Assembly: GCA_016219275.1 (NCBI GenBank) | Contig: JACRBM010000028.1 | Location: 1-64,000 of the forward strand | Direction: 5' to 3' | Origin: Chloroflexota bacterium | GTDB taxonomy: Bacteria; Chloroflexota; Anaerolineae; UBA4142 | Length of the DNA stretch: 64,000 nucleotides | In this document: positions 1-64,000 of the stretch, piece by piece | How the letters are laid out: each line of letters starts with the position of its first letter | Numbering within the stretch: position 1 is the stretch's first letter | Notes under the pieces: generated by a model | Told to the model about the DNA's origin: nothing | Database searches by the model: none | Seen by the model: the letters and a program-made list of their open reading frames with translations, nothing else | Position numbers and translations under genes: made by a program

Positions 1-102
1 CGAGTCCTAAAAATGCGGCTTCCCGTTGTGGGCGTGATTGCTGACGAGACATTGCTTGACTCCTGGCGCAAGATTCACACGCACCTGCAGTTTATTCAAT
101 AG
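1..102 (+). CDS. Possible 3' end of a truncated gene, product unknown
   Basis: The first 102 bases read as 33 open codons ending in TAG in frame 1, with no in-frame stop before it. The visible C-terminus contains LPVVGVIADETLLDSWRKI. The gene would begin outside the window. The fragment is too short to assign to a family, and coding status rests only on the open frame and plausible residue composition. No hairpin terminator follows directly. It would converge with the minus-strand glycosyltransferase that ends at 219. Confidence 0.35.
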   Translation, partial: RVLKMRLPVVGVIADETLLDSWRKIHTHLQFIQ

Positions 103-218
103 ATGGTTCTACGCAAGCCCCGACACTTTTGCGGTATACTCATTTTCCCGGGCGCAGCTCACACCGTTTTTGCGCAGAGCGAAGCAAACACGCGCGGCAT
201 AATCCACAGTCTCGAATT

Positions 219-1706
219 TTACGCGCGCATGCGAAGCATCCACCGGCGCGGCGAAAGCCATTGCAGTTGCCGCATCCGCCCAAGCACACCCACCACCATC
301 GGCGGCGCGAAGATGACCGCGACGAACATCATGTTGACCTGCAAACTTTGCATCACTTTGAAATTCCAAATCCATACGAAATTGGCGGCATACGACAATA
401 ACGCCGATGCTGTGAACACGACGAGCACACGGCGCGCGAGGGGATGGCTGACCCAGATGCCGAGAGTGAGGGGCCAAATCACAAACCAGGGCTGAAAGTG
501 CATGCACGCGATTCCGAGATACGCGACGACCAGCCATGTGCTCAACACGATCAGCGAGTACGGTCGTTGCTGGCGCAGAAGCATCCGCAAGCTGAACGCG
601 TACACCAGCAAATACGAAATAAACGACCCGATGATCGTCAATGCTTTAGCCGGTTTGTCGCCTATGCCAGGCAACAGCACGTTGTAGGCAAGCGAGGGAA
701 TCGCTAGCAGACTGTAGAAATTCGCTTCCTCCAACAATCCGACCGGCACTTGGAGAAATGGTAGGATAATCGCGCCGATGAACAACGCCGTGATGGCGGA
801 CGTCTTGATGAGGTAGGCGACCTGTTGGCGTCGTCCTTCCTGCGCGCGCCAACAATAGATCAGAAAAGGCAGAACCAATATCGCAGTGATATATTTGACG
901 AGCACGGACGCGATGAGCACCGGAATGACCCAAGCCCACCGTTGGCGCACGAGGAGATAGATCGCGCCGAGCGCGAAAAACATCATGATGATACCATTAT
1001 GCGTGTTGCCGGCGGCTTCGAACATCACCAGCGGGTTCCATGCGAAAAGCAGAGTGCCGATGAGTTGCTGACCAGGGTTTTTGTGTCGCAGCGTCGCGGC
1101 GATCACGAGCGCGCAACTCAGCAGAAATACAACCGGCAATCCGCGCATCAAGACGAGGTTCAACATCAGGTCATTGCCGGCGATCAAACTCCCCGGCACG
1201 GTGAGCAAAACCCACAGTGGACCGTACGGCGAAGGATGCCGCGCCCAATTCACCATTTTCAAGAACGGATCGCCCTTGAAAACGATTGGTGGAACGGCGA
1301 GTGGATTCTGTCCATAGTGCGTCAAGATCCGGCTGTGAAAAACGTACTCGAAGACATCCGTCGCGGTGATCGGATACATCGCGAGCAGGGTCACGGCAAA
1401 GAGCGCGGCAAACGCAATGATCAACCAGAGTAAGCGGTGATCGGAGGGGTGGCGGCTCACGATGCGCCAGGCGAGGAGATACAAAAAGAACGCGCCAAAA
1501 ATCGAGATGAGGAAATCAATGAGCGACGCCTGACTCCAGTTCTGTGCGCGACCAAAGTCGGTGAGGAGGTGCCGCTCTAACATTCCTTGGAGCGGATAAG
1601 TCAACGTGAGATGAAGATAAGCAATCCAGCTAAACAAACCGACGACCACGATTTGGAGGAACGGATTGTGAAACCAGGCGGGGAATTTGAGGTGCGATTC
1701 GTTCAT
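219..1706 (-). CDS. GT-C type membrane glycosyltransferase (polyprenol-phosphate sugar dependent)
   Basis: A 495-residue integral membrane protein with about 11-12 hydrophobic segments. It resembles the MptA/MptB and DUF2029 mannosyltransferase-like GT-C enzymes, which transfer a hexose from a polyprenyl-phosphate donor outside the membrane. An acidic residue in the first extracytoplasmic loop (TATDVFEYVFHSRIL, near residue 115) lies where GT-C enzymes keep their catalytic Asp. The motifs WNPLVMFEAAGNTHNG and LVKYITAILVLPFL are typical of this group. The ATG at 1706 follows AAGGA by 7 nt. The gene stands alone, separated from the cytochromes by hairpins, so the acceptor glycan cannot be inferred. 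Family is fairly sure; sugar and acceptor are unknown. Confidence 0.75.
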   Translation of the reverse strand: MNESHLKFPAWFHNPFLQIVVVGLFSWIAYLHLTLTYPLQGMLERHLLTDFGRAQNWSQASLIDFLISIFGAFFLYLLAWRIVSRHPSDHRLLWLIIAFAALFAVTLLAMYPITATDVFEYVFHSRILTHYGQNPLAVPPIVFKGDPFLKMVNWARHPSPYGPLWVLLTVPGSLIAGNDLMLNLVLMRGLPVVFLLSCALVIAATLRHKNPGQQLIGTLLFAWNPLVMFEAAGNTHNGIIMMFFALGAIYLLVRQRWAWVIPVLIASVLVKYITAILVLPFLIYCWRAQEGRRQQVAYLIKTSAITALFIGAIILPFLQVPVGLLEEANFYSLLAIPSLAYNVLLPGIGDKPAKALTIIGSFISYLLVYAFSLRMLLRQQRPYSLIVLSTWLVVAYLGIACMHFQPWFVIWPLTLGIWVSHPLARRVLVVFTASALLSYAANFVWIWNFKVMQSLQVNMMFVAVIFAPPMVVGVLGRMRQLQWLSPRRWMLRMRA

Positions 1707-1821
1707 CGGCGTCCTTGACGATTTACATGTTCAATTCCATTTTATCGCGTCGCGTCGTGTTCGTCAATTTTTTCGTTTTCCTGATTTCAGTTGGACAACA
1801 CCTTCGCCAAACGGAGTTTCG

Positions 1822-1853
1822 GACTTGCGAAGTTTTCAAAAACTTCGCAAGTC
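1822..1853. repeat. Perfect 15-bp inverted repeat with a 2-nt loop
   Basis: The left arm GACTTGCGAAGTTTT at 1822-1836 is exactly repeated in reverse complement at 1839-1853. The central AAGTTTTcaAAAACTT resembles the other palindromes of this window, although it lacks their GGTTTC core. It lies 116 bp upstream of the glycosyltransferase start and may act as a terminator for the upstream cytochrome or as a dispersed palindromic element. Confidence 0.8.
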
Positions 1854-1913
1854 TTGAGCGGGCGAAATCATTATGGCGAAGATATTGAGTTGGACGGAAC
1901 GGGTAGAAATGGT

Positions 1914-1950
1914 GCGGGCGGGATCAAATCGGAGATTCGATCCCGCCCGC
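1914..1950 (-). terminator. Strong GC hairpin downstream of the nonaheme cytochrome gene
   Basis: A 12-bp perfect stem, GCGGGCGGGATC at 1914-1925 paired with GATCCCGCCCGC at 1939-1950, loop 13 nt. It lies about 125 nt after the stop codon of the cytochrome at 2074. No clear T-run follows on the minus strand, so termination is an inference from position and stem strength. Confidence 0.5.
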
Positions 1951-2073
1951 TCGCGTTTGCCGCGATAGGTGTCACGTAGGTGAATGGTTCGACGTTGTTG
2001 TCTGGTTGCGATAACGATGTGTCTAAATTGTTCGAATGTAGATGAGATTATGGCTCGCGGCGCGCGCGCTTGA

Positions 2074-4053
2074 TTACTTCATCTCCGTCATACCGGCTGG
2101 CAATGAGCCGTTCAGGTCTTTGAGCGAGAGTTGCAACAGCGCGACCGAGCGTTTGAAATTGTGCATGGCTTGCGCCTTGCCTTCGTTGCCGTTGCCGGTG
2201 TCCGTGCCCCACATCACGCCGTAGACAAGGCGGAAGTTGAACCAGGCACTGCGAAGTTTCAAGTCCGCGCCTTGCGGTAAGGTGGCGTACGGATAGCCCG
2301 TGTCCACTTTCTTAAAGCCCTTGGCTTCCAAGGTCTTCCATACGACGTTCAGCAAGCCCTTGACTTCGTCTTGCACGCCTTCGGTCTTGCCGTTGCCGTC
2401 ATAGTCGGCTTTGGCGGTTAGGTTGAAACTCTTTTGATCGCCGTGGCACGACTTGCAGGACGCGGTGTAATCGAACTTGCCATCCGGGCTTTTGGTGTTG
2501 AATGAGTGTCCACCGACTTTGTCATAGTTCGCATCTTTTTGATCGCTGATGGGCGCCCACATGTGGCATGCGACGCACGGACCCGGAATGTTACCCTTGG
2601 TGTCTGCCGGCGAACTCCACAGGAACTTGGCGACATCAGGATTCTTGACCGCGTCGTAAGCGGGGTTCGCGACGGGCGCAACGCCAACGATTGTACCATG
2701 CGGCGAGTTCGGTACGGTCGCGCCGTAGGTAACGCCGCCGGTGTCGCTGATCAATTCCGCGATGCTACTATAGTGCGGGGTGCTTGTGGATGTGCCAGCA
2801 GCAAATGCTTCCGAGCTGACGCGGCTGTTGTGGCATTCAAAGCAGGTTGCCGAGAGACCGACTTCCTTGGTCACTTTGAACGGCAAGCCGACAAGTTGCG
2901 CGGTGCCGCTGATACGCAATTGCCACGCGTTCTTGTCGTCGTGCGGATCGTGGCAGGTCGCGCAAGAGATTGTTTGCTTTTCGTTTTCCCAGGCGGCAGG
3001 GTTGGTCGGGTTCTTGGTAAAGGTCACATAGCCCGCGCCTGAGTGGCAACGCACGCACGCTTGCTCGCCGATGCCTTCAATCGCGAAGGCGGGCGAGGTG
3101 CGATCGGCGTGACCGGCGTTCTTGAGTTGTTCGCCCTTGTCGTGGCGGCTCGAACCATTGTGGCAGATATTGCACACGCCTTCGTTAAAGCTGGTTGCCA
3201 TCGTGGCTTCACCCTTGACGTGTCCACCGGCAGGACCATGGCATTGTTCGCATTGAATGTTCGCCATGTTTTTGACGGGAGCGGGTGCTTTGTCCCAGTT
3301 GCCACCGGCTTCGATTTCTTTCCAGGTTGGCATCTTCCAGCCGGCTTTGGTTGCCGCATCTTTGAATCCACCACTGCCCGCGCCGACGGGGGGCACAAAG
3401 TAACCCGTCACGTGACACGACACACAACTTTCAGTATAGTGCGTGGGCTTGACATCAATTTCTTCGGTAAAGATTTTGGCGTGACCGGTTTTCTTCCATT
3501 CGACGACCTTGGTCGCGTGGCAGGTTTCGCACTTGCCATCGGTTATGCCGACGAACGTGTTCGCGTACACGCGCACGCCGCCCACTTCACCGCCGCCACC
3601 CAGGTTGCAAGTGACGGCGAACCAACCGACCACATCGGGCGTGAACTTGGTTTGCTTGGTGTTGGTGAACGCAAGTGTCGCTTTGGATTCCGCCGGTTTG
3701 ATCAACGACCACGCAGGCTTGCCAGGATTTTTGGCGTCATCCGATACGCACTGCGCGGTGACGGGCACATTGATCGGAACGTTATTCAAACCGGTCGTGC
3801 CCATCGCGATGGTGAGGTTGTACTCGCCCACCGCAGTGTCGGTCACGGTTTTGATCGTGCCGGTGATGACGTTTGGATCTTTGGTCGCGTTTGCCGCGAC
3901 CGGAACGACGCTGACGACCGCGTTCGGCGGCTTGGGCGTCGGGGTTGGACCTTGCGCCGATACACTCTGCGGCGCGGACAACAGCATTAGCGCCGCAACG
4001 GCGATGAGCAAGGCAACCCCAGTGATCATGACGAGGGTCTTGATTTTGGACAT
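2074..4053 (-). CDS. Secreted nonaheme c-type cytochrome
   Basis: A 659-residue exported protein with nine CXXCH haem-binding motifs at residues 175, 210, 268, 294, 333, 364, 404, 493 and 533. The N-terminus is an uncleaved anchor or signal peptide (residues 7-34, ending SVSAQ). Residues 40-170 hold no haem motif and look like a beta-sandwich ahead of the haem domain, with a Gly-rich loop. The layout recalls cytochrome c554/DmsE-type multihaem electron carriers, which pass electrons outside the membrane; the terminal acceptor is not evident. The ATG at 4053 has GAGGAGA 5 nt upstream. An octaheme cytochrome lies upstream on the same strand, but a terminator and a separate leader lie between, so the two are probably independently transcribed and co-regulated. 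Confidence 0.9.
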   Translation of the reverse strand: MSKIKTLVMITGVALLIAVAALMLLSAPQSVSAQGPTPTPKPPNAVVSVVPVAANATKDPNVITGTIKTVTDTAVGEYNLTIAMGTTGLNNVPINVPVTAQCVSDDAKNPGKPAWSLIKPAESKATLAFTNTKQTKFTPDVVGWFAVTCNLGGGGEVGGVRVYANTFVGITDGKCETCHATKVVEWKKTGHAKIFTEEIDVKPTHYTESCVSCHVTGYFVPPVGAGSGGFKDAATKAGWKMPTWKEIEAGGNWDKAPAPVKNMANIQCEQCHGPAGGHVKGEATMATSFNEGVCNICHNGSSRHDKGEQLKNAGHADRTSPAFAIEGIGEQACVRCHSGAGYVTFTKNPTNPAAWENEKQTISCATCHDPHDDKNAWQLRISGTAQLVGLPFKVTKEVGLSATCFECHNSRVSSEAFAAGTSTSTPHYSSIAELISDTGGVTYGATVPNSPHGTIVGVAPVANPAYDAVKNPDVAKFLWSSPADTKGNIPGPCVACHMWAPISDQKDANYDKVGGHSFNTKSPDGKFDYTASCKSCHGDQKSFNLTAKADYDGNGKTEGVQDEVKGLLNVVWKTLEAKGFKKVDTGYPYATLPQGADLKLRSAWFNFRLVYGVMWGTDTGNGNEGKAQAMHNFKRSVALLQLSLKDLNGSLPAGMTEMK

Positions 4054-4124
4054 GTGATCTCCTCACTGAGAGTAAATTGGGTTATCCGATTGACGTCTGT
4101 AGTCGGGATTGCTTCCTCTCCACT

Positions 4125-4170
4125 CCTCCTTTCGATTGCCAAGCGCGTCAGGGCATTCCCTCGTCAGAAT
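4125..4170 (-). promoter_or_regulatory. Structured 5' leader motif, copy 1 (nonaheme cytochrome)
   Basis: On the minus strand ATTC-TGACGAGG-GAAT (4170-4155) forms a 4-bp stem with an 8-nt loop, extended by GTC/GAC and then GCG/CGC pairs. About 21 nt later comes GAAAGGAGG (4133-4125). The same loop and the same GAAAGGAGG occur before the octaheme cytochrome gene, with a compensatory change at the outermost pair of the upper stem. The motif ends about 70 nt before the ATG. I do not recognise it as a known riboswitch class. Confidence 0.5.
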
Positions 4171-4427
4171 GACCGCGACATTCTTGCCAGTATTTCGTCC
4201 AGCATCGGACGGTACGCACAGTGGTGCGTTTGAGCCGCAAACAAAAACGCGTCTCGTTTGCACGCGAATCATGCTCGCGCGCGCCATGACGAGACGCTCG
4301 GAAAATGCAACGGGCGCGACATTCGTCGTCGCGCTCAAATCACACACTTGCTCATATCCGAATATAACAAGCAGGAGTTCAAAAGTCAAATTCAGTCTGG
4401 TCAAAGAATGGTCAAAAGCGCGCGAAA

Positions 4428-4457
4428 AACGGGTCGAGCGGACTCGCTCGACCCGTT
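4428..4457 (-). terminator. Rho-independent terminator of the octaheme cytochrome gene
   Basis: AACGGGTCGAG (4428-4438) and CTCGACCCGTT (4447-4457) form an 11-bp perfect stem. On the minus strand it is followed by TTTTT, within 50 nt of the stop codon at 4479. This is a textbook intrinsic terminator, and it uncouples the two cytochrome genes. Confidence 0.8.
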
Positions 4458-4478
4458 GGGAGACTCGCCAGGGGAGGG

Positions 4479-5645
4479 CTATTTCGGGGCGTGATAGTTC
4501 TTGGCTTTGGCTTTCAATTCGTCGTTGGTTTTGACGCTTGCTTTGCCGCCTTGAACATGGCACGACTTGCACGCAAAGTCGAGCGTGATTTGCGAAACGA
4601 CTGCCTTGCCATCCGACGTGAATTGGGCGGTGGCTTCCGGATCAATCGCGAACATGTGCACGCGAATGTCGCCTACAAACTTGGCGGCATCCACGGACGC
4701 GCTCGAACCGATCATGCGCGGCATGTGGCAATCCGCGCACGCGACCTTGATCGCGAGGTGCGCGGCAGACGCTTGATTGCGCGCTTCCTTAAAGTGGCAG
4801 TTCTCGCACAACGTGCGCGTCGTTTGCTTGTTCGCTTGACGCAAGTGCACGACGCCTTGATGCGGATTGTGGCAATCCACGCACTTGAGCGAGAGGTGCT
4901 TGCTTTGATAGAATTCTTCGTACTGTTCGTGGTGATCTATCAAACCGCTCTTTGCATCAATGACCGTGATGTCGCTACGGCGGTGACACTTGCCGCACAA
5001 CTCCGGATCGCGATCCACTTTCAGCGCGACGCCGTAGGGATTCGCGGCGTGCAAACTGCCGGGACCGTGACACGCTTCGCACTGGATCCCAGTTTCACTC
5101 CACGTGCCGACGATGCCAGGCAGATTGTCCTGACTGCCGGTCGGCTTGTAACCGGTCGTGTGGCAGGTACCGCAATCGTACTTCAAGTTCTTAGTGCCAG
5201 AGTTGTACTTGCTCCACGCCGCGTCTTTGCCAGCCGCGGGGTTGGTAAAGTTCCACTGGTTCAAATAATTCGTATCGCTGACGGTCGCGCCGGGTTTGTC
5301 TGTGATGATGTAACCCTGTTTATCCATAAAGCGATACTTCCAGTTGTAGCCGCCGATGACGTACGAAATGTCATTCCAGGTATATCCTTCTGGAAGTTTT
5401 TCGATTTTGGTAAAGGGCAGCGTGGGCGGTTTGCCATCTACGACCTTGTTCACTTTCCACGGGTGTCCCGATTTCATAAACGTGTCGTAGATGCCTTGAT
5501 GACAGGTCTTGCAGGTTTCCGATTTGACGTATGTTGCGCCAAATGCCGGTCCCTGCGCGTCCGTCGGAAGTGCGAACAAGATTCCCGCGATGGTCAGAGT
5601 GACAATCGCGGAAATCAGAACGACGAGGGTTCTTGTGAGATTCAT
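4479..5645 (-). CDS. Secreted octaheme c-type cytochrome
   Basis: A 388-residue exported protein with eight CXXCH motifs at residues 45, 158, 189, 217, 255, 280, 303 and 359. A signal or anchor helix covers residues 5-27. Phrases such as CGTCHTTGY and CEACHGPG are typical of cytochrome c554 and DmsE-like multihaem proteins. The gap between haems 1 and 2 (residues 50-157) contains an aromatic-rich segment (YVIGGYNWKYRF) that could form a substrate or partner surface. The ATG at 5645 follows GAGGAG by 7 nt. The gene is divergent from a NarX/NarL-like two-component pair that starts 380 bp away, which suggests control by that pair. Electron transfer is a safe role; a specific reductase activity cannot be read from sequence. 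Confidence 0.9.
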   Translation of the reverse strand: MNLTRTLVVLISAIVTLTIAGILFALPTDAQGPAFGATYVKSETCKTCHQGIYDTFMKSGHPWKVNKVVDGKPPTLPFTKIEKLPEGYTWNDISYVIGGYNWKYRFMDKQGYIITDKPGATVSDTNYLNQWNFTNPAAGKDAAWSKYNSGTKNLKYDCGTCHTTGYKPTGSQDNLPGIVGTWSETGIQCEACHGPGSLHAANPYGVALKVDRDPELCGKCHRRSDITVIDAKSGLIDHHEQYEEFYQSKHLSLKCVDCHNPHQGVVHLRQANKQTTRTLCENCHFKEARNQASAAHLAIKVACADCHMPRMIGSSASVDAAKFVGDIRVHMFAIDPEATAQFTSDGKAVVSQITLDFACKSCHVQGGKASVKTNDELKAKAKNYHAPK

Positions 5646-5710
5646 TAGAGTTCTCCTCTTTGATTTTGACTCATCCGCTCAATCGAACGAACCGGTGTAG
5701 TTGGGGCATG

Positions 5711-5748
5711 CCTCCTTTCTATGCGCCACAGGGTTCCCTCGTCAGAAC
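5711..5748 (-). promoter_or_regulatory. Structured 5' leader motif, copy 2 (octaheme cytochrome)
   Basis: On the minus strand GTTC-TGACGAGG-GAAC (5748-5733) forms the upper stem and the conserved 8-nt loop. GCGCCA (5754-5749) pairs with TGGCGC (5728-5723) across a 4-nt bulge. GAAAGGAGG follows 12 nt later (5719-5711). The G-C closing pair replaces the A-T pair of copy 1, and the lower stem is kept with a different sequence, which favours RNA structure over a simple repeat. The motif sits about 70-90 nt upstream of the ATG. Confidence 0.5.
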
Positions 5749-5926
5749 TGGCGCGCGTGGTCCTGCGTCTTCTCGGGGCGCGCGCAAATAAAAAACGTCG
5801 CGATGAAACGCGCGCGCAATTCGCGCAAACGCCGCATCAGGACGTTGGGGGACGCAGAGAAAACGAAATGCCTTCCTCGGCATCGCGTTCTCATCGCAGT
5901 TTAATGTAACTCGCGGTGTGGGGGTA

Positions 5927-5940
5927 GGGACAAGTGTCCC
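5927..5940. promoter_or_regulatory. Candidate operator palindrome
   Basis: GGGACA-AG-TGTCCC is a perfect 6+6 inverted repeat in the divergent region between the octaheme cytochrome and the two-component genes. Position alone suggests a regulator binding site. The palindrome is short and could be chance in GC-rich DNA. Confidence 0.25.
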
Positions 5941-6026
5941 GCTTATTTTGCCGTTTTGTCCCGGCGCCGCGCGGCGTTTGCTCAATTTGCATTCGTGCGT
6001 TAAAATAATTGTATCGGTGGTGACTG

Positions 6027-7445
6027 GTGGGCGAATTCTTTCAACTCAATCGCGAGATTGTATTTTTCATATACGGTCAGGCGTTCTTTGTGCTGGGCTT
6101 GGCGGTCGCGCTGCAATCGTTCAAGCATAGCGAGATCGCGTTGGCGCGACATCTGGGATTGCTCGCACTCTTTGGGATCGTGCACGGCGTCTACGAGTGG
6201 GGCGCGGTGTTCATTCCGATTCAACGCGCATATCTCTCCCCCGATGGAATCAACGCGCTCCGCTTGGTGCGTTTGCTCTTGGAAGCGATTTCGTTTTTTG
6301 CCTTGTTCCAGTTCGGCGTCGCGTTGAGCATGCCCAGCGCGCGCGCCGCGCCGCTGGGACTGTTTACGCTGTGGGCGCTGGTGGGCGCGGGCGCGCTCAT
6401 CGTCGCGCCAATGGACTGGACGGAATCGTTCGATCTCGGCGATATTCTCGCGCGCTACTTGCTCGGCGTGCCCGGCGCGTTTGCCGCCGCGTGGGGCTTG
6501 AACCTCCAAGCGCGCCAAGCGCAACGCATGAACCTCGCGCGCATCGCGCGCTATTTTCGCGGCGCGGCATTCGCGTTCGCGGGGTACGGATTTCTCTGCG
6601 CCATCACACCGCGCGCGAATTTTTTCCCGGCATCGGTCCTGAATTACGATCTGTTCAATCAAAACCTGGGTGTCTCCGCCGCCGTCTTTCGCGCGCTGTG
6701 CGGCATTTCGATCGCGTACCTCATCATTCGCGGCTTGGAAATTTTCAGCGTCGAGACGGAGCACCAGTTGGAAGAAGCCGCGCAAACGCGCGCGGTCTCG
6801 GCGGACCGCGAGCGGATCGGGCGCGAACTCCACGATGGCATCATTCAAGCGTTGTACGGCGCGGGGCTAATGCTCGAAGATGCCGCGTTGTCGCTCGACG
6901 GGCACGCGCCGCCGGCGAAAGAAAAAATCAATCACGTCATCGGCATGTTGAATCAAACGATTCGCGACCTGCGTAGTTACATTCTCGACTTGCGGCGCGA
7001 GACCGGCGCGACCGATTGCGCCGCCGATCTCGGCGAACTCGCGCGCGCGTTTCGTTTGCAAACACTGGTTGACGCCGAGTTGCGCGTCATCGGTACGCGT
7101 CGCGATGAACTGACCACGGCGCAGAAAAAAGAAATGCTCGCGATTGCGCGTGAAGCATTGATCAACGTCGCCAAGCACGCGCGCGCCACGCGGGTCAACA
7201 TCACGTTGACGTACCTTCCAGACGCGGTCGAACTGCAAATCGCGGACAACGGCGTCGGCTGGCAGACCAAACCCAGTCCTGCGCCCGGGCAGGGACAGGG
7301 TTTGACGAATATGCGCGAACGCGCCGAGCTCATCGGCGCGCAGCTGGCGATTCAGGCAGAACCTAATCAGGGCACGATAGTGCGCGTGACGGCGCCGCTC
7401 ACGCGCCAGAAGGAACAGGATGGCGCTGCGAATTCTACTCGTTGA
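6027..7445 (+). CDS. NarX/LiaS-type sensor histidine kinase
   Basis: A 472-residue kinase. Residues 1-240 form about seven membrane segments (an MASE-like or 7TM sensor). The dimerisation domain has the HisKA_3 box with [15 protein letters not shown] (His near residue 270). A HATPase domain follows, with N ([10 protein letters not shown]), DNGVGW and [16 protein letters not shown] boxes. It autophosphorylates and passes phosphate to the response regulator encoded by the overlapping next gene. The GTG at 6027 gives the full first membrane helix, but the ribosome site is weak (GGTGGTGA). It is divergent from the octaheme cytochrome, which suggests a sensor of respiratory state. The signal is unknown. 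Confidence 0.88.
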
Positions 7446-8079
7446 CGATCACGAAGTTGTACGGATCGGTTTGCGAACTCTGCTCGCGCGCCACGCCGAT
7501 TTTGAAATCGTGGACGAAGCGTGTAACGCAATGCAAGCCATCGAAAAAGCGGCGCGGCTCAAGCCGGACGTGGCGTTGCTGGACATTCGCCTGCCCGATC
7601 AGAGCGGCATCGAAGCGTGTCGCGCGATCATCGCGCAATCGCCGCAGACGCGCGTGGTGATGCTTACGTCCTACGCCGAAGACGAAATGCTGTTCGATGC
7701 GATTGCCGCCGGCGCGTCGGGCTATGTGCTCAAACAAATCGGCAGTGGCGCGCTCGTGGACGCGCTGCTCGCGGTCGGGCGCGGCGAATCGTTGGTGGAT
7801 CCGACGTTGATGCAAAAAGTGTTTGCGCGCGTCCGCGAGACGGCGCGCCGCGCGGAGACGCACGCGTTCGCCAAATTGAACGAACAAGAAATCAAAATTC
7901 TCGCGCACATCGCGGCAGGCAAGACGAATCGCGAAATTGCTGCCGCCGTTTTCCTCAGCGAAAAGACTGTCCGCAATTATGTCAGCGCGATCCTCAGCAA
8001 ATTGAATCTCGCCACGCGCGCCCACGCCGCGGCGTACGCGGTGACACATCGCATCGGCGACTATGTGCGCGCGGAGTAG
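7420..8079 (+). CDS. NarL/LuxR-family response regulator
   Basis: A 219-residue regulator. The receiver has the acidic pair (LLVDDHE), phospho-acceptor Asp in [10 protein letters not shown] near residue 55, Thr in LTSYAE and Lys in VLKQIG. Residues 150-210 are a LuxR HTH ([20 protein letters not shown], then [17 protein letters not shown]). The start overlaps the kinase gene by 26 bp, so the two are translationally coupled. All residues needed for phosphorylation are present. Candidate targets are the divergent cytochrome genes, by position only. Confidence 0.93.
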
Positions 8080-8106
8080 CCCTCGCGTTAAATCGAAAAC
8101 ACAGCC

Positions 8107-9264
8107 ATGCTACCTCCTGTGCCTCTCGCAAAACGACGCGATCTGTTCGATGTCGCCGCGCTATTTCTGAAACTCGGTTTGACTGCATTCGGTGGACCCG
8201 CCGCGCACATCGCGATGTTGCGCGCTGAGACCGTGCATCGCCGCAAGTGGGTGGACGAACAACGCTTTCTCGATCTGCTCGGCATGGTCAATCTCATCCC
8301 CGGACCGAGTTCCACCGAGTTGGCGATCAGTCTCGGTTTTGTGCGCGCGGGTTGGCGCGGCTTGATTCTTGGCGGCGTGTGTTTTATCCTCCCCGCGATG
8401 CTGCTCGTTCTCGCGCTGGCTTGGATGTACGTGCAAGTGGGTGCGCTGCCCCAGGTTGGTGCGGTGTTGTACGGCATCAAGCCGGGCGTGATCGCGATCA
8501 TCCTTCAAGCATTGTGGAATCTGGGACGAACCGCGGTCAAGGGTTGGCTGACCAGTGTCGTGGGGGTTGTCGTTTTTGTCGCGTACCTGCTCGGCGCAAA
8601 TGAACTCGTGTTGTTGATCGCCGGTGGATTGGTCGTGATGGCAAGCCGAAACCTGGGACGCGTCGGGCGCGCGCAGCTGGTTTATTTGCCAGCATTGGGC
8701 AGTGCGTCGCTTCTCGGACTGGTTGCGACGCCGTTCAGTTTGGGTGTACTGTTTCTGACTTTTCTCAAAATCGGCGCGGTGTTGTTTGGCAGTGGCTATG
8801 TCTTGCTGGCTTTTCTCCGCGCGGATTTTGTCCTGCGCCTGGGTTGGCTCACCGACCAACAATTGATTGATGCCATCGCAATTGGGCAAGTGACGCCCGG
8901 TCCGGTTTTTACCACGGCGACTTTTATCGGTTATCTCGTCGGTGGTCTCCCTGGCGCGTTGTTGGCGACGCTGGCTATTTTTCTTCCATCCTTCATTTAC
9001 GTGGCGATCATTTATCCACTCGTTCCGCGTCTGCGCGGTTCGACATGGGCAGGTGGATTTCTCGATGGCGTCAATATTGCCGCGCTCGGGTTGATGGCGG
9101 CGGTCACGCTCCACCTCGCGCGCGCCGCGTTAGTTGACCCGCTCTCGGTTGGATTGGCGCTCGCGGCACTGCTCCTCATGTTTCGATTTCAAGTCAATCC
9201 GACGTGGGTGATCGGATTGGGGGCAAGCATCGGACTGATTACCGGATTGTGGCGCGGCGGATGA
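8107..9264 (+). CDS. chrA: Chromate transporter ChrA (full-length, two-domain CHR protein)
   Basis: A 385-residue membrane protein with the duplicated CHR fold. Half 1 has FLKLGLTAFGGPAAHIAML and VNLIPGPSSTELAI. Half 2 repeats the pattern with FLKIGAVLFGSGYVLLAFLR and IAIGQVTPGPVFTTATFIGY. Family members export chromate from the cytoplasm, and many untested homologues may carry other anions. The gene starts 27 bp after the response regulator, so it may be cotranscribed with the two-component pair, although no good ribosome site is visible before the ATG. The family call is firm; the substrate is inferred from the family. Confidence 0.9.
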   Translation: MLPPVPLAKRRDLFDVAALFLKLGLTAFGGPAAHIAMLRAETVHRRKWVDEQRFLDLLGMVNLIPGPSSTELAISLGFVRAGWRGLILGGVCFILPAMLLVLALAWMYVQVGALPQVGAVLYGIKPGVIAIILQALWNLGRTAVKGWLTSVVGVVVFVAYLLGANELVLLIAGGLVVMASRNLGRVGRAQLVYLPALGSASLLGLVATPFSLGVLFLTFLKIGAVLFGSGYVLLAFLRADFVLRLGWLTDQQLIDAIAIGQVTPGPVFTTATFIGYLVGGLPGALLATLAIFLPSFIYVAIIYPLVPRLRGSTWAGGFLDGVNIAALGLMAAVTLHLARAALVDPLSVGLALAALLLMFRFQVNPTWVIGLGASIGLITGLWRGG

Positions 9265-9317
9265 ACGCGATTCACAAACCCAAGATTGTGCTATAATCCC
9301 TGCACTGGAGGTAGACC

Positions 9318-10469
9318 ATGTTTGTCTCGCGTGAAGAATTGGAACAACTCGAACTGGCGCGCCTCGCGCCCTACGGCATGCCCAGCCGCGCTTCGCGCGG
9401 ACGTAAATATCCCGACCCCGAACACCCCTATCGCACCGCGTTCCAACGCGACCGCGACCGGATCATTCACACGACCGCGTTTCGCCGGCTCGAATACAAG
9501 ACCCAGGTGTTTGTCAATTACGAAGGCGACTATTATCGTACGCGGCTCACACACTCGCTCGAAGTCGCGCAGATCGGCAAGACCTTTGCGCGCGCGCTCG
9601 GCGCGAACGAAGACCTCACCGAAGCGATTTGTCTCGCGCACGATCTCGGTCATCCGCCGTTCGGTCACTCGGGCGGCGATACGCTCAACGCATTGATGAA
9701 AGAACACGGCGGGTTCGATCATCAAGTTCAATCGCTCCGCATCATCGAGGAATTGGAAGAACGCTATGACGATTATCCTGGCTTGAATCTCACGTACGAA
9801 GTGCGCGAAGGGATTGCCAAGCACGAAACCGAGTACGATGTTGTGAATCCCACCGAGTACAATCCGCTCGAAGCCGCGACGATTGAAGCGCAATTTGCGA
9901 GTGCGGCGGACGAAACCGCGTACAGCACCGCCGATCTCGACGACGGCTTGCGCGCCGGTATTCTCGATCCGCGCGATCTGCCCACGATCGAGTTTTGGCA
10001 AGAGTGGTGCGCGCAAACCGGCGCGTGCGAAGATCGTTTTACGGATTTAATGCGCCACCGCTTTGTCCGCTGGCTGGTCAATTTGCAAGTGACTGATTTC
10101 GTGACGACGACCGATGCGCGGTTGCGCGCAAAGCAAATTGATTCGGTCGCCGCGTTGCGCGCGGTGGGCAAGCCGATCACGGCGTTTTCCGACGAGGTGA
10201 CGCGCAAGAATCGTGTGCTCAAAGATTATCTGATGGAAAATTTCTATCGCCACTATCGCGTCGCGCGCATGGCGGCGAAAGCCGAGCAAGTGCTGGAGGG
10301 TTTGTTCACGGTGTTTATGGAAAACCCACGTGTGCTACCCAAGTCGGTGCGCGCCAAAGTCAACCTTCGCCCCTTGCCGCGCGTCGTGTGCGATTACATC
10401 GCCGGCATGACCGACCGTTTCGCGCTGCAAGAGTACCTGCGTCTGTTCGACCCAGGTGTTCAGGTTTGA
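9318..10469 (+). CDS. dgt: Deoxyguanosinetriphosphate triphosphohydrolase-like protein (HD dNTPase)
   Basis: A 383-residue HD-superfamily hydrolase that splits dGTP or other dNTPs to nucleoside and triphosphate. The metal ligands are visible: His in RLTHSLEVAQI (near residue 78), HD in LAHDLGHPPFGHSG (near residue 108) and a later Asp after the helix bundle. The N-terminal RDRDRIIHTTAFRRLEYKTQVF is the usual dGTPase substrate-site segment. The length fits the shorter, non-enterobacterial dGTPase-like family. GGAGG lies 7 nt before the ATG. A short hairpin (10480-10498) follows the stop. Confidence 0.92.
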   Translation: MFVSREELEQLELARLAPYGMPSRASRGRKYPDPEHPYRTAFQRDRDRIIHTTAFRRLEYKTQVFVNYEGDYYRTRLTHSLEVAQIGKTFARALGANEDLTEAICLAHDLGHPPFGHSGGDTLNALMKEHGGFDHQVQSLRIIEELEERYDDYPGLNLTYEVREGIAKHETEYDVVNPTEYNPLEAATIEAQFASAADETAYSTADLDDGLRAGILDPRDLPTIEFWQEWCAQTGACEDRFTDLMRHRFVRWLVNLQVTDFVTTTDARLRAKQIDSVAALRAVGKPITAFSDEVTRKNRVLKDYLMENFYRHYRVARMAAKAEQVLEGLFTVFMENPRVLPKSVRAKVNLRPLPRVVCDYIAGMTDRFALQEYLRLFDPGVQV

Positions 10470-10479
10470 TGGGCTGTAA

Positions 10480-10498
10480 CGCAAATTTCCAATTTGCG
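10480..10498. terminator. Small hairpin after dgt
   Basis: CGCAAATT-tcc-AATTTGCG forms an 8-bp perfect stem just after the dgt stop and is followed by a run of A on the plus strand, so its U-run would be read on the minus strand. The related wording (cgcAAATTTCCa...) recurs after the CDF gene at 57068-57105. Confidence 0.4.
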
Positions 10499-10530
10499 AA
10501 AAAAACACTATACAATCAATGGAGATTGGG

Positions 10531-12039
10531 ATGAACTCACAATTCGCCGAACTCAAAATTCGCTTGACCGAAATCGCCGACCTGAACAAAATCGGCGCGG
10601 TGCTCAGTTGGGATCAGCAAACGATGATGGCGCCGAAAGGCGCGGCGGTGCGCGCCGAACAAATGGCGACGCTCGGTCGTCTCGCGCACGCGAAATTTAC
10701 TTCGGACGAAATTGGCAAACTGCTCGACGATCTGCGCGAGTACGAAGCCACCTTGCCGTTCGATTCGGACGATGCAAGTTTGATTCGCGTCGCGCGCACG
10801 GATTACGAAAAGCAACGCGTCGTGCCGACCGAACTGCGCGTCGAAATGACGCGCGCGGCGTCGTTGGGACAAATGGCATGGGCGGAAGCGCGCAAGCAAT
10901 CCGATTTCAAATTGTTTCTGCCGCACCTCGAAAAGAACGTCGCGCTCAAACATCGCTACGTCGAGTGCTTCCAGCCGTACGATCACGTCTACGATCCCTT
11001 GCTCGACGATTTCGAGCGCGGGATGAAAACCGCCGAAGTCAAGACGATTTTCGACGCGCTCAAAAAAGAGTTGATTCCACTCATCGCGCAAATTCGCGAA
11101 CGCGCGGACGCGGTGAGCGACGCGTGCTTGCACGGACATTTTCCAATTGACCAGCAACGCGAGTTTGCGCTCAACGTCGTCGAACGCTTTGGCTTTCGTT
11201 CGGACTCGTGGCGACTCGACCCAACGGTGCATCCATTCGCGAGCAATTCCGGCATCACCGACATTCGCATCACGACGCGATACTATGAAGATTTTATCAA
11301 CCCTTCGCTATTCGGTTCGATGCACGAGTGCGGTCACGGCTTGTACGAAAACGGAATTGATCCCGACTTGGAACGTTCGCTCCTTGCACGCGGCGTGTCG
11401 AGCAGTTTGCACGAATCGCAAAGCCGCATGTGGGAGAATCTCGTCGGGCGTAGTCGCGCGTTCTGGACATTCTTTTATCCGAAAATCCAAGCGACGTTTC
11501 CCGATCAACTCAAACACGTCGAGATGGAAACGTTCTATCGCGCGGTCAATCGCGTGCACCCGTCGTTCATCCGCGTCGAAGCGGACGAAGCGACGTACGG
11601 TTTGCACATCATCGTGCGCTTTGAACTCGAACAAGAAATTATGCAAGGCGCGCTCGCGCTAAAAGATATTCCCGAAGCGTGGAACGCGCGAATGAAACAA
11701 TACCTGGGAGTGGATGTGCCCAACGACGCGCAGGGTTGTTTGCAAGATGTGCATTGGTCGGTGGGGTTGCTGGGTTATTTCCCGACGTATCAGCTCGGCA
11801 ACATCGTCAGCGCGCAGATTTGGGAAAAAGCGCTCGCGGACATTCCCGATTTGTATACCCAGTTCGAGCACGGCGAGTTTATGGTGTTGCGCGAGTGGCT
11901 GCGCGAGAAATTGCATCGGCACGGGCGCAAGTTCACGCCGCAAGAAACCTTGCAACGCGTCGTCGGCGCGCCGATGGACGTTGCGCTGTACATGCGGTAT
12001 CTCAAAACCAAGTTTGGCGAAATCTACGAACTCAAGTGA
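10531..12039 (+). CDS. Thermostable carboxypeptidase, M32 (Taq) family
   Basis: A 502-residue cytoplasmic zinc metallocarboxypeptidase that removes C-terminal residues from peptides. The active site HECGH (in GSMHECGHGLYENG, His near residue 265) is followed by the ESQSRMWENLVGRS and HPSFIRVEADEATYGLHI blocks specific to M32, which supply the third ligand and substrate contacts. An upstream in-frame ATG exists at 10519, but the ATG at 10531 has GGAG at a 6-nt spacing and is preferred. The length is normal for the family (about 500). No operon partner is evident. Confidence 0.93.
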   Translation: MNSQFAELKIRLTEIADLNKIGAVLSWDQQTMMAPKGAAVRAEQMATLGRLAHAKFTSDEIGKLLDDLREYEATLPFDSDDASLIRVARTDYEKQRVVPTELRVEMTRAASLGQMAWAEARKQSDFKLFLPHLEKNVALKHRYVECFQPYDHVYDPLLDDFERGMKTAEVKTIFDALKKELIPLIAQIRERADAVSDACLHGHFPIDQQREFALNVVERFGFRSDSWRLDPTVHPFASNSGITDIRITTRYYEDFINPSLFGSMHECGHGLYENGIDPDLERSLLARGVSSSLHESQSRMWENLVGRSRAFWTFFYPKIQATFPDQLKHVEMETFYRAVNRVHPSFIRVEADEATYGLHIIVRFELEQEIMQGALALKDIPEAWNARMKQYLGVDVPNDAQGCLQDVHWSVGLLGYFPTYQLGNIVSAQIWEKALADIPDLYTQFEHGEFMVLREWLREKLHRHGRKFTPQETLQRVVGAPMDVALYMRYLKTKFGEIYELK

Positions 12040-12149
12040 CGAGTGACGAGCGGCGAGTGATGTAATGAAAGTGTTTTGCGTCAATGCCCTTGCCATCCAT
12101 CACGACGCCAAGTCGTCAATTGGGCGGCTGAGAGGAGCAGGGATACCCG

Positions 12150-13175
12150 ATGAAAACACAGACAATCCGGGCATGGAGCAGAATACTCCTGCTGTTCCTC
12201 GTGACAATTCATCTGGTCACCTGGTATGTCCTGGGTACACACGCCGTCGGCAGTATCGGAATTGAAGCCCTATTTTCTGGACTTTCGCGGGGCGTATTGA
12301 ATACTGGATTCGTGTTTTGGATGTTGGTCTTGATGTCCGTACTGCTCTTTGGACGAGCATTCTGCGCCTGGTTCTGTTGGTTTGGAGGTTATCTCGATTT
12401 GGTTGAATGGGGTATCGGCGACAAACTTAAATTCAAGCTTCCGCACACGTTGCCCTTACATTTGGCGGTGATACCCTTTGTCGCGCTGTTCGCGAAAGTG
12501 TACGGCAGTCTGTTGGTAAATTGGCTCAATGGCGTTCCCGCCACGCTCACATTTAACGCGGCGGACACCGAACCTTGGGGCGGGCAACAAACGGGTATTT
12601 CGATATTGATTACTTTTGTTCTTTATGGACCAGTCCTGCTTTACTTTTTCGGTCGGCATGCCTGGTGTCGCTACTTGTGCCCGATTGGTGCGTTGTTGAA
12701 GATTTTCAACAGAATCGGGATCGGCAAAGTACGCTTGGTGAATCAGGAATGTAATGGCTGTGGAAAATGTAATCGTTTGTGTGAAATGCAGGTAGATGTT
12801 TTAGGCAACCTCAAAGATCATGGTCAGGTAAATAGTGCGGACTGTATTCGTTGCCTAAAATGTACCGATGGATGCCCTACAGGTGCAATCGCTTTTAGGA
12901 TGCAGCGGGAGAAGGGTGTCTCATTGAACGCCGATGCGGCGAGTAGAGCTGTCAAGACGTCTTTCAAACGCCGGCGCAAGTCAGCGTTTGACATGACGGT
13001 TGCAGTACTGTGGATTGGCGTAACGATCTTCTTCACGTTCACCGCGCGCCAGGGCGCTCCCCAGGAACTAAAAGTTACCATGGCAGCTGGACTATTACTG
13101 GTATGTTATGGATTGGTGTGGATGATGCAAAAAGGGTGGTATCGTTTCGGGAGAAAAGGACGGGAGACTTGGTGA
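12150..13175 (+). CDS. NapH/CcoG-like polyferredoxin membrane protein
   Basis: A 341-residue membrane protein with four or five N-terminal helices and a cytoplasmic segment with two [4Fe-4S] motifs: CNGCGKCNRLC near residue 195 and CIRCLKCTDGCP near residue 231. Additional CxxxC pairs, FCAWFC and CRYLCPIGALL, match the NapH/NosR/RdxA family, which moves electrons between quinol or ferredoxin and a redox partner. A further two helices close the protein. The partner is not encoded next to it; the multihaem cytochromes 7 kb away are the nearest candidates. By eye its codons are less CGCG-rich than the neighbours, which hints at a different history. Confidence 0.82.
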   Translation: MKTQTIRAWSRILLLFLVTIHLVTWYVLGTHAVGSIGIEALFSGLSRGVLNTGFVFWMLVLMSVLLFGRAFCAWFCWFGGYLDLVEWGIGDKLKFKLPHTLPLHLAVIPFVALFAKVYGSLLVNWLNGVPATLTFNAADTEPWGGQQTGISILITFVLYGPVLLYFFGRHAWCRYLCPIGALLKIFNRIGIGKVRLVNQECNGCGKCNRLCEMQVDVLGNLKDHGQVNSADCIRCLKCTDGCPTGAIAFRMQREKGVSLNADAASRAVKTSFKRRRKSAFDMTVAVLWIGVTIFFTFTARQGAPQELKVTMAAGLLLVCYGLVWMMQKGWYRFGRKGRETW

Positions 13176-13206
13176 ATTCCTTCCACACACGACACGGTTT
13201 TTAGAC

Positions 13207-16182
13207 ATGATTCGCTTGAAACGACTGTACGCTCACAACTTTAAACAACTGCAAGAAATCGAATTACGCTTTCCCGATCACGCGCGCGTGCTCGTGCAAG
13301 GAAAAAACGAAGCCGGCAAGTCCACGCTGTTCGAAGCGATTTTCTTCGCGCTCTTTGGCAGCGCGCTCGCGACCGAGACCGGCGCGCGCGGACTGGACGA
13401 CCTGATTCGGTACGATGTCGAGAAAGCGCGCGTCGAATTGGACGTGCAATTTGGCGCGCGCGTCTTGAGCATCAAGCGCACGATTGTGCGCGGCAAATCG
13501 AACACCTGGGAACTCGACGTGGCAAACGACGGTCAGCCGCTGGAAGAAATTCGCGGCAACACTGCCGTCAATAAACGCCTCGTCGCCGAACTCGGCTTCG
13601 ACGGCGACGCGTTGCTCAATACCTGTTTCGTCGAGCAAAAGAAGCTCGAAAAACTCGAAGGGCTGAGCCGCGCCAAGCGCGAAGAATCGCTCGCGAAATT
13701 ATTGAACCTCGATCAACTCGTCGCGCTCGAAGGCGATTTGAAAATTCGCGCGGAAGACAAGCAGCTGCTCGACCGCTTGAAGAAACGCGCCGATCTCGCG
13801 GATATCCAAGCCGATTTGCCCGCGCAAGAACTCGCGTTACGCGCCGTCGAAGAGAAACTGCAATTGATTGACCTGAGTCGCTCGGTCTCTGGCGCGGTCG
13901 AAGAGACGCGTGCGGTCGCGCAATTGGATGCGACGATTCAAACGCAAAATGCCCGGCGCGCGCATCTCGCGCAACAGGTCGAGCGGATTGACGCGCTCAA
14001 GCAAGCGATGCTCGCGGTCAAAGAGGCGCGCGACGCGGTCGAGCGCACGTCCGATAACGCGCGCGAGATCGAACGACTGAAACAAGAGCAGAACGACGCG
14101 CAACGCGCGGCGGATTCCGCGCCGCAACTTGTCGCACGCGCCAACACACTCGCGCGGCTCGAACGGCGGCTCAAACGACTAGATTCCATTCGCGCGACGC
14201 GCGACGCGGCGCAACAACGCGCCGCGCAAATCGCGATCGTCGAAACGCGCGCGCGCGAACTCGACGCGACGATCACGCGCGAAGAAGCATCGCTCGCGCA
14301 AGCCGAGGCGCGCGTGCGCGAGTACGCCATCGGCGACGCGCTGGGCGAGTGGATCGCCGCGCGCAACGAACTGTCCGCGACGACGCGCGTCGCAACCGAT
14401 CTCGCGGACAAGCGATCCGCGCGCGATGATTTGGCGCGCCGGTTTCGCACTGAGACGTACGGCTTTGCCGCTGTCTTGCTTGCGTTGACTGTCGCGACGA
14501 TTGCCGCGCCGGCTAGCGTGTTATCGTTGGCTGGCGCAAGCGCGGTGACGACCGCGATTATGTTCGGCGCGATATTTTTCGTGCTCGCGGCAATCGTCGT
14601 GATTATGTTTGCGCTCCGCGCGATGACCTTGTGGCGCGACCTGTCGCGTGCGGCGGAGGCGTTGGGGCAGGTCGAGGGCGAGGCGCACGCGGAGCAATCT
14701 GCAGTCCAAGCGCGTCAGGCGCGCGTACAAAATGCGGAGGCGCGTCTCGCGCAAATGGATGTCGCGATTCCGGAGACGGTTGACCTCGCGCATACCAAGC
14801 GCGTAATGATCGCGCGCGAGATGGAGAATAAGACGGCGGACGAATTGCGGGCGGACGCGCAAGCCGCGCGCGAGCGATTGACGAACGCGCGCGCGGTGCT
14901 CGGCGAACTGCAAAAACAAAACGCGTTTGCGGGCGAACCACGCGTCGCGCGGGAACAGTGTGAACGCGTCGCGCAAAAGGCGAACGCGATTCTCGCGCGC
15001 GGGCAAGCGCGCCTTCACGAAACGGCGAACACTTCGGGCGTCGCGCCGGAGGCGAACGCATTGCAACGCGCGCGTTTTCAAATTGACGCGGAGCTCGCAC
15101 AGATTCAACGTCGCGTAAACGACGCGACGCGATTCGCGCAAGACATCGCGCGGCGCGAACAGCAAACGCAAACGTTTTTTGCTCAAGCGCGTGAGGCGTA
15201 CGAACGCGCGCGAGTCGTCAAGCCGGATGCGGCGGAATGGAATTTGGAATTAGAAGCGGGAAATTATAACGGTTTTGGCAAAGAGTTGCGCGCGGAGTAC
15301 GACGCGCTTGGCGGCGAAGCCGTCGTCAAGCAAGCGCGCGACCTCGAAGGCGAACTGGGTCGGCGGCAGGGCGAACGCGCGACGCGCGCGCGCAACGCGG
15401 CGATCCTGGTCGCGCAGGTGCGCGATCTGGTTGGCGCGGCGAATTTATCCGAGACGCCCACGCTTGCCGAACTCGAACAACTTGCCGCGCGCGTGCAATC
15501 GCTCGACCTGGGCGATGAAGCGGCGCTGCGTTTGCACCAACGCGAACTCGTGGGGCGCGTGCATTCGTTGCGCGATCGGCAAACGCAACTCGCGCGTGAA
15601 CTGGCGTGGGCAGGCGAGCCGCTCGACCCAGCCGCGTGTCGCGCCGAGTGGCAAGACAAGATGCGTGAGTCGCTCGTGCGCGAGCGCGGCGTCGAAATCG
15701 TGTCGCTCGCGCGGCGGCGCATCGTGCAAAAGGTCTTGCCCGCGACGATGGATTACATGCGGCGGATTCTGCCGACGATCACGCGCGACCGTTATCACGA
15801 CGCGCAACTGGATGCGGAATCGTACAAGATTCAGGTGTGGGACGAACGCGCGAACGCGTTCAAGGAAAAGAATATCTTTAGCGGCGGCACGCGCGATCAA
15901 TTCTCGCTCGCGTTGCGCCTGGCGTTCGCGCTCGCGACGATGCCGCAAGAACGCGGGAGCGCGCCGTCGTTCATCTTTCTCGACGAGCCGCTTGGTTCGT
16001 TCGACGACGAACGCGCGGACGCGTTGATCTATTTGCTGACCGAAGGTGAAATCGCGCGCGCGTTCGACCAGATTTTTCTCATCAGTCACGTGCATGTGGA
16101 CGAGCGTTTGTTCACGCATCGCGTTGTGATGGAGAATGGACGCGTGGCGGCGACCGACCTGCCAGTGAACAGTGAACACTGA
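13207..16182 (+). CDS. Rad50/YhaN-like AAA ATPase with a membrane hairpin inside the coiled coil
   Basis: A 991-residue SMC-like ATPase. The N-terminal half-site has Walker A in VQGKNEAGKST (near residue 32). The C-terminal half has the signature FSGGTRDQFSLALRLA and Walker B FIFLDEPLGSFDD. In between are two long coiled coils rich in Arg, Ala and Gln. Where Rad50 has its zinc hook, this protein has two hydrophobic helices instead (about residues 416-474), with no CXXC. This matches the YhaN-type arrangement and would tether the head to the membrane. No Mre11/YhaO-like nuclease is adjacent. The last residues (VNSEH) are encoded by a tandem repeat GTGAACA that runs past the stop. DNA repair or DNA-membrane linkage is an inference. 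Confidence 0.8.
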   Translation: MIRLKRLYAHNFKQLQEIELRFPDHARVLVQGKNEAGKSTLFEAIFFALFGSALATETGARGLDDLIRYDVEKARVELDVQFGARVLSIKRTIVRGKSNTWELDVANDGQPLEEIRGNTAVNKRLVAELGFDGDALLNTCFVEQKKLEKLEGLSRAKREESLAKLLNLDQLVALEGDLKIRAEDKQLLDRLKKRADLADIQADLPAQELALRAVEEKLQLIDLSRSVSGAVEETRAVAQLDATIQTQNARRAHLAQQVERIDALKQAMLAVKEARDAVERTSDNAREIERLKQEQNDAQRAADSAPQLVARANTLARLERRLKRLDSIRATRDAAQQRAAQIAIVETRARELDATITREEASLAQAEARVREYAIGDALGEWIAARNELSATTRVATDLADKRSARDDLARRFRTETYGFAAVLLALTVATIAAPASVLSLAGASAVTTAIMFGAIFFVLAAIVVIMFALRAMTLWRDLSRAAEALGQVEGEAHAEQSAVQARQARVQNAEARLAQMDVAIPETVDLAHTKRVMIAREMENKTADELRADAQAARERLTNARAVLGELQKQNAFAGEPRVAREQCERVAQKANAILARGQARLHETANTSGVAPEANALQRARFQIDAELAQIQRRVNDATRFAQDIARREQQTQTFFAQAREAYERARVVKPDAAEWNLELEAGNYNGFGKELRAEYDALGGEAVVKQARDLEGELGRRQGERATRARNAAILVAQVRDLVGAANLSETPTLAELEQLAARVQSLDLGDEAALRLHQRELVGRVHSLRDRQTQLARELAWAGEPLDPAACRAEWQDKMRESLVRERGVEIVSLARRRIVQKVLPATMDYMRRILPTITRDRYHDAQLDAESYKIQVWDERANAFKEKNIFSGGTRDQFSLALRLAFALATMPQERGSAPSFIFLDEPLGSFDDERADALIYLLTEGEIARAFDQIFLISHVHVDERLFTHRVVMENGRVAATDLPVNSEH

Positions 16183-16195
16183 ATACTGAATACTC
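16163..16195. repeat. Short tandem repeat across the stop codon of the ATPase gene
   Basis: Units of 7-8 bp (CAGTGAA, CAGTGAA, CACTGAA, TACTGAA, TACT) run through the final codons and past the TGA. It resembles one arm of the tandem-repeat hairpins found elsewhere in the window, but here the complementary arm is missing. Confidence 0.6.
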
Positions 16196-16208
16196 TACTT
16201 GGAATGAG

Positions 16209-16991
16209 ATGGTTAGAACACTAAACGCAACTCGCTACATTACGCCGCTGCGCGAGGGCGGCTCGATGCCGGCGATTGTCGAAACTGACGACGGCGGACA
16301 GTACGTGATGAAATTCGTCGGTGCGGGGCAAGGGCGCAAGGCGTTGATCGCGGAATGGATCGCCGGCGAAATCGGTCGCGCGCTCGATTTGCGTGTGCCC
16401 GATCTCGCGTTCATCGAATTGGATGCCGCGTTCGCGCCTTCGGAACCGGATCCGGAAATTTACGATCTGCTTCGGATGAGCGTCGGCTTGAACCTGGGTC
16501 TGCGTTACTTGCCTGGCGCGTTCGCGTTCAACCCGGTGCTCAAGCCCGCGCCGGACGCGGAGCTGGCGTCGCGCATCGTGTGGTTCGACGCATTTGTGAC
16601 GAACATTGACCGCACCGCGCGGAATACCAATTTGCTCTGGTGGCAAAAAGAGTTGTGGTTGATTGATCACGGCGCGTCGCTGTACTTTCATCATCGCTGG
16701 GGCGATCATCTTGGCGCGAGCCGCACCGCGTTTTCGCTCGTCCAGGACCATGTGTTGCTCCGTTGGGCGAGCGCGTTGAGCGACGCGGACGCGTTCGCGC
16801 GCGCGCGTTTGAATCAAGATACGTTTCAGCAGATTGTGGCGCGCGTGCCGGACGCGTGGCTAGGCGATGAGCCCCAGTTTGCGAATTTGACCGAGCATCG
16901 CCGCGCGTACGTCGAGTTTTTGGTCAATCGGTTGGAATCCTCCGCGATTTTTTTGCAAGAGGCGAAAGATGCCCGCGCGCGACGCGTTTGA
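16209..16991 (+). CDS. HipA-like kinase (HipA_2 family)
   Basis: A 260-residue protein of the short HipA-like kinase family (phosphatidylinositol-kinase fold). Recognisable features are the N-terminal GGSMPAIVE and QYVMKFVGAGQG (ATP-binding Lys), the catalytic-loop equivalent FVTNIDRTARNTNLLWW (Asp and Asn near residues 134-140) and the metal-binding IDHGASLYF. It lacks the N-terminal HipA_N dimerisation region and has no HipB-type antitoxin gene beside it. The next gene overlaps by 23 bp and encodes a DUF3037 protein, a common partner of this family. Substrate unknown. Confidence 0.8.
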   Translation: MVRTLNATRYITPLREGGSMPAIVETDDGGQYVMKFVGAGQGRKALIAEWIAGEIGRALDLRVPDLAFIELDAAFAPSEPDPEIYDLLRMSVGLNLGLRYLPGAFAFNPVLKPAPDAELASRIVWFDAFVTNIDRTARNTNLLWWQKELWLIDHGASLYFHHRWGDHLGASRTAFSLVQDHVLLRWASALSDADAFARARLNQDTFQQIVARVPDAWLGDEPQFANLTEHRRAYVEFLVNRLESSAIFLQEAKDARARRV

Positions 16992-17352
16992 GTACGCGAT
17001 GATTCGCATTGTGCCGCACGTCGAACGCGAGGAATTTCTCAATGTCGGCGTGATGCTGTTGTGCCGCGCGCGGCAATTCTTCGATGCGCGGATTCATTTA
17101 GATGCCGCGCGTCTCGCCGCGCTCGCGCCGGATTTCGACGTACAGGAAACGCAACGCCATCTTGACGCGATTCCGCACATCATCGCCGGCGATGCGCAGG
17201 CGGGTGAACTGGCGGCGCTTTCGCAAAGCGAACGATTTCGGTGGCTTGCCGCGCCGCGCAGTACCGTCATTCAAGTATCGCCGGTGCACGGCGGCTTGAC
17301 AGATGATCCACGCGCCGAGTTGGACCGGTTGTTCAAGGAGATGGTGGAATAG
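16969..17352 (+). CDS. DUF3037 family protein
   Basis: A 127-residue protein with FEYAMIRIVPHVEREEFLNVG near the N-terminus, the hallmark of DUF3037, and RFRWLAAPRSTVIQVSPVH in the C-terminal half. Function is unknown. Families of this type lie next to HipA-like kinases in many genomes, and here the two genes overlap by 23 bp, so they probably act as a pair. It could be a regulator, adaptor or substrate of the kinase. The product is small and acidic-basic mixed, with no membrane segment. Confidence 0.8.
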   Translation: MPARDAFEYAMIRIVPHVEREEFLNVGVMLLCRARQFFDARIHLDAARLAALAPDFDVQETQRHLDAIPHIIAGDAQAGELAALSQSERFRWLAAPRSTVIQVSPVHGGLTDDPRAELDRLFKEMVE

Positions 17353-17430
17353 AGCATAGTCCAATTTCATTTACGGCGTGTGCTGTATTCAAGACCTGAC
17401 AGTGCCATAAACGCGTCAGGCATTTGCTCT
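17351..17430. mobile_element. MITE-like repeat, copy A
   Basis: An 80-bp copy bounded by AGAGCA and TGCTCT. It matches a 103-bp segment at 27791-27893 over most of its length; for example, TGTATTCAAGACCTG here matches TGTATCCAAGACCTG there, and CATAAACGCGTCAGGCATTTGCTC matches CATAAACCCATCAGGAATTTGCTC. Copy A lacks the internal 15-bp hairpin of copy B, and a separate related hairpin (17431-17468) follows immediately. Terminal inverted repeats and dispersed copies suggest a non-autonomous miniature element; no transposase is present. Confidence 0.6.
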
Positions 17431-17468
17431 AAAGACCTGGGCGGTTTCACGAAACCGTCCAGGTCTTT
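17431..17468. repeat. GGTTTC-core palindrome
   Basis: AAAGACCTGG-GCGGTTTC-AC-GAAACCGT-CCAGGTCTTT is an 18-bp stem with one G-T wobble in the arm and a 2-nt loop. It lies between the DUF3037 gene and the next plus-strand gene. It belongs to the AGACCT...AGGTCT subset of the palindromes listed in the findings. Confidence 0.8.
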
Positions 17469-17539
17469 AGACGACGGCGGGTGGAGATGATTTTTTGACC
17501 GCATCGCGAACACGTGTATAATCGCGGCGGAGGTTCACG

Positions 17540-18310
17540 ATGACGTCACAACAGAGAAACATTTTGACCGCGCTCGTGATTGGAAATGTATTGCTGTTTT
17601 GTTGCCTTGCTCCGGTGGGGTACTTTGTCGTAAGTCAGCCACCCGGCACTGATCCAATGCAAGCGGCGTCGGCGTTGGCTCAGTCGTTTTTGCCGGCGAC
17701 GCCAACGCCGCGCGCCACATTTACGCCAACGCGCCCGGTACCCACACCGACGCTCGCGCCGGGTTGGAAACTCACCCCGATCACGTCAGACAAGTTTGCG
17801 ATCGCGACCCCGCCGACCTGGGAAGTCAAAACATTGACTCCGTCCAACCTCGCGGCGCAGTTTGACGAAATCGCGAAAAAGAATCCGCAGCTTGCCAGTT
17901 CACTCAAAGGGCAATCCACCGAGGTCGTTGCCAAGATCAAGTTCATCGGGTACGAAACATCCGCCAATGTGACTCGCGAAGGATTTATGCCGAACGTGAA
18001 TGTGATTCACGATGTCGAGAAAACCGATTTGACCTTGGATGATTGGATCAAGGCGTCCGAAAAAGAACTTACCGCGTACAAACCCAGTATTCGTCGGATG
18101 AGAAGCGCGGCAGGCGAGATAGTCGAGATCAAATTTACCTTGCCGATGAAACTCGCGAATAATCAAACGGTGAACCTGGCTTCGGCGCAATATCTGATTT
18201 TGCGTGGGCGCGATTCGTACGCGATCAGTTGCGTTTCACTCGACAAGCAAGCTGCGACGTACTTGCCGCTCTGCGAGAAAATCGGGCTGAGTTTTCGGTG
18301 GATGAATTGA
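17540..18310 (+). CDS. Membrane-anchored extracytoplasmic protein of unknown function
   Basis: A 256-residue protein with one N-terminal membrane helix (residues 9-30), a Thr/Pro-rich linker (PATPTPRATFTPTRPVPTPT) and a C-terminal domain of about 190 residues. The domain begins WKLTPITSDKFAIATPPTWE, which resembles PsbP/DUF1795-like domains that open with a strand and a PxxW motif. GGAGG lies before the ATG. The T/P linker style matches the lipoprotein at 57127. Function not recognised. Confidence 0.65.
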   Translation: MTSQQRNILTALVIGNVLLFCCLAPVGYFVVSQPPGTDPMQAASALAQSFLPATPTPRATFTPTRPVPTPTLAPGWKLTPITSDKFAIATPPTWEVKTLTPSNLAAQFDEIAKKNPQLASSLKGQSTEVVAKIKFIGYETSANVTREGFMPNVNVIHDVEKTDLTLDDWIKASEKELTAYKPSIRRMRSAAGEIVEIKFTLPMKLANNQTVNLASAQYLILRGRDSYAISCVSLDKQAATYLPLCEKIGLSFRWMN

Positions 18311-18320
18311 TGGAGGACTG

Positions 18321-18359
18321 AAAAGACCCTTTGGGTTTCTCAAACCCAAAGGGTCTTTT
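18321..18359. terminator. Bidirectional terminator with GGTTT core
   Basis: AAAAGACCCTTTGGGTTT (18321-18338) pairs perfectly with AAACCCAAAGGGTCTTTT (18342-18359), giving an 18-bp stem and a 3-nt loop with A and T runs at the ends. It lies between convergent genes ending at 18310 and 18363 and can serve both. Confidence 0.85.
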
Positions 18360-18362
18360 TAA

Positions 18363-19433
18363 TTACGCCAGTTGCGCCGCGAGTTGAATCGCTTGCCACG
18401 CGGGCGCGGGTTGAATTTTCTTCTGTTTGACCTTGCCTTTGTTGCCGCCGTAAATTCGTTCGGCAGTGTGCCAGCACACGTTCGCGCGCGCGGTCTCGGT
18501 CAGTTGATCGAGGAACACATCGTACCGTTGCAGTTCGGGACCGAGCCGCTCGAATTTCGTCACGAGGTCGGAGCCGAGCATGATCCGGTCGCTGTACTTT
18601 TCGGTGAGCGCGAGCCAATCGGGGCTGGGCACGCCGTTCGGCGCGATGACGACATCGTACACGATCCACGAATAATCCACGCAGAGCTGCGGGTACGCTT
18701 CGAGCAAACGCTCGACCATTTGATAGTAGAACGGCACGTTCACGCGACGTGACATGCCGCAGTGTGCGAAAACAAATCGCGTGCGCGGAAATTCGCGCAA
18801 TGCCTCTTCGAGTTCGTGCAAGTACGTCGGGTGATCGTTCTTGGTGACGGACGTGACGTTTTGATGCAACAACACCGGCAGATCGTGATCGGCGGCGAAT
18901 TGATAGATGGGCCACAACGCTTTGTGATTTGCGCGCGGATTTTCGCCGTACGTGAACGCGGTGAGGTCGTCGTGCCGCAACAAGATTTCACCGATGCCGC
19001 TCCACACCTCCGGGTATTGTTCGTACAATCGTTCGATGTGGCGCAGCGCGTACCGATCCACCGGGTTGAATCCGCAAATGAGCGGATAGATGCGCGCTTG
19101 TTGTGCGGGCGCGAGTTGGCGGTACAGCTCGGCGACGATCACATCGGTGTACCCATAATAGTAACACGGTGAATCGTTCGCGAGATAATAGTCGGGCGCT
19201 TCGCGGTCGTACTCGGTCCACACTTTTGATACCGGCAAACCGAACACCACCGTCTTGCCGATGTTCGCTTGATCCATGTATTGCAATAGCGCCTCGCCGC
19301 CCGGCGTTTCCTGGATGAAATTGACGACGTGCAAATGCGCGTCGATCATTTTGTATTTGCTACCGCGCAATGGCGCGAGCGACCCAGGTTTGCTCGCATT
19401 GCGCGACCACGTTGAAATTTGTTCATGCGGCAT
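18363..19433 (-). CDS. Amidohydrolase 2 (TIM-barrel metal-dependent hydrolase)
   Basis: A 356-residue metal-dependent hydrolase or decarboxylase of the amidohydrolase-2 family. Metal ligands appear as HxH in MIDAHLHVVNF, His in LLHQNVTSV (near residue 190), His in FVFAHCGMS (near 222) and Asp in IMLGSDLVTKFE (near 290). The ATG at 19433 follows GGGGGTG and overlaps the upstream gene by 11 bp, which suggests translational coupling. An internal ATG at 19349 directly before DAHLH is an alternative without a ribosome site. The substrate is unknown. The C-terminus carries an unusual Lys-rich tail followed by a hydrophobic stretch. Confidence 0.82.
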   Translation of the reverse strand: MPHEQISTWSRNASKPGSLAPLRGSKYKMIDAHLHVVNFIQETPGGEALLQYMDQANIGKTVVFGLPVSKVWTEYDREAPDYYLANDSPCYYYGYTDVIVAELYRQLAPAQQARIYPLICGFNPVDRYALRHIERLYEQYPEVWSGIGEILLRHDDLTAFTYGENPRANHKALWPIYQFAADHDLPVLLHQNVTSVTKNDHPTYLHELEEALREFPRTRFVFAHCGMSRRVNVPFYYQMVERLLEAYPQLCVDYSWIVYDVVIAPNGVPSPDWLALTEKYSDRIMLGSDLVTKFERLGPELQRYDVFLDQLTETARANVCWHTAERIYGGNKGKVKQKKIQPAPAWQAIQLAAQLA

Positions 19434-20178
19434 ACGGCACCCCCAGTTTTTCCGCGAGCAGTTTGCCTTCTGCTGGTTCGAGCCGTTGCCACAAGTATTC
19501 CCAGTCGCGCGGGTTGCCGATGAGCGCGACGATTCGTTCGCGCGTCATCTCGCCGAGCAGTCGCGCGCTGAGGTCGGTGGGCAGCGCGCGCAACAGCAAT
19601 GCGAGATCAATCCCATCGCGCAGGAGCGCGCTTGCGTTCGCCCACCCGATGCGGTCGAGCAGGTCGCGTTTACCGTTCGCGTCGAGCGCGTTCAGCACGA
19701 CCGCGAGATCTAACGCGTGGCGCATCACGCGGCGGAGGTGTGGCGTGCCGATCAACTCGATGGCTTGCTGGTCGCACTCGCCGTACAGCCATTCGAGAAT
19801 CTCGGCGAGTTCTTCGGCGGTCGGAACGAGCGCGCGCAATCCGTCGCCGCCGAGCGTCGTCAGCATTTTGCGCTCGACGGCGACGACTGCCATCGTCGCG
19901 AAAATATCGCGCAGGAAACGCGCCTCGCGAATGACGCCGGCGAGCCGCGCGCCAATCGCGTCAATCAAAAAGATTTGATCGTCGGGCGAGAGCGAGGTGA
20001 GCGTGCGCGCGAATCCTTGCGGTCCGCCCATAATGTCCGCGAGATGAATTCGCAATTGCGCCAACACGTCGCGGTCGCGCTGACCTTGCAACACGTCGAG
20101 CGCGATGGCGAGTTCGCCCGCTGTGCCGATGTGCGTGGTCTCGCCGTCAATCGTGACGGGATACCGGTTGATTTGCAT
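19423..20178 (-). CDS. Conserved helical protein of unknown function
   Basis: A 251-residue, mostly helical soluble protein, rich in Leu, Ala and Arg. It starts MQINRYPVTIDGETTHIGTA. I see repeated helix pairs (for example LLDRIGWANASALLRDGIDL and LLRALPTDLSARLLGEMTRE) but no catalytic motif. A longer frame opens at 20385, but the ATG at 20178 has an ideal GAGGAGGG 5 nt upstream, and the extra region contains an intergenic hairpin. It overlaps the amidohydrolase gene by 11 bp, so the two are probably one operon. Confidence 0.65.
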   Translation of the reverse strand: MQINRYPVTIDGETTHIGTAGELAIALDVLQGQRDRDVLAQLRIHLADIMGGPQGFARTLTSLSPDDQIFLIDAIGARLAGVIREARFLRDIFATMAVVAVERKMLTTLGGDGLRALVPTAEELAEILEWLYGECDQQAIELIGTPHLRRVMRHALDLAVVLNALDANGKRDLLDRIGWANASALLRDGIDLALLLRALPTDLSARLLGEMTRERIVALIGNPRDWEYLWQRLEPAEGKLLAEKLGVPYAA

Positions 20179-20471
20179 AATCCCTCCTCGAATTTGCAAT
20201 GCGCCTTTGATAGCCGATTGCGCGTGATTTGTCAAGAGGCGGGGGGGAATTTTGGGACGCGGACTCTTCGCGCGCGGACAAATACGGATTGTTTTGAGTT
20301 GGATGGGATGAGGAAATGAAAAGACCTTCGCGGTGAGTGACTCGAAGGTCTGACTGTTAAAAGGTGCGATATGCTTGCCCGCCAATTACCGCCGCCGTCG
20401 CGGCTGGTTAGGGGAGGTGGTTTACGCTGGCAAACGTGTGTATCGCAAGATACCTTTCACATTTCCTTCAA
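20179..20471. other. Intergenic region upstream of the helical protein
   Basis: A 293-bp gap. It contains a 9-bp AGACCTTCG/CGAAGGTCT hairpin at 20322-20351 after the Ldh_2 gene (minus strand) and AT-richer sequence on either side. No gene is supported. Confidence 0.55.
20322..20351 (-). terminator. AGACCT-type hairpin downstream of the Ldh_2 gene
   Basis: AGACCTTCG (20322-20330) pairs with CGAAGGTCT (20343-20351) across a 12-nt loop. On the minus strand it is followed by TTTTC. It shares the outer arms of the palindrome family but lacks the GGTTTC core. Confidence 0.55.
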
Positions 20472-21500
20472 TCAACTCAACTCAACCCCCACCGCTAGCA
20501 ACTGCGCGATGATGTCCCGATGAATCGGGATGCCATCGCGCAGATTTATTTCGCGCGTTTGCCAACTGCGGTCGCCGGGAAACGTAATGTCCAATCCAGG
20601 TTCGGCGTCGCGCAACCACGCGGCAAGTTGCTCGAATTTGTTCGCGAGTTGTTCGCGTGTACTAAACGCATCCGGGTCGAGTGCGATAAAAAGTTTGCTC
20701 GTGTTCGGGTCAAGTCCAGAGTGGTCAATCGCGACAACCTCTTGCGAAAGCATCATCCCCGATAGCGCGCCAGTGAGCAGTTCCATCATCACCGCCAGCC
20801 CCGTGCCCTTGTGATCGCCGAACGGCAACAGGCGACCGCTCGCGAGAATTTCTTGCGGGTCGTTCGTTGGATTGCCGTCCTTGTCCAAGCCCCAGCCCGT
20901 TGGCGCGTCCTTGCCTTCGCGCGAAAACGTTCCCACTTTGCCGAGCGCGGCTTGGCTCATCGCAAGGTCGAGCACGACCGGTTCGCGTTGTCCGCGCGGC
21001 ACGCCAATCGCAAGCGGGTTGTTGCCGAGCAATGGTCGCGTCGAATTCCAACCCAGCATGTTCGGTACCGCGTTCGTCATGCAAATGCCAATCGCCCCGG
21101 CTTGCGCGGCACGGTACGCATACGCGAACGCGCGTCCCCAGTGCGTCACACGCGTCGCCATGCACGCGCCGATGCCAAACAATTTTGATTTTTCGACCGC
21201 GCGATTCATCGCTTGGAGCGAAACGAATCGTCCAGGTCCATTGTCGCCGTCGAGCACGCACGTTGCGCCGCGTTCGCGCGTGAGCGTGATGCTGGGATTG
21301 GCGCTCGCCCTGCCTTCGTGAATCGCGCGCACGAGACCGGGCAACATGCGAACGCCGTGTGAAGGCACTCCCATCAAATCTGCTTCTGCCATTATCTCGG
21401 CTTCGATTTGCGCGATGTGCGCCGGCACGCCGGCGTGTTCTAGCGCACTGCGAATCGCGGCGATGAGGTTGGAGTGATTGATACGAATTTCGTTACTCAT
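20472..21500 (-). CDS. Ldh_2 / malate-ureidoglycolate-type NAD(P)-dependent dehydrogenase
   Basis: A 342-residue oxidoreductase of the YlbC/YiaK (Ldh_2) family, which reduces 2-oxoacids such as malate, lactate or 2,3-diketogulonate. Visible blocks are MAEADLMGVPSHGVRMLPG (catalytic His near residue 45), THWGRAFAYAYRAAQAGAIG, NNPLAIGVPRG and GDHKGTGLAVMMELLTGALSG. The ATG at 21500 starts MSNEIRI. A longer frame runs into the GAACGCGGAT repeat and is rejected. It lies in the same direction as the uronate-related dehydrogenases, so a role in sugar-acid reduction is plausible. Confidence 0.85.
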   Translation of the reverse strand: MSNEIRINHSNLIAAIRSALEHAGVPAHIAQIEAEIMAEADLMGVPSHGVRMLPGLVRAIHEGRASANPSITLTRERGATCVLDGDNGPGRFVSLQAMNRAVEKSKLFGIGACMATRVTHWGRAFAYAYRAAQAGAIGICMTNAVPNMLGWNSTRPLLGNNPLAIGVPRGQREPVVLDLAMSQAALGKVGTFSREGKDAPTGWGLDKDGNPTNDPQEILASGRLLPFGDHKGTGLAVMMELLTGALSGMMLSQEVVAIDHSGLDPNTSKLFIALDPDAFSTREQLANKFEQLAAWLRDAEPGLDITFPGDRSWQTREINLRDGIPIHRDIIAQLLAVGVELS

Positions 21501-21546
21501 TTTTGGGAACGGGACGCGGACCCTGGCACTTGCGTTCCCGCCAGGG

Positions 21547-21612
21547 CAAGTGTGAACGCGGATGAACGCGGATAAAAAATAAAATCCGGATTTTTCCGCG
21601 TTCATCCGCGTC
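21547..21612. repeat. Tandem-repeat hairpin (GAACGCGGAT units)
   Basis: Two copies of a GAACGCGGAT-like unit are followed by a short A/T spacer and then their reverse complement (CCGCGTTCATCCGCGT). It lies between the Gfo/Idh/MocA and Ldh_2 genes. The same unit forms a second hairpin at 49722-49790. Confidence 0.75.
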
Positions 21613-21616
21613 CTGA

Positions 21617-22612
21617 CTAGATTTTTACTCGCACGCCTTGCTCGGCGGAGTGATACGCGGCTTGCATCACGCGCCAGACGGCGACGGCTTCTTCGCCGGG
21701 GAGCGGTGACGGTTCGCCGCGCAACATGCGCGGCACGAGCGCGGCGACGAGTTCGCTGTGCATCACGCCAATGCGCGAAAATTGCATCGGCTCCGCGTCG
21801 TGTCCTTTGCGATACAAGACCAACTTGCCATCCACGAGCGAAGACACGCGAATGCTTCCCTCGGTGCCAAAGATGTCGAATTCATTTGTCGAGACCGGCG
21901 TGCGTCGCGTGACGAGGAGCGACACGAGCGCGTCGTTGTCGAGCCGCATGTCCACGCCGACGGTGTCGTCCGTTTCGAATCCACTGGCGGTGGACGAGCA
22001 CAGCGCGACGACCTCGCGCGGTTCGCCGAGCAAGTAACGCACGAGGTCAACCCAGTGCGCGCCGACGTTCGCGAGTGCGTCGCCGCCGGATTTCTCGCGC
22101 GACAAGAGCCACGCGCGTTCATTGTCGCCGCTGAACCAATCGCTCACGCCGATGCGCGCTTGCACGATGCGACCGATCGCACCTTCGTGTACAAATTTCT
22201 TGATGGCTTGCGTGATCGCCCAGTATCGGCGATAGTACGCGACCGTCAGTGGCACGCCGTTCTTTTTGCACACGTCCACACACGCTTGCGCTTGCGTGGT
22301 TGTGACGCCGAGCGGCTTTTCACTCAAGACGATTTTCTTGGCGCGCGCGGCGAGTGCGACGTGTTCGGGATGCAAATAGTGCGGCGACGCGATATACACC
22401 GCGTTCACATCGGGATCGTTGACGAGCGATGCTGCGTCGGTGTACCAACGCTTCGCGCCGTGTCGCGTGGCGACCTCGTGCGCTTTATCTATGCTCGTTC
22501 GCATGACGGCGGTAAGTTCAGAGTGCGGCGTTTTGTAGAGCGCGGGACCACTCTTGTACTCGAACACATTTCCCGCGCCGATGACACCCCAGCGGATGGT
22601 TTCTAGTGACAT
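21617..22612 (-). CDS. Gfo/Idh/MocA family oxidoreductase
   Basis: A 331-residue NAD(P)-dependent dehydrogenase. The Rossmann start is IRWGVIGAGNVFEYK. The cofactor and catalytic motif SEKPLGVTTTQAQACVD follows near residue 93, and the (beta/alpha) substrate domain contains GDALANVGAHWVDLVRYLLGEP with the conserved Asp and His. AGGAG lies 7 nt before the ATG. The neighbouring genes handle uronates, so an inositol-, sugar- or uronate-dehydrogenase role is likely, but the substrate cannot be fixed. Confidence 0.88.
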   Translation of the reverse strand: MSLETIRWGVIGAGNVFEYKSGPALYKTPHSELTAVMRTSIDKAHEVATRHGAKRWYTDAASLVNDPDVNAVYIASPHYLHPEHVALAARAKKIVLSEKPLGVTTTQAQACVDVCKKNGVPLTVAYYRRYWAITQAIKKFVHEGAIGRIVQARIGVSDWFSGDNERAWLLSREKSGGDALANVGAHWVDLVRYLLGEPREVVALCSSTASGFETDDTVGVDMRLDNDALVSLLVTRRTPVSTNEFDIFGTEGSIRVSSLVDGKLVLYRKGHDAEPMQFSRIGVMHSELVAALVPRMLRGEPSPLPGEEAVAVWRVMQAAYHSAEQGVRVKI

Positions 22613-22674
22613 TGTTGCTCCTGACCCCTGCCTAACCCTCCCCTTAGCAAGGGGAGGGAAGGGTGGGGTTGTCC

Positions 22675-23727
22675 TTATGTTTCCTGCACATCCAGCACGA
22701 TCTTGATCGTATCGGGTTGGTCGGAGTCGGCTTGCGCGAACGCGCGTGTAATATCGCGAATCGGCATTTGATGCGTGACGAGCAATTCGGGATGCAGGAT
22801 GCCTTTCGACATCATTCGAATCGCGCGCGGAAATTCGCCACACGTCACGCGCGACGCGATGAGTTGCGCTTCTTTGATGACGAGCGTCTTGAAATGCACC
22901 GGCGAAAGTTGTTCGCCGAGTCCGCACGCGACGATGCGACCCGCGGTGCGAATCATCTTGACCGCTTGTTGCAGCGGCGCGTCTTGACCGGGGAATTCGT
23001 GATAATGCCCAATCGTCTCGATGACAACATCCACGCCCGCGCCCTGAGTGATTTCGTTCACGCGCGCAACTGGGTCTTGGTCATGCACATTGATCGCGTA
23101 ATCCGCGCCGAGTTTGCGTGCGGTCTCCAAGCGGAACGGTTGAAAATCGGTGACGATGGTGAGACCGGGGCTGACGCTGTGGCACAACACATCGAGCACC
23201 GAGAGACCTAGTTTGCCTGCACCCAGGATCACAACACTCTCACCCGGTTGAACCAAGCCACGTTGCAGGACGTGATGACCCAGCCCGTACATCTCGACCA
23301 TCGGCGCGAATTTCATCGGCACGTTATCCGGCAGGGCGAACACATGGCTCGCGGGAATCGCGGTGTATTGTCCAAAGCCGCCGTCGAGATCAACGCCGAA
23401 CAATTTCAGCGTGCGGCACGCGTTGATATGTCCCGTCAAACACGCGGTACACGCGTGACACGATACAATCGGATCAACGACGACGCGGTCGCCCGGTTTG
23501 AATCGCGTCACATTCTTGCCGACCTCGCGCACAATGCCGCCATACTCGTGTCCTTGAATCGCGGGAAACTTGACGCGGCTATGAAACTCGCCGCGATAGA
23601 TGTGCACGTCCGTGCCGCAAATTCCGGCGAATCCCGTTTCGATGAGCACATCGTCTGGCGCAACGCGCGGGTCGGGCGCAGCGCCGACGCGAATGTCACG
23701 ATCATTGTAGAGAACGCCTGCCTTCAT
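22675..23727 (-). CDS. Zinc-dependent medium-chain alcohol dehydrogenase
   Basis: A 350-residue MDR dehydrogenase, closest in look to sorbitol, threonine or galactitol dehydrogenases. Catalytic zinc ligands are Cys in GICGTDVHIYRGEF and His-Glu in GHEYGGIVREVG. The structural zinc loop has four Cys (CHACTACLTGHINAC). The Rossmann motif is VVILGAGKLGLSVLDVL. TAGGAG precedes the ATG. It probably heads a minus-strand transcript with the Gfo/Idh/MocA gene, divergent from the kdu-type genes. Confidence 0.9.
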   Translation of the reverse strand: MKAGVLYNDRDIRVGAAPDPRVAPDDVLIETGFAGICGTDVHIYRGEFHSRVKFPAIQGHEYGGIVREVGKNVTRFKPGDRVVVDPIVSCHACTACLTGHINACRTLKLFGVDLDGGFGQYTAIPASHVFALPDNVPMKFAPMVEMYGLGHHVLQRGLVQPGESVVILGAGKLGLSVLDVLCHSVSPGLTIVTDFQPFRLETARKLGADYAINVHDQDPVARVNEITQGAGVDVVIETIGHYHEFPGQDAPLQQAVKMIRTAGRIVACGLGEQLSPVHFKTLVIKEAQLIASRVTCGEFPRAIRMMSKGILHPELLVTHQMPIRDITRAFAQADSDQPDTIKIVLDVQET

Positions 23728-24001
23728 TTTCGACTCCTATCTTGGAAATTTTGGTTCTACTCAATCCAATGTTGCGAAGGCGCTTGCGCGAAACCTCGCA
23801 AGGATGAACAATTGGGAATTTTGACCAAATTGTGTATTGAAGCACTGCGCTGATTGTGCTATATTGTAAATCGCTGGACGACATTATCGTATAGTTGCCT
23901 CGGTGTTTTTCAAACGCGCATTTGTGCCTTGATTGTAGGACATTTTGCGCGATTTGTCCATTGCTAAATCAGTCAAAATCCAAATTGGAAGGAGAATCGC
24001 G
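23728..24001. other. Divergent regulatory region of the uronate cluster
   Basis: A 274-bp AT-richer intergenic region between the MDR dehydrogenase and the IolB-like gene. It contains a sigma-70 type promoter (next entry) and AT-rich words such as ATTGGGAATTTTGACCAAATTG around it that could bind a regulator. Confidence 0.55.
23837..23865 (+). promoter_or_regulatory. Sigma-70 type promoter for the kdu-like operon
   Basis: TTGAAG (23837-23842), a 17-bp spacer and TATATT (23860-23865) form a near-consensus promoter. Transcription would start about 130 bp before the IolB-like ATG, leaving a long leader in an AT-rich region. Confidence 0.6.
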
Positions 24002-24817
24002 ATGAATTATTTTGAATCTGTGCCGAGCGCCAGAGGGCTGAATCGCTTGCCGAGCAACGCGTGCCAGTTGCTCGATATGGAATTGCTCATCTTGAACGAC
24101 GGCGAAAAATTCCAATCCGCGAGTGGCAACCGCGAGATTTGCGCGGTGATTCTCGGCGGCAAGGCGACGTTTGAAGTGAACGGTCAGACGTTTGCGAACC
24201 TGGGTGCGCGACCGAATGTATTTTCCGGCAAACCGTACTCGGTCTACATTCCCTGCCTGGCGAACTTTACGATCACCGCGCATGGTCGCGTCGATATCGC
24301 GTTGCCTAGCGCGCCGAGCAACCTCGATACGAACGCATACGTGATTCCGCCGGAACGCGTCGCGAGCGGAGTCTGGGGCGCGGCGAATTTTTCGCGCAAC
24401 TATCATCAAATCCTCACGCTCGCCAGCCAATCCGATTTGCCGGCGCAACGCTTGATCGTCGGCGAAACGTTTACGCCGTCCGGCAATTGGAGCACGTTCC
24501 CGCCGCATCGTCACGAAAAAGACGATCTCCCGCGCGAAGCGTACCACGAAGAAATGTATTTCTTTAAGGTGAATCCCGGCGACGGCTTCGGTATGACGCG
24601 TTATTACAACGATGAACTCGACACGGGTTACATCGTGCGCGACAATACGATTTTGATGGCGCCGAAAGGATATCACACCGTCACGAGCGCGCCGGGGTAC
24701 ACGACGTACTATCTCTGGTTCCTCGCCGGCAATCATCGCGTTCAAGCGACGGCGGACGACCCGGCTTATGCCTGGGTCAGTAAAACCGTGCCCATGTTAA
24801 AATCGTTGGGACACTAG
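24002..24817 (+). CDS. KduI/IolB family isomerase (IolB-like)
   Basis: A 271-residue bicupin. The metal site is visible in FPPHRHEKDDLPREAYHEEMYFF (two His and Glu, residues 165-185) and APKGYHTV (third His). These blocks match IolB (5-deoxy-glucuronate isomerase) rather than classical KduI. The genes that follow encode KduD, KDPG aldolase and KDG kinase, so the likely reaction here is isomerisation of 5-keto-4-deoxyuronate, the KduI step. GGAAGGAG lies before the ATG at 24002; a longer frame from 23945 is not supported. The fold is sure; the exact substrate is inferred from context. Confidence 0.82.
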   Translation: MNYFESVPSARGLNRLPSNACQLLDMELLILNDGEKFQSASGNREICAVILGGKATFEVNGQTFANLGARPNVFSGKPYSVYIPCLANFTITAHGRVDIALPSAPSNLDTNAYVIPPERVASGVWGAANFSRNYHQILTLASQSDLPAQRLIVGETFTPSGNWSTFPPHRHEKDDLPREAYHEEMYFFKVNPGDGFGMTRYYNDELDTGYIVRDNTILMAPKGYHTVTSAPGYTTYYLWFLAGNHRVQATADDPAYAWVSKTVPMLKSLGH

Positions 24818-24820
24818 CGT

Positions 24821-24900
24821 AAAGGATGAAAGCAGAAGGATGAACGCTTCGCGTGAATTTTCTTCGTTTCATCCTTCATCCTTCATCCCTCATCCTTTCT
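24821..24900. repeat. Tandem-repeat hairpin (AAGGATGA units)
   Basis: AAGGATGAAAGCAGAAGGATGAA on the left arm faces TTCATCCTTCATCCTTCATCCCTCATCCTTTC on the right arm, with a short loop. Units are about 7-8 bp. It lies between the IolB-like gene and kduD, leaving GGAGTG free as the ribosome site of kduD. Confidence 0.75.
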
Positions 24901-24910
24901 GGAGTGAAAA

Positions 24911-25675
24911 ATGATTCTCGATCAATTCAAACTCGATGGCAAGGTCGCGTTCGTCACCGGCGCGGCGCAAGGGCTGGGGCATGGATACGCGATTGCGCTC
25001 GCGCAAGCCGGCGCGGACATTGTTGCGCTCGATATTTCGGATGTGACGGAAACTGGAAAAGCGATCACGGCGCTCGGTCGGCGCTTTATGCCGGTCAAGT
25101 GCAATTTGCGCGAAGCATCCGTGGCTGACTTGAACAAAATCGTCGCCGACATCACCGCGCAGCTGGGACGACTCGATATTCTCATCAACAACGCGGGCAT
25201 CATTCGCCGCGCGCCCGCGCTCGAGTACAGCGAAAAAGACTGGGACGATGTATTGACGATCAATTTGCGTTCCGTCTTTTTCCTTTCGCAAGCCGCGGCG
25301 CGGCAAATGGTCAAGCAAGGCGGCGGCAAGATCATCAACATCGCTTCGATGCTATCGTTCCAGGGCGGCATCCTCGTGCCGTCGTACACCTCGACTAAAA
25401 GCGCGGTGGCTGGGTTGACGCGCGCGCTCGCGAACGAATGGGCGAAGCACAACATCAATGTCAACGCGATTGCGCCAGGTTACATGGCGACCGAAAACAC
25501 TGCGCCGCTACGCGCGGATGCCGCGCGCAGTCAATCTATTCTCGACCGCATTCCCGCCGGGCGTTGGGGCGAAGCGACTGATCTGCAAGGTATCGTCGTG
25601 TTCCTCGCGTCTGCTGCATCCGATTACATGCAAGGCGCGATTGTGCCGGTGGATGGCGGGTGGCTGGCGCGTTAA
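24911..25675 (+). CDS. kduD: 2-dehydro-3-deoxy-D-gluconate 5-dehydrogenase
   Basis: A 254-residue classical SDR. It has the TGAAQGLG cofactor motif, NNAG, the catalytic Ser-Tyr-Lys (SMLSFQGGILVPSYTSTKSA) and the C-terminal block RIPAGRWGEATDLQG ... VPVDGGWLAR that is characteristic of KduD. It reduces 2,5-diketo-3-deoxygluconate to KDG in pectin and glycosaminoglycan uronate breakdown. GGAG precedes the ATG. It follows the IolB-like isomerase and precedes KDPG aldolase and KDG kinase in one transcriptional direction. Confidence 0.93.
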   Translation: MILDQFKLDGKVAFVTGAAQGLGHGYAIALAQAGADIVALDISDVTETGKAITALGRRFMPVKCNLREASVADLNKIVADITAQLGRLDILINNAGIIRRAPALEYSEKDWDDVLTINLRSVFFLSQAAARQMVKQGGGKIINIASMLSFQGGILVPSYTSTKSAVAGLTRALANEWAKHNINVNAIAPGYMATENTAPLRADAARSQSILDRIPAGRWGEATDLQGIVVFLASAASDYMQGAIVPVDGGWLAR

Positions 25676-25756
25676 GTTCCCTCATTTTCTTGAGGTTTAA
25701 GGGAAATGAGAGAAATGTAGGAACTCAAGGAAACAACACAACGAAGGAGTTTTGTC

Positions 25757-26431
25757 ATGGCTCACTTTACACGACTCGAAGTCCTCAACACGATGGTCGA
25801 GACCGGACTCGTGCCGGTGTTTTACCACGGCGATCTCGAACTCGCCAAGAAAATTGTCGAGGCGTGCGCGGCGGGTGGCGCGCGTTGCATCGAGTTCACG
25901 AATCGCGGCGACTTTGCGCCGTTCGTCTTCAAAGACCTGAGCGAATATTTCGCCAAGGCGAATCCGAAAGTGATGCTGGGTGTCGGCTCGATTGTGGACC
26001 CGTACACCGCGGCGCTCTACATCGCGGCGGGCGCGTGCTTTGTCGTCGGACCCTCGTTCAACCCAGAGGTTGCGCGGTTGTGCAATCGCCGTAAGATCGC
26101 GTACAGTCCTGGGTGCGCGACCGCGACCGAAATCGCCACCGCCGAAGAGATGGGCGTCGAGATTTGCAAAATTTTCCCCGGCGGCTTGGTCGGCGGACCG
26201 GAATTCGTTAAATCCATTCTCGGACCGACACCCTGGACGCGCATCATGCCAACGGGTGGCGTCGAAGCGACGAAAGAAAGCGTGACCGCGTGGACGAAAG
26301 CGGGAACTGCCGCGCTCGGCATCGGCTCGAATCTCATCACCAAGGAACGCATCGCGCAAGGCAAGTGGGACGAAATCGCACAAGCGGTGTCGCAAGTGTT
26401 GAGCTGGGTCAAAGAAGCGCGGGGCAAGTAA
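25757..26431 (+). CDS. eda: KDPG/KHG aldolase family protein
   Basis: A 224-residue class I aldolase that splits 2-keto-3-deoxy-6-phosphogluconate to pyruvate and glyceraldehyde 3-phosphate. The Schiff-base Lys lies in EICKIFPGGLVGGPEFVKS (near residue 137), the catalytic Glu in CIEFTNRGDFAPF (near residue 45), and the phosphate loop in MPTGGVE. AAGGAG precedes the ATG. Its place between kduD and the KDG kinase supports the KDPG assignment over KHG activity. Confidence 0.88.
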   Translation: MAHFTRLEVLNTMVETGLVPVFYHGDLELAKKIVEACAAGGARCIEFTNRGDFAPFVFKDLSEYFAKANPKVMLGVGSIVDPYTAALYIAAGACFVVGPSFNPEVARLCNRRKIAYSPGCATATEIATAEEMGVEICKIFPGGLVGGPEFVKSILGPTPWTRIMPTGGVEATKESVTAWTKAGTAALGIGSNLITKERIAQGKWDEIAQAVSQVLSWVKEARGK

Positions 26432-26432
26432 T

Positions 26433-26517
26433 CAGAATTCAGTAGTCAGAATCCAGAATTCAGAATAAGGGCAAGATTCCGTATCTTCTGAATTCTGAAT
26501 TCTGGATTCTGAATTCT
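26433..26517. repeat. Tandem-repeat hairpin (CAGAATTC units)
   Basis: CAGAATCCAGAATTCAGAAT (26447-26466) is exactly reverse-complemented at 26492-26511, a 20-bp perfect stem. Both arms consist of degenerate CAGAATTC/CAGAATCC units, and extra units lie outside the stem. It separates eda from the kinase gene. Confidence 0.85.
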
Positions 26518-26529
26518 CGGAGATTAACC

Positions 26530-27675
26530 ATGGCTCAAGTGATCAACTACAAACAAATCAAACCGGCGAACGCGTGCAAGTACGACGGCGTGTCGCTCGG
26601 CGAAGTGATGTTGCGTTTCGATCCGTTCGACGTGCCGACCGCGCGCGCGCGCGTGACGCGCTTGTTTCAGGGCGGTGGCGAGACGAATGTCTCGTGCGGC
26701 ATGGCGTACACGTTCGGCTTGCGCGCGGCGGTCATCACCGCGCTTGTGGACGATGATCTCGGCAAGAACATTCGCAATCAATTGCGCGAGTCCGGCGTGG
26801 ACACGTCGAAAATTATTTGGTTCACCACCAAGAATGATGGCTCACGTTTCTCGACCGATCAAAAAGGCACGCTGATGAACGGCATCAATTTCACGTTCAT
26901 CGGCAAGGGCGTCATTCCATCGGACACGCTGTACTATCGCGCGCACACGCCGGTGCGCGAACTGCGCGAAGGCGATGTGGACTGGGACGCGTTGTTCGGC
27001 AAAGAAGGTGTGCGCGTGTTTAGCACGGGCGGCATCTACACCTTGATTTCGCCGACCTCATCCGGGCTGGCGATTCAAGGTGTGCAAAAGGCGAACGAGT
27101 ACGGCACGTTCGTCGCGGCGGATTTGAATTATCGTTCCAAGGTCGAGCCGAGCAAACAACGCGCGCGCGAGATCAATCAAAAGATCACGCCGTACCTGGG
27201 ATTTCTCGTCGGCAACGACAGCGATTTGCACGACGCGCTGGGCTACGAAACCAAGGTGAGCGGCGAAGCGCCGTACCAGGAATGGATCGCGGCGTATCAA
27301 GAAACGGTGCGCCGCGTCGCGAAGGATTATTCGAACTTGTCGCTCATCGGTACGCAGTGGCGCGGTGCGACGAACGCGGACATGGTTAGCTGGGGCGCGG
27401 TGCTCTATGATGTCGCCAACGACAAAATGTACCAAGCCGTTTTGCGCGAGGACGTGCCGATTGCCGACCGCACCGGCGGCGGCGACTCGTTCGCATCGGG
27501 TGTCATCTCGGCGTTGCTCAAGGGCAAAGACCTGGAGACCGCGGTGCAGTGGGGCGCGGCGCACGGCATCCTCGTGCAAGAGACGCCGGGCGATACGACG
27601 CTGATCGAACAGAAACTCGTCGAAGCCGAAGTCAAACGCGCATCGTCGAAAGGTGGCGTGCGCGCGACGCGATAG
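26530..27675 (+). CDS. kdgK: PfkB-family sugar kinase, probable 2-keto-3-deoxygluconate kinase
   Basis: A 381-residue ribokinase-fold kinase. The N-terminal glycine block is LFQGGGETNVSCGMAY, and the C-terminal PfkB signature DRTGGGDSFASGVISALLKG contains the catalytic Asp and anion hole. Residues 70-85 (GVDTSKIIWFTTKNDG) form the lid. It is longer than typical KdgK (about 310-340). Context (kduD, KDPG aldolase) makes KDG the likely substrate. GGAG sits before the ATG. Confidence 0.83.
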   Translation: MAQVINYKQIKPANACKYDGVSLGEVMLRFDPFDVPTARARVTRLFQGGGETNVSCGMAYTFGLRAAVITALVDDDLGKNIRNQLRESGVDTSKIIWFTTKNDGSRFSTDQKGTLMNGINFTFIGKGVIPSDTLYYRAHTPVRELREGDVDWDALFGKEGVRVFSTGGIYTLISPTSSGLAIQGVQKANEYGTFVAADLNYRSKVEPSKQRAREINQKITPYLGFLVGNDSDLHDALGYETKVSGEAPYQEWIAAYQETVRRVAKDYSNLSLIGTQWRGATNADMVSWGAVLYDVANDKMYQAVLREDVPIADRTGGGDSFASGVISALLKGKDLETAVQWGAAHGILVQETPGDTTLIEQKLVEAEVKRASSKGGVRATR

Positions 27676-27790
27676 CTCGAATCGTCGCGGAAATCGAATG
27701 CCCATCCGAGATAGTTCGGATGGGCATTTCTAATTCCAGCGGCTAGTTTATTGGGACGTGGATGGACGCGGAGATTTTTTATCCGCGTTC

Positions 27791-27893
27791 TAGAGCGAAT
27801 GCCATTTTGATTTAAGGTGTACGTTGTATCCAAGACCTGTCAGGTTTTTAGAAACCTGACAGGTCTGCCATAAACCCATCAGGAATTTGCTCG
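27791..27893. mobile_element. MITE-like repeat, copy B
   Basis: A 103-bp copy bounded by TAGAGCGAAT and ATTTGCTCG (imperfect terminal inverted repeats). It matches copy A at 17351-17430, but contains an extra internal hairpin, AGACCTGTCAGGTTT (27833-27847) paired with AAACCTGACAGGTCT (27852-27866). It lies between kdgK and the convergent PD40 gene, where the internal hairpin can terminate transcription. Confidence 0.6.
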
Positions 27894-27903
27894 AAATTTG
27901 CCG

Positions 27904-29415
27904 CTACTTGCTCCAATCCATCACGCGCTCGTTCTCGAAATCGAAACGCAAGGACAAGGTGTCCGTGACATTTTTCAGAACCTGGCGCATGTTCGAACCG
28001 TCCGCATCGCTCACAAAAAATTCCCACTTGCCATTCCGATTCGACAGGAACAAAACCTGTTTGCCATCCGGCGACCAGGTCGGCGCGACGCTGTCTACAA
28101 CTTTGTTGAAGAACGTGTACATGATCGCGTCCTGTTGCGTGATGCCAGTCGCATTACTACCATCCGCGTTGACGACGTTCACTTCCCAGCGGTCGTGCGC
28201 CTTTTGCGTGTAAACGATACGCGCACCATCGGGACTCGTCTCCGCGGATTGAATCGCGGGCATGTGCAAAATCGGACGAATGACGTTTGCGCCGGTGTCA
28301 TAGTACGAACCCTGGGGACCCAGGACGAGCGAAGCCGAACCGGTAATTACGTTCGTCGTCATAATCCCGATGTTCGGGTCAGCATAGTTGAGCGTCAAAC
28401 TATCCGTGCTCCAACTCAACGCGTAGCACAGTGCGGAACACTGCGGTTCGGTAAGAACATTTTTGGTCGTCGCGCCATCCACCGATTTGTTCAGTTCGAT
28501 CACACCCAGTTTCCATTTCGGATCGCGTTCGTTCGTCGTCTTGTCTTGCACGAACGCGATGTATTTTCCATCAGGACTCCACTTGGGCGAGCGAATGCGT
28601 TGCGCGCCGTAAACGAGATGCTCGTTCGAGCCATCGGCGTTCACGACGTACAGACCGGGATATGCGCCACTCCATCGCGCGAACGTGATTTGTTTGCCAT
28701 CCGGCGACCACGATGGGTCAATGCCATTGGCGATCAACGTGAGATTCGAGCCGTCGCCGTTCACGGTGTAGATCGCGCCGCCAGTCGCGGTTTGAAAAAC
28801 CAGCTTGCCTTGAATCGCGCCGGTCGGAATCGTTGCTGCAGTGAATGGCACCGCGACGGTCGGCGTCGGAGTTGGCGCGATGATGGGATAAAGCGTGACG
28901 GCTTCGCCCGTAATCGTCAGATGAAACGCGATAGTGTTCGTGGTGTTGTTCGTGACGACAACGAAATACCTGCCCGACGTGTTGAACGCGCCCGACCAGT
29001 ACAAATCGCGCGTGATTTCGCCGGTCGCCGTACTACGATACGGCGTGCCGCGTCCAACCGGCGCGGTCGTTTGATCGCGCAACCAATCGGTTGCTTGCGT
29101 CGGTGTGTAGAGCGCAAATTGCAAATCGGTCGCGCCGTTCGCGGCGACGGACACATCCACTTTTGAACGCGTCGCGCTTGACCCAGGTCGCGGACCGAAC
29201 CCAGGTCCGCCGCCCGAACTCTCGACCGCGTAATCAAAGTAAAACCACCGCGATGTGTTCGGCGCGAGGGCGCTCCAATCCGTCGGTACCATCAATGGAT
29301 CGTTCGGACTCGTGCCGGTTGGCTCGCCCGCCGCGACGGACGAAATCGCGAACGACGCCAGGACGAGCGCGATGAAACTAACGAGCAATCCTTTCCAAGC
29401 GAAATGAGGTTTCAT
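27904..29415 (-). CDS. Secreted TolB-like PD40 beta-propeller protein
   Basis: A 503-residue exported protein. A signal peptide ends near SSVAAGE. Residues 40-190 form a beta-sandwich resembling pre-peptidase C-terminal domains (RWFYFDYAVES ... GRYFVVVTNNTTNTIAFHL). From residue 220 on there are PD40/WD40-like repeats, each with the WSPDGKxIxF signature (DPSWSPDGKQITFARW, SPKWSPDGKYIAFVQD, APTWSPDGKQVLFLSN). It probably binds a ligand or partner outside the cell. The ATG at 29415 has AGGAGA and overlaps the stop of the upstream receiver gene in ATGA. Confidence 0.85.
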   Translation of the reverse strand: MKPHFAWKGLLVSFIALVLASFAISSVAAGEPTGTSPNDPLMVPTDWSALAPNTSRWFYFDYAVESSGGGPGFGPRPGSSATRSKVDVSVAANGATDLQFALYTPTQATDWLRDQTTAPVGRGTPYRSTATGEITRDLYWSGAFNTSGRYFVVVTNNTTNTIAFHLTITGEAVTLYPIIAPTPTPTVAVPFTAATIPTGAIQGKLVFQTATGGAIYTVNGDGSNLTLIANGIDPSWSPDGKQITFARWSGAYPGLYVVNADGSNEHLVYGAQRIRSPKWSPDGKYIAFVQDKTTNERDPKWKLGVIELNKSVDGATTKNVLTEPQCSALCYALSWSTDSLTLNYADPNIGIMTTNVITGSASLVLGPQGSYYDTGANVIRPILHMPAIQSAETSPDGARIVYTQKAHDRWEVNVVNADGSNATGITQQDAIMYTFFNKVVDSVAPTWSPDGKQVLFLSNRNGKWEFFVSDADGSNMRQVLKNVTDTLSLRFDFENERVMDWSK

Positions 29416-29840
29416 ATATTTTCTCCTTGCTGAGATCTGTAACAAGTCGAACGCGATCCATCAACTTCATACACGCGCCGAATCAACGCGCGCAGGTGCG
29501 CGATAACGAGTCGAGCCGAGAATGGCTTGCTGATATAGTTGTCTGCGCCAAGTTGAAACCAGTGAACAATTTCTTCGGCGAGCACTTGATCGCCAAGCAC
29601 GATCACGGGAATTCGCGCGACGCGACCCTGCGTGTGCATTCGCGTGACGATTTCTTCGGGACCCAATCCCGGTAAAAGGGCGCCCACCAAAACTGCGAGT
29701 GGCTTCCGCGATTGAATCAGTGTCCAAGCCAGATTGCCATCGGTAGCTTGGAGCACTTGGAAACCGGCGGCTTGCAATGAAGAGCGCAAAACAGATTGGG
29801 TCGCAAAGTCAGATTCGGCGACGAGAACATGTTCACACAT
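29412..29840 (-). CDS. Degenerate receiver-domain protein (phospho-acceptor Asp missing)
   Basis: A 142-residue stand-alone receiver fold. The Lys loop (ISKPFSARLV) and helices are normal, but the position of the phospho-Asp is Gly53 (VLVGALLPG in place of VLLDxxLPG), the acidic pair reads E9-S10, and the switch Thr is Gly. It should not be phosphorylated in the normal way. Its stop codon overlaps the start of the secreted PD40 gene (ATGA), an unexpected coupling between a cytoplasmic and an exported protein. Family certain, function unknown. Confidence 0.8.
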   Translation of the reverse strand: MCEHVLVAESDFATQSVLRSSLQAAGFQVLQATDGNLAWTLIQSRKPLAVLVGALLPGLGPEEIVTRMHTQGRVARIPVIVLGDQVLAEEIVHWFQLGADNYISKPFSARLVIAHLRALIRRVYEVDGSRSTCYRSQQGENI

Positions 29841-29873
29841 ACTTACATCCTCACGCGACTGAATACGCGTGGC

Positions 29874-31994
29874 TTATTTTGGTTTGCAATCGTAAAGTGA
29901 AACCTGCATACCACTTGGTCCGCCATCGCGGAATGATTGAGTGGTGTTGTTCGTTGCGCCTGTGCCATCGGGTGCGCCGAAATTCGACGATGCCGTGTCA
30001 AAGCCGACGAGCGTGCAGGCGCGTGAGACCCAGGATGAAATCTCTGATTGATTACCGCCAGGTCCGCCGCCTCCACCACGCGTGTCGTAGTAGATAAAAC
30101 GCAATTCATTGTTTGCAACCATCTGCGTCAACTCTTCGCTCGTGACGACTTTATCCTGTCCGTTGAATCCGCCGAGATAGAGCACTGGGCGTCCGGTCGC
30201 GAGCACATAGTCCGCGCCTTGCATCGAGCTGGGCACGGCGAGCAAGTACTTGATGCCCTGGGTATTCGCTTGCAGATAACTGAGCAAAGTTTGATTGGTC
30301 TGCGCGCCGCCTTGGTTTGGCGGACCCGATGAGCGTCCATCGTACGCGGCAGGCAACGATTGATTTCCACTCGAATAAAAAGTTGTCAGTCCAGACCAGA
30401 TGCCCGGCGTCAGCAACATCGCGGCGAGGAGGCAAGCCAATCCAGCAGGCGCGGCGAATTTGAATCGGCGCGCGAACCCAGGAATCCATAGCGCGATGCC
30501 CACCGCGCCCAATGCGATCACGAGCGGCAACCACCACGCGTTCTTGACGTACGCGTTCGCCGTCGTAATTTGCACGTACAACGTACCGCTCGCCGCGACG
30601 ATGAACAAACCGAGTGCGAGCCACGCGTGTTTCGCGCGCAGCTGCCACAGTTCCGCCGCGCCGATGCCGACGAGCGCGGCAAGCGCGGGCGCAAGCATCG
30701 CGAGATAATACTCGTGAAAGAATCCGGCAACGCTAAAGAAAATTCCGGCGGTCACGAGCCAGCCACCCCACAACACGACGGCTTGGTGTTTCGGCGCGAT
30801 GGGCAAGCGTACACGCGCGCGGAAAATCAACAATAGCCCGCTGAATAATCCAAACGGCAAAAGCCAACTCGTCTCTTTGCTCAACGGCGTAGTGAACAAG
30901 CGCCATGCGCCAGGTTGCCCGGTGTTGAACATTCCGCCGCCACCACCTGGTCCTCCTGGACCACCTTGCGGTGCGTTCTGTCCCTGGGTTGGTTGAAACC
31001 CTTGCGGCGGTTGGCGATCATCGCCATCTCGTGGCGGCTGAAATCCTTGCGGCGCGCCAGTGGGCGATTGTCCCGGCGTTCCATTTTGTCCGCCGCTATT
31101 TTGATTGCCGCCGAATATTCCGCTCAAGAATCCGCGTCCGCCCAAGCCGAGCAAGCGTTGCGTTCCGTTGTAGCCCGTAATGAGACTCAACACCGAATTG
31201 TCGCCGCTACTGCCGACGTACGGTCGTTGATCTTCTGGTGTGAGGTCAACGGCGATTGTCCACGAAAGTGACACGGCTAACAACACGAGCACGGCTAACG
31301 CGAGATTCGCCGATTTGCGCCACCAACGTTCGGGTGAACCTAGGACGTACAACGCGTAAAACGCCGGCGCCGGCAAATACGCTTGGAGCATTTTGATATT
31401 GAACCCGATGCCGACCAAAAGCGAACCCAGGATCAAGTAGCGCACGCTTCGCGTGCCGCGCTGCGTCGCTTCGAGGAACGCCCACGCCGCGAGCAATAGC
31501 GTCAGGATCAGCGTGCTGTCCATCGTGTTGTTGCGATCGGTTGCGACGGCGACCGGCGTGATCGCGAGCGCCAAGCCCGCGACGAGTCCGGCAATCACGC
31601 CGAATGGCTTGCGGACGAGACGATAAACCACGAACACGGAAAGAATCCCCGCCATGATTTGCGGCAAGAGTACGCCAAAACCGTTCACGCCGAAAAAATA
31701 CGCCGAGATAACTTGGAACCATAATCCGACCGGCGGTTTGTCCACGCTGACCGCGCCGCCCGGTTCGGCGGCGGCGAAGAAAAAGTTGTGCCACGATTGC
31801 GACATCGCCTCGACTGCCGCGGTGTAGTAATGATTCGCGTCGCCGAGCGCGCTCAGGTTTGCCAAGCGCAACGCCGCCGCGAGCGCGATGATCGCCGCGA
31901 GCGCGATCCACTCGAACGCGCGCGCGCGTGACCAGCGCGATGTTTTCGCCGTAACTGTTTCGGTTGTCATCGCTTGAGAAATCAATGTGCTCAT
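29874..31994 (-). CDS. GT-C glycosyltransferase (GT39/ArnT-like) with Gly/Pro/Gln-rich loop
   Basis: A 706-residue membrane protein with about 12 helices. The first periplasmic loop (GDANHYYTAAVEAMSQSWHNFF ... VDKPP) matches the catalytic Asp and the DKPPL motif of GT39/ArnT-type transferases that use polyprenyl-phosphate sugars. A large low-complexity insertion near residues 295-365 (repeats of PPQGFQP, GGPGGPGGGGG) lies in an extracytoplasmic loop, and a soluble C-terminal domain of about 150 residues follows the last helix. AGGAA precedes the ATG at 31994; a longer frame is not supported. It is adjacent to a GtrA protein, suggesting a shared lipid-linked sugar pathway. Confidence 0.83.
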   Translation of the reverse strand: MSTLISQAMTTETVTAKTSRWSRARAFEWIALAAIIALAAALRLANLSALGDANHYYTAAVEAMSQSWHNFFFAAAEPGGAVSVDKPPVGLWFQVISAYFFGVNGFGVLLPQIMAGILSVFVVYRLVRKPFGVIAGLVAGLALAITPVAVATDRNNTMDSTLILTLLLAAWAFLEATQRGTRSVRYLILGSLLVGIGFNIKMLQAYLPAPAFYALYVLGSPERWWRKSANLALAVLVLLAVSLSWTIAVDLTPEDQRPYVGSSGDNSVLSLITGYNGTQRLLGLGGRGFLSGIFGGNQNSGGQNGTPGQSPTGAPQGFQPPRDGDDRQPPQGFQPTQGQNAPQGGPGGPGGGGGMFNTGQPGAWRLFTTPLSKETSWLLPFGLFSGLLLIFRARVRLPIAPKHQAVVLWGGWLVTAGIFFSVAGFFHEYYLAMLAPALAALVGIGAAELWQLRAKHAWLALGLFIVAASGTLYVQITTANAYVKNAWWLPLVIALGAVGIALWIPGFARRFKFAAPAGLACLLAAMLLTPGIWSGLTTFYSSGNQSLPAAYDGRSSGPPNQGGAQTNQTLLSYLQANTQGIKYLLAVPSSMQGADYVLATGRPVLYLGGFNGQDKVVTSEELTQMVANNELRFIYYDTRGGGGGPGGNQSEISSWVSRACTLVGFDTASSNFGAPDGTGATNNTTQSFRDGGPSGMQVSLYDCKPK

Positions 31995-32058
31995 TTTTAT
32001 TTTTCCTTTCGCTCTTGAGACTGGGTTCGCCAACGCGCCATTCGTTCTGTCTGCGCGA

Positions 32059-32544
32059 TTACCTCCATCGTCGTTGCCGAGTTGGCGCGGTTACGCGCGA
32101 TAATTCGGGCGACGTACTTCGAAACGTCCAAAGCGTATTCGCGAAATAATTCCAAATGACGCCCACCGCAGTCGCGCAGATTTTAGCCAAGAGCGTGCCA
32201 TAGCTCGCCAGATTGAAGAGCGTGTCGAACGACGGCGCGAGCGAGAGCACGAGGAGATTATTGATGATCAACGCGCTCAGACTGACGATGGTGAATTGCG
32301 TAAACTGGGTTCCCAGCGTGCGTTGTTCCTGATCGGCGAACGTCCATCGGCGGTGCAGAATAAAGTTGTTGATGATGCCCGCGCTGTACGAGATCGTGTT
32401 GGCAACGACCGTGGTTATGCCGCAAGCCCGTAACCCGGCGAACAAGGTCAGATCAACCAGCGTGCCCAGCACGCCGACGGCAAGAAAGCGTCCGATGCCG
32501 CGCCAGCGGTGATTCGTTTCAGATGGATTATTCAAATGGTTCAT
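32059..32544 (-). CDS. GtrA family membrane protein
   Basis: A 161-residue protein with four membrane helices of the GtrA type (RFLAVGVLGTLVDLTLFAGL ... SAGIINNFILHRRWTFAD ... NYFANTLWTF). GtrA-like proteins flip or position polyprenyl-phosphate sugars for GT-C enzymes, which fits the GT39 gene 64 bp downstream. The ATG at 32544 follows GGAGG by about 12 nt. A longer frame opening at 32727 overlaps the small Cys-rich gene and is rejected. Confidence 0.85.
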   Translation of the reverse strand: MNHLNNPSETNHRWRGIGRFLAVGVLGTLVDLTLFAGLRACGITTVVANTISYSAGIINNFILHRRWTFADQEQRTLGTQFTQFTIVSLSALIINNLLVLSLAPSFDTLFNLASYGTLLAKICATAVGVIWNYFANTLWTFRSTSPELSRVTAPTRQRRWR

Positions 32545-32563
32545 CGTAATCTTCGACCTCCGC

Positions 32564-32809
32564 TTAGACGAGGGTTGATTGTTCTGCACTGGGCTGCAGG
32601 TTTTGCTCGCGTAATTTCCGGGTGTGGGCAATGATGGTTTGGCGTTCCGGGTGCCCGCACACAAATCCGTACCCGAACGGCATCGCGAATTCGCAGGACG
32701 CCGGTTTTTCGACGAGGCACTCGGCAAAGCGATCGGCTAACGCCGCGGCGCGACAGATTTGCGGATCGGGTAGCACACGCACTGGTTGGTTATTTGGTTT
32801 CTCGTTCAC
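32564..32809 (-). CDS. Small Cys-rich protein of unknown function
   Basis: An 81-residue soluble protein with four cysteines (residues 19, 31, 39, 51) in a C-x11-C-x7-C-x11-C pattern followed by GHPE, suggestive of a metal or Fe-S site. The GTG at 32809 has a strong AAAGGAGG upstream, and the frame ends just before the GtrA gene, which supports translation. I do not recognise the family. It sits between the efflux permease and GtrA genes. Confidence 0.55.
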   Translation of the reverse strand: MNEKPNNQPVRVLPDPQICRAAALADRFAECLVEKPASCEFAMPFGYGFVCGHPERQTIIAHTRKLREQNLQPSAEQSTLV

Positions 32810-32845
32810 GTGAACATCCTCCTTTCGGGGTGAATCGTCATGCGC

Positions 32846-34081
32846 TTATTCGTACCGCAATGCCTCTATCGGATGCAGACTTGCCGCGCGGTTCGCTGGG
32901 TAACTGCCAAAGAACAATCCAACACCCGCCGAGAACAACACCGCGAGCAACACCGAGTCTGGATCAACGACCGTGTTCAGTGTGGTCGTGCCCACGCTCA
33001 TTCCCGAAATCAATCGTGCGATGAGCGCGCCCAGCATCACGCCGATCAAGCCGCCGGATAGACTCAGGATGATCGCCTCGGTCAAGAACTGGGTCATGAT
33101 GTCAACCTTGCGCGCGCCGATCGCTTTGCGAATGCCGATCTCGCGCGTGCGTTCCGTCACCGAAACGAGCATGATGTTCATGATCCCGATGCCGCCGACG
33201 ATGAGTGAAATCGCCGCGACGCCGCCGAGAAAAATCGTCAACGTGCCGGTCACTTGATTCGCCGTGTTCAAAATATCTTGCTGACTCGTGATATTAAAGT
33301 CGTCGGTGAACTGAATGTGATGTCGTTCGCGCAATACTTCGCTGATCTCTTGAATCACCGTTTCCTGCATTGCCATATCGGTGATCTTGACGTTGATGAC
33401 CGAGACCGTATTGCTCCCGCGAAATTGCCCTGGGCGCGAGAGACGGGTCATCGCGGTGGTGATGGGCACGTACACTTGCGAATCGGCGTTCATAAATCCG
33501 GTGCCGCCTTTCGCTTCCATCACGCCAATCACGCGAAAGTTTTGTCCGCTGATGCGAATCGTTTGACCGACGGGGTCTTCGGTGTCGAACAGCGCGGTCG
33601 CCACACCCGCGCCCAGGACGACGACCGCCGCATTTGCGGTGACGTTGGACGACGAGACGAACTCGCCGCTTGCCAATTTGGTGTTCATCGCGTCGAGATA
33701 TTCCGGCGTGATGCCGAGCACGCGCGCGTTCGTGTTGTTGCCGAGGTACGCCATCTGTCCGAAACTTTCGACCTGGGGCGCGACGCCGACGATGTACGGC
33801 AATTCTTCCAATGCGGTCGCGTCTTCTTTCGTCAATGTCGTCGCCGACCCTTCGGCGGTGCGCACGCCGCTACTCTGGGTTGACCCAGGTCGGACGTAGA
33901 GCAAGTTCGTGCCGATGCTCGTGATTTGATCGGTGATCGCGGTCTGCGCGCCGCGTCCGATAGATAACATCGCGATGACTGCCATCACGCCGATGATGAT
34001 GCCGAGCATCGTCAACCCGGCGCGTAATTTATTCGCGCTGATACTGCGTAATGCAATTCGCATACTTTCAATAAAGTTCAT
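32846..34081 (-). CDS. MacB-like ABC transporter permease
   Basis: A 411-residue permease of the MacB/FtsX type: one N-terminal helix (LRAGLTMLGIIIGVMAVIAML), an extracytoplasmic MacB_PCD domain (residues 45-260), then three C-terminal helices in the FtsX domain (IFLGGVAAISLIVGGIGIMNIMLVSVTERTREIGIRKAIGA). It works with the ATPase and the MacA-like adaptor encoded upstream to export a peptide, lipid or drug without a TolC-type outer-membrane partner being visible. Two ATGs are possible; the second (34081) is better spaced from GGAGG. Confidence 0.9.
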   Translation of the reverse strand: MNFIESMRIALRSISANKLRAGLTMLGIIIGVMAVIAMLSIGRGAQTAITDQITSIGTNLLYVRPGSTQSSGVRTAEGSATTLTKEDATALEELPYIVGVAPQVESFGQMAYLGNNTNARVLGITPEYLDAMNTKLASGEFVSSSNVTANAAVVVLGAGVATALFDTEDPVGQTIRISGQNFRVIGVMEAKGGTGFMNADSQVYVPITTAMTRLSRPGQFRGSNTVSVINVKITDMAMQETVIQEISEVLRERHHIQFTDDFNITSQQDILNTANQVTGTLTIFLGGVAAISLIVGGIGIMNIMLVSVTERTREIGIRKAIGARKVDIMTQFLTEAIILSLSGGLIGVMLGALIARLISGMSVGTTTLNTVVDPDSVLLAVLFSAGVGLFFGSYPANRAASLHPIEALRYE

Positions 34082-34097
34082 CATTGCCTCCGTTATT

Positions 34098-34252
34098 AGT
34101 GTGTTAGTTAGTTCAATAGTTCGATGGGGCGTTAGTGCGGTAGTGCGATGCTTGAAAGGTGCATCCTCAACTATCGTACCATCGCACTATCGCACCATCG
34201 AACTATCGAACTATCGCACCATCGTACTATCGCACTATCGCACTATTGCACT
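34098..34252. repeat. Tandem-repeat hairpin (ACTATCGC units) reaching into the ATPase gene
   Basis: About a dozen 8-10 bp units (CACTATCG, CACCATCG, AACTATCG) run from 34165 to 34252. The left side (34098-34147) carries the complementary words TAGTTCGATgG, TAGTGCGGTAGTGCGAT. The last codons and the stop codon of the ABC ATPase gene (VQ-stop, 34243-34251) lie inside the array. It lies between ATPase and permease genes. Confidence 0.8.
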
Positions 34253-34911
34253 AACATTCCATCGCGCACCCGAATCGCGCGTGGCGCCTGGCTTGCGATG
34301 CTGGGATCGTGCGTGACGAGAATCACGGTTAGACCCTGGTCGCGATTGAGCGATTTGAAAACATTCATGATCTCCGCACCCGATTTCGAATCGAGATTGC
34401 CGGTCGGCTCGTCGGCGAGAATGATGCTGGGATTGTTGACGAGCGCGCGCGCAATCGCGACGCGTTGTTGCTGTCCGCCGGACAATTCGTTCGGGCGATG
34501 ATGCAGGCGATCTCCCAGCCCCACCGCTTGGAGCGCGGCGCGCGCGCGTTCTTTACGATCCGGCGCGCCGGCGTAGACCATCGGCAATTCCACTTGGTCG
34601 AGCGCGGGCGTGCGCGGCAAGAGATTGAACTGTTGAAACACAAAACCGATTTTCTTGTTCCGCACGCCAGCTTGCTCGTCGTCCGTCATCTTGGACACGT
34701 CCGTGCCATCGAGAAAGTACTCGCCGCTAGATGGCGTATCGAGACATCCGATGATGTTCATCAGCGTGGATTTGCCGGAGCCGGACGGTCCGGTGATCGC
34801 GACCATTTCGCCTTGCTCGATTTGGAATGTGACGCCATCCAACGCTGAGACCTGGATGTCGCCCATACGGTAAATTTTTTTCACATCGTTGATTTCGATT
34901 ACGGCTGACAT
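34243..34911 (-). CDS. MacB/LolD-type ABC transporter ATP-binding protein
   Basis: A 222-residue ABC ATPase of the MacB/LolD subfamily. Walker [17 protein letters not shown]-loop [11 protein letters not shown], signature [15 protein letters not shown], Walker [13 protein letters not shown] and switch His in THDPS are all intact. It forms an exporter with the adaptor at 36450 and the permease at 34081. The C-terminal residues after VRDG (MLVQ) are encoded within a tandem repeat array, so the extreme C-terminus may have been reset by that repeat. Confidence 0.93.
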
Positions 34912-34994
34912 AGTTCACTTCCTGGTTGATTTGCCGCCAAGACCATCGAGCATCTCGACGGCGGTACTTTTTCGTTTGCTTGTAATCTCTTCGC

Positions 34995-35029
34995 TAGAAT
35001 CCCGGTTTCTTCGAGAAACCGGGATTCTA
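34995..35029. repeat. GGTTTC-core palindrome
   Basis: TAGAATCCCGGTTTCT (34995-35010) pairs perfectly with AGAAACCGGGATTCTA (35014-35029), a 16-bp stem with a 3-nt loop. It lies between the adaptor gene and the ATPase gene (minus strand) and starts 6 nt after the adaptor stop. Confidence 0.85.
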
Positions 35030-35034
35030 TTCTA

Positions 35035-36450
35035 TTAATTCGGCGGCGGACCACTCGGACCACCCAGACCTGGGATGCCAGTGCTGCCCGTACTCGTCGT
35101 CGTCTTGGTCGTCGTTTGATTGATCACGACCACGTCGCCTTCTTGCACGCCGTTCATGATTTCAACATACGAGTCATTCGACAGCCCGATGGTCACAACC
35201 TTTTGAGCGGTTTGATCTTTTTGTTGCACAGTTACTACTTTTTGATTGCTCTTGGTGCTGATGGCGCGCGTCGGGACGAGCAGAACATTGTCGCGTTGTT
35301 CGACGATGATGTTCAGGTTCGCGGTCATACCGGGTTTTACCGTGCTGTCGGGATCCGTCATTTCCAGTGTGATGGAATAATTCACCACACCCGATGTGAC
35401 CGTGCCGACCGGACTGATCGCCGTGACCTTTGCTTGGTACGTTTTGCCGGTCAACGCATCGAGCGTGACCTGCGCCGGGTTGCCGATTTTGATTTTGGGC
35501 AAGTCCACTTCGGCAATCGAGACTTTGATTTGTAGACGGTCGGTGTTGACGACCACGATGGCAGTGCTTTCACCCGCGGCGAAATCGCCTTTCTTGAAAT
35601 TCACGGCAGACACGACTCCATCAATCGGCGCGACGAGCGACACATTTTCCAAATTCGTTTTCGCCGTGTCCACCGCGATCTGCGCGTTATCGAGCGTGGC
35701 TTGCGCGACCTGGAGATTTGTCTCCAAATTCTTTTGCGCCTGTTCGAGCGCGACCTGGGCTTTGTCGTACGTCGCCTGTGCTTGCTTGAGCGAATTGTCG
35801 TTGATCGTCGCAGCAGTCATTTTATAATTCGCCAACGCCGATTGGTACTCAATCGTCGCGGATTGCAACGTCGCGGCTTCGGTCGTCATGCCCACATCGC
35901 CGCGCCATGCGATTTTGTTATAGTTGCCTTGCGCCTGTTGCAACGTGACGGTCGCCTTGTCCAGAGATGCTTTGGCGACGATGATCGAATTGGGGTTTTG
36001 CTCGGCGGACACTTTGGCGGCGTCGAGACTCGCCTTGGCGCTTGCCAATTCTGTTTGCGCGTTGCGCAGCGAAAAATTCAAATTGGCTTTCGTCTGCGCG
36101 TAACTTGCCGTCGCGCTCGCGAGATTGCTCTGCGCGGTCTTGAGCGCGAGTTCCAAGTCCGATGTTTCTTGTTGCATCAACAATTGGCTGGTCTTGACCA
36201 CGTCGCCGACCGCGACTTGTACCTTGGCGACGCGTCCGCTGTTTTTGAACGCGAGCGTGGACTGGTCTACCACCGAGACGTTGCCTGCCGCGCTCACGGT
36301 CGCGACAAGCGAACCGCGCTTGACTGTGGCGGTTTGAGTGGTGGTCTTGGCGGTGGTCGTGCTCGCCGATGTGCGTTGCCAGACGAAAAAGCCGGCGACG
36401 GCGAGCACGACGATCACGAGACTGGTGATGAGGATGATTCTGCGTTTCAT
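35035..36450 (-). CDS. MacA/HlyD-like efflux adaptor (membrane fusion protein)
   Basis: A 471-residue adaptor. One N-terminal helix (residues 4-24) anchors it outside the membrane. A biotinyl-lipoyl half (GSLVATVSAAGNVSVVDQ) is followed by a long helical hairpin (residues 90-260, rich in Ala, Gln, Lys and Leu), the second lipoyl half (VSLVAPIDGVVSAVNFKKGD) and a beta-barrel (VEVDL...VTLDA). The C-terminus ends in a Thr-rich then Gly/Pro-rich tail. It pairs with the ABC ATPase and permease downstream. The long hairpin is unusually extended for a Gram-positive-like cell envelope. Confidence 0.88.
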   Translation of the reverse strand: MKRRIILITSLVIVVLAVAGFFVWQRTSASTTTAKTTTQTATVKRGSLVATVSAAGNVSVVDQSTLAFKNSGRVAKVQVAVGDVVKTSQLLMQQETSDLELALKTAQSNLASATASYAQTKANLNFSLRNAQTELASAKASLDAAKVSAEQNPNSIIVAKASLDKATVTLQQAQGNYNKIAWRGDVGMTTEAATLQSATIEYQSALANYKMTAATINDNSLKQAQATYDKAQVALEQAQKNLETNLQVAQATLDNAQIAVDTAKTNLENVSLVAPIDGVVSAVNFKKGDFAAGESTAIVVVNTDRLQIKVSIAEVDLPKIKIGNPAQVTLDALTGKTYQAKVTAISPVGTVTSGVVNYSITLEMTDPDSTVKPGMTANLNIIVEQRDNVLLVPTRAISTKSNQKVVTVQQKDQTAQKVVTIGLSNDSYVEIMNGVQEGDVVVINQTTTKTTTSTGSTGIPGLGGPSGPPPN

Positions 36451-36770
36451 TGGTTATTCTCCTGAAAAAAATATGTTTGTTTCCGAACGACTCGGATAAA
36501 TTGCGCCGACTGTGTGTGCCGCGTGCGCGGCGTCGAACATGATCGAGAACCTGATGTGTTCGAATCTGAGGTGACTGGCTCCGGCGCAACCGAGTGATGG
36601 GCGTTAGTGATGCTTGCGGACAACAAGGCGAGCAACGCGATGCTGGTGCGATCGGATGGTATGGTCAAGTGTGTTTCCCTCTTGATGTGATTCGCTTATG
36701 TGCCTGCGTTTGATTTCTGCTGAGATTCTAGCCGATGCAACTTGGAATTTGCTAAAGCGCGATTAAAGAA

Positions 36771-36802
36771 ATGCTGAAAAATCTTGCGCGATTTCTCAGC
36801 AT
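36771..36802. promoter_or_regulatory. Hairpin or operator in AT-rich region
   Basis: ATGCTGAAAAATC (36771-36783) pairs with GATTTCTCAGCAT (36790-36802), with one mismatch and a 6-nt spacer. It sits in the most AT-rich part of the divergent region and may be an operator. Confidence 0.35.
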
Positions 36803-36966
36803 ATCTTTAGAATAAGACTAGTCCCTTTTCAACTGGCTGTGATGTAATACCGGTGGTCGCTGCCCAATGCCAAGTGCTCCAGTGCGAACGCTTGCTAAAG
36901 CGTACTCCTTTCGTGCTTTGTGCTATTTTGGGTTATAATCGAGCGCACCAAGGAAACGTGTACCTG

Positions 36967-37078
36967 ATGTGCAACTTCCAAATTGTCATTTCGAGGAGCG
37001 GGTTTTGCGACGAGAAATCTTGCCAGGCGCGGGTAAGAGATTTCTCGCTGCGCTCGAAATGACAAACAAGTTGCACAT
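36967..37078. mobile_element. 112-bp palindromic element (GTCATTTCGAG type)
   Basis: Outer arms ATGTGCAACTT (36967-36977) and AAGTTGCACAT (37068-37078) enclose inner arms GTCATTTCGAG...CGAGAAATCT and AGATTTCTCG...CTCGAAATGAC. The whole can fold into one long imperfect hairpin. I have seen similar GTCATTTCGAG...GAGAAATCT words as dispersed repeats in other genomes, so it is probably a miniature element. It lies 36 bp before the response regulator start. Confidence 0.65.
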
Positions 37079-37113
37079 TGCGTAACGTGTCTCTATTAAA
37101 TGGAGTTGGCGAG

Positions 37114-37812
37114 ATGGGAGAATTGAATCAGGCGCAAACATCATTGCGGATTTTGGCGGTGGACGACGAGCCGAACATCGTCGAGTTTTTGCGCGTGGGG
37201 CTGGGATACGAGGGATACCAGGTCGAGGTCGCGATGGATGGACGCGCGGCGTTGGATCGTTTGCGCCAAGAAGAATTTGACCTGGTTATTTTAGATGTCA
37301 TGTTGCCGGGGGTGGACGGCTTTGAAATATGCAAACGGATTCGCGCGAATAGCCGCGTGCCGATCTTGATGTTGACCGCGCGCGATGAAATTTCCGACCG
37401 CGTCACTGGGCTAGACCTCGGCGCGGACGACTATCTCATCAAACCGTTCAGCTTTGCCGAATTGCTCGCGCGGATACGCGCGATTCTGCGCGGACGCGGC
37501 GTTACGCAGGAACACGCGATTTTGCGCGCGGCGGACATTGCGCTCGACCGCGACGCGCACACCGTCGAACGCGCGGGGAATCCGATCACCTTGACCGCGA
37601 AAGAATTCGAGTTGCTCGAATTTTTCTTGACGCATCCGCGCCAAGTCTTTCGCCGCGATGTGATTCTCGATCGCGTGTGGGGTTATGATTTCGCCGGCGA
37701 CACGAATCTCGTGGACGTGCACATCGGTCACCTGCGCGACAAATTGGGCGACCGACCGCCGCAATTGCTTCGCACGGTGCGCGGCGTGGGTTATGTGTGG
37801 CGGGAGGATTGA
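37114..37812 (+). CDS. OmpR-family response regulator
   Basis: A 232-residue regulator. The receiver has VDDEPN, phospho-Asp in VILDVMLPGVDG (near residue 59), Thr in LTARDE and Lys in LIKPFSFAE. The winged-helix domain has ITLTAKEFELLEFFLTHPRQ and ends RTVRGVGYVWRED. It looks like MprA/CopR-type regulators. The ATG at 37114 follows GGAG; an upstream TTG inside the palindromic element is not credible. Its stop overlaps the kinase start by 1 nt. Confidence 0.93.
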   Translation: MGELNQAQTSLRILAVDDEPNIVEFLRVGLGYEGYQVEVAMDGRAALDRLRQEEFDLVILDVMLPGVDGFEICKRIRANSRVPILMLTARDEISDRVTGLDLGADDYLIKPFSFAELLARIRAILRGRGVTQEHAILRAADIALDRDAHTVERAGNPITLTAKEFELLEFFLTHPRQVFRRDVILDRVWGYDFAGDTNLVDVHIGHLRDKLGDRPPQLLRTVRGVGYVWRED

Positions 37813-39332
37813 TGCTGACACGTTGGAATGATCTATCGCTGCGATTGCGTCTTACGTTGCTCTATGTCGGACTGCTTACGATCTTGCTGGTGACGTTCGG
37901 CGCGTTTCTCTATTTCGATTCGCGCAACTTTATGATTTCGACGACGGCGTTTCGTTTGCAGGCGCTTGCTTTCAACTCGATGGGGCATCTGGTGCCGGGC
38001 GAGTCGCTCGTGCCGCCGCCGCCGCGCCAGATTCCAGACACGCGCGCGCCCATTACCGCGACTGTTGAATTCAGTCCGCCGCCATTCGAGATCGTCGCGC
38101 GCAATCTCGCGCGCGATCTGACGTGGCAGGATTACACGACGGTCATCTTGGATCAGAAGGGCGCGATCATCGCGGACGGGCGCGAGTACTCCGGGCAGAC
38201 CATACTCCCGGCACTTGCCCCAGGTTTACTCGCGCGCACGTGGGCAGGTGAAATGGCGACATCCATCACAACGGTGGCGGGACAAGAGATGCTCGTGGTG
38301 TTGATGCCGATTCATTATCCGCGGCGCGAGTCGCCGGTAGTGGGCGTGATCCAGATGACCAATCCGTTGGATTTTGTGGACCAAGTCCTGGGACGCCAAC
38401 GCGGGTTGATCTTGTTCGGTGTACTCGTGACCTTGTTTATCGGAACGATTGTGGGGTTGTGGCTCACCCAGACCGCGCTCACACCTTTGCGCGTGATGAT
38501 CGCAGTCTGTCGTCGCATTGCCGGCGGAGACCTGAGTCAGCGCGTCAATTTACCGCAACGCCGCGATGAAACCGGACAACTCGCGTCGGCGTTCGACGAA
38601 ATGGTCGCGCGCTTGGACGACGCGTTTACGACGCAACGTCAATTTGTCGCGGATGCGTCGCACGAATTGCGAACGCCGCTCACTGCGATCAGTGGATCGC
38701 TCGAAGTGCTCCTGCTCGCGCCGGAAGGCGATCCCGAAACGACGCGCCGCGTCCTGCACGGAATGCGTCGCGAGGTGCAACGCCTGACGCGTCTCGTCGC
38801 GGATTTGCTCACGCTGACGCGGCTCGATGCGCGGCGCGCGCCGAAGATGCAGATGCTCGATCTCGCCGCGCTCACGCGCGATGTGGTCGAAGGAATGCGG
38901 TCGCTCATCAAAAATCGTCAAGTTGTCGTCGAAGCGGAGGGAGCGGTCGAGGGATTTGGCGATGCAGATCAGTTGAAGCAGGTGTTTTACAATCTGTTGG
39001 ACAACGCGATTCACTCGACGGATGCCGAGACCGGTACGATCACTGTTCGCGTTCAAGGATTGGACGATGCCGTGCGCGTTGCCATCGCGGATAATGGGGC
39101 TGGGATTCCCGAGTCGGCGCGCGCGCGTGTGTTTGAGCGGTTTTATCGCGTGGACAAGGCGCGCACGCGTGCCGGTGGCGGCAGTGGCTTGGGGTTGTCC
39201 ATCGTTCGATCAATTGTGGAAGGACACGGGGGAACCATCGAGCCGGTCGAGAGCGACCTGGGACGCGGCACGACGATTCGATTTGTGTTGCCGCGCAAAC
39301 GTGTGGAGACGATTACGCCGCGGGAAGCGTGA
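37812..39332 (+). CDS. HisKA/HAMP sensor histidine kinase
   Basis: A 506-residue kinase: helix 1 (residues 11-35), an extracytoplasmic sensor of about 150 residues with a proline-rich start (VPPPPRQIPD), helix 2 (about 193-217), HAMP, the H-box FVADASHELRTPLTAISGS, and HATPase boxes N (NLLDNAIHSTDAE), G1 (DNGAGIP), F (FERFYRVDKARTRAGGG) and G2 (GLGLSIVRSIVEGHGG). GGGAGG lies before the ATG, which overlaps the regulator stop. Its last 20 bp overlap the end of convergent phoR. Confidence 0.93.
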   Translation: MLTRWNDLSLRLRLTLLYVGLLTILLVTFGAFLYFDSRNFMISTTAFRLQALAFNSMGHLVPGESLVPPPPRQIPDTRAPITATVEFSPPPFEIVARNLARDLTWQDYTTVILDQKGAIIADGREYSGQTILPALAPGLLARTWAGEMATSITTVAGQEMLVVLMPIHYPRRESPVVGVIQMTNPLDFVDQVLGRQRGLILFGVLVTLFIGTIVGLWLTQTALTPLRVMIAVCRRIAGGDLSQRVNLPQRRDETGQLASAFDEMVARLDDAFTTQRQFVADASHELRTPLTAISGSLEVLLLAPEGDPETTRRVLHGMRREVQRLTRLVADLLTLTRLDARRAPKMQMLDLAALTRDVVEGMRSLIKNRQVVVEAEGAVEGFGDADQLKQVFYNLLDNAIHSTDAETGTITVRVQGLDDAVRVAIADNGAGIPESARARVFERFYRVDKARTRAGGGSGLGLSIVRSIVEGHGGTIEPVESDLGRGTTIRFVLPRKRVETITPREA

Positions 39333-40473
39333 AGAAAAATATAGACCCTTTGCCTTCGACGCTCTCCGCCCAGATTTTTCCACCGTGCGCCTCGACGGTG
39401 TGCTTGGCAATCGCCAGACCCAGGCCGGTGCTCCGCAATTCACCCGCGCCGCGCGTGCGTGCGCGATCCACTTTGTAGAATCGCTCGAACACGCGCGGCA
39501 GATCGTTCGCGGAAATGCCGATGCCGGTATCGGCGACGGCGAAGCGCACATTGTCGCCGTCGCGTGTCGCACTAATTTCGATGCGACCGCGCGCATTCGT
39601 GAACTTGATCGCGTTGTGAATCAAGTTACCCAAGACTTTGCGAATGCCTTGCGCGTCGGCGAGCACGAGCATGTCCGCATCCACTGCGACATCCAGGTCA
39701 ATTCCTTTGCGCTCGGCTTGCGGGCGCAGCGAGTTTGCCGCTTCGTTTACCAACTCCACCGCGCGGGTCTCCATCAACTTGATCGGCGCGTGCCCCGATT
39801 CGATCAATGCCAGGTCCATCAACTCATCGGTCAGTTGCCGCAACAAATCAATCTGCGCCCGCATCTTGTCAAGCAAGTCGAACAGAAACGATTTGTCATT
39901 CATCGTTTCTGCGGTGATGGTTTCGACCAGGAGTTGCAGAGAGGTCACCGGCGTGCGTAATTCGTGCGAGATGTTCGCGACGAATTCGCGCCGCGCGCGA
40001 CCCAGCCGTTGCAACTCTGTGACCTCGTCTAGCCGAAGCAAAACCCGTGGATCGCTTGATGTGCCGATGGATTGCACGCGCACCGCAAACGCGCGTTCGC
40101 CTTTCGCGACGACTTGCTCGAGCGAGTCGGTCTTGCGCTGGAGTACTTCCGCCACCAACGGTTGGAGATCGTAGCCCCACGCGATTTCGCTCAACGGCTG
40201 TCCAATTCCATTCTCCACTCCGAGAAAAGAACGTGCGGCAGCGTTCAAAGAAATGATGCGCCCATCCTTGTTCAACAAAACGAATCCGTTCGTCGTGACG
40301 CTGTTCATCGCGACGAGCAGTTCGGTTTTTTTCGAGTGATGGAGTTCCTGTTCGTGCCACGCAGTCTCGACCTGGGTGAGACGCGCGGCTTGCGCGCGAT
40401 TCGTCCACGCGAGCGCGGCAATCGCGATGAGAGCGACGAGCAGAGCACCGAAAAGAAAAAACTCCATTCGCAT
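39313..40473 (-). CDS. phoR: PhoR-type sensor histidine kinase
   Basis: A 386-residue kinase with one N-terminal helix (residues 4-23), a PAS domain (NGFVLLNKDGRIISLNAAA, residues 60-150), H-box FVANISHELRTPVTSLQLL, and HATPase boxes NLIHNAIKFTNARG, DTGIGIS, FERFYKVDRART and GLGLAIAKHTVEAHGG. Its ATG overlaps the stop of phoB by 1 nt (TGATG). With phoB, the NAD pair, phoU and pst genes upstream on the same strand, it is the likely phosphate-limitation sensor. It has no extracytoplasmic domain, as in PhoR proteins that sense through PhoU and PstB. Confidence 0.9.
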   Translation of the reverse strand: MRMEFFLFGALLVALIAIAALAWTNRAQAARLTQVETAWHEQELHHSKKTELLVAMNSVTTNGFVLLNKDGRIISLNAAARSFLGVENGIGQPLSEIAWGYDLQPLVAEVLQRKTDSLEQVVAKGERAFAVRVQSIGTSSDPRVLLRLDEVTELQRLGRARREFVANISHELRTPVTSLQLLVETITAETMNDKSFLFDLLDKMRAQIDLLRQLTDELMDLALIESGHAPIKLMETRAVELVNEAANSLRPQAERKGIDLDVAVDADMLVLADAQGIRKVLGNLIHNAIKFTNARGRIEISATRDGDNVRFAVADTGIGISANDLPRVFERFYKVDRARTRGAGELRSTGLGLAIAKHTVEAHGGKIWAESVEGKGSIFFFTLPAA

Positions 40474-41144
40474 CAACCTGCGAAACGATAACCCAGCCCG
40501 CGCACTGTTTCAATGCGGCTAGGATTCGCCGGGTCGGTCTCGACTTTTTCACGCAAGCCGCGAATGTGCACGTCCACCGTGCGCGAGTCTCCCGAAAAAT
40601 CGTACCCCCAGATTCGCTGCAACAATAAATCGCGCGTGAGCACCGCGCCCTTGTGGCGAATCAATTCCGCGAGCAAATCAAATTCCTTGGGCGTCAGATT
40701 CAAACTTTCACCGCTTCGCCACGCGCGATGCCCGACCAGGTCGAGCGCCAGGTCGCCCGATTCGACTTTGGTCGTTGTCTCGTGTCCGCCGCGCCGCATC
40801 ACCGCGCGCAAGCGCGCGTACAGTTCGCCGAGCGCGAACGGCTTGACGATGTAATCGTCCGCGCCGCTATCCAGCCCGACGATGCGATCCACCTCGCCGC
40901 CGCGCGCGGTCAACAGCACGATCGGCACGTTCGATTCGCGGCGCAATGTGCGGCAAACGGACAAGCCATCCAGTTCGGGCAACATGATGTCGAGGATGAT
41001 CAGATCGGGTTTGTGTTCGCGCGCGAGGTTGAGCGCGGTAATGCCATCGCTCGCGCGCACCACGTCGTAACCTTCACGACCCAGGTTGTACGCCAGCGTC
41101 TCGAGCAAAGTTTGATCGTCTTCGACGAGCAGTAACTTGGTCAA
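40473..41144 (-). CDS. phoB: PhoB-type response regulator
   Basis: A 223-residue OmpR-family regulator with VEDDQTLLETLAYNLGREGYDV, phospho-Asp in LIILDIMLPELDG, LTARGGEVD, IVKPFALGELYARLRAVMRR and the C-terminal winged helix ending ETVRGLGYRFAG. The TTG at 41144, with GTGGAG about 9 nt upstream, is the preferred start. A longer frame from 41222 would overlap pncB and add 26 residues that do not belong to the fold. It probably controls the adjacent pst-phoU genes. Confidence 0.9.
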   Translation of the reverse strand: MTKLLLVEDDQTLLETLAYNLGREGYDVVRASDGITALNLAREHKPDLIILDIMLPELDGLSVCRTLRRESNVPIVLLTARGGEVDRIVGLDSGADDYIVKPFALGELYARLRAVMRRGGHETTTKVESGDLALDLVGHRAWRSGESLNLTPKEFDLLAELIRHKGAVLTRDLLLQRIWGYDFSGDSRTVDVHIRGLREKVETDPANPSRIETVRGLGYRFAG

Positions 41145-41157
41145 CGAACTACTCCAC

Positions 41158-42156
41158 TTACCGCGCCCACTCTTGCAATCTTGGATTCGGCATGATGCCG
41201 GGAATGCGTCCGCGTTTCGCAATCGGTTTGCCTTCGATCTCTTTCAAATCGCCGGTGAAATCAATCGGCGGCGCGCCGCTAATCGAACTGCCCACGCCAA
41301 AGCCATCCACCGGCGCGCCTTCGCGTTTGAATAGTTCGATGCGTTCCGCGTCCATCCCGCCGCTGACAAAAATCTTGACGCGCGGAAAGCCGGCTTGGTT
41401 GAGTCGCGCGCGCACTTCTTTCACCAGGTCAGGCGTCACGCGCCCGCGTTCCGATGGCGTGTCGAGGCGCACACCCCACAGCCGATCACCCAGCGCGGAC
41501 GCGACGCGCAATGCTTCTTCAGCTTCGTCGCGGAACGTGTCCACGAGCGCGGTGCGATTCACCTCCGGCGGCATCCACTTGTCGAATGCTTGGACCGCGC
41601 GCACCGTGTCGCCGAGAATCAAAATCAACGCGTGCGGCATCGTGCCGGAGGGTTGTTTCCCGGCGAGCCGCGCGCCCGCCGGCGTCGCGCACGTCGCACA
41701 CCCGCCGATGATCGCGGCGTACTCCATTTGCGCGGCGACGTTCGGATGGACGTGGCGCGCGCCGAATGAAATGATCGGGATCGGCGCGGCGGCTTCAACA
41801 ATTGCGTGCGCGGCGGTTGCCCAGCCGCTTTGCGATGCCAGGATACCCAGGAGCGCGGTTTCGTACAAGCCGAACGCCGAGTACGGCGCGCGAATTCGCA
41901 AGACGACTTGCTTGGTTTCCATCGCCGCACCTTCGGGTACGTGCCACACGCGTGCGTCGCGCGGCAACACCGCGTCGAGCAATTGCAACGCTTCGTTCAT
42001 CCCGCACAACAGCCCGGCGCGGGTCGGGAAAATTTCCATCGTCACGTCGGGGTCAATGCCTTCGCGGCGTAAAATTTCGCGCGTACGGTGGAAATAAATG
42101 TCGGCGGTATCGCCGGAAATAATCGCTTCAGAAATTGTCATCGTTCGATTCACCAT
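41158..42156 (-). CDS. pncB: Nicotinate phosphoribosyltransferase
   Basis: A 332-residue type II phosphoribosyltransferase that makes nicotinate mononucleotide from nicotinate and PRPP. Motifs include GLYETALLGILASQSGWATAA, PIISFGARHVHPN (catalytic His), SGTMPHALILILGDT and the phosphate-binding VFVSGGMDAERI ... DGFGVGSSISGAP. It starts 13 bp after the isochorismatase-like gene and ends 13 bp before phoB. The two genes make an NAD salvage pair placed between phoU and phoBR. Confidence 0.9.
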   Translation of the reverse strand: MVNRTMTISEAIISGDTADIYFHRTREILRREGIDPDVTMEIFPTRAGLLCGMNEALQLLDAVLPRDARVWHVPEGAAMETKQVVLRIRAPYSAFGLYETALLGILASQSGWATAAHAIVEAAAPIPIISFGARHVHPNVAAQMEYAAIIGGCATCATPAGARLAGKQPSGTMPHALILILGDTVRAVQAFDKWMPPEVNRTALVDTFRDEAEEALRVASALGDRLWGVRLDTPSERGRVTPDLVKEVRARLNQAGFPRVKIFVSGGMDAERIELFKREGAPVDGFGVGSSISGAPPIDFTGDLKEIEGKPIAKRGRIPGIMPNPRLQEWAR

Positions 42157-42169
42157 TTGGTCTAGAGTT

Positions 42170-43210
42170 TTACAAACTCCGCTTATCCAACCGAATCCCA
42201 TCCCAACTCGCGAGGGGATCTGTCGAACGAACGAGGCGCATGCCCGCGTCGGCAAAACGTTGGAACGCGGCATCGGCTTGGTCGGTGTAATCCATCACAC
42301 CCGGCACGACGACCGGCGAGGTGCAATCTTCGAGCAAGTACACTTTTTCGGCGAGGCGATGATCGTGGACGAGAATGTCGTCGAGCAAATCGGCAATCGT
42401 CCACGCGACGCAATGGCTCTTGGCTTCGCCGGCGATGAGCACCGCGTCGAATTGTTCGAGCTTGCGGAGAAATTTGTCGGTCTTGTCGGCGAGAGTTTGC
42501 CCGTCCGGTCCCTCCCGCACTTCGGGACCCAGCACCGAATAGTGTTCGGTAAACGGATGATCGCCTTTGACGTGGAAATCGGGTTGGCTCACGCGTGCGA
42601 CGCTGTGAAAGAAAACGGCTTCTTCGAATGCCGACACGAGCGCGTGACCGATGCCGCCCAGCAACGCGTGGTAGGGCCAGATAGTCAGATCGTACTTGCC
42701 TGCGCTTGCCAATTGTTGAACATAGTGTTCGAGCAAGCGTTGTCCTTGGTCGGCGCGAATGCCGAGCAAGGGCGCAAGCGCGGGATTGATTTTCCAAACG
42801 CCGCATCGAACCGCATCAGCCGAAACGAGTGTGAACGGTGCAGGATGTTCGCCTTGCTCGTTCACCAGGTAAATCGCGTGAAAGATTTGAATGGCTTGAT
42901 GCGTGTCCATCGTCGGCACGATTTCGGTGATCGCGCCCAGGTTGCGATAAATGAACTCGCACAGCCGGCGATTGTCGTCTATCGCGCCGGTGCCGGAGCG
43001 TCCGCCCACGTACAACTCGAACCCAGGAATGCAAAAGGTGTTTTGAACGTCAACCGCGACGAGACAAATCTTGAACGCATCGGCGGAAGCCGGCGCGAGA
43101 TGATATTGGCGCGCCCATTCGGCAGCTTCAACTGCGCGTTGTTCGTAAGGGACGCGCCAGACCTGACCAACCTGACCAACTTGAAAATGGGATGGGATGG
43201 GTAATTCCAT
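42170..43210 (-). CDS. Isochorismatase-fold hydrolase, probable nicotinamidase-like protein
   Basis: A 346-residue cysteine hydrolase. The core begins [14 protein letters not shown] (Asp), continues with [14 protein letters not shown] and ends with the catalytic Cys loop [20 protein letters not shown]. It is much longer than classic nicotinamidases (180-215 residues), with an insert of about 100 residues in the middle and an N-terminal extension. The adjacent nicotinate phosphoribosyltransferase makes nicotinamide deamidation the likely reaction. The metal-binding DxH pattern is consistent but not proven. Confidence 0.78.
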
Positions 43211-43237
43211 AACCGGCTCGTTCTCTTGTGCGATTCC

Positions 43238-43288
43238 TTCGACAGAATCCAGGTTTCTCCGAAGGGGAGAAACCTGGATTCTGTCGAA
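43238..43288. terminator. 23-bp perfect GGTTTC-core palindrome
   Basis: TTCGACAGAATCCAGGTTTCTCC (43238-43260) is exactly reverse-complemented at 43266-43288 with a 5-nt loop. It begins right after the phoU stop region (minus strand) and probably terminates phoU. It is the most perfect member of the palindrome family. Confidence 0.85.
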
Positions 43289-43292
43289 AGTG

Positions 43293-43967
43293 CTACTCGC
43301 TGATGACCTCTTCCGTATTCAATTCTTCCAGTCGCCCGGTTGCCGCGTAGATCACGCGCTCGCCGATGTTCGTGATGCGGTCGCCGATGCGTTCGAGATT
43401 GTGCGCGGCGAAGAGCAGGTTCATCGCGCGCGTCACCGTGCGTGCGTCTTCGAGCATAAACGTCAATAGCTCGCGAAAGATCTGTTTGTAGAGTTGATCA
43501 ATTTCATCGTCGCGAACGGCGACCGCGCGTCCCAGTTCGGCGTCGTTCCGCACGAACGCATCGAGCGCCTGCTTCAACATCGAGTCGCAAATATCCGCCA
43601 TGCGGGGGATATCAATCAACGGCTTGAGCAGCGGCTCATTCCCCATGTGAATCACAATCTCGCCGAGATTCTTGGAATGATCCGCGATCCGTTCCAGCTC
43701 GATCGCGATCAACAAGATCGAGAGAATTTCACGCAAGTCACTCGCCAGGGGTTGTTGCGTCGCGATCAATTCGTAGGATTGTTCTTCGATCACATAGCGC
43801 AGACGATTGATCTCCTTGTCGCGTTCGATGAGCGACTGCGCTAACACGCGGTCGCGCGTCTTGAGCGCCTCGACGCCATCCGCAATCGTGCGCGAGGTGA
43901 GCTGTCCCAGTTCGAGCAATTGATTTTTTAGGTTGGCGATTAATTTTTCAAAAGTATCGCGCGGCAT
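43293..43967 (-). CDS. phoU: Phosphate transport regulator PhoU
   Basis: A 224-residue all-helical protein made of two similar three-helix bundles. The metal-cluster motifs are E/DxxxD-like: [19 protein letters not shown] in half 1 and [18 protein letters not shown] in half 2. It links PstSCAB activity to PhoR signalling. It follows pstB after a tandem-repeat hairpin and ends at a 23-bp palindrome. Confidence 0.95.
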
Positions 43968-43980
43968 AAGTCTCCTAGTG

Positions 43981-44082
43981 TCTAGTGCGATAGTGCGATA
44001 GTTCTATAGTGCGATAGTGCGATGGTTGAAGTTCGGAGGCGCGGCGACTATCGCACTATCGCACTATCGCACAATCCAACCA
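43981..44082. repeat. Tandem-repeat hairpin (TAGTGCGA octamers)
   Basis: Left arm: about five 8-bp units (TAGTGCGA, TAGTGCGA, TAGTTCTA, TAGTGCGA, TAGTGCGA) at 43983-44022. Right arm: CTATCGCA repeated three times and degenerate continuations at 44048-44080. The two arms are complementary. It lies between pstB and phoU. Confidence 0.85.
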
Positions 44083-44084
44083 AA

Positions 44085-45023
44085 CTATCCAAATCGTCCG
44101 GTGATATAGTCTTCGGTTTCTTTTTGTCTTGGATTCGTGAACATGTCGCGCGTCGCGCCAAACTCGATGATGCGCCCCGCTTGCGCTTTGGTCGCGTTGA
44201 GCGTGGCAATATTTTCTGCCGTGCGCGGCGCATCGAACGACAACGCCGAGGTCATCTGCCAGCTCATGAACGCAGTATAGTCCGACGCGCGCGCGGCTTG
44301 TTGCATGTTGTGTGTCACAATGGCAATCGTGAATTCTTTTCGGAGTTCCTGCATCAACTCTTCGATCTTGTACGTCGAGATCGGATCGAGCGCGGACGCC
44401 GGCTCGTCCATCAAAATCACTTCGGGTTCGATGGCAATCGTGCGCGCGATGCACAAGCGTTGTTGTTGTCCGCCGGACAGCGTGAGACCGGATTCGTGCA
44501 ATTTGTCTTTCACTTCGTCCCACAACGCGGAGGCGCGCAACGATTTTTCCACGATGTCGTCGAGATCGCGGCGTTGGGTCACGCCGAGCAGGCGCGGTCC
44601 GTACGCGACATTATCGTAAATGGATTTGGGAAACGGATTCGGTCGTTGAAACACCATCCCCACGCGGCGACGAATTTCGACCACGTCTACATTGGGCGCA
44701 ATGATGTTTTCACCGTCGAGCAAAACCTCGCCCTCGGCGCGTGTTTTCGGCACAAGGTCGTTCATCCGGTTCAAGGCGCGCAAGAGCGTGGACTTGCCGC
44801 AACCCGAAGGTCCAATCAGCGCGGTGATGCGATGTTCGAAAATGTCGAGCGAAATGTTTTCGAGCGCGCGATGCGTGCCGTAATAGAAATTCAGGTTCTT
44901 GACCTGCATCTTGACGGCGACGTTCGTCGTCTCGTCCGCATGGACGTTATCGTTCAAAGCCCGCACAAACGCCTTCACTTTTTGAGGATCATTATTCGGC
45001 GCGACACGCTGGTCGGTCATCAT
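44085..45023 (-). CDS. pstB: Phosphate ABC transporter ATP-binding protein PstB (with C-terminal insertion)
   Basis: A 312-residue ABC ATPase. Walker [21 protein letters not shown]-loop [20 protein letters not shown], signature [15 protein letters not shown], Walker [16 protein letters not shown] and [17 protein letters not shown] identify PstB. Between AFM and IIEFG, where PstB normally has only a few residues, there is an insertion of about 29 residues (begins [18 protein letters not shown]). There is also a 37-residue N-terminal extension before [16 protein letters not shown] lies before the ATG. Confidence 0.94.
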
Positions 45024-45054
45024 GGATGCGCTCCCATTTTAGCAGAGTTCTTGG

Positions 45055-45960
45055 TTAGTGCCAACCCATCTTTTTGAGACGCCACGCCGTGAACAAGCGC
45101 GCGGCGATGTTCAAACCCAACACAAGCACGATCAACACAAACGCGGTCGTCCATGCCTTGTCGTGCCAATCTTTATAGGGCGAGATGGCGTACACGTAGA
45201 TCATGTGCGGCAACGTCGCCGTCGGTTGATCGAGATCGGTGTTCATGTTCGGATTGCCGAACGCGGTAAAGATCATCGGCGCGGCTTCCCCGGCGACGCG
45301 CGCAATTCCCAGCATGATGCCGGTCACGACGCCGTTGATCGCGGCAGGCAACGTCACTTGGACCGTCGTTTTCCATTCGGATGCCCCCAGCGCGAGCGAA
45401 CCTTCGCGCAAATTGCGCGGCACAAGTTTGAGCATCTCTTCGGTCGTCCGCAAGACAATCGGCAACATGATGATCGCGAGCGCAATCCCGCCCGACCACG
45501 CGGAAAAATGTTTTTGCGGCAGAACGATAATCGCGTAGGCGAAAATTCCCATTACAATCGAAGGGACGCCGGACAAGACATCGGTGCCGAAACGCATCGC
45601 GATGCCCAGCGGTGTGTTGGGATGTTCCGCCGCGTAAAACGCCGCCACAATGCCGACCGGAATCGCGAGCAGGCAAGCGATCCCGACGACGATCCCCGAC
45701 CCGATAATTCCATTGAACACGCCGCCGCCGGGAACGCCGACCGGCGTAGGCAGTTGCGTAAAGAAATCGAAACTCAGGAATCGTCCGCCTTCCTGGGTTA
45801 CATAGGCAACGATCCAGATGAGTGGAACGATGGCGAGAAACGCCGCTGCGCCACACAAGAACAACATCACGCGGTTCACCCATTTCCGCGTTTGATAGTG
45901 CGCGCCGCCCACTTGGAATCGCGATGAGGATTTAGCAACTGCAATGGTTTGCGTCGTCAT
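45055..45960 (-). CDS. pstA: Phosphate ABC transporter permease PstA
   Basis: A 301-residue permease with six helices. The EAA-like loop is LVPRNLREGSLALGASEWKTTVQVTLP, and DVLSGVPSIVMGIFAYAIIVLP is the usual PstA block. The ATG at 45960 overlaps the pstC stop codon (ATGA), so the longer frame from 45999 is rejected. It starts 32 bp before pstB. Confidence 0.95.
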   Translation of the reverse strand: MTTQTIAVAKSSSRFQVGGAHYQTRKWVNRVMLFLCGAAAFLAIVPLIWIVAYVTQEGGRFLSFDFFTQLPTPVGVPGGGVFNGIIGSGIVVGIACLLAIPVGIVAAFYAAEHPNTPLGIAMRFGTDVLSGVPSIVMGIFAYAIIVLPQKHFSAWSGGIALAIIMLPIVLRTTEEMLKLVPRNLREGSLALGASEWKTTVQVTLPAAINGVVTGIMLGIARVAGEAAPMIFTAFGNPNMNTDLDQPTATLPHMIYVYAISPYKDWHDKAWTTAFVLIVLVLGLNIAARLFTAWRLKKMGWH

Positions 45961-46943
45961 GCGCGCGCCTCCGTTGGTGCCCGTCGAGCGACTTGCCACA
46001 CCAATAATCGCGCAATCGAATTGAGAATGAGCGTAATCACAAATAGAATCAAGCCAATTTCGACGAGCGATTGCACATAGAGTTCGTACGTCGCTTCGGC
46101 AAATTCATTCGCGATGATACTTGCCATCGTATACCCAGGATGCAAAATCGAGGAAGTGAGATCGCGATTGTTGCCGATGACCATCGTGACCGCGACCGTC
46201 TCGCCGAGCGCGCGCCCCAAACCCAGGATGATCGCGCCGAGAATACCGGACATGCCGTACGGCACTAACACCTGGGAAATCATTTCCCATTTCGTCGCGC
46301 CGAGCGCGAGCGCCGCTTCACGTTGCGCGTTCGGAATCGCGAGAAATACGTCGCGGCACAGCGCGCTGATCGTAGGCAAAATCATGACGGACAATACGAC
46401 GGAAGCCGCGAGCCGGCTAGGTCCAAAAATGGGACCCGCAAATATCGGTAGGAATCCCAGGTTTGTGTTGAGGAACTCGGAAGTCGGTTTGACCAGCACC
46501 GGGATCAGGACGTACAACGCCCACAAGCCGAAAATCACACTGGGCACGGCGGCGAGCAGTTCGATGAGGTACCCGACGGGCTGACGCACCCAGTCCGGCG
46601 CAAGTTCGGCGAGAAAAATTGCAATGCCCACGCCGACCGGCACTGCCATCAATAGGGCAAGCACTGAAGTCAGGAGTGTGCCGTAGATGAAGGGAAGCGC
46701 GCCGAATTCCTCCCGCACCGGATCCCAATCATTGCTCCAGAGAAATCCCAGACCAAATTTCTCGCGCGGCAAAGGCGTGGTATCCCACAGACTATAGCCC
46801 GTTGCGAGCACGGTCCCCAGAACCGCAATCCCGGCGAGAATCGTCAGCGCGCGGAAAATCACGTCGCCGTGTCCGGTGCGACGAATCAACGCATTGAACC
46901 GCGAAACGGCTGAGCGTTTTTTGGCGGCGGAAACGACAGACAT
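45957..46943 (-). CDS. pstC: Phosphate ABC transporter permease PstC
   Basis: A 328-residue permease with a cytoplasmic N-terminus, six helices and the blocks LLAAVPSVIFGLWALYVL and NAQREAALALGATKWEMISQVLVPYG, the membrane-bound partner of PstB. AGAGGAA precedes the ATG. A 15-bp palindrome (46965-46998) lies between pstS and pstC and could reduce transport-gene expression relative to pstS. Confidence 0.95.
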   Translation of the reverse strand: MSVVSAAKKRSAVSRFNALIRRTGHGDVIFRALTILAGIAVLGTVLATGYSLWDTTPLPREKFGLGFLWSNDWDPVREEFGALPFIYGTLLTSVLALLMAVPVGVGIAIFLAELAPDWVRQPVGYLIELLAAVPSVIFGLWALYVLIPVLVKPTSEFLNTNLGFLPIFAGPIFGPSRLAASVVLSVMILPTISALCRDVFLAIPNAQREAALALGATKWEMISQVLVPYGMSGILGAIILGLGRALGETVAVTMVIGNNRDLTSSILHPGYTMASIIANEFAEATYELYVQSLVEIGLILFVITLILNSIARLLVWQVARRAPTEARA

Positions 46944-46964
46944 TGTTTTTTCCTCTACGCGCCA

Positions 46965-46998
46965 AGACCTTCCAGGTTTCCAAAAACCTGGAAGGTCT
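46965..46998. repeat. GGTTTC-core palindrome between pstS and pstC
   Basis: AGACCTTCCAGGTTT (46965-46979) pairs perfectly with AAACCTGGAAGGTCT (46984-46998), a 15-bp stem with a 4-nt loop. The position after pstS is typical of attenuators that favour the binding protein over the permeases. Confidence 0.85.
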
Positions 46999-47022
46999 GA
47001 CGTGTTGTTATCATTCCAGAAT

Positions 47023-48132
47023 TTAGAACGCCTTGCCCTGGCAAGTGACCTTGCTCACTTTGTCGAGCACTTGCTTCTTCACCGAATCCGGCAGTGGGAT
47101 GTAATCCAACGACTTGGCGGACGCTTCGGCGTTCGCATCACTCAACACCCACTTGATAAAGTCTACAACTTTTTTGCCTTTGACACAATCGGTTTGGTCC
47201 ATGTAGACGAGCAAGTACGTGTAGGTCGCGATGGGCCACGAGGTTTTGCCCGGCGCGTTCGCGATCGAGAGCGCGAGCTTGTCGCCCATGTTCGTGCCAT
47301 ATTCTGCCATCGCGGCTTGCACTGCTTCGATGCTGGGTTTCACGAACTCGCCGGCTTTGTTTTGCACCGCGCCGAAGACCAGGTTGTTCTGTTTGGCGTA
47401 CGCGAATTCGACGTATCCGATCGCGCCATCGTTCAAGCCCACCATCGCGGCGACGCCTTCATTGCCCTTGCCGCCGATCCCTTCGACGGGCCACTTGACG
47501 GACGAGGCGCTGCCCGCTTTTTCTTTCCACTCGGCGCTCACTTGCGCGAGATAATCGGTGTAGGCAAACGTCGTGCCACTACCATCCGAGCGGCGGACCA
47601 CGGCGATGTCCTTCGATGGCAGTTTGATGTTCGGGTTGGCGTTCTTCAAAACTGGGTCGTCCCATTTTTTGATCTTGCCAAGATAAATGTCGGCGAGCGA
47701 GGTGTACGGGAATTGGAGCGTGGTAATAATGACTTTGCCATCGGTGTCTTTGATATTGTACACCGGAACGATTGCGCCGGCAACCGTTGGGATCATCTGG
47801 ATGTTCTTGGCGGCGGTGTACTGCGCGTCGGTGAGAATCGCATCGCTCGCGCCAAAGTCAACGGTCTTGGCGGTGATTTGCGCGATGCCGCCACCGGAGC
47901 CGATGGATTGATAATTGAACTTGGCAGATGTGTCTACGAACGCGTAATCGTAGAACCAGCGCGAGTAGAGCGGGAACGGGAACGTCGCGCCCGCGCCGTT
48001 AATCGTCACCGCGCCGGCTTTCGGCGCGGCGGTCGGTTGCGCGCTGCTCGGCGCGGTCGTTGGACTGGCGCACGCGGTGGCAAGCACGATGAGACCGAGC
48101 AAGGCGGTGAACAAAAAGAACTTGTTGAACAT
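47023..48132 (-). CDS. pstS: Phosphate-binding lipoprotein PstS
   Basis: A 369-residue lipoprotein with lipobox LATAC (Cys near residue 21), a short Thr/Ser/Pro linker and the PstS core. Phosphate contacts are GAGATFPFPLYSRW, SIGSGGGIAQI, FGASDA and RSDGSGTTFAYTDYL. GGAGGAG precedes the ATG. The gap to the upstream HD gene is only 33 bp, so pstS may be read through from the HD operon. Confidence 0.95.
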   Translation of the reverse strand: MFNKFFLFTALLGLIVLATACASPTTAPSSAQPTAAPKAGAVTINGAGATFPFPLYSRWFYDYAFVDTSAKFNYQSIGSGGGIAQITAKTVDFGASDAILTDAQYTAAKNIQMIPTVAGAIVPVYNIKDTDGKVIITTLQFPYTSLADIYLGKIKKWDDPVLKNANPNIKLPSKDIAVVRRSDGSGTTFAYTDYLAQVSAEWKEKAGSASSVKWPVEGIGGKGNEGVAAMVGLNDGAIGYVEFAYAKQNNLVFGAVQNKAGEFVKPSIEAVQAAMAEYGTNMGDKLALSIANAPGKTSWPIATYTYLLVYMDQTDCVKGKKVVDFIKWVLSDANAEASAKSLDYIPLPDSVKKQVLDKVSKVTCQGKAF

Positions 48133-48165
48133 TCATCTCCTCCTGAGAGATTTCGCTTGGCGAGG

Positions 48166-49026
48166 TTATACTCGCAACAATTGCACTAATTTTTTATCGG
48201 TTATTCCATCAGTAACGGCTTCGACTTCGAGATACTGTTCGATTCCCGAACCGCGTAATTTTTCCTTCATCAACTCGTCCACCTGATAAATGCCCGCCGA
48301 GTTGTTCATCACAATTCGCACGCGCACGGCTTTCGCCTCGCCGTGGGTGATCTCTACTTTTTCAATCGCGGCAGCGGAGACTGAGTGAACGTTATAGTTG
48401 CCTTGCTCGAAGACGATGCGCGAGCGACCCTTGGTCATATCGAGCGCGTCTGCCACGCGCACGACGCCGGCTTCAATCGTCAGCGGCTTGCCTTGGGCGC
48501 GATGCGAAATGATCGCGTGTAGAATCTCCGAGCGCATGATTGCGCGCGCACCGGGCGGATACAAGCCGTCGAGTACGCGATCAATCACGGGGATCGCGAT
48601 GAAGAGCGAATAGTCTTCGTGCGCGACGCGGTGAATGGACATGCCCAGGTCGTGCAACAGCGCGGCGAGGACGACCACGACTTCGGCATCGGCGTCGCCC
48701 AGTTTGTACGGGGTGGCATAGTTCACGACGAGGTCGGGTGTTATCGCGCGGTCTACGATCAACCGCAGCAAGCGCAGCGCGATGTTGGCGACGATTTGCA
48801 TGTGCACCGGACCGTGATCGTTCATGCCGAGTCGTTCGACGGCATTCACATTTTGCGCGTGCCAGAGCGCGTGCAATTCGGTATCGGCATTCACGCGGTC
48901 GAGGACTTGCTGTAAAAGGGGATTGTGCCGATTGGGTAGGCGGATTAACGTGGAGGGTTGCTCGACCCAGGCGAGCGAATCGCGGATCAGTGACGGTTCA
49001 GTTGGTTTGATCGAATCTATGATCAT
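48166..49026 (-). CDS. HD-domain phosphohydrolase-like protein
   Basis: A 286-residue cytoplasmic protein with HD-superfamily ligands: His in NDHGPVHMQIV (near residue 72), HD in ALLHDLGMSIHRVAHED (near 126), and a later Asp in VVRVADALDMT (near 192). The C-terminal 80 residues form a beta/alpha domain (VRVRIVMNNSAGIYQVDELM) unlike known HD partners. Substrate unknown; nucleotide or cyclic dinucleotide hydrolysis is possible. The ATG at 49026 has no clear ribosome site, but the longer frame overlaps the ArsC-like gene. It is placed directly before pstS. Confidence 0.75.
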   Translation of the reverse strand: MIIDSIKPTEPSLIRDSLAWVEQPSTLIRLPNRHNPLLQQVLDRVNADTELHALWHAQNVNAVERLGMNDHGPVHMQIVANIALRLLRLIVDRAITPDLVVNYATPYKLGDADAEVVVVLAALLHDLGMSIHRVAHEDYSLFIAIPVIDRVLDGLYPPGARAIMRSEILHAIISHRAQGKPLTIEAGVVRVADALDMTKGRSRIVFEQGNYNVHSVSAAAIEKVEITHGEAKAVRVRIVMNNSAGIYQVDELMKEKLRGSGIEQYLEVEAVTDGITDKKLVQLLRV

Positions 49027-49049
49027 TGTCAAAATTAATCGTTTCTCTG

Positions 49050-49502
49050 CTAGGCATTTGCTAGACACGCCATCAACGCACGCCATTCCGAGGCGGTGTT
49101 CACCGATTCAAATTCTATCAGCCGAATCTCTGCGATCAAATCTTGCACGCGGGCACGAATCCGCTCGCGCAAGAAGCGAACCTGTTCAACGGATTCGCCG
49201 GACAGGTCTTGGAATTCCCAAATGCGCGCCGTGTTGAACGCATACGGTTGAATATCTTTTCCCATCAACACGATGATGTCTGCGCGCGCGGTCGCTTGTT
49301 GACTGACTCGTTTCGGAGTACCGGCGCGCAGGTCAACGCCCACTTCCGCCATCACTTGAACCGCGCGTTCATCGAGCGCGTGCGCCGGCATCGTGCCGCA
49401 CGATTGCGCTTGCCAGGATGCGTCCGCGAGGTGATTGAACCACGCTTCGGCAATTTGACTCCGCGTCGCGTTACGGACATCAACGAAGAGAATTCGTTTC
49501 AT
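49050..49502 (-). CDS. ArsC/LMW-PTP-fold protein lacking the catalytic cysteine
   Basis: A 150-residue homologue of thioredoxin-type arsenate reductase and low-molecular-weight tyrosine phosphatase. The phosphate loop reads V-D8-V-R-N-A-T-R14-S in place of the C-x5-R-S signature, so the nucleophile is Asp and the second Cys of the loop is Thr. The redox Cys pair of ArsC is also absent (LMGKD). Other landmarks remain: SCGTMPA and DIIVLMGKD. The remaining Cys are at 34 and 145. It is probably inactive as a reductase or phosphatase and may bind phosphate. It heads a run of genes into pstS. Confidence 0.75.
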   Translation of the reverse strand: MKRILFVDVRNATRSQIAEAWFNHLADASWQAQSCGTMPAHALDERAVQVMAEVGVDLRAGTPKRVSQQATARADIIVLMGKDIQPYAFNTARIWEFQDLSGESVEQVRFLRERIRARVQDLIAEIRLIEFESVNTASEWRALMACLANA

Positions 49503-49597
49503 AAACGAGTGTTTTCCTTTCCTGAACTTGTCCGCTACTCACGAGACCGATTTTAGGGAAAGGGCGTTAAGGATGGTTGATTAGAAGACAAGGAGAA

Positions 49598-49624
49598 GGT
49601 AAATGTTGTGTAAAGTTTTGCTAA
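49598..49624 (-). promoter_or_regulatory. Candidate Pho-box-like repeats
   Basis: On the minus strand TTAGCA, TTTACA and TTTACC occur at 10- and 11-bp periods (49624-49619, 49614-49609, 49603-49598), the arrangement of PhoP/PhoB boxes. They lie about 100 bp upstream of the ArsC-like gene that leads into pst. The match is weak, the third site is imperfect, and the same DNA also forms TTGTGT...ACACAA. Confidence 0.3.
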
Positions 49625-49721
49625 CACAAAGGCGGTTTGTGGAATTCTTGCGTGGACGCGTGCAGAGTGTTGGTGCGGGGCAAACGAAATAATCGCGCAA
49701 AGGCAAAGACCTTTTGGAGGC

Positions 49722-49790
49722 GGATGAACGCGGATAAACGCAGACGTTTCGCGAAAATAATCCGCGTTCATCCGCGTTCATCCGCGTCCA
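49722..49790. repeat. Tandem-repeat hairpin (GGATGAACGC units)
   Basis: GGCGGATGAACGCGGATAAACGCAGACG on the left faces CGCGTTCATCCGCGTTCATCCGCGTCC on the right, with about 15 nt between them. The unit is the same as in the hairpin at 21547-21612. Confidence 0.8.
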
Positions 49791-49851
49791 AATTTACCCT
49801 GATTGGCTTGTCCGAGTTAGAGATGTTCAATCGCGTAAAGCAACGTGCGGT

Positions 49852-51909
49852 TTATTTCCCGATCTCTTGTTGCCACAGCGATTCGAGGATGTGATCAATG
49901 CCGTCCTTCAAATGTCGCCGATAGGTGCTGAACGGCAGGTCGAGCATTTCCGCGGCTTGCTCTTGCGTTGGCGCGGGTTTCAAGTACGTATGATATACCG
50001 CGCGATACATCTTGGCGAAACGCGGAGCGGACTGGAGTGACTCGGCGGATTCTTTGAGCAACGCTTGCAACGCGGCGATGCGCGCGGCATTCGGCGCGTC
50101 CAGCGCGGCGCGCTGAACCACGAGACGCGATTGCAAGAGTGGATTGGTTCGCAAAAGATCGGCGTGCGCGTACTCGCGCAACGCGTCGCGCACTGCCGCC
50201 GCGAATTCTTCCTGGCTCAACACGAGCAACGGCTGGGTCGGCAATGTCGCGGTCGGTGCGCCGCTCCCGACCTCGCGTTCTGCCATCAGCGCGAGCCAGG
50301 TCATCGGCGGACGCGCGCGCCAATCGTGACCAAAGACACCAAAGTGTTTTCCGCCAATCGTAAAATCCGCTTCCGGTAAACGCGCGATATCGCCGTACGC
50401 AAAACCGGCAGACCAGGTGTCGGGTTGCGCGCAAGGAATGAACGTGAACGCGAGCGCGGGCATCGTGAGATAGTGTCGCACGATGATGATGAAGATCAAA
50501 CTTTGAATCGGCGAGAAGGATTGATACGTATCGCGCGCCATCCAGAACCGGAACAGCGTGGCGATTTCGCCAGCGCGCAACGGCGCGTTCTTGCGGAGGT
50601 ACTCGTGTGCAGCGCGCGTAGCCGGATCGGCTTTGAGGTCATCCGGCGTCGCTCGGTCGAGCGACACGAGCGCGAGAAAACCGGTAGGCGGCTTGTTCGG
50701 CTCGCGAAAGACGACGATGCCTTGCGGTTGACGCGCAAGCCAATGCGCCGCGATGCGCGCGGACGCAACGCCTTCGTGCTGCGTCACCATCGCGAGAATG
50801 GTGTCGCGGTCAGTCGGTTGCATCGCGTCCGCCAACGCGCTCGCGCTTTCCTGCCATTGAAAGAGCGACCGCACGACCGGGTTATCGCGATGCAAAAAGA
50901 TGTAATCGGCGAGCACGCGCGGTTGATCGCCGCCGCTTGCCTGCGCGAGTTGGCGCATGTAATAATTGCGCGCGCGTTTGTGCAGTTCGCGGTACCAGTC
51001 TGGGTTGCGCCAACGAATGTCCGCCGACATCGCCTCGCGCGCAAGATCATGTGGGAATAATCCTTGGGGTCCGGCTTGAACGAACGACAGACCGCGCAAC
51101 CAATCGAATAGTTCGCGCGCGTCCGGCATCGCGAGCAATTCGGAGAGGAGCGATTCCGTCGTGAGTCGCACGAGCACGCACGCCTCGAGCGCGGCGCGGT
51201 GCGCGGGTCCCGGCACTTTTTGCGCGAATTGTTCGAGCAGAGTCTTGATGACATCGGGCGCGCGTTCCGGTTGAAATTCCAAGCCAGGTCGCTGCGCGAA
51301 CACGTCCGCCACGAGCGACAAGGCGAGCGGATGCCCGTGCGTAAAATCGAGCACCGCGTTGTGCTGATGCGCCGGCACTTGGCGGCGTTCGAGCAACACG
51401 CGGCTTTCATCGGGGCTGAGATTGCGGAGCGCGATGACGCGCAACAGACTCGACCAACCTTCGTCGGCGCGCCACGGCGGCGTGGGCGCGTCGCGTCCGG
51501 CAAGGACGAGCAAAACCTGATCGGAGACCTGGGGTAGAAATACTTCACGCAGCCACGCATCGAGCGGTGCGAGCGTTTCGTACGTGTCTACCAAAATCAC
51601 GCGGCGGGATGATTGCGCGAGCGTTTGGAGCGGGGTGTCTATTCCCAGCGCAGCGAGAAACGATTCCGGCGCGGGATCGAAATGGCGCGCGTCCACGTAA
51701 TGCGCGGAGATATGAGCTTGTTCGGCGAGATGCGTAAATTCGCGGAGTAGCGTGGTTTTACCGACGCCACCCGGACCGCAGACGTAAAGAATTTGAAAGG
51801 GCAACTCGGACGCGGCAAGCGCGTTAACGAACAGCGCGCGCTCAACATCGCGCCCGACAAAACGCTGGCGTCGCGCCTGCGTGACGCGATCCGTAACTCG
51901 CGAGGACAT
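49852..51909 (-). CDS. STAND-type ATPase with C-terminal HTH-like end
   Basis: A 685-residue cytoplasmic protein. Residues 20-60 hold the P-loop CGPGGVGKTTLLREFTHL. The Walker B equivalent is RRVILVDTYETLAP. HGHPLALSLVADVFAQ is the conserved GxP module of STAND ATPases. A winged-helix or helical bundle follows (to about residue 330). The middle (about 350-560) is not assigned. The last 40 residues (PTQEQAAEMLDLPFSTYRRHLKDG) look like a sigma-region-4 or HTH motif. This resembles MalT-type signalling ATPases, in which binding of an effector drives DNA binding. Targets unknown. Confidence 0.72.
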   Translation of the reverse strand: MSSRVTDRVTQARRQRFVGRDVERALFVNALAASELPFQILYVCGPGGVGKTTLLREFTHLAEQAHISAHYVDARHFDPAPESFLAALGIDTPLQTLAQSSRRVILVDTYETLAPLDAWLREVFLPQVSDQVLLVLAGRDAPTPPWRADEGWSSLLRVIALRNLSPDESRVLLERRQVPAHQHNAVLDFTHGHPLALSLVADVFAQRPGLEFQPERAPDVIKTLLEQFAQKVPGPAHRAALEACVLVRLTTESLLSELLAMPDARELFDWLRGLSFVQAGPQGLFPHDLAREAMSADIRWRNPDWYRELHKRARNYYMRQLAQASGGDQPRVLADYIFLHRDNPVVRSLFQWQESASALADAMQPTDRDTILAMVTQHEGVASARIAAHWLARQPQGIVVFREPNKPPTGFLALVSLDRATPDDLKADPATRAAHEYLRKNAPLRAGEIATLFRFWMARDTYQSFSPIQSLIFIIIVRHYLTMPALAFTFIPCAQPDTWSAGFAYGDIARLPEADFTIGGKHFGVFGHDWRARPPMTWLALMAEREVGSGAPTATLPTQPLLVLSQEEFAAAVRDALREYAHADLLRTNPLLQSRLVVQRAALDAPNAARIAALQALLKESAESLQSAPRFAKMYRAVYHTYLKPAPTQEQAAEMLDLPFSTYRRHLKDGIDHILESLWQQEIGK

Positions 51910-51936
51910 GGTTCAACAACTCCGCGCTTAGCAGTC

Positions 51937-51971
51937 GTCAGAATTCCCAATTCCGAATTCCGAATTCTGAC
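51937..51971. repeat. Short tandem-repeat hairpin (GAATTC units)
   Basis: GTCAGAATTC (51937-51946) pairs with GAATTCTGAC (51962-51971). The loop consists of further CCAATTCCGAATTC units. It lies between glpX and the STAND gene. Confidence 0.7.
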
Positions 51972-51985
51972 AACCGCCATTCGAT

Positions 51986-52999
51986 TCACGAGCCGCTGTA
52001 CTCGATCTGTGAAATTTGATTGAGTTTTTCCCAGCGATGCGTAGCAAGGATGCGGCGCACGGTGCCCGAGCGCGACCGCACGCCGAGCGATTCGGTCGTC
52101 GCACCGCCGCTGACATAGTGCACGCCGCGTACCAGTTCGCCGTCGGTGATCCCGGTCACGGAAAAGTACACGTTATCGCTGCGCACGAGGTCGTCATTCA
52201 GCAATGGAGTTTCGAGCGAGTAATGCATCTGCTTGGCGTAATCGCGTTCGGCATCATCGCGCGCCCACAAGCGGCATTGAATCTCGCCGCCGAGACATTT
52301 CATCGCGCACGCGCTAATCACCGCTTCGGGTGAGCCGCCGATGCCGAACAACACATCCACGCCCGTCCCTTCGAGTGCGGTCGAGAGCGCCGCGGCAACA
52401 TCGCCATCGGTGATGAGTTTGAGCCGCGCGCCGAACGCGCGCGCTTCATCCACGTACTTTTGATTGCGTGGGCGGTCGAGCACGACGACGGTGAGATCGC
52501 TGACGAGTTTGCTTTTCGCGCGCGCGATTGCTTCGAGGTTGTGTTTGACCGGCGCGTTAATGTCCACCTTGCCGCGCGCCGCCGCGCCGACCGCGAGCTT
52601 GTCCATGTACACCAGGTGTCCCGGCGCAAACATCGTGCCGCGTTCCGCAATGGCGACGACGGACAAGGCGTTCGGCAAACCAAGCGAAAGCAAACGTGTG
52701 CCATCAATCGGATCCACGGCGATGTCAACCGCCGGCACCGGCACGGCGGCTTCGCGCGTGGTCACTGCCGCGCCGACGCGTTCGCCATTGTACAGCATCG
52801 GCGCGTGATCCTTTTCGCCTTCGCCAATCACGACCACACCGTCAATCTCAACGGTGTCGAGCATCAAGCGCATCGCGTCCACGGCGGCTTGGTCGGCGCT
52901 ATTCTTGTTGCCGCGTCCCATCCATCGCGCGGCGGCAAGCGCCGCGGCTTCGGTCGTGCGTACAAGTTCAAGCGCCAGATTGCGTTCGGGAATTGCCAT
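51986..52999 (-). CDS. glpX: Class II fructose-1,6-bisphosphatase
   Basis: A 337-residue enzyme of the GlpX family that makes fructose 6-phosphate in gluconeogenesis. Metal and substrate motifs are intact: GEGEKDHAPML, DPIDGTRLL, and GIGGSPEAVISACAMKCLGG. GGAGAG lies before the ATG. It is a stand-alone gene, downstream of no metabolic neighbour. Confidence 0.95.
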   Translation of the reverse strand: MAIPERNLALELVRTTEAAALAAARWMGRGNKNSADQAAVDAMRLMLDTVEIDGVVVIGEGEKDHAPMLYNGERVGAAVTTREAAVPVPAVDIAVDPIDGTRLLSLGLPNALSVVAIAERGTMFAPGHLVYMDKLAVGAAARGKVDINAPVKHNLEAIARAKSKLVSDLTVVVLDRPRNQKYVDEARAFGARLKLITDGDVAAALSTALEGTGVDVLFGIGGSPEAVISACAMKCLGGEIQCRLWARDDAERDYAKQMHYSLETPLLNDDLVRSDNVYFSVTGITDGELVRGVHYVSGGATTESLGVRSRSGTVRRILATHRWEKLNQISQIEYSGS

Positions 53000-53148
53000 A
53001 GATCATTCTCTCCTTTGAGTATGTTGGCGCTATTCTACTCGGAACGCGATAAGTTGACAAGAGTGGTACTTGCCTTGTGACATTTGTCATTGCATCTTCT
53101 CTGGTCTCATGCGATAATTTTCGCAATGTCGTTTGAGGTCGAGTCAGA

Positions 53149-53961
53149 ATGGAATCTCGAAAAAATAATGTGCGCGTGAATTTCCCGCGGGAGCATGGCG
53201 CGTGGGCGATGTTTCTGGTGCCGTTGTGCGTTGGCATCGCGGCGGGCAAAACGATAAACGTCGCGACAATCTTGTTCGCGCTCACCGCGTTCGGCTTTTT
53301 TCTTCTGCGTTATCCGCTCATGCTCACGTTTCGTTCGCGTGATGCGAGTGTGCGGCGCGCGGCGATTCGTTGGAGCATCATCTACGCCGCGATCACCGGC
53401 ATCGGCGGTGTTGCATTGTTCGTGATGACGCAACTCTGGTTGTTGCTTCCGTTCGCCGCGCTCGGCGCGCTTACGCTCGCGATATACCTGTGGCTGGCGT
53501 CGCGCCGCGCAGAGATGAGTCTCGCCGGCGAGTGGCTTGGCATCGCGGGTCTGGCGCTCGGCGCGCCGGGCGCGTATCTCGTCGCGACGCGCGCGCTGGA
53601 CGAGACCGCGCTCGCGTTGTACATTCTGAACGCGCTCTACTTTGGCGGCACGATTTTCTACGTCAAGTTCAAAGTGCGCGAACAACCGCGCGCCGTCGCG
53701 CCGAACGCGCCTTGGCGCGTGCGGTTGTGGGCGGGACGCCAAACGATTTTGTACCACGCGCTCGCGTTTGCGCTCATCGGCGCGTGTACAGTAGTCGGAT
53801 GGGTGCCCGCGCTTGCGCTCGCCGCGTTTGCGCCGGCGATGTGTAAAATGCTGGGCGGCGTGCTGAATCGCCCTGCGCGCATCAATCTCAAACATCTGGG
53901 ATTCATCGAACTGGGTTTGAGTGGCGCATTCGCGTTGATCGTACTGGTCGCGTACTGGTAG
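53149..53961 (+). CDS. YwiC-like membrane protein
   Basis: A 270-residue protein with about eight membrane helices. The N-terminal signature FPREHGAWAMFLVPLCVG is typical of the YwiC family, whose function is unknown (in Bacillus the gene is near nitrate-respiration genes). It starts 149 bp from glpX on the opposite strand. A GGTTTC-core terminator follows at 53987-54019. Confidence 0.82.
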   Translation: MESRKNNVRVNFPREHGAWAMFLVPLCVGIAAGKTINVATILFALTAFGFFLLRYPLMLTFRSRDASVRRAAIRWSIIYAAITGIGGVALFVMTQLWLLLPFAALGALTLAIYLWLASRRAEMSLAGEWLGIAGLALGAPGAYLVATRALDETALALYILNALYFGGTIFYVKFKVREQPRAVAPNAPWRVRLWAGRQTILYHALAFALIGACTVVGWVPALALAAFAPAMCKMLGGVLNRPARINLKHLGFIELGLSGAFALIVLVAYW

Positions 53962-53986
53962 GACCTGCCCAATGAAAACGCTAGTC

Positions 53987-54019
53987 AGAATCCAGGTTTC
54001 TCTAAGAAACCTGGATTCT
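53987..54019 (+). terminator. GGTTTC-core terminator
   Basis: AGAATCCAGGTTTCT (53987-54001) pairs perfectly with AGAAACCTGGATTCT (54005-54019), followed by TTTTTT. It is 26 bp after the YwiC-like stop and is both an intrinsic terminator and a member of the palindrome family. Confidence 0.88.
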
Positions 54020-54156
54020 TTTTTGGGGGACGCGGATTTTTCATATCCGCAAGTCCACGCGCGAAGCGTCCGCATCCTAATTCGCCCCGATTTTTTTGAC
54101 ACGCGTATACTTGTGTGTTATCATCGCACTGTCCTCACGCGGAAAGGAGTCTCGCC

Positions 54157-54576
54157 ATGTTCAAACGAATTTTGGTCGCGCTGGATGGTTCGGCGCACTC
54201 CTACAAGGCGTTGGTTGTCGCACAAGACCTGGCGCGCCAATCCGTCGCGCAACTCGTCGTCGTTCACGCGTTCGGTCCAGTCCCGCATCAATTGGGTGCG
54301 CCGGAATTGGATCGGTTCGAGTCGCACGCGATTGCCGCCGGCGAAGCGGTCATCGCCGAAGCCAAGGCGAAACTTGCCGATACGAAACTCGATGTGGTGA
54401 CGGAATTACTCGAAGGTCGCGCGGCAGACGCGATTTTGAATGTCGCGCAAGTGCGACAATGCGAGTTGATCGTCGTCGGCTCGCGCGGGCTGGGTTCGTT
54501 CGAAGGTTTGTTGCTGGGCAGTGTGAGCGACCGGGTGATGCACCACGCGCGTGCGCCGGTGCTTGTCGTCAAATAA
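54157..54576 (+). CDS. Universal stress protein (UspA family)
   Basis: A 139-residue single-domain Usp. The ATP-binding motif GSRGLGSFEGLLLGSVSDRVMHHARAPVLVVK is intact and identifies the MJ0577-like ATP-binding class. AAAGGAG precedes the ATG at 54157; an upstream frame start is rejected. It is monocistronic, with a terminator at 54608. Confidence 0.92.
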   Translation: MFKRILVALDGSAHSYKALVVAQDLARQSVAQLVVVHAFGPVPHQLGAPELDRFESHAIAAGEAVIAEAKAKLADTKLDVVTELLEGRAADAILNVAQVRQCELIVVGSRGLGSFEGLLLGSVSDRVMHHARAPVLVVK

Positions 54577-54607
54577 ATTCGCGCTGAAGCGAACCGTCGG
54601 AGTAGAC

Positions 54608-54642
54608 CCTCTTTTGCGTTCACGCGCAAGAGAGGCGTTTTT
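54608..54642 (+). terminator. Terminator after the Usp gene
   Basis: CCTCTTTTGCG (54608-54618) pairs with CGCAAGAGAGG (54625-54635), with one mismatch, and is followed by CGTTTTT. It is a typical intrinsic terminator. Confidence 0.75.
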
Positions 54643-54667
54643 CTATTTTAAGGAACGCATCAGCCCG

Positions 54668-54700
54668 CCCATCCTTGCGAAGGTCATCAGCAAGGTTGGG
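54668..54700. repeat. Imperfect hairpin before the patatin gene
   Basis: CCCATCCTTGC (54668-54678) pairs with GCAAGGTTGGG (54690-54700) with one mismatch and an 11-nt loop. It lies 20 nt upstream of the patatin ATG, close enough to affect ribosome access. Confidence 0.5.
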
Positions 54701-54719
54701 CAGTCACGAGGTAACCCAA

Positions 54720-55631
54720 ATGAAACTGGGAGTGGCGTTAGGCGGTGGTGGCGCGAAAGGACTGGCGCATCTGGGCGCGTTGCGCGTCGTCGAATCCACC
54801 GGCGCGCGCATCGAGTACGTCGCCGGGACGAGTGCAGGCGCGATTGTCGGTGCGCTCTATGCCGCCGGCAAATCGCTCGACGAGATCGAAGCGATCATGC
54901 GCCGGTGGACGTTGTTGCAGTTGCTCGCGTTCGATCGTACCGGGATGGGCTTGTTCAGCACCGACGGGTTGCGCCACGCGCTCGAAATCGAACTGGGTCG
55001 CACGACGCGCATCGAAGAGTTCCAGCGCAAGTTCGCGTGCGTCGCGGTGGATCTGGAAGCCCAAGCAGAAGTCGTGTTCGACGCGGGCATGGCGATTGAC
55101 GCGGTGTGCGCGAGCGCGGCGTTTCCCGGTTTTTTCGCGCCGGTGAAAATCGGCGAGCGCACGTTCATTGACGGCGGCGCGCTCAACCCGGTGCCGTGCG
55201 ACGTCGCGCGTCGCCTCGGCGCGGAGCGCGTCATCGCGATTGACCTCTCGGCGGACGTGCCGGTGTTTACGACGGCGGGCGCGCGTCCGCTGAATCGCGA
55301 TGCGCTCGTGACCGCGATTGTGTCGTCGGCGGAGAATCGCAAGATCGTTCGCGTCACCGCGCGCGCGATTGGCGTGATGAGCAAATTGATTCGTGAGACG
55401 CGGCTCGCGCAAGCGCCGCCCGATATCATCATCCACCCGAATGTCCAGCACGTCGGCTTGATGGATTTCGATATGGCGGACGATTGTTTTGCCGCGGGCG
55501 AGGCATCCGCGCGCGAACAACTCGCGCAGATTCAAAGGTTGATGACGCCGCCGACGCGTTGGCAAACGATCAAACAGCAATGGCGCGTGCGACTCGTACG
55601 CGCGAGCAAGCGGAGATTTCAACGTGACTGA
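54720..55631 (+). CDS. Patatin-like phospholipase
   Basis: A 303-residue serine hydrolase with the Ser-Asp dyad of patatin. The oxyanion hole is GGGGAKGLAHLGAL, the nucleophile lies in GTSAGAIVG (Ser near residue 41), and the Asp is in DGGALNPVP (near residue 152). It belongs to the RssA/YchK-like small bacterial group and probably cleaves lipid esters. GAGG lies before the ATG at 54720. It overlaps the next gene by 8 bp. Confidence 0.92.
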   Translation: MKLGVALGGGGAKGLAHLGALRVVESTGARIEYVAGTSAGAIVGALYAAGKSLDEIEAIMRRWTLLQLLAFDRTGMGLFSTDGLRHALEIELGRTTRIEEFQRKFACVAVDLEAQAEVVFDAGMAIDAVCASAAFPGFFAPVKIGERTFIDGGALNPVPCDVARRLGAERVIAIDLSADVPVFTTAGARPLNRDALVTAIVSSAENRKIVRVTARAIGVMSKLIRETRLAQAPPDIIIHPNVQHVGLMDFDMADDCFAAGEASAREQLAQIQRLMTPPTRWQTIKQQWRVRLVRASKRRFQRD

Positions 55632-57066
55632 AACGATCACCATGCAAACACAGCAGCGCGAAAAAGGAATGGCGGCAATGACCTCGGTCATTGCCGCGAT
55701 TTTCCTGACCTCGATGAAACTCGTCATCGGCTTGATGACCGGCAGTCTTGGCATTCTCGCCGAAGCCGCGCACTCGGCGCTCGACCTTGCCGCCGCGCTC
55801 ATTACGTTTTTCGCGGTGCGCGTCAGTGACCGCCCGGCGGATGAAGCTCACCCCTACGGTCACGGCAAGGTCGAGAACTTGAGCGCGCTCGCGGAAACTT
55901 TTCTCTTGTTCATCACGTGCATCTGGATCATTTACGAAGGCATCCAGCGGATCTTTTTCGAGAACGTCGCGGTGGATCCCAGCGTCTGGGCTTTTGTAAC
56001 GATGGGCGTTTCGATTGTCATTGATTATTCGCGCTCGCGCGTGTTGTATCGCGCCGCGAAAAAATATCAGAGCCAGGCGCTCGAAGCGGACGCGTTGCAC
56101 TTTAGCACAGACATCTGGAGTTCGTCCGTCGTCATCGTCGGTTTGGCGTTGGTCAAACTAGGCGAACTGATCGGGCGCGGCGACCTCTTGGCGCGCGCAG
56201 ACGCGGTTGCCGCGCTCGTCGTCGCGGCGATTGTGATTTACGTGAGCATCGCACTGGGCAAGCGCGCGGTGGATGCGTTGATTGATCGCGCACCGCACGG
56301 TCTGGCGCAAAAAATCGTGGATGCGGTCGCGCGCGTGGAAGGCGTTTATCATGTTCTCCAAACGCGCGTGCGCGGATCCGGCAATCACATTTTTGTGGAT
56401 TTGCGCGTGGCGGTACCGCGTTACCTGTCCTTCGAGGAAAGTCACACGGTCACACGCGCAGTGCAAGACGCGGTCCGCGCGGTCGAAGCCAAAGCCGATG
56501 TCGTCGTGCATACCGTGCCGGTCGCCGAACACGAAGGCGTCATCGAACGGGTCCAGACGGTCGCCGCGCGCGGACATTTCGCGGTGCATAACATCACGAC
56601 GCATCTCACGTCGCGCGGAATGTGGATAGACCTCGATCTCGAAGTGGTACCGAACGCGACGTTCGAGCAGGCGCACGCGCGCGCGACCGAACTCGAAACC
56701 CAGTTGCGCGCGGAATTCGCGGATGTTCAACGCGCCTATGCGATTGGCGATATCAACGTCCATATCGAGCCGCGCGCTGAAGTGCTCCGCATGGGCAAGG
56801 AACTGAATGCGCGCCAATCCGCGCGCTATCTCGAACAGATCCAAACATTGTGGCGTGAGATTCCGCACGCGCGCGGATGCCAGGACATCCAGGTGCAACG
56901 CGTGGACGGTCATGTTTATCTCGCGTTACATTTGTTGATTGACGCCCACTTGACGATTGCCGAGGTGCATGCGGTTGCCGAAGAGATGGAGAATCGTCTG
57001 CGCCGCGAATTTCCGGAACTGGGACGCGTTGTGGTTCACACCGAGCCGTTTCTGGACAAACTGTAG
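55624..57066 (+). CDS. Cation diffusion facilitator with three tandem C-terminal domains
   Basis: A 480-residue CDF transporter. Residues 1-215 hold six helices with the metal site HxxxD in TM2 (AAHSALDLAA) and HxxxD in TM5 (DALHFSTDIW), the Zn(II)-type pattern. A normal ZT_dimer domain covers about 222-300. Two further repeats of the same fold follow (about 305-390 and 400-478), each ending in a VHxEP or VHTVP strand. Ordinary CDFs have one such domain and are about 300 residues. The GTG start overlaps the patatin stop by 8 bp. Confidence 0.88.
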   Translation: MTETITMQTQQREKGMAAMTSVIAAIFLTSMKLVIGLMTGSLGILAEAAHSALDLAAALITFFAVRVSDRPADEAHPYGHGKVENLSALAETFLLFITCIWIIYEGIQRIFFENVAVDPSVWAFVTMGVSIVIDYSRSRVLYRAAKKYQSQALEADALHFSTDIWSSSVVIVGLALVKLGELIGRGDLLARADAVAALVVAAIVIYVSIALGKRAVDALIDRAPHGLAQKIVDAVARVEGVYHVLQTRVRGSGNHIFVDLRVAVPRYLSFEESHTVTRAVQDAVRAVEAKADVVVHTVPVAEHEGVIERVQTVAARGHFAVHNITTHLTSRGMWIDLDLEVVPNATFEQAHARATELETQLRAEFADVQRAYAIGDINVHIEPRAEVLRMGKELNARQSARYLEQIQTLWREIPHARGCQDIQVQRVDGHVYLALHLLIDAHLTIAEVHAVAEEMENRLRREFPELGRVVVHTEPFLDKL

Positions 57067-57070
57067 CGCA

Positions 57071-57105
57071 AATTTCCAGTTTACAAAATTGGCAAATTGG
57101 AAATT
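57071..57105. repeat. Small hairpin after the CDF gene
   Basis: AATTTCCA (57071-57078) pairs with TGGAAATT (57098-57105). The same AAATTTCCAATTT wording occurs in the hairpin after dgt (10480) and in the tandem repeats at the end of the window. Confidence 0.45.
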
Positions 57106-57126
57106 AGCCCCACGCAAGGAGTGTGT

Positions 57127-57960
57127 GTGAAATCCTGGAGCATGATCGCTGTCGCGTTGATCGCGTTCGTACTGTTCGCGTGCGGTCCCCTCAACCTCGC
57201 GTCCGCGCCGACGCCGGAACCGACGGCAACCGCGCGCGCGCCGACCCAGGTCGCACCGACCGCGACGCGCGCGCCGACGCCAGTCGGCAGTGTGCCCGCG
57301 TGGTGGGTCAGCGATGTCGCGATGCCGACGAATATAGAATTTACCGGCATCGTGCGCGGCAATGCGACGTGGAGCACCACCGATCTGAACGCGGACAAGC
57401 TGCGGGATGATTTCGTGCGCCGCGCGCATACCGCCGGCTACGCGACGACGGTCATTACGAAATCGCAAGGCGCGATCTATGACATTCTGATCGTCAAGGA
57501 ATCCAACGCGTTCGCGCTGAACATCCTCGTGGGCAGTGACAAGACGATTTTGACCGGCAGTCGCGTCGGCGTGTTCCATCTCAAAGCGACTGGCGCGGCG
57601 AACCTCGAAGTGGATTTGCCGATGCGTACTCGCGTGGACATTGCGCCGGGGAGCGAGATTTCGATTGGTACTTCGATTCCGAATTCGCAATGCCGCGAGT
57701 GCGAGTATTTCATCAACATTCACATTGCGCCGTTCAAAGGCGCGGGCACGTACGATGGCAAGCCGGGGATTTCGATCATTGACTTGCAAGTGATTCCGGG
57801 CGTGCGCTTCGATCAAGAGGATTATCGCTGGGCGCAGAGTTGCGTCGTCGTCGTGCGCGATGCGTTGGGAGGAACGTTCGACTGTCGCGGATTGCAAAAC
57901 GTGTACGATCAAACCAAGCTGATTGACGTGAGCGGCAGTTGGCAACAACCGGCTCAGTAA
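57127..57960 (+). CDS. Lipoprotein of unknown function
   Basis: A 277-residue lipoprotein with a short signal peptide and lipobox LFAC, followed by a Thr/Pro/Ala linker (residues 25-55) and a 215-residue soluble domain. The domain contains CRECEYFINIHIAPF (a close Cys pair) and ends with a further Cys pair (SCVVVV ... FDCRGL). GGAG lies 5 nt before the GTG at 57127. Family not recognised. Confidence 0.65.
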   Translation: MKSWSMIAVALIAFVLFACGPLNLASAPTPEPTATARAPTQVAPTATRAPTPVGSVPAWWVSDVAMPTNIEFTGIVRGNATWSTTDLNADKLRDDFVRRAHTAGYATTVITKSQGAIYDILIVKESNAFALNILVGSDKTILTGSRVGVFHLKATGAANLEVDLPMRTRVDIAPGSEISIGTSIPNSQCRECEYFINIHIAPFKGAGTYDGKPGISIIDLQVIPGVRFDQEDYRWAQSCVVVVRDALGGTFDCRGLQNVYDQTKLIDVSGSWQQPAQ

Positions 57961-57965
57961 TTTTC

Positions 57966-58005
57966 GATTTCTGATTTCTGATTTTGAAATCAGAAATCAG
58001 AAATC
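57966..58005. terminator. 19-bp perfect tandem-repeat hairpin (GATTTCT units)
   Basis: GATTTCTGATTTCTGATTT (57966-57984) is exactly reverse-complemented at 57987-58005, with a 2-nt loop. Each arm is a 7-bp direct repeat. It lies between convergent genes and overlaps the dtd stop codon by 2 nt. Confidence 0.85.
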
Positions 58006-58456
58006 ATAAATTCTTTTCCGGGGAATCGAGAATGATCGTTACCGGTCCGTCGTTGAGAATCGTAACGAGCATGCGCGCTTGGAATTGACCGGTCTCGACC
58101 GGGATGCCTTGCTCGCGCAAGAGCGCGACGAAACGCGCGATGAGCGGCTCGGCGATCTCGGGTCGCGCGGCGTCAACGAAATCGGGGCGACGCCCGCGCC
58201 GCGCGTCCGCGTAGAGTGTGAACTGGGACACGACGAGCGCGCTCGCGCCTACATCGCGTATCGAGAGATTGAACTTGCCGTCGGCGTCTTCAAAGATGCG
58301 GAGCGTCGCGATTTTTTGCGCGAGCCACTGCGCGTCGCGCTCGGCATCGTCGTGCGTCACGCCGACGAGCACGACCAAGCCCGCGCCAATCGCGCCGATC
58401 ACCTGGTCGTCCACATGCACACTGGCTTGTCGCACACGTTGTATCACTGCGCGCAT
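58004..58456 (-). CDS. dtd: D-aminoacyl-tRNA deacylase
   Basis: A 150-residue enzyme that removes D-amino acids from tRNA. The two family motifs are present: SQFTLYAD (catalytic Thr region, near residue 78) and [11 protein letters not shown] (the cross-subunit Gly-cisPro motif). AAGGGGG precedes the ATG. Length is normal. Confidence 0.95.
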
Positions 58457-58521
58457 TGCGCCCCCTTGCTTAAAACAAAAATGTTTGTTATGATGCCGCC
58501 GCAGTTCAATTGGAGTAACGA

Positions 58522-58821
58522 ATGATCAAATTGTTGATGACATGGGATATTCGCAACGGTAAGGAGTCCGAGTACTTTGAGTTTGTCGCGCAAGAGTTTG
58601 CGCCGCGCATGGTCCGCTTGGGCTTGCAACCGACCGAAGCGTGGTACACGATCTACGGCAACGCGCCGCAAATTCTGACGGGCGCGGTTACGGAAGATCG
58701 CGCGGCGCTCGACAATATTCTCGCCAGCGAGGAATGGAAATCGCTCATCGAGCGCTTGTCCACGTTTGTGCTCAATCTCAATTTCAAGATTGTGCCGGCG
58801 GTGAGCAATTTTCAGTTGTGA
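58522..58821 (+). CDS. Small dimeric alpha-beta barrel-like protein
   Basis: A 99-residue protein beginning [19 protein letters not shown], with a strand-helix-helix-strand pattern that resembles NIPSNAP or ABM-type ferredoxin-like barrels. GGAG lies before the ATG. It has no recognised catalytic residue. It is divergent from dtd with only 65 bp between the starts, and a perfect 14-bp terminator hairpin follows. Confidence 0.65.
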
Positions 58822-58842
58822 TAATATCGGCAGAACAGAAAC

Positions 58843-58881
58843 GAATCGGGGACAGTCCGCCATGCGAACTGTCCCCGATTC
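58843..58881. terminator. 14-bp perfect terminator hairpin
   Basis: GAATCGGGGACAGT (58843-58856) pairs perfectly with ACTGTCCCCGATTC (58868-58881). It lies between convergent genes ending at 58821 and 58906. Confidence 0.8.
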
Positions 58882-58905
58882 ATTTGGACCGCGCGAGCCG
58901 CGCGA

Positions 58906-59211
58906 TTAGGTTTTGGTTTCGGTTTTCGATTCCGTCGTGGCGGCGCTGGGTTTAGCTTCGGGTGTCGTGGTTGCCGGCTTAGACTCGGGCGTCTCTTTTT
59001 TGGCGCTGTCGCCGGTTACCGTGCTCGACGTGGACTTGCGACTATCGGTGATGTACCAACCTGAACCCTTGAAGATGATCCCGGCTGGATGGAAAACTTT
59101 GTGAACGACGCCAGAACAATCCGGACATTGCCGAATCGGTTCGGCTTGCACGGACTGGATTTTTTCGAAATGAACTCCGCAACTCTCACACTCGTACTCA
59201 TATAACGGCAT
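58906..59211 (-). CDS. FmdB-family zinc ribbon protein
   Basis: A 101-residue protein. The N-terminal zinc ribbon has two Cys pairs (YECESCGVHFEK and CPDCSG), followed by FKGSGWYITDSR, the FmdB signature. The last 45 residues are a low-complexity Thr/Lys/Glu/Pro tail. FmdB proteins are named after a putative regulator, but their function is not established. GGAGG precedes the ATG. Confidence 0.85.
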   Translation of the reverse strand: MPLYEYECESCGVHFEKIQSVQAEPIRQCPDCSGVVHKVFHPAGIIFKGSGWYITDSRKSTSSTVTGDSAKKETPESKPATTTPEAKPSAATTESKTETKT

Positions 59212-59258
59212 AATTCGCTACCTCCGCGTGGTACAGGGAAACGGCGCGGATTATACTC

Positions 59259-59804
59259 CTACTTTTGGCGACGGTCAAACGCGTAGCGACTGTTCGGTGT
59301 GTAGCGCAAATAGCCGCGCACTTCCGATGCGATTTGGGTGATCTGGAGTGGATGCATCAGCGCGCGGTTCTCATTCGAGACAATCGCAATTGCGACACCC
59401 ATCAAGGGCGCGCGGTAGGGATTGCCGCGGCGATCCACGCGATCAACGAACCCTTGGGTGCGCGCCTCCGCGTTGTAATATTCGGCAATGGACGCGTCGA
59501 AACGCGCGATGATCGCTTGCGCTAGTCGCTCGGCGCGTTCGGGCGCCGTGATGACGCCGAATTCATCCCAGCCCAAATGCGCGACGAAATTCTCCGCGGG
59601 CAGAGTCGTGTCCAGACACTCTTGAATCACTCGACCGAGCATGGTGATGACCGCATCGCCCTTTTCGTAACCGTACTCCTCGATGTAGGTCCTAAAACCG
59701 ATCATATCAATTTTCAAAAATGCTAATGGTTTAGTTCCGGCAAGTCGAGCACGCAGTTCACGTTCGAGCGGCGACTCTGCCACGCTGTGTGTTTGACCTA
59801 ACAT
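59259..59804 (-). CDS. Degenerate GGDEF-like domain protein
   Basis: A 181-residue soluble protein whose fold and motif spacing match a GGDEF diguanylate cyclase domain, but the active-site motif reads GWDEF (in VAHLGWDEFGVITAP), and its metal-binding segment is FLKIDMIGFRTY. It aligns closely with the C-terminal half of the next gene upstream, down to the common ending FAFDRR/YAFDRR, and so arose by tandem duplication. The ATG at 59804 follows GGGAGGG. Probably not an active cyclase. Confidence 0.75.
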   Translation of the reverse strand: MLGQTHSVAESPLERELRARLAGTKPLAFLKIDMIGFRTYIEEYGYEKGDAVITMLGRVIQECLDTTLPAENFVAHLGWDEFGVITAPERAERLAQAIIARFDASIAEYYNAEARTQGFVDRVDRRGNPYRAPLMGVAIAIVSNENRALMHPLQITQIASEVRGYLRYTPNSRYAFDRRQK

Positions 59805-59820
59805 AGGTCCCTCCCTGCGG

Positions 59821-60756
59821 TTAGCGCCCGCGACGGTCAAAAGCGAAATGACTGCCGGGATGTGATTTGACGACGCGTTTGACTTCAGCGGCAAGCGCGG
59901 CAACCTGGGCGGGGTGCTCAAGTCGGCGCTGTTCGTTCGTGATAATCGCGATCGCAACACTCGTGATTGGAAAGCGCGTGGGCAATCCCACGCGGTCTTT
60001 GGATTCGATGTACCCGCGTTTGCGGGTTTCGGCATCGTAATGCTCCGGCATCGCGCTGTCGAACAAGGTGATGATTTGTTGCGCGATGTGGCTCGCGCGC
60101 GCCGGCGTTGTTATAGTCACAAAGTCATCGCCCCCCACGTGCCCGACGAAATCGTCCGCGCTGCCCTGCGAGGCGACGGCATTCTGAATGACTTTGGCAA
60201 GTAATTTGATCACCGCATCGCCTTTGAGCCACCCGTACTCGTCGTTGAACGGTTTGAAATGATTGAGGTCAATGTAAAGTATCGCAAATGGCGTATGGCT
60301 GGCGAGACGCGCCGCCAGCGTTTGCTCGATGACTGGGTTGCCGGGCAGAAAGGTGAGCGGACTCGCGCTGAGGTCGCGCGCGCTGCGCCGTAAATGCGCC
60401 TGCACACGCGACTTGAGTTCGTCGAGGTTGAACGGCTTGGTCAGGTAATCGTCCGCGCCCGCGTTCAAGCCGCGAATCTTGGCGTCCACTTGATCGAGTG
60501 CGGTCAGCATAATCACCGGCGTGTTGGTCGTTCCCGAAAGCCCGCGCAAACGGCGGCACACTTCGTACCCGTCCATACCGGGTAACATGACGTCGAGCAA
60601 AATCAAATCCGGCGTATGGTTTTGCGCGAGCGCAAGCCCCTCCAACCCGGAGGATGCTTGCATCACCAGATAGTCCGTTTCGAGGAAATGACTGATCACG
60701 TGACGGATCAAGCGATCATCGTCAACCACCAAAATTTTTTGTTTCAAGTCCGCCAT
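59821..60756 (-). CDS. Response regulator with GGDEF-like output domain
   Basis: A 311-residue protein. The receiver (residues 1-120) has VVDDDR, phospho-Asp in LILLDVMLPGMDG, LTALDQVD and LTKPFNLDELKSRV. The output is a GGDEF-like domain with FAILYIDLNHFKPFNDEYG (metal Asp present) and GGDDF in place of GGDEF (VGHVGGDDFVTIT), so cyclase activity is uncertain. The last part equals the downstream protein. The ATG at 60756 lies inside the end of rsmA; a GTG at 60777 is an alternative. Confidence 0.83.
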   Translation of the reverse strand: MADLKQKILVVDDDRLIRHVISHFLETDYLVMQASSGLEGLALAQNHTPDLILLDVMLPGMDGYEVCRRLRGLSGTTNTPVIMLTALDQVDAKIRGLNAGADDYLTKPFNLDELKSRVQAHLRRSARDLSASPLTFLPGNPVIEQTLAARLASHTPFAILYIDLNHFKPFNDEYGWLKGDAVIKLLAKVIQNAVASQGSADDFVGHVGGDDFVTITTPARASHIAQQIITLFDSAMPEHYDAETRKRGYIESKDRVGLPTRFPITSVAIAIITNEQRRLEHPAQVAALAAEVKRVVKSHPGSHFAFDRRGR

Positions 60757-61597
60757 AGGTACCGGCTTCAAACGCACGAACTAGGTTCGCCCATTCGAAC
60801 AACGTCAACGTTTCGGCGCGCCGCATCGGTTCGATGTGCGCCTGTGCGAGCGCGGCAAGCACATCGCTCGACGGCAAGCCCAGTCCGTTCATCAAGGCAT
60901 TTCGTAATTGTTTGCGCCGCGTGCCGAATCCCGCGCGCACGATTTGGAAAAATCGCCTGACATCGGACGCGTGCGCGGGCGGCGCGGTGAACACATCCAA
61001 GCGCACTACCGCCGAGTCCACCTTGGGGCGCGGGTAAAACGCGCCAGCGGGAATCACACGCATCACCTGGACTTGCGCGAAGAACTGGACGCTGACTGCC
61101 AGCAGATTCATGTCTGGCGGATGCGCGATTAGGCGTTGCGCTACTTCGCGTTGCACCATCACGACCATGACGCGCGGTTTGTGCGCGGCTTGCAAGACGT
61201 GGCGCAAGATCGCCGAGGTGATATAGTACGGCAAGTTCGCCACGATTTTGAAAGAGCCAATCTCGCCGAGCGCGCGTGACACCCACGCGTGCGGTTCGGC
61301 TTGCAACACATCGCCGAAAACAATCTTGACGTTCGGCGTGTCGGCGAATTCGGTTTCGAGTCGCGCCGTCAATCCTGGGTCTACCTCGACCGCGACCACG
61401 TTCCGCGCGCGGCGCGCCAGGACGCGCGTGAGATGCCCCATGCCGGGTCCGATCTCGAGCACGACATCCGTATCGGTCAGTTCCGCCGCGTCGGCGATGC
61501 TTTCCAGAATCCGCGGATCGGTGAGAAAATTCTGTCCCCACTTTTTGCGCGGCGCGAGTCCGTGCGCGTCCAGTTCAGCGCGAACACTCATGCACAT
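60722..61597 (-). CDS. rsmA: 16S rRNA dimethyladenosine transferase
   Basis: A 291-residue methyltransferase that dimethylates two adenosines in helix 45 of 16S rRNA. Motifs are KKWGQNFLTDPRIL, EIGPGMGHLTRVLA (SAM) and NLPYYITSAILRH (catalytic NLPY). The ATG at 61597 overlaps the stop of the upstream gene (TGATG), so the two are coupled. A second ATG at 61591 is possible. Its end overlaps the next gene by 35 bp. Confidence 0.95.
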   Translation of the reverse strand: MCMSVRAELDAHGLAPRKKWGQNFLTDPRILESIADAAELTDTDVVLEIGPGMGHLTRVLARRARNVVAVEVDPGLTARLETEFADTPNVKIVFGDVLQAEPHAWVSRALGEIGSFKIVANLPYYITSAILRHVLQAAHKPRVMVVMVQREVAQRLIAHPPDMNLLAVSVQFFAQVQVMRVIPAGAFYPRPKVDSAVVRLDVFTAPPAHASDVRRFFQIVRAGFGTRRKQLRNALMNGLGLPSSDVLAALAQAHIEPMRRAETLTLFEWANLVRAFEAGTYGGLETKNFGG

Positions 61598-63096
61598 CAC
61601 CGCGATGGAGTCGTGCGTTCGCGCGGCGTATCGGGAATGACCCAGCGAATCTGATCGTGCGGCGGAGGCGGATCGAGTAGATACACGTCCACCCAAGTGT
61701 ACCACAAAACCAGGTTCGCTTCATCGTAACCCAAATCCACGCGGCGACCGGTGATGCGTCCGCCAGTGTCGCCGGCGACGGCAAGCCCATAGCCCGGCAC
61801 GTACACGCGCGAACGCAAGTTGATGACACGCGGATCCACCGCGACGATCCCGACGCCGGCGCGCATACCCGTTGCCGTCACGCCAAACTCCGGATGCGTG
61901 CGCGCCTTGCCGGAGGTCGCGGCGGTGTACGACGTAGCCAGCACGCGCACCTTGCGCCAATATGTTATCGTCTGTCCATTCGGCAGCGTCAATTCGCGAC
62001 GAACGATCTTGGTGCCGTACGCGTTGATGTGCGTGATCGGCGCGGCGTCAATCCATTCGCGGTCTACCGAGCGGCGCGTTTCGCGACCGTTTTCGTACGT
62101 GATGCGAATCGTGCGTTTTTTCGTGCCTTGCGCGCCGGCTTGCGTGACCTGGTGCGTATCCACTTCGAGCGTCGGGTCCGCCTGCCACACCGTTTCGTAC
62201 GGAATCGCTTCGGACTCGGTGGCGAATTCTTCGCGCACGCGCATCACGTGGACCGACATGCCCTCGCGCACGGCTTCGGTGGCGGAGGGAATCGCGTAAT
62301 CTTTGCTGATGAGTTGAATCCCTTCGTCGCCGAGCATATCGGCGACGGTCCGACCCAGGGTGCGCGTGTGAATCGTTTTGCCGTCCACCTGAATCGTCGC
62401 CGTGCGCGCGCGACGAATAAAGACTTGACGGTCCGGCGAAACGGGCGTGCCGAGCGCGGGAGACACGGCATCGCCGAGATACACGACGAGACCTGCTTGG
62501 AGCAATGCTTCTCCCAGGGTCGGCGCGGTCGTGTAGAGCGTGCTGACCGCGCCATTGTCGTTCACTTGGAGCGGCACGGCGCGGCGAATGGAAATCGGCA
62601 GCAAGATGGTAGGCGCGGGATTCAATCGCGCCGTCGCCGCGACTTCGTAACCGTCGGCGATGATGCGATCCCCAGGTTTGATAAGGATGCCGGCATCGCG
62701 CAACGCGTCGCCAATCGTCGCGCTTAAAGTGCGATGCGAAATGATCTCGCCATCCACGGAAATTTCGAGCGGTTGCGCGAGGCGTACTGCAATCGGTTGG
62801 TTATCGGGAATGCGCGCGTCTGCCGCGGGAAAAACAATATCTTCGGGGAGGAGGTCGAGCGTCGCATCGTTCAGAACGCCGGCGACGCGCGATTGATTCG
62901 TGAGGATGGTGTGCGATTGTTGATTGACCAGCACGGTGACCGGCTTGAGGGTACTGAAATAGCCGATGCTCATTCCAGCCAAGCCAAGCAGCGTGAGCGC
63001 GAGGACAATGATCTGCGCGTCAACGCGAAAACGACGACGCGGCTTTTGCCACACGTCGTCGTCCCAGTCTTCGACGCTCCAACGATCAGACGACAA
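61597..63096 (-). CDS. YabE-like secreted cell-wall protein (DUF348, G5 and 3D domains)
   Basis: A 499-residue protein. One helix at residues 30-50 acts as signal or anchor. Three DUF348-like repeats follow (TLKPVTVLVNQQSHTILT, LAQPLEISVDGEIISHR, RARTATIQVDGKTIHTR), then a G5 domain (VTQAGAQGTKKRTIRITYENGRE) and a C-terminal 3D domain (SYTAATSGKARTHPEFGVTATGMR ... VAGDTGGRITGRRVDLGY) with the DTG/Asp catalytic pattern of MltA-type murein hydrolases. The TTG at 63096 has GGAG upstream; GTG at 63123 is an alternative. A longer frame would run into the SRP RNA gene. Confidence 0.88.
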   Translation of the reverse strand: MSSDRWSVEDWDDDVWQKPRRRFRVDAQIIVLALTLLGLAGMSIGYFSTLKPVTVLVNQQSHTILTNQSRVAGVLNDATLDLLPEDIVFPAADARIPDNQPIAVRLAQPLEISVDGEIISHRTLSATIGDALRDAGILIKPGDRIIADGYEVAATARLNPAPTILLPISIRRAVPLQVNDNGAVSTLYTTAPTLGEALLQAGLVVYLGDAVSPALGTPVSPDRQVFIRRARTATIQVDGKTIHTRTLGRTVADMLGDEGIQLISKDYAIPSATEAVREGMSVHVMRVREEFATESEAIPYETVWQADPTLEVDTHQVTQAGAQGTKKRTIRITYENGRETRRSVDREWIDAAPITHINAYGTKIVRRELTLPNGQTITYWRKVRVLATSYTAATSGKARTHPEFGVTATGMRAGVGIVAVDPRVINLRSRVYVPGYGLAVAGDTGGRITGRRVDLGYDEANLVLWYTWVDVYLLDPPPPHDQIRWVIPDTPRERTTPSR

Positions 63097-63152
63097 GGAG
63101 ATGACTCCACGGGTGCGAACCACGCGCCACCAGCATCGGTTTGCACGAAAAG

Positions 63153-63441
63153 TTGGTCGTGCGCCTAATGTCGAAACGCGCGCCCCGGCTTGATCGCAAC
63201 AGCCAACTCCAGCTAGGTATCCCGACGGCACCCAAAAGTGACGACTTACCGTTGCTGTCTTCCGACCCTGGCGGGATTTGCCGGCTTTTGCCGCGTCGGA
63301 CCCAACCTTCAACGCCACTTGTTGCGTTCAGTCCCGAAATGTGCGCCCCTCGAAAAGGCATTCAACCCCGCTGTAGCGGATTGCGGGTCAGCCGTCTTAC
63401 GACGGAGTCAGGGCACCGCTAGCTCCCCATCTAGCACGACC
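63153..63441 (-). ncRNA. ffs: Large bacterial SRP RNA (Alu and S domains)
   Basis: About 289 nt. The Alu half reads GTGCTAGATGGGGAGCTAGCGG, then CTGACCCGCAATCCGCTACAGCGGGG and GAATGCCTTTTCGAGG, closely resembling Bacillus scRNA. Domain IV has CCAGGGTCGGAAGACAGCAA with the conserved GGAAG tetraloop region. The ends pair (GGTCGTGC with GCACGACC). Strong promoter immediately upstream. The size and Alu domain mark the large type known from many Gram-positive-like bacteria and from Chloroflexota. The 3' end is followed by TTTT. Confidence 0.93.
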
Positions 63442-63447
63442 GCGCGT

Positions 63448-63476
63448 AGTGTATGCGAGAAAGAACAAAATGTCAA
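63448..63476 (-). promoter_or_regulatory. Sigma-70 promoter of the SRP RNA gene
   Basis: On the minus strand TTGACA (63476-63471), a 17-bp spacer and TACACT (63453-63448) lie with the expected start 7 nt upstream of the SRP RNA 5' end. Confidence 0.85.
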
Positions 63477-63480
63477 AACG

Positions 63481-63552
63481 CAGTCGCCAGTCCGCAGTAG
63501 ACAGTCGTCAGTAAGCGATTACTGATGACTGTCTACTGCGGACTGGCGACTG
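63481..63552. repeat. 34-bp tandem-repeat hairpin (CAGTCGCC units)
   Basis: CAGTCGCCAGTCCGCAGTAG... (63481-63514) is reverse-complemented at 63519-63552 with a single G-T wobble, loop 4 nt. The arm consists of 7-bp AGTnnnC units (AGTCGCC, AGTCCGC, AGTAGAC, AGTCGTC). One more unit (CAGTCGCCAG) appears at the very end of the window (63990-63999). It lies between the tRNA-Ser(GGA) gene and the SRP promoter, so it probably terminates the tRNA transcript. Confidence 0.88.
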
Positions 63553-63559
63553 ACATTAG

Positions 63560-63645
63560 CGGAGAGGGCGGGATTCGAACCCGCGAGGCTCATCACCTAC
63601 ACGCTTTCCAAGCGTGCGCACTAGGCCAAACTATGCGACCTCTCC
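63560..63645 (-). tRNA. tRNA-Ser (anticodon GGA)
   Basis: An 86-nt class II tRNA. Acceptor arms are GGAGAGG and CCTCTCC. The anticodon stem-loop is CACGCTTGGAAAGCGTG with GGA. A long variable arm follows and the T arm is GCGGGTTCGAATCCCGC. CCA is not encoded. It reads UCC/UCU. Confidence 0.95.
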
Positions 63646-63735
63646 AAGTTAGTGCAATAGTGCAATAGTTGATAAGTGCGATAGCTGAAAATCAACTAAC
63701 GCACTATTGCACTATTCAACTATTGCACTAGGTTC
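63646..63735. repeat. Tandem-repeat hairpin (TAGTGCAA units) between tRNA genes
   Basis: AGTTAGTGCAATAGTGCAATAGTTGATAAGTGCG faces CGCACTATTGCACTATTCAACTATTGCACTA. Units are about 9 bp and related to the TAGTGCGA units of 43981 and 34098. Confidence 0.8.
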
Positions 63736-63737
63736 AG

Positions 63738-63826
63738 CGGAGAGGGAGGGATTTGAACCCCCGGTAGCCTTGCGACCACACGCGATTTCGAGTCGCGCGC
63801 ACTAGACCGGACTATGCGACCTCTCC
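63738..63826 (-). tRNA. tRNA-Ser (anticodon CGA)
   Basis: An 89-nt class II tRNA with acceptor GGAGAGG/CCTCTCC, anticodon loop GCGACTCGAAATCGC (CGA) and T arm GGGGGTTCAAATCCCTC. CCA is not encoded. The D-arm half GGTCGCATAGT is identical to that of the neighbouring tRNA-Ser(GGA), suggesting local duplication. It reads UCG. Confidence 0.95.
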
Positions 63827-63831
63827 AAGTT

Positions 63832-63925
63832 CTGGAAATTGGAAATTAGATGTTGGAAATTGGACGTTAGAAAAGTTATCTAACCTCTATCTTCCAACTT
63901 CCAACTTTTAATTTCTAACTTACAG
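63832..63925. repeat. Tandem-repeat hairpin (GGAAATTA units) at the end of the window
   Basis: TTCTGGAAATTGGAAATTAGATGTTGGAAATTGG... is complementary to ATCTTCCAACTTCCAACTTTTAATTTCTAAC, with arms of about 30 nt of degenerate units. The rest of the window after it shows no gene. Confidence 0.75.
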
Positions 63926-64000
63926 CACGATTGGCATTATAACACAGGGTTACGAAACTCGCAAAACGAAATGCACGGCAACAAAAAAACAGTCGCCAGC

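Follow-up and report, generated by a model that had tools for sequence, protein, structure and literature searches.

A predicted long-range pairing between a leader hairpin and early codons in multihaem cytochrome mRNAs of one Anaerolineae family

Two genes for secreted multihaem cytochromes c lie on the minus strand of the 64,000-nucleotide stretch of Chloroflexota DNA analyzed here (the window), and their leaders share a hairpin whose role in the expression of these genes is the question raised by this locus. A preliminary description had read the shared element as a regulatory RNA or a translated short leader controlling haem-protein expression. As it had reported, the identical 8-nt loop TGACGAGG sits within an inverted repeat in both leaders (CATTC/GAATG in leader 1, GTTC/GAAC in leader 2), and the compensatory change that it saw in the upper stem is borne out by the fourth pair, which is A-T in one copy versus G-C in the other. 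The core TTCTGACGAGGGAA is exact at 4156-4169 and 5734-5747 (minus strand), and the element GAAAGGAGG, placed about 70 nt before the ATG, ends 71 nt upstream of it in leader 1 and 65 nt in leader 2. The remark that the leaders are otherwise unrelated is only partly right: each leader also contains an intrinsic-terminator hairpin, and CCTCGTC occurs in both genes 17 nt downstream of the A of the ATG. This complement of the loop within the coding sequence (CDS), absent from the preliminary description, is the most informative feature of the locus. The folding energy of either leader by itself is not unusual relative to shuffled sequence (z about 0); two copies by themselves therefore prove nothing, and it is the relatives that supply the proof. 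Leader 1 precedes cytochrome B and leader 2 precedes cytochrome A, with the following features:

2074-4053, minus strand: cytochrome B gene, an ORF for a 659-aa secreted multihaem cytochrome c (Pfam Cytochrome_C7, MtrC/MtrF domain II/IV)
4479-5645, minus strand: cytochrome A gene, an ORF for a 388-aa secreted multihaem cytochrome c with 8 CXXCH motifs (Pfam Cytochrome_C7, Paired_CXXCH_1, C554)
4030-4036, minus strand: CDS site CCTCGTC, then A, of cytochrome B, the exact complement of the loop
5622-5628, minus strand: CDS site CCTCGTC of cytochrome A, the exact complement of loop bases GACGAGG
4059-4064, minus strand: real Shine-Dalgarno (SD) GAGGAG of cytochrome B, from the sequence
5653-5658, minus strand: real SD GAGGAG of cytochrome A, from the sequence
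4125-4133, minus strand: GAAAGGAGG of leader 1, an extended SD-like element and proposed standby or decoy ribosome site
5711-5719, minus strand: GAAAGGAGG of leader 2, likewise
4145-4176, minus strand: hairpin P4 of leader 1, loop at 4159-4166, from folding and covariation over 26 copies
5723-5754, minus strand: hairpin P4 of leader 2, loop at 5737-5744, on the same basis
4243-4298, minus strand: predicted intrinsic-terminator hairpin and T-run of leader 1, accessory, downstream of the promoter at 4361-4389
5786-5846, minus strand: predicted intrinsic-terminator hairpin and T-run of leader 2, accessory; the upstream gene is divergent
4361-4389, minus strand: predicted promoter of leader 1, of the sigma-70 type (TTGACT-17-TATATT), with transcription expected to begin near 4354
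5898-5903, minus strand: putative -10 element TAAACT of leader 2, from a by-eye alignment with L028-L030 and L032, start expected near 5891

The element GAAAGGAGG is complementary to the 3′ tail typical of bacterial 16S rRNA. Both window terminators should lie inside the transcript, because the leader 1 promoter is upstream of its terminator and leader 2 has a divergent gene upstream of it. Most of the leaders checked have such a terminator (a predicted hairpin and T-run) upstream of P4, yet four copies without a clear one (L030, L031, L100, and L103) keep the hairpin, the AAGGAGG-like element, and the CDS site, which argues that the terminator is accessory.

Several further features were observed around the leaders. 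A second hairpin, P1, precedes the terminator (e.g. window 4314-4334, minus strand); its hexaloop is often GANGNN (GATGAA, GATGAT, GAGGTT) and resembles the P4 loop GACGAG. In many cytochrome B copies, a CAGACGCCAA-like element lies upstream of the SD (e.g. window about 4085-4093, minus strand), and its AGACGC complements, by eye, GCGTCT in the 5′ arm of the terminator. Cytochrome A promoters carry the palindrome GGGACA-NN-TGTCCC at an activator-like position (L002, L007, L029, and L031; window 5927-5962), and the putative leader 2 -10 element sits 23 nt after the palindrome GGGACACTTGTCCC (5927-5940). A divergent histidine kinase and LuxR/NarL-type response regulator (window 6027-8079, plus strand) are syntenic with cytochrome A across the family and are likely its transcriptional regulator. 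The bacterial large SRP RNA and two tRNA genes at 63157-63826 (minus strand) are ordinary.

Hairpin P4 and its distribution

The exact combination of TTCTGACGAGGGAA and GAAAGGAGG was present in 5 of the 14 genomes of the family, compared with 0 for a reversed-pattern control. When the two window proteins, rather than the motif, were used as queries across the order, the homologues of the family with a readable leader carried TGACGAGG with the single exception of L029, and the sister family was without it. Together, the protein and pattern searches gave 26 deduplicated copies. A covariance model, R1, was built from the hairpin alone and run on the genomes of the family, returning 29 strong matches well separated from noise (E no higher than 9e-4, next 0.02 and above); its training set consisted of TGACGAGG copies, and the model could miss other loops. 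Three copies were found through the hairpin model alone (G013:C21, G008:C19, and G005:C244), which brings the total to 29 distinct copies; every one of them comes from a single Anaerolineae family and precedes a multihaem cytochrome gene. Three cytochrome types carry the leader, namely the A and B types of the window and an OmcA/MtrC-type; two of the three new copies precede this third type, and a scan of one of these two gave TIGR03507, OmcA/MtrC family decaheme cytochrome, unlike A or B.

Among 301 genomes of the phylum, the combined pattern matched only the window's own genome. The few class-wide pattern matches outside the family were treated as chance; the reversed control gave 3. A contig scan over all phyla returned 13 stretches, nearly all of them from Anaerolineae/Chloroflexi MAGs such as UBA4826, and a Nitrospinota match was rejected, having no cytochrome downstream. 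The module looks like an innovation of one family. The exceptional homologue L029 (G008:C82), of the cytochrome A type, has the promoter palindrome and is without terminator, hairpin, and GAAAGGAGG; its CDS site has drifted to CCTCGTT, an apparent joint loss of leader and CDS site.

Across 26 copies, the P4 stem has a covariation score of 0.592 versus 0.304 when shuffled, a value reached in 0 of 500 shuffles. Paired stem cells amount to 88% versus 72.9%, doubly changed cells number 40 versus 14, and the signal is destroyed when the partner is slid by one column. While the stem covaries, the 8-nt loop is invariant, and RNAfold closes it to the hexaloop GACGAG. The AAGGAGG-like element ends 34-47 nt after the loop start in the copies compared. 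The protein, pattern, and covariance-model searches have yielded 27 copies beyond the two in the window, all before multihaem cytochromes, and the covariation test shows a stem whose pairing is kept by changes on both sides. Neither of the outcomes that the preliminary description had named as refuting it occurred, and its reading as a regulatory RNA for haem-protein expression is supported. The other possibility it raised, a translated short leader, was not supported: an ATG or GTG follows AAGGAGG within 1-3 nt in only slightly more than half of the copies, too close for normal initiation, and the reading frames that would follow GAAAGGAGG are, by inspection, dissimilar.

The loop complement in the coding sequence

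Going by the sequences, the new element is the complement of the loop, CCTCGTC(A), in the CDS of the leader-bearing genes. It is found at nt 14 or 17 after the start codon in 28 of 29 genes and is read in the frame xxC-CTC-GTC within the early codons of the signal peptide; the exception, L049, has CCTCATC, with one mismatch and a duplex of -6.4 kcal/mol. The loop-site duplex is -12.3 kcal/mol in 24 of 29 copies. The seven columns of the site are at or near 2 bits, and most of their neighbors are well below. The site is also present in all three copies that only the hairpin model detected, two of which precede OmcA/MtrC-type genes; this is an independent test of the link between loop and CDS. 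The distance from loop to ATG varies from 87 to 154 nt, and that from loop to site irregularly from 104 to 171 nt, while the site keeps a fixed place relative to the ATG, as expected if the initiation region is what matters.

Could these codons be conserved for reasons other than RNA pairing? A DNA operator, or signal-peptide codons inherited in a GC-rich genome, would fit the origin of all copies in one family, and CTC and GTC are common codons. However, at frequencies of 0.36 and 0.47, respectively, and with sites picked by regular expression, CTC is used in 26 of 26 cases (9.2 expected) and GTC in 25 of 26 (12.3 expected); the preceding residue is variable (T, S, I, N, F, or V), and its codon ends in C in 26 of 26 (14.6 expected). 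The (C)CTCGTC spelling serves just 6 of 156 LV dipeptides in window ORFs, and for other 7-mers of the leaders a complement was found in these coding starts in 6 of 2572 cases. Leaderless homologues do not use the site: CCTCGTC is present in 1 of 30, at a different position; this one, with the site at nt 29, is among 24 leaderless class orthologues of cytochrome A, from other families, none of which has TGACGAGG. Comparing copies with the leader and homologues without it gives a Fisher p of about 1.5e-14, relatedness being ignored; none of these statistics takes account of phylogeny, a concern reduced by the three cytochrome types and their divergent signal peptides. With a stem that covaries around a fixed loop and an irregular loop-site spacing as well, an explanation without RNA pairing is very improbable.

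Pairing between the loop and the CDS is strongly supported by this comparison. When the ensemble is computed without pseudoknots, the main partner of the site is the P4 loop (mean 0.52), and pairing of the site with the SD is rare (0.014). In this nested ensemble, pairing between site and loop is in competition with the P4 stem, and the two pairings may, according to the model, alternate rather than form a pseudoknot. The predicted accessibility of the CDS site is not out of the ordinary (0.22 unpaired versus 0.36), and no compensatory double change of loop and CDS was seen among the copies, in which both sides are nearly invariant. In 24 class orthologues of other families, loop-CDS complements showed no excess over shuffled pairs (4 versus 4.6).

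In the sister family f2, where CCTCGTC is found in 0 of 5 homologues, the cytochrome B homologues (L037, L038, L039, L045, and L046) have a different conserved leader. In all 5 of these copies, GGTTTGCC of the leader is the exact complement of GGCAAACC, which is located between the SD and the ATG, and GGAAAGRGGTGA-like elements lie 88-90 nt before the ATG; there is no convincing Rfam match. The sister family seems to use another leader with its own complement of the ribosome-binding site (RBS), and the design may therefore have arisen more than once.

A proposed switch and its alternatives

We propose that the 5′ leader of these multihaem cytochrome mRNAs acts as a cis-acting long-range pseudoknot switch, a reading to which we assign a probability of roughly 0.6. 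P4 would present the 8-nt loop UGACGAGG, and within the same mRNA 7 or 8 bases of this loop would pair with CCUCGUC(A), around codons 5-8. The resulting H-type pseudoknot would consist of a P4 stem of about 5-8 bp and a loop-CDS helix of 7 bp, with one U left to cross and a connecting loop of ~100 nt that encloses AAAGGAGG, the real SD, and the start codon. In the closed form, the start region would be held non-productive close to the side at which mRNA enters the 30S subunit, lowering translation in an "entrapment"-like manner, with AAAGGAGG as a putative standby or decoy ribosome site, and a signal or protein would shift the closed form to the open form. The terminator upstream of P4 in most leaders may constitute a second, transcriptional checkpoint. 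The hairpin, the invariant loop, the conserved CDS complement, and their joint presence or absence are supported by the copies compared, in 28 of 29 of which the leader hairpin loop is complementary to a downstream sequence so as to take in the RBS and start codon, an arrangement of the operator type. A repressed closed state is favored by analogy with the rpsO and alpha operons.

The sign could be reversed, as the leader pseudoknots of tisB and timP are needed for translation (PMC7708055, PMC11228461). Closing would then turn translation on, either through standby loading with AAAGGAGG, which is SD-like, has no usable start codon, and lies 65-71 nt upstream of the starts of the window genes, or by keeping the anti-SD-like CCTC off the SD, with which it can pair weakly through GAGG. 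We consider this unlikely, given that SD-site pairing is rare in the ensemble, that the partner, unlike in tisB, is located past the start codon, roughly at the place where the 30S subunit must thread the mRNA, and that the leaderless L029 keeps an ordinary RBS. Less likely still, the loop is the site of a trans-acting factor, either an sRNA or an RNA-binding protein, for example an ANTAR regulator; the leader would then chiefly attenuate at the terminator, and the CDS site would be a second target of this system instead of a partner of the loop. Such a factor would account for the terminator in most leaders, the GACGAG hexaloop of P4, and the upstream hairpin, often with a GANG hexaloop, and three ANTAR proteins are encoded in the genome. 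However, the ANTAR features of an A at loop position 1, a short linker, and both hairpins before the terminator (PMC3369931) are lacking here, copies without a clear terminator keep the hairpin and CDS site, and the exact loop complementarity of the CDS motif would be left unexplained.

More tentatively, and at somewhat less than even odds, the cis-acting switch may belong to a lineage-specific riboregulator of extracellular-electron-transfer cytochromes, in which the loop, together with its exact complement among signal-peptide codons that otherwise differ, forms a long-range pseudoknot in the mRNA and thereby fixes part of the N-terminal sequence of the proteins, one module serving three cytochrome types, in cis or by cross-pairing, in response to a redox or haem signal. 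Residues of the signal peptide (x-L-V-I/M) appear to be set by a constraint on the RNA, and the structured leader RNA combines clean covariation with a clear target. Leader-to-CDS pairing would add translational control to the extracellular respiration of uncultured Chloroflexota, for which no description of such regulation was found in the literature searched; it looks like a previously undescribed translation switch for extracellular-respiration proteins.

Comparison with known systems

No leader matched any of the Rfam 15 covariance models, which include GEMM riboswitches and ribosomal-protein leaders, at the gathering score, and at E up to 5 there was one meaningless sRNA match, inside the coding region. 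The poor fit to GEMM-I noted in the preliminary description is consistent with this result. GEMM-I riboswitches precede cytochrome genes in Geobacter (PMC6456294); the present RNA is likewise a structured leader ahead of multihaem cytochrome genes but differs in both sequence and structure. A hammerhead ribozyme, suggested by CUGACGA...GAAA, was rejected: the core geometry, in which stem II closes immediately ahead of GAAA and stems I and III complete the fold, is absent, the spacer is variable, and many copies are without GAAA, in addition to the missing Rfam match.

ANTAR-target RNAs carry a pair of hexaloops, each with an A in position 1 and a G in position 4, on tandem hairpins 5-12 nt apart and upstream of a terminator (PMC3369931). 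The leaders resemble them in their hairpins with hexaloops, the G at position 4, the terminator, and the presence of ANTAR proteins in the genome. As antiterminators of this class they were rejected, since position 1 of the P4 loop GACGAG is a G in every copy, and the terminator separates the two hairpins, which lie far from each other.

In tisB and timP, a leader pseudoknot accompanies upstream ribosome standby. The cytochrome leaders share the loop-based pseudoknot, as predicted, and a putative ribosome site upstream of the real RBS, here the conserved AAAGGAGG. However, the pseudoknot of tisB and timP lies in the 5′ UTR, whereas the partner proposed for the cytochrome leaders belongs to the coding sequence, and these leaders have no known antitoxin sRNA.

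A close parallel in design is provided by the E. coli rpsO (S15) pseudoknot, whose loop embraces the SD and start codon, as proposed here, together with the alpha-operon (S4) operator and ribosome "entrapment" (PMC10931766): in each, a leader pseudoknot takes in the ribosome-binding site. Unlike those operons, the cytochrome leaders involve no ribosomal protein gene and no Rfam match, and they are set apart by an 8-nt loop fully complementary to about codons 5-8, a connecting loop of about 100 nt, an extra SD-like site, and an upstream terminator.
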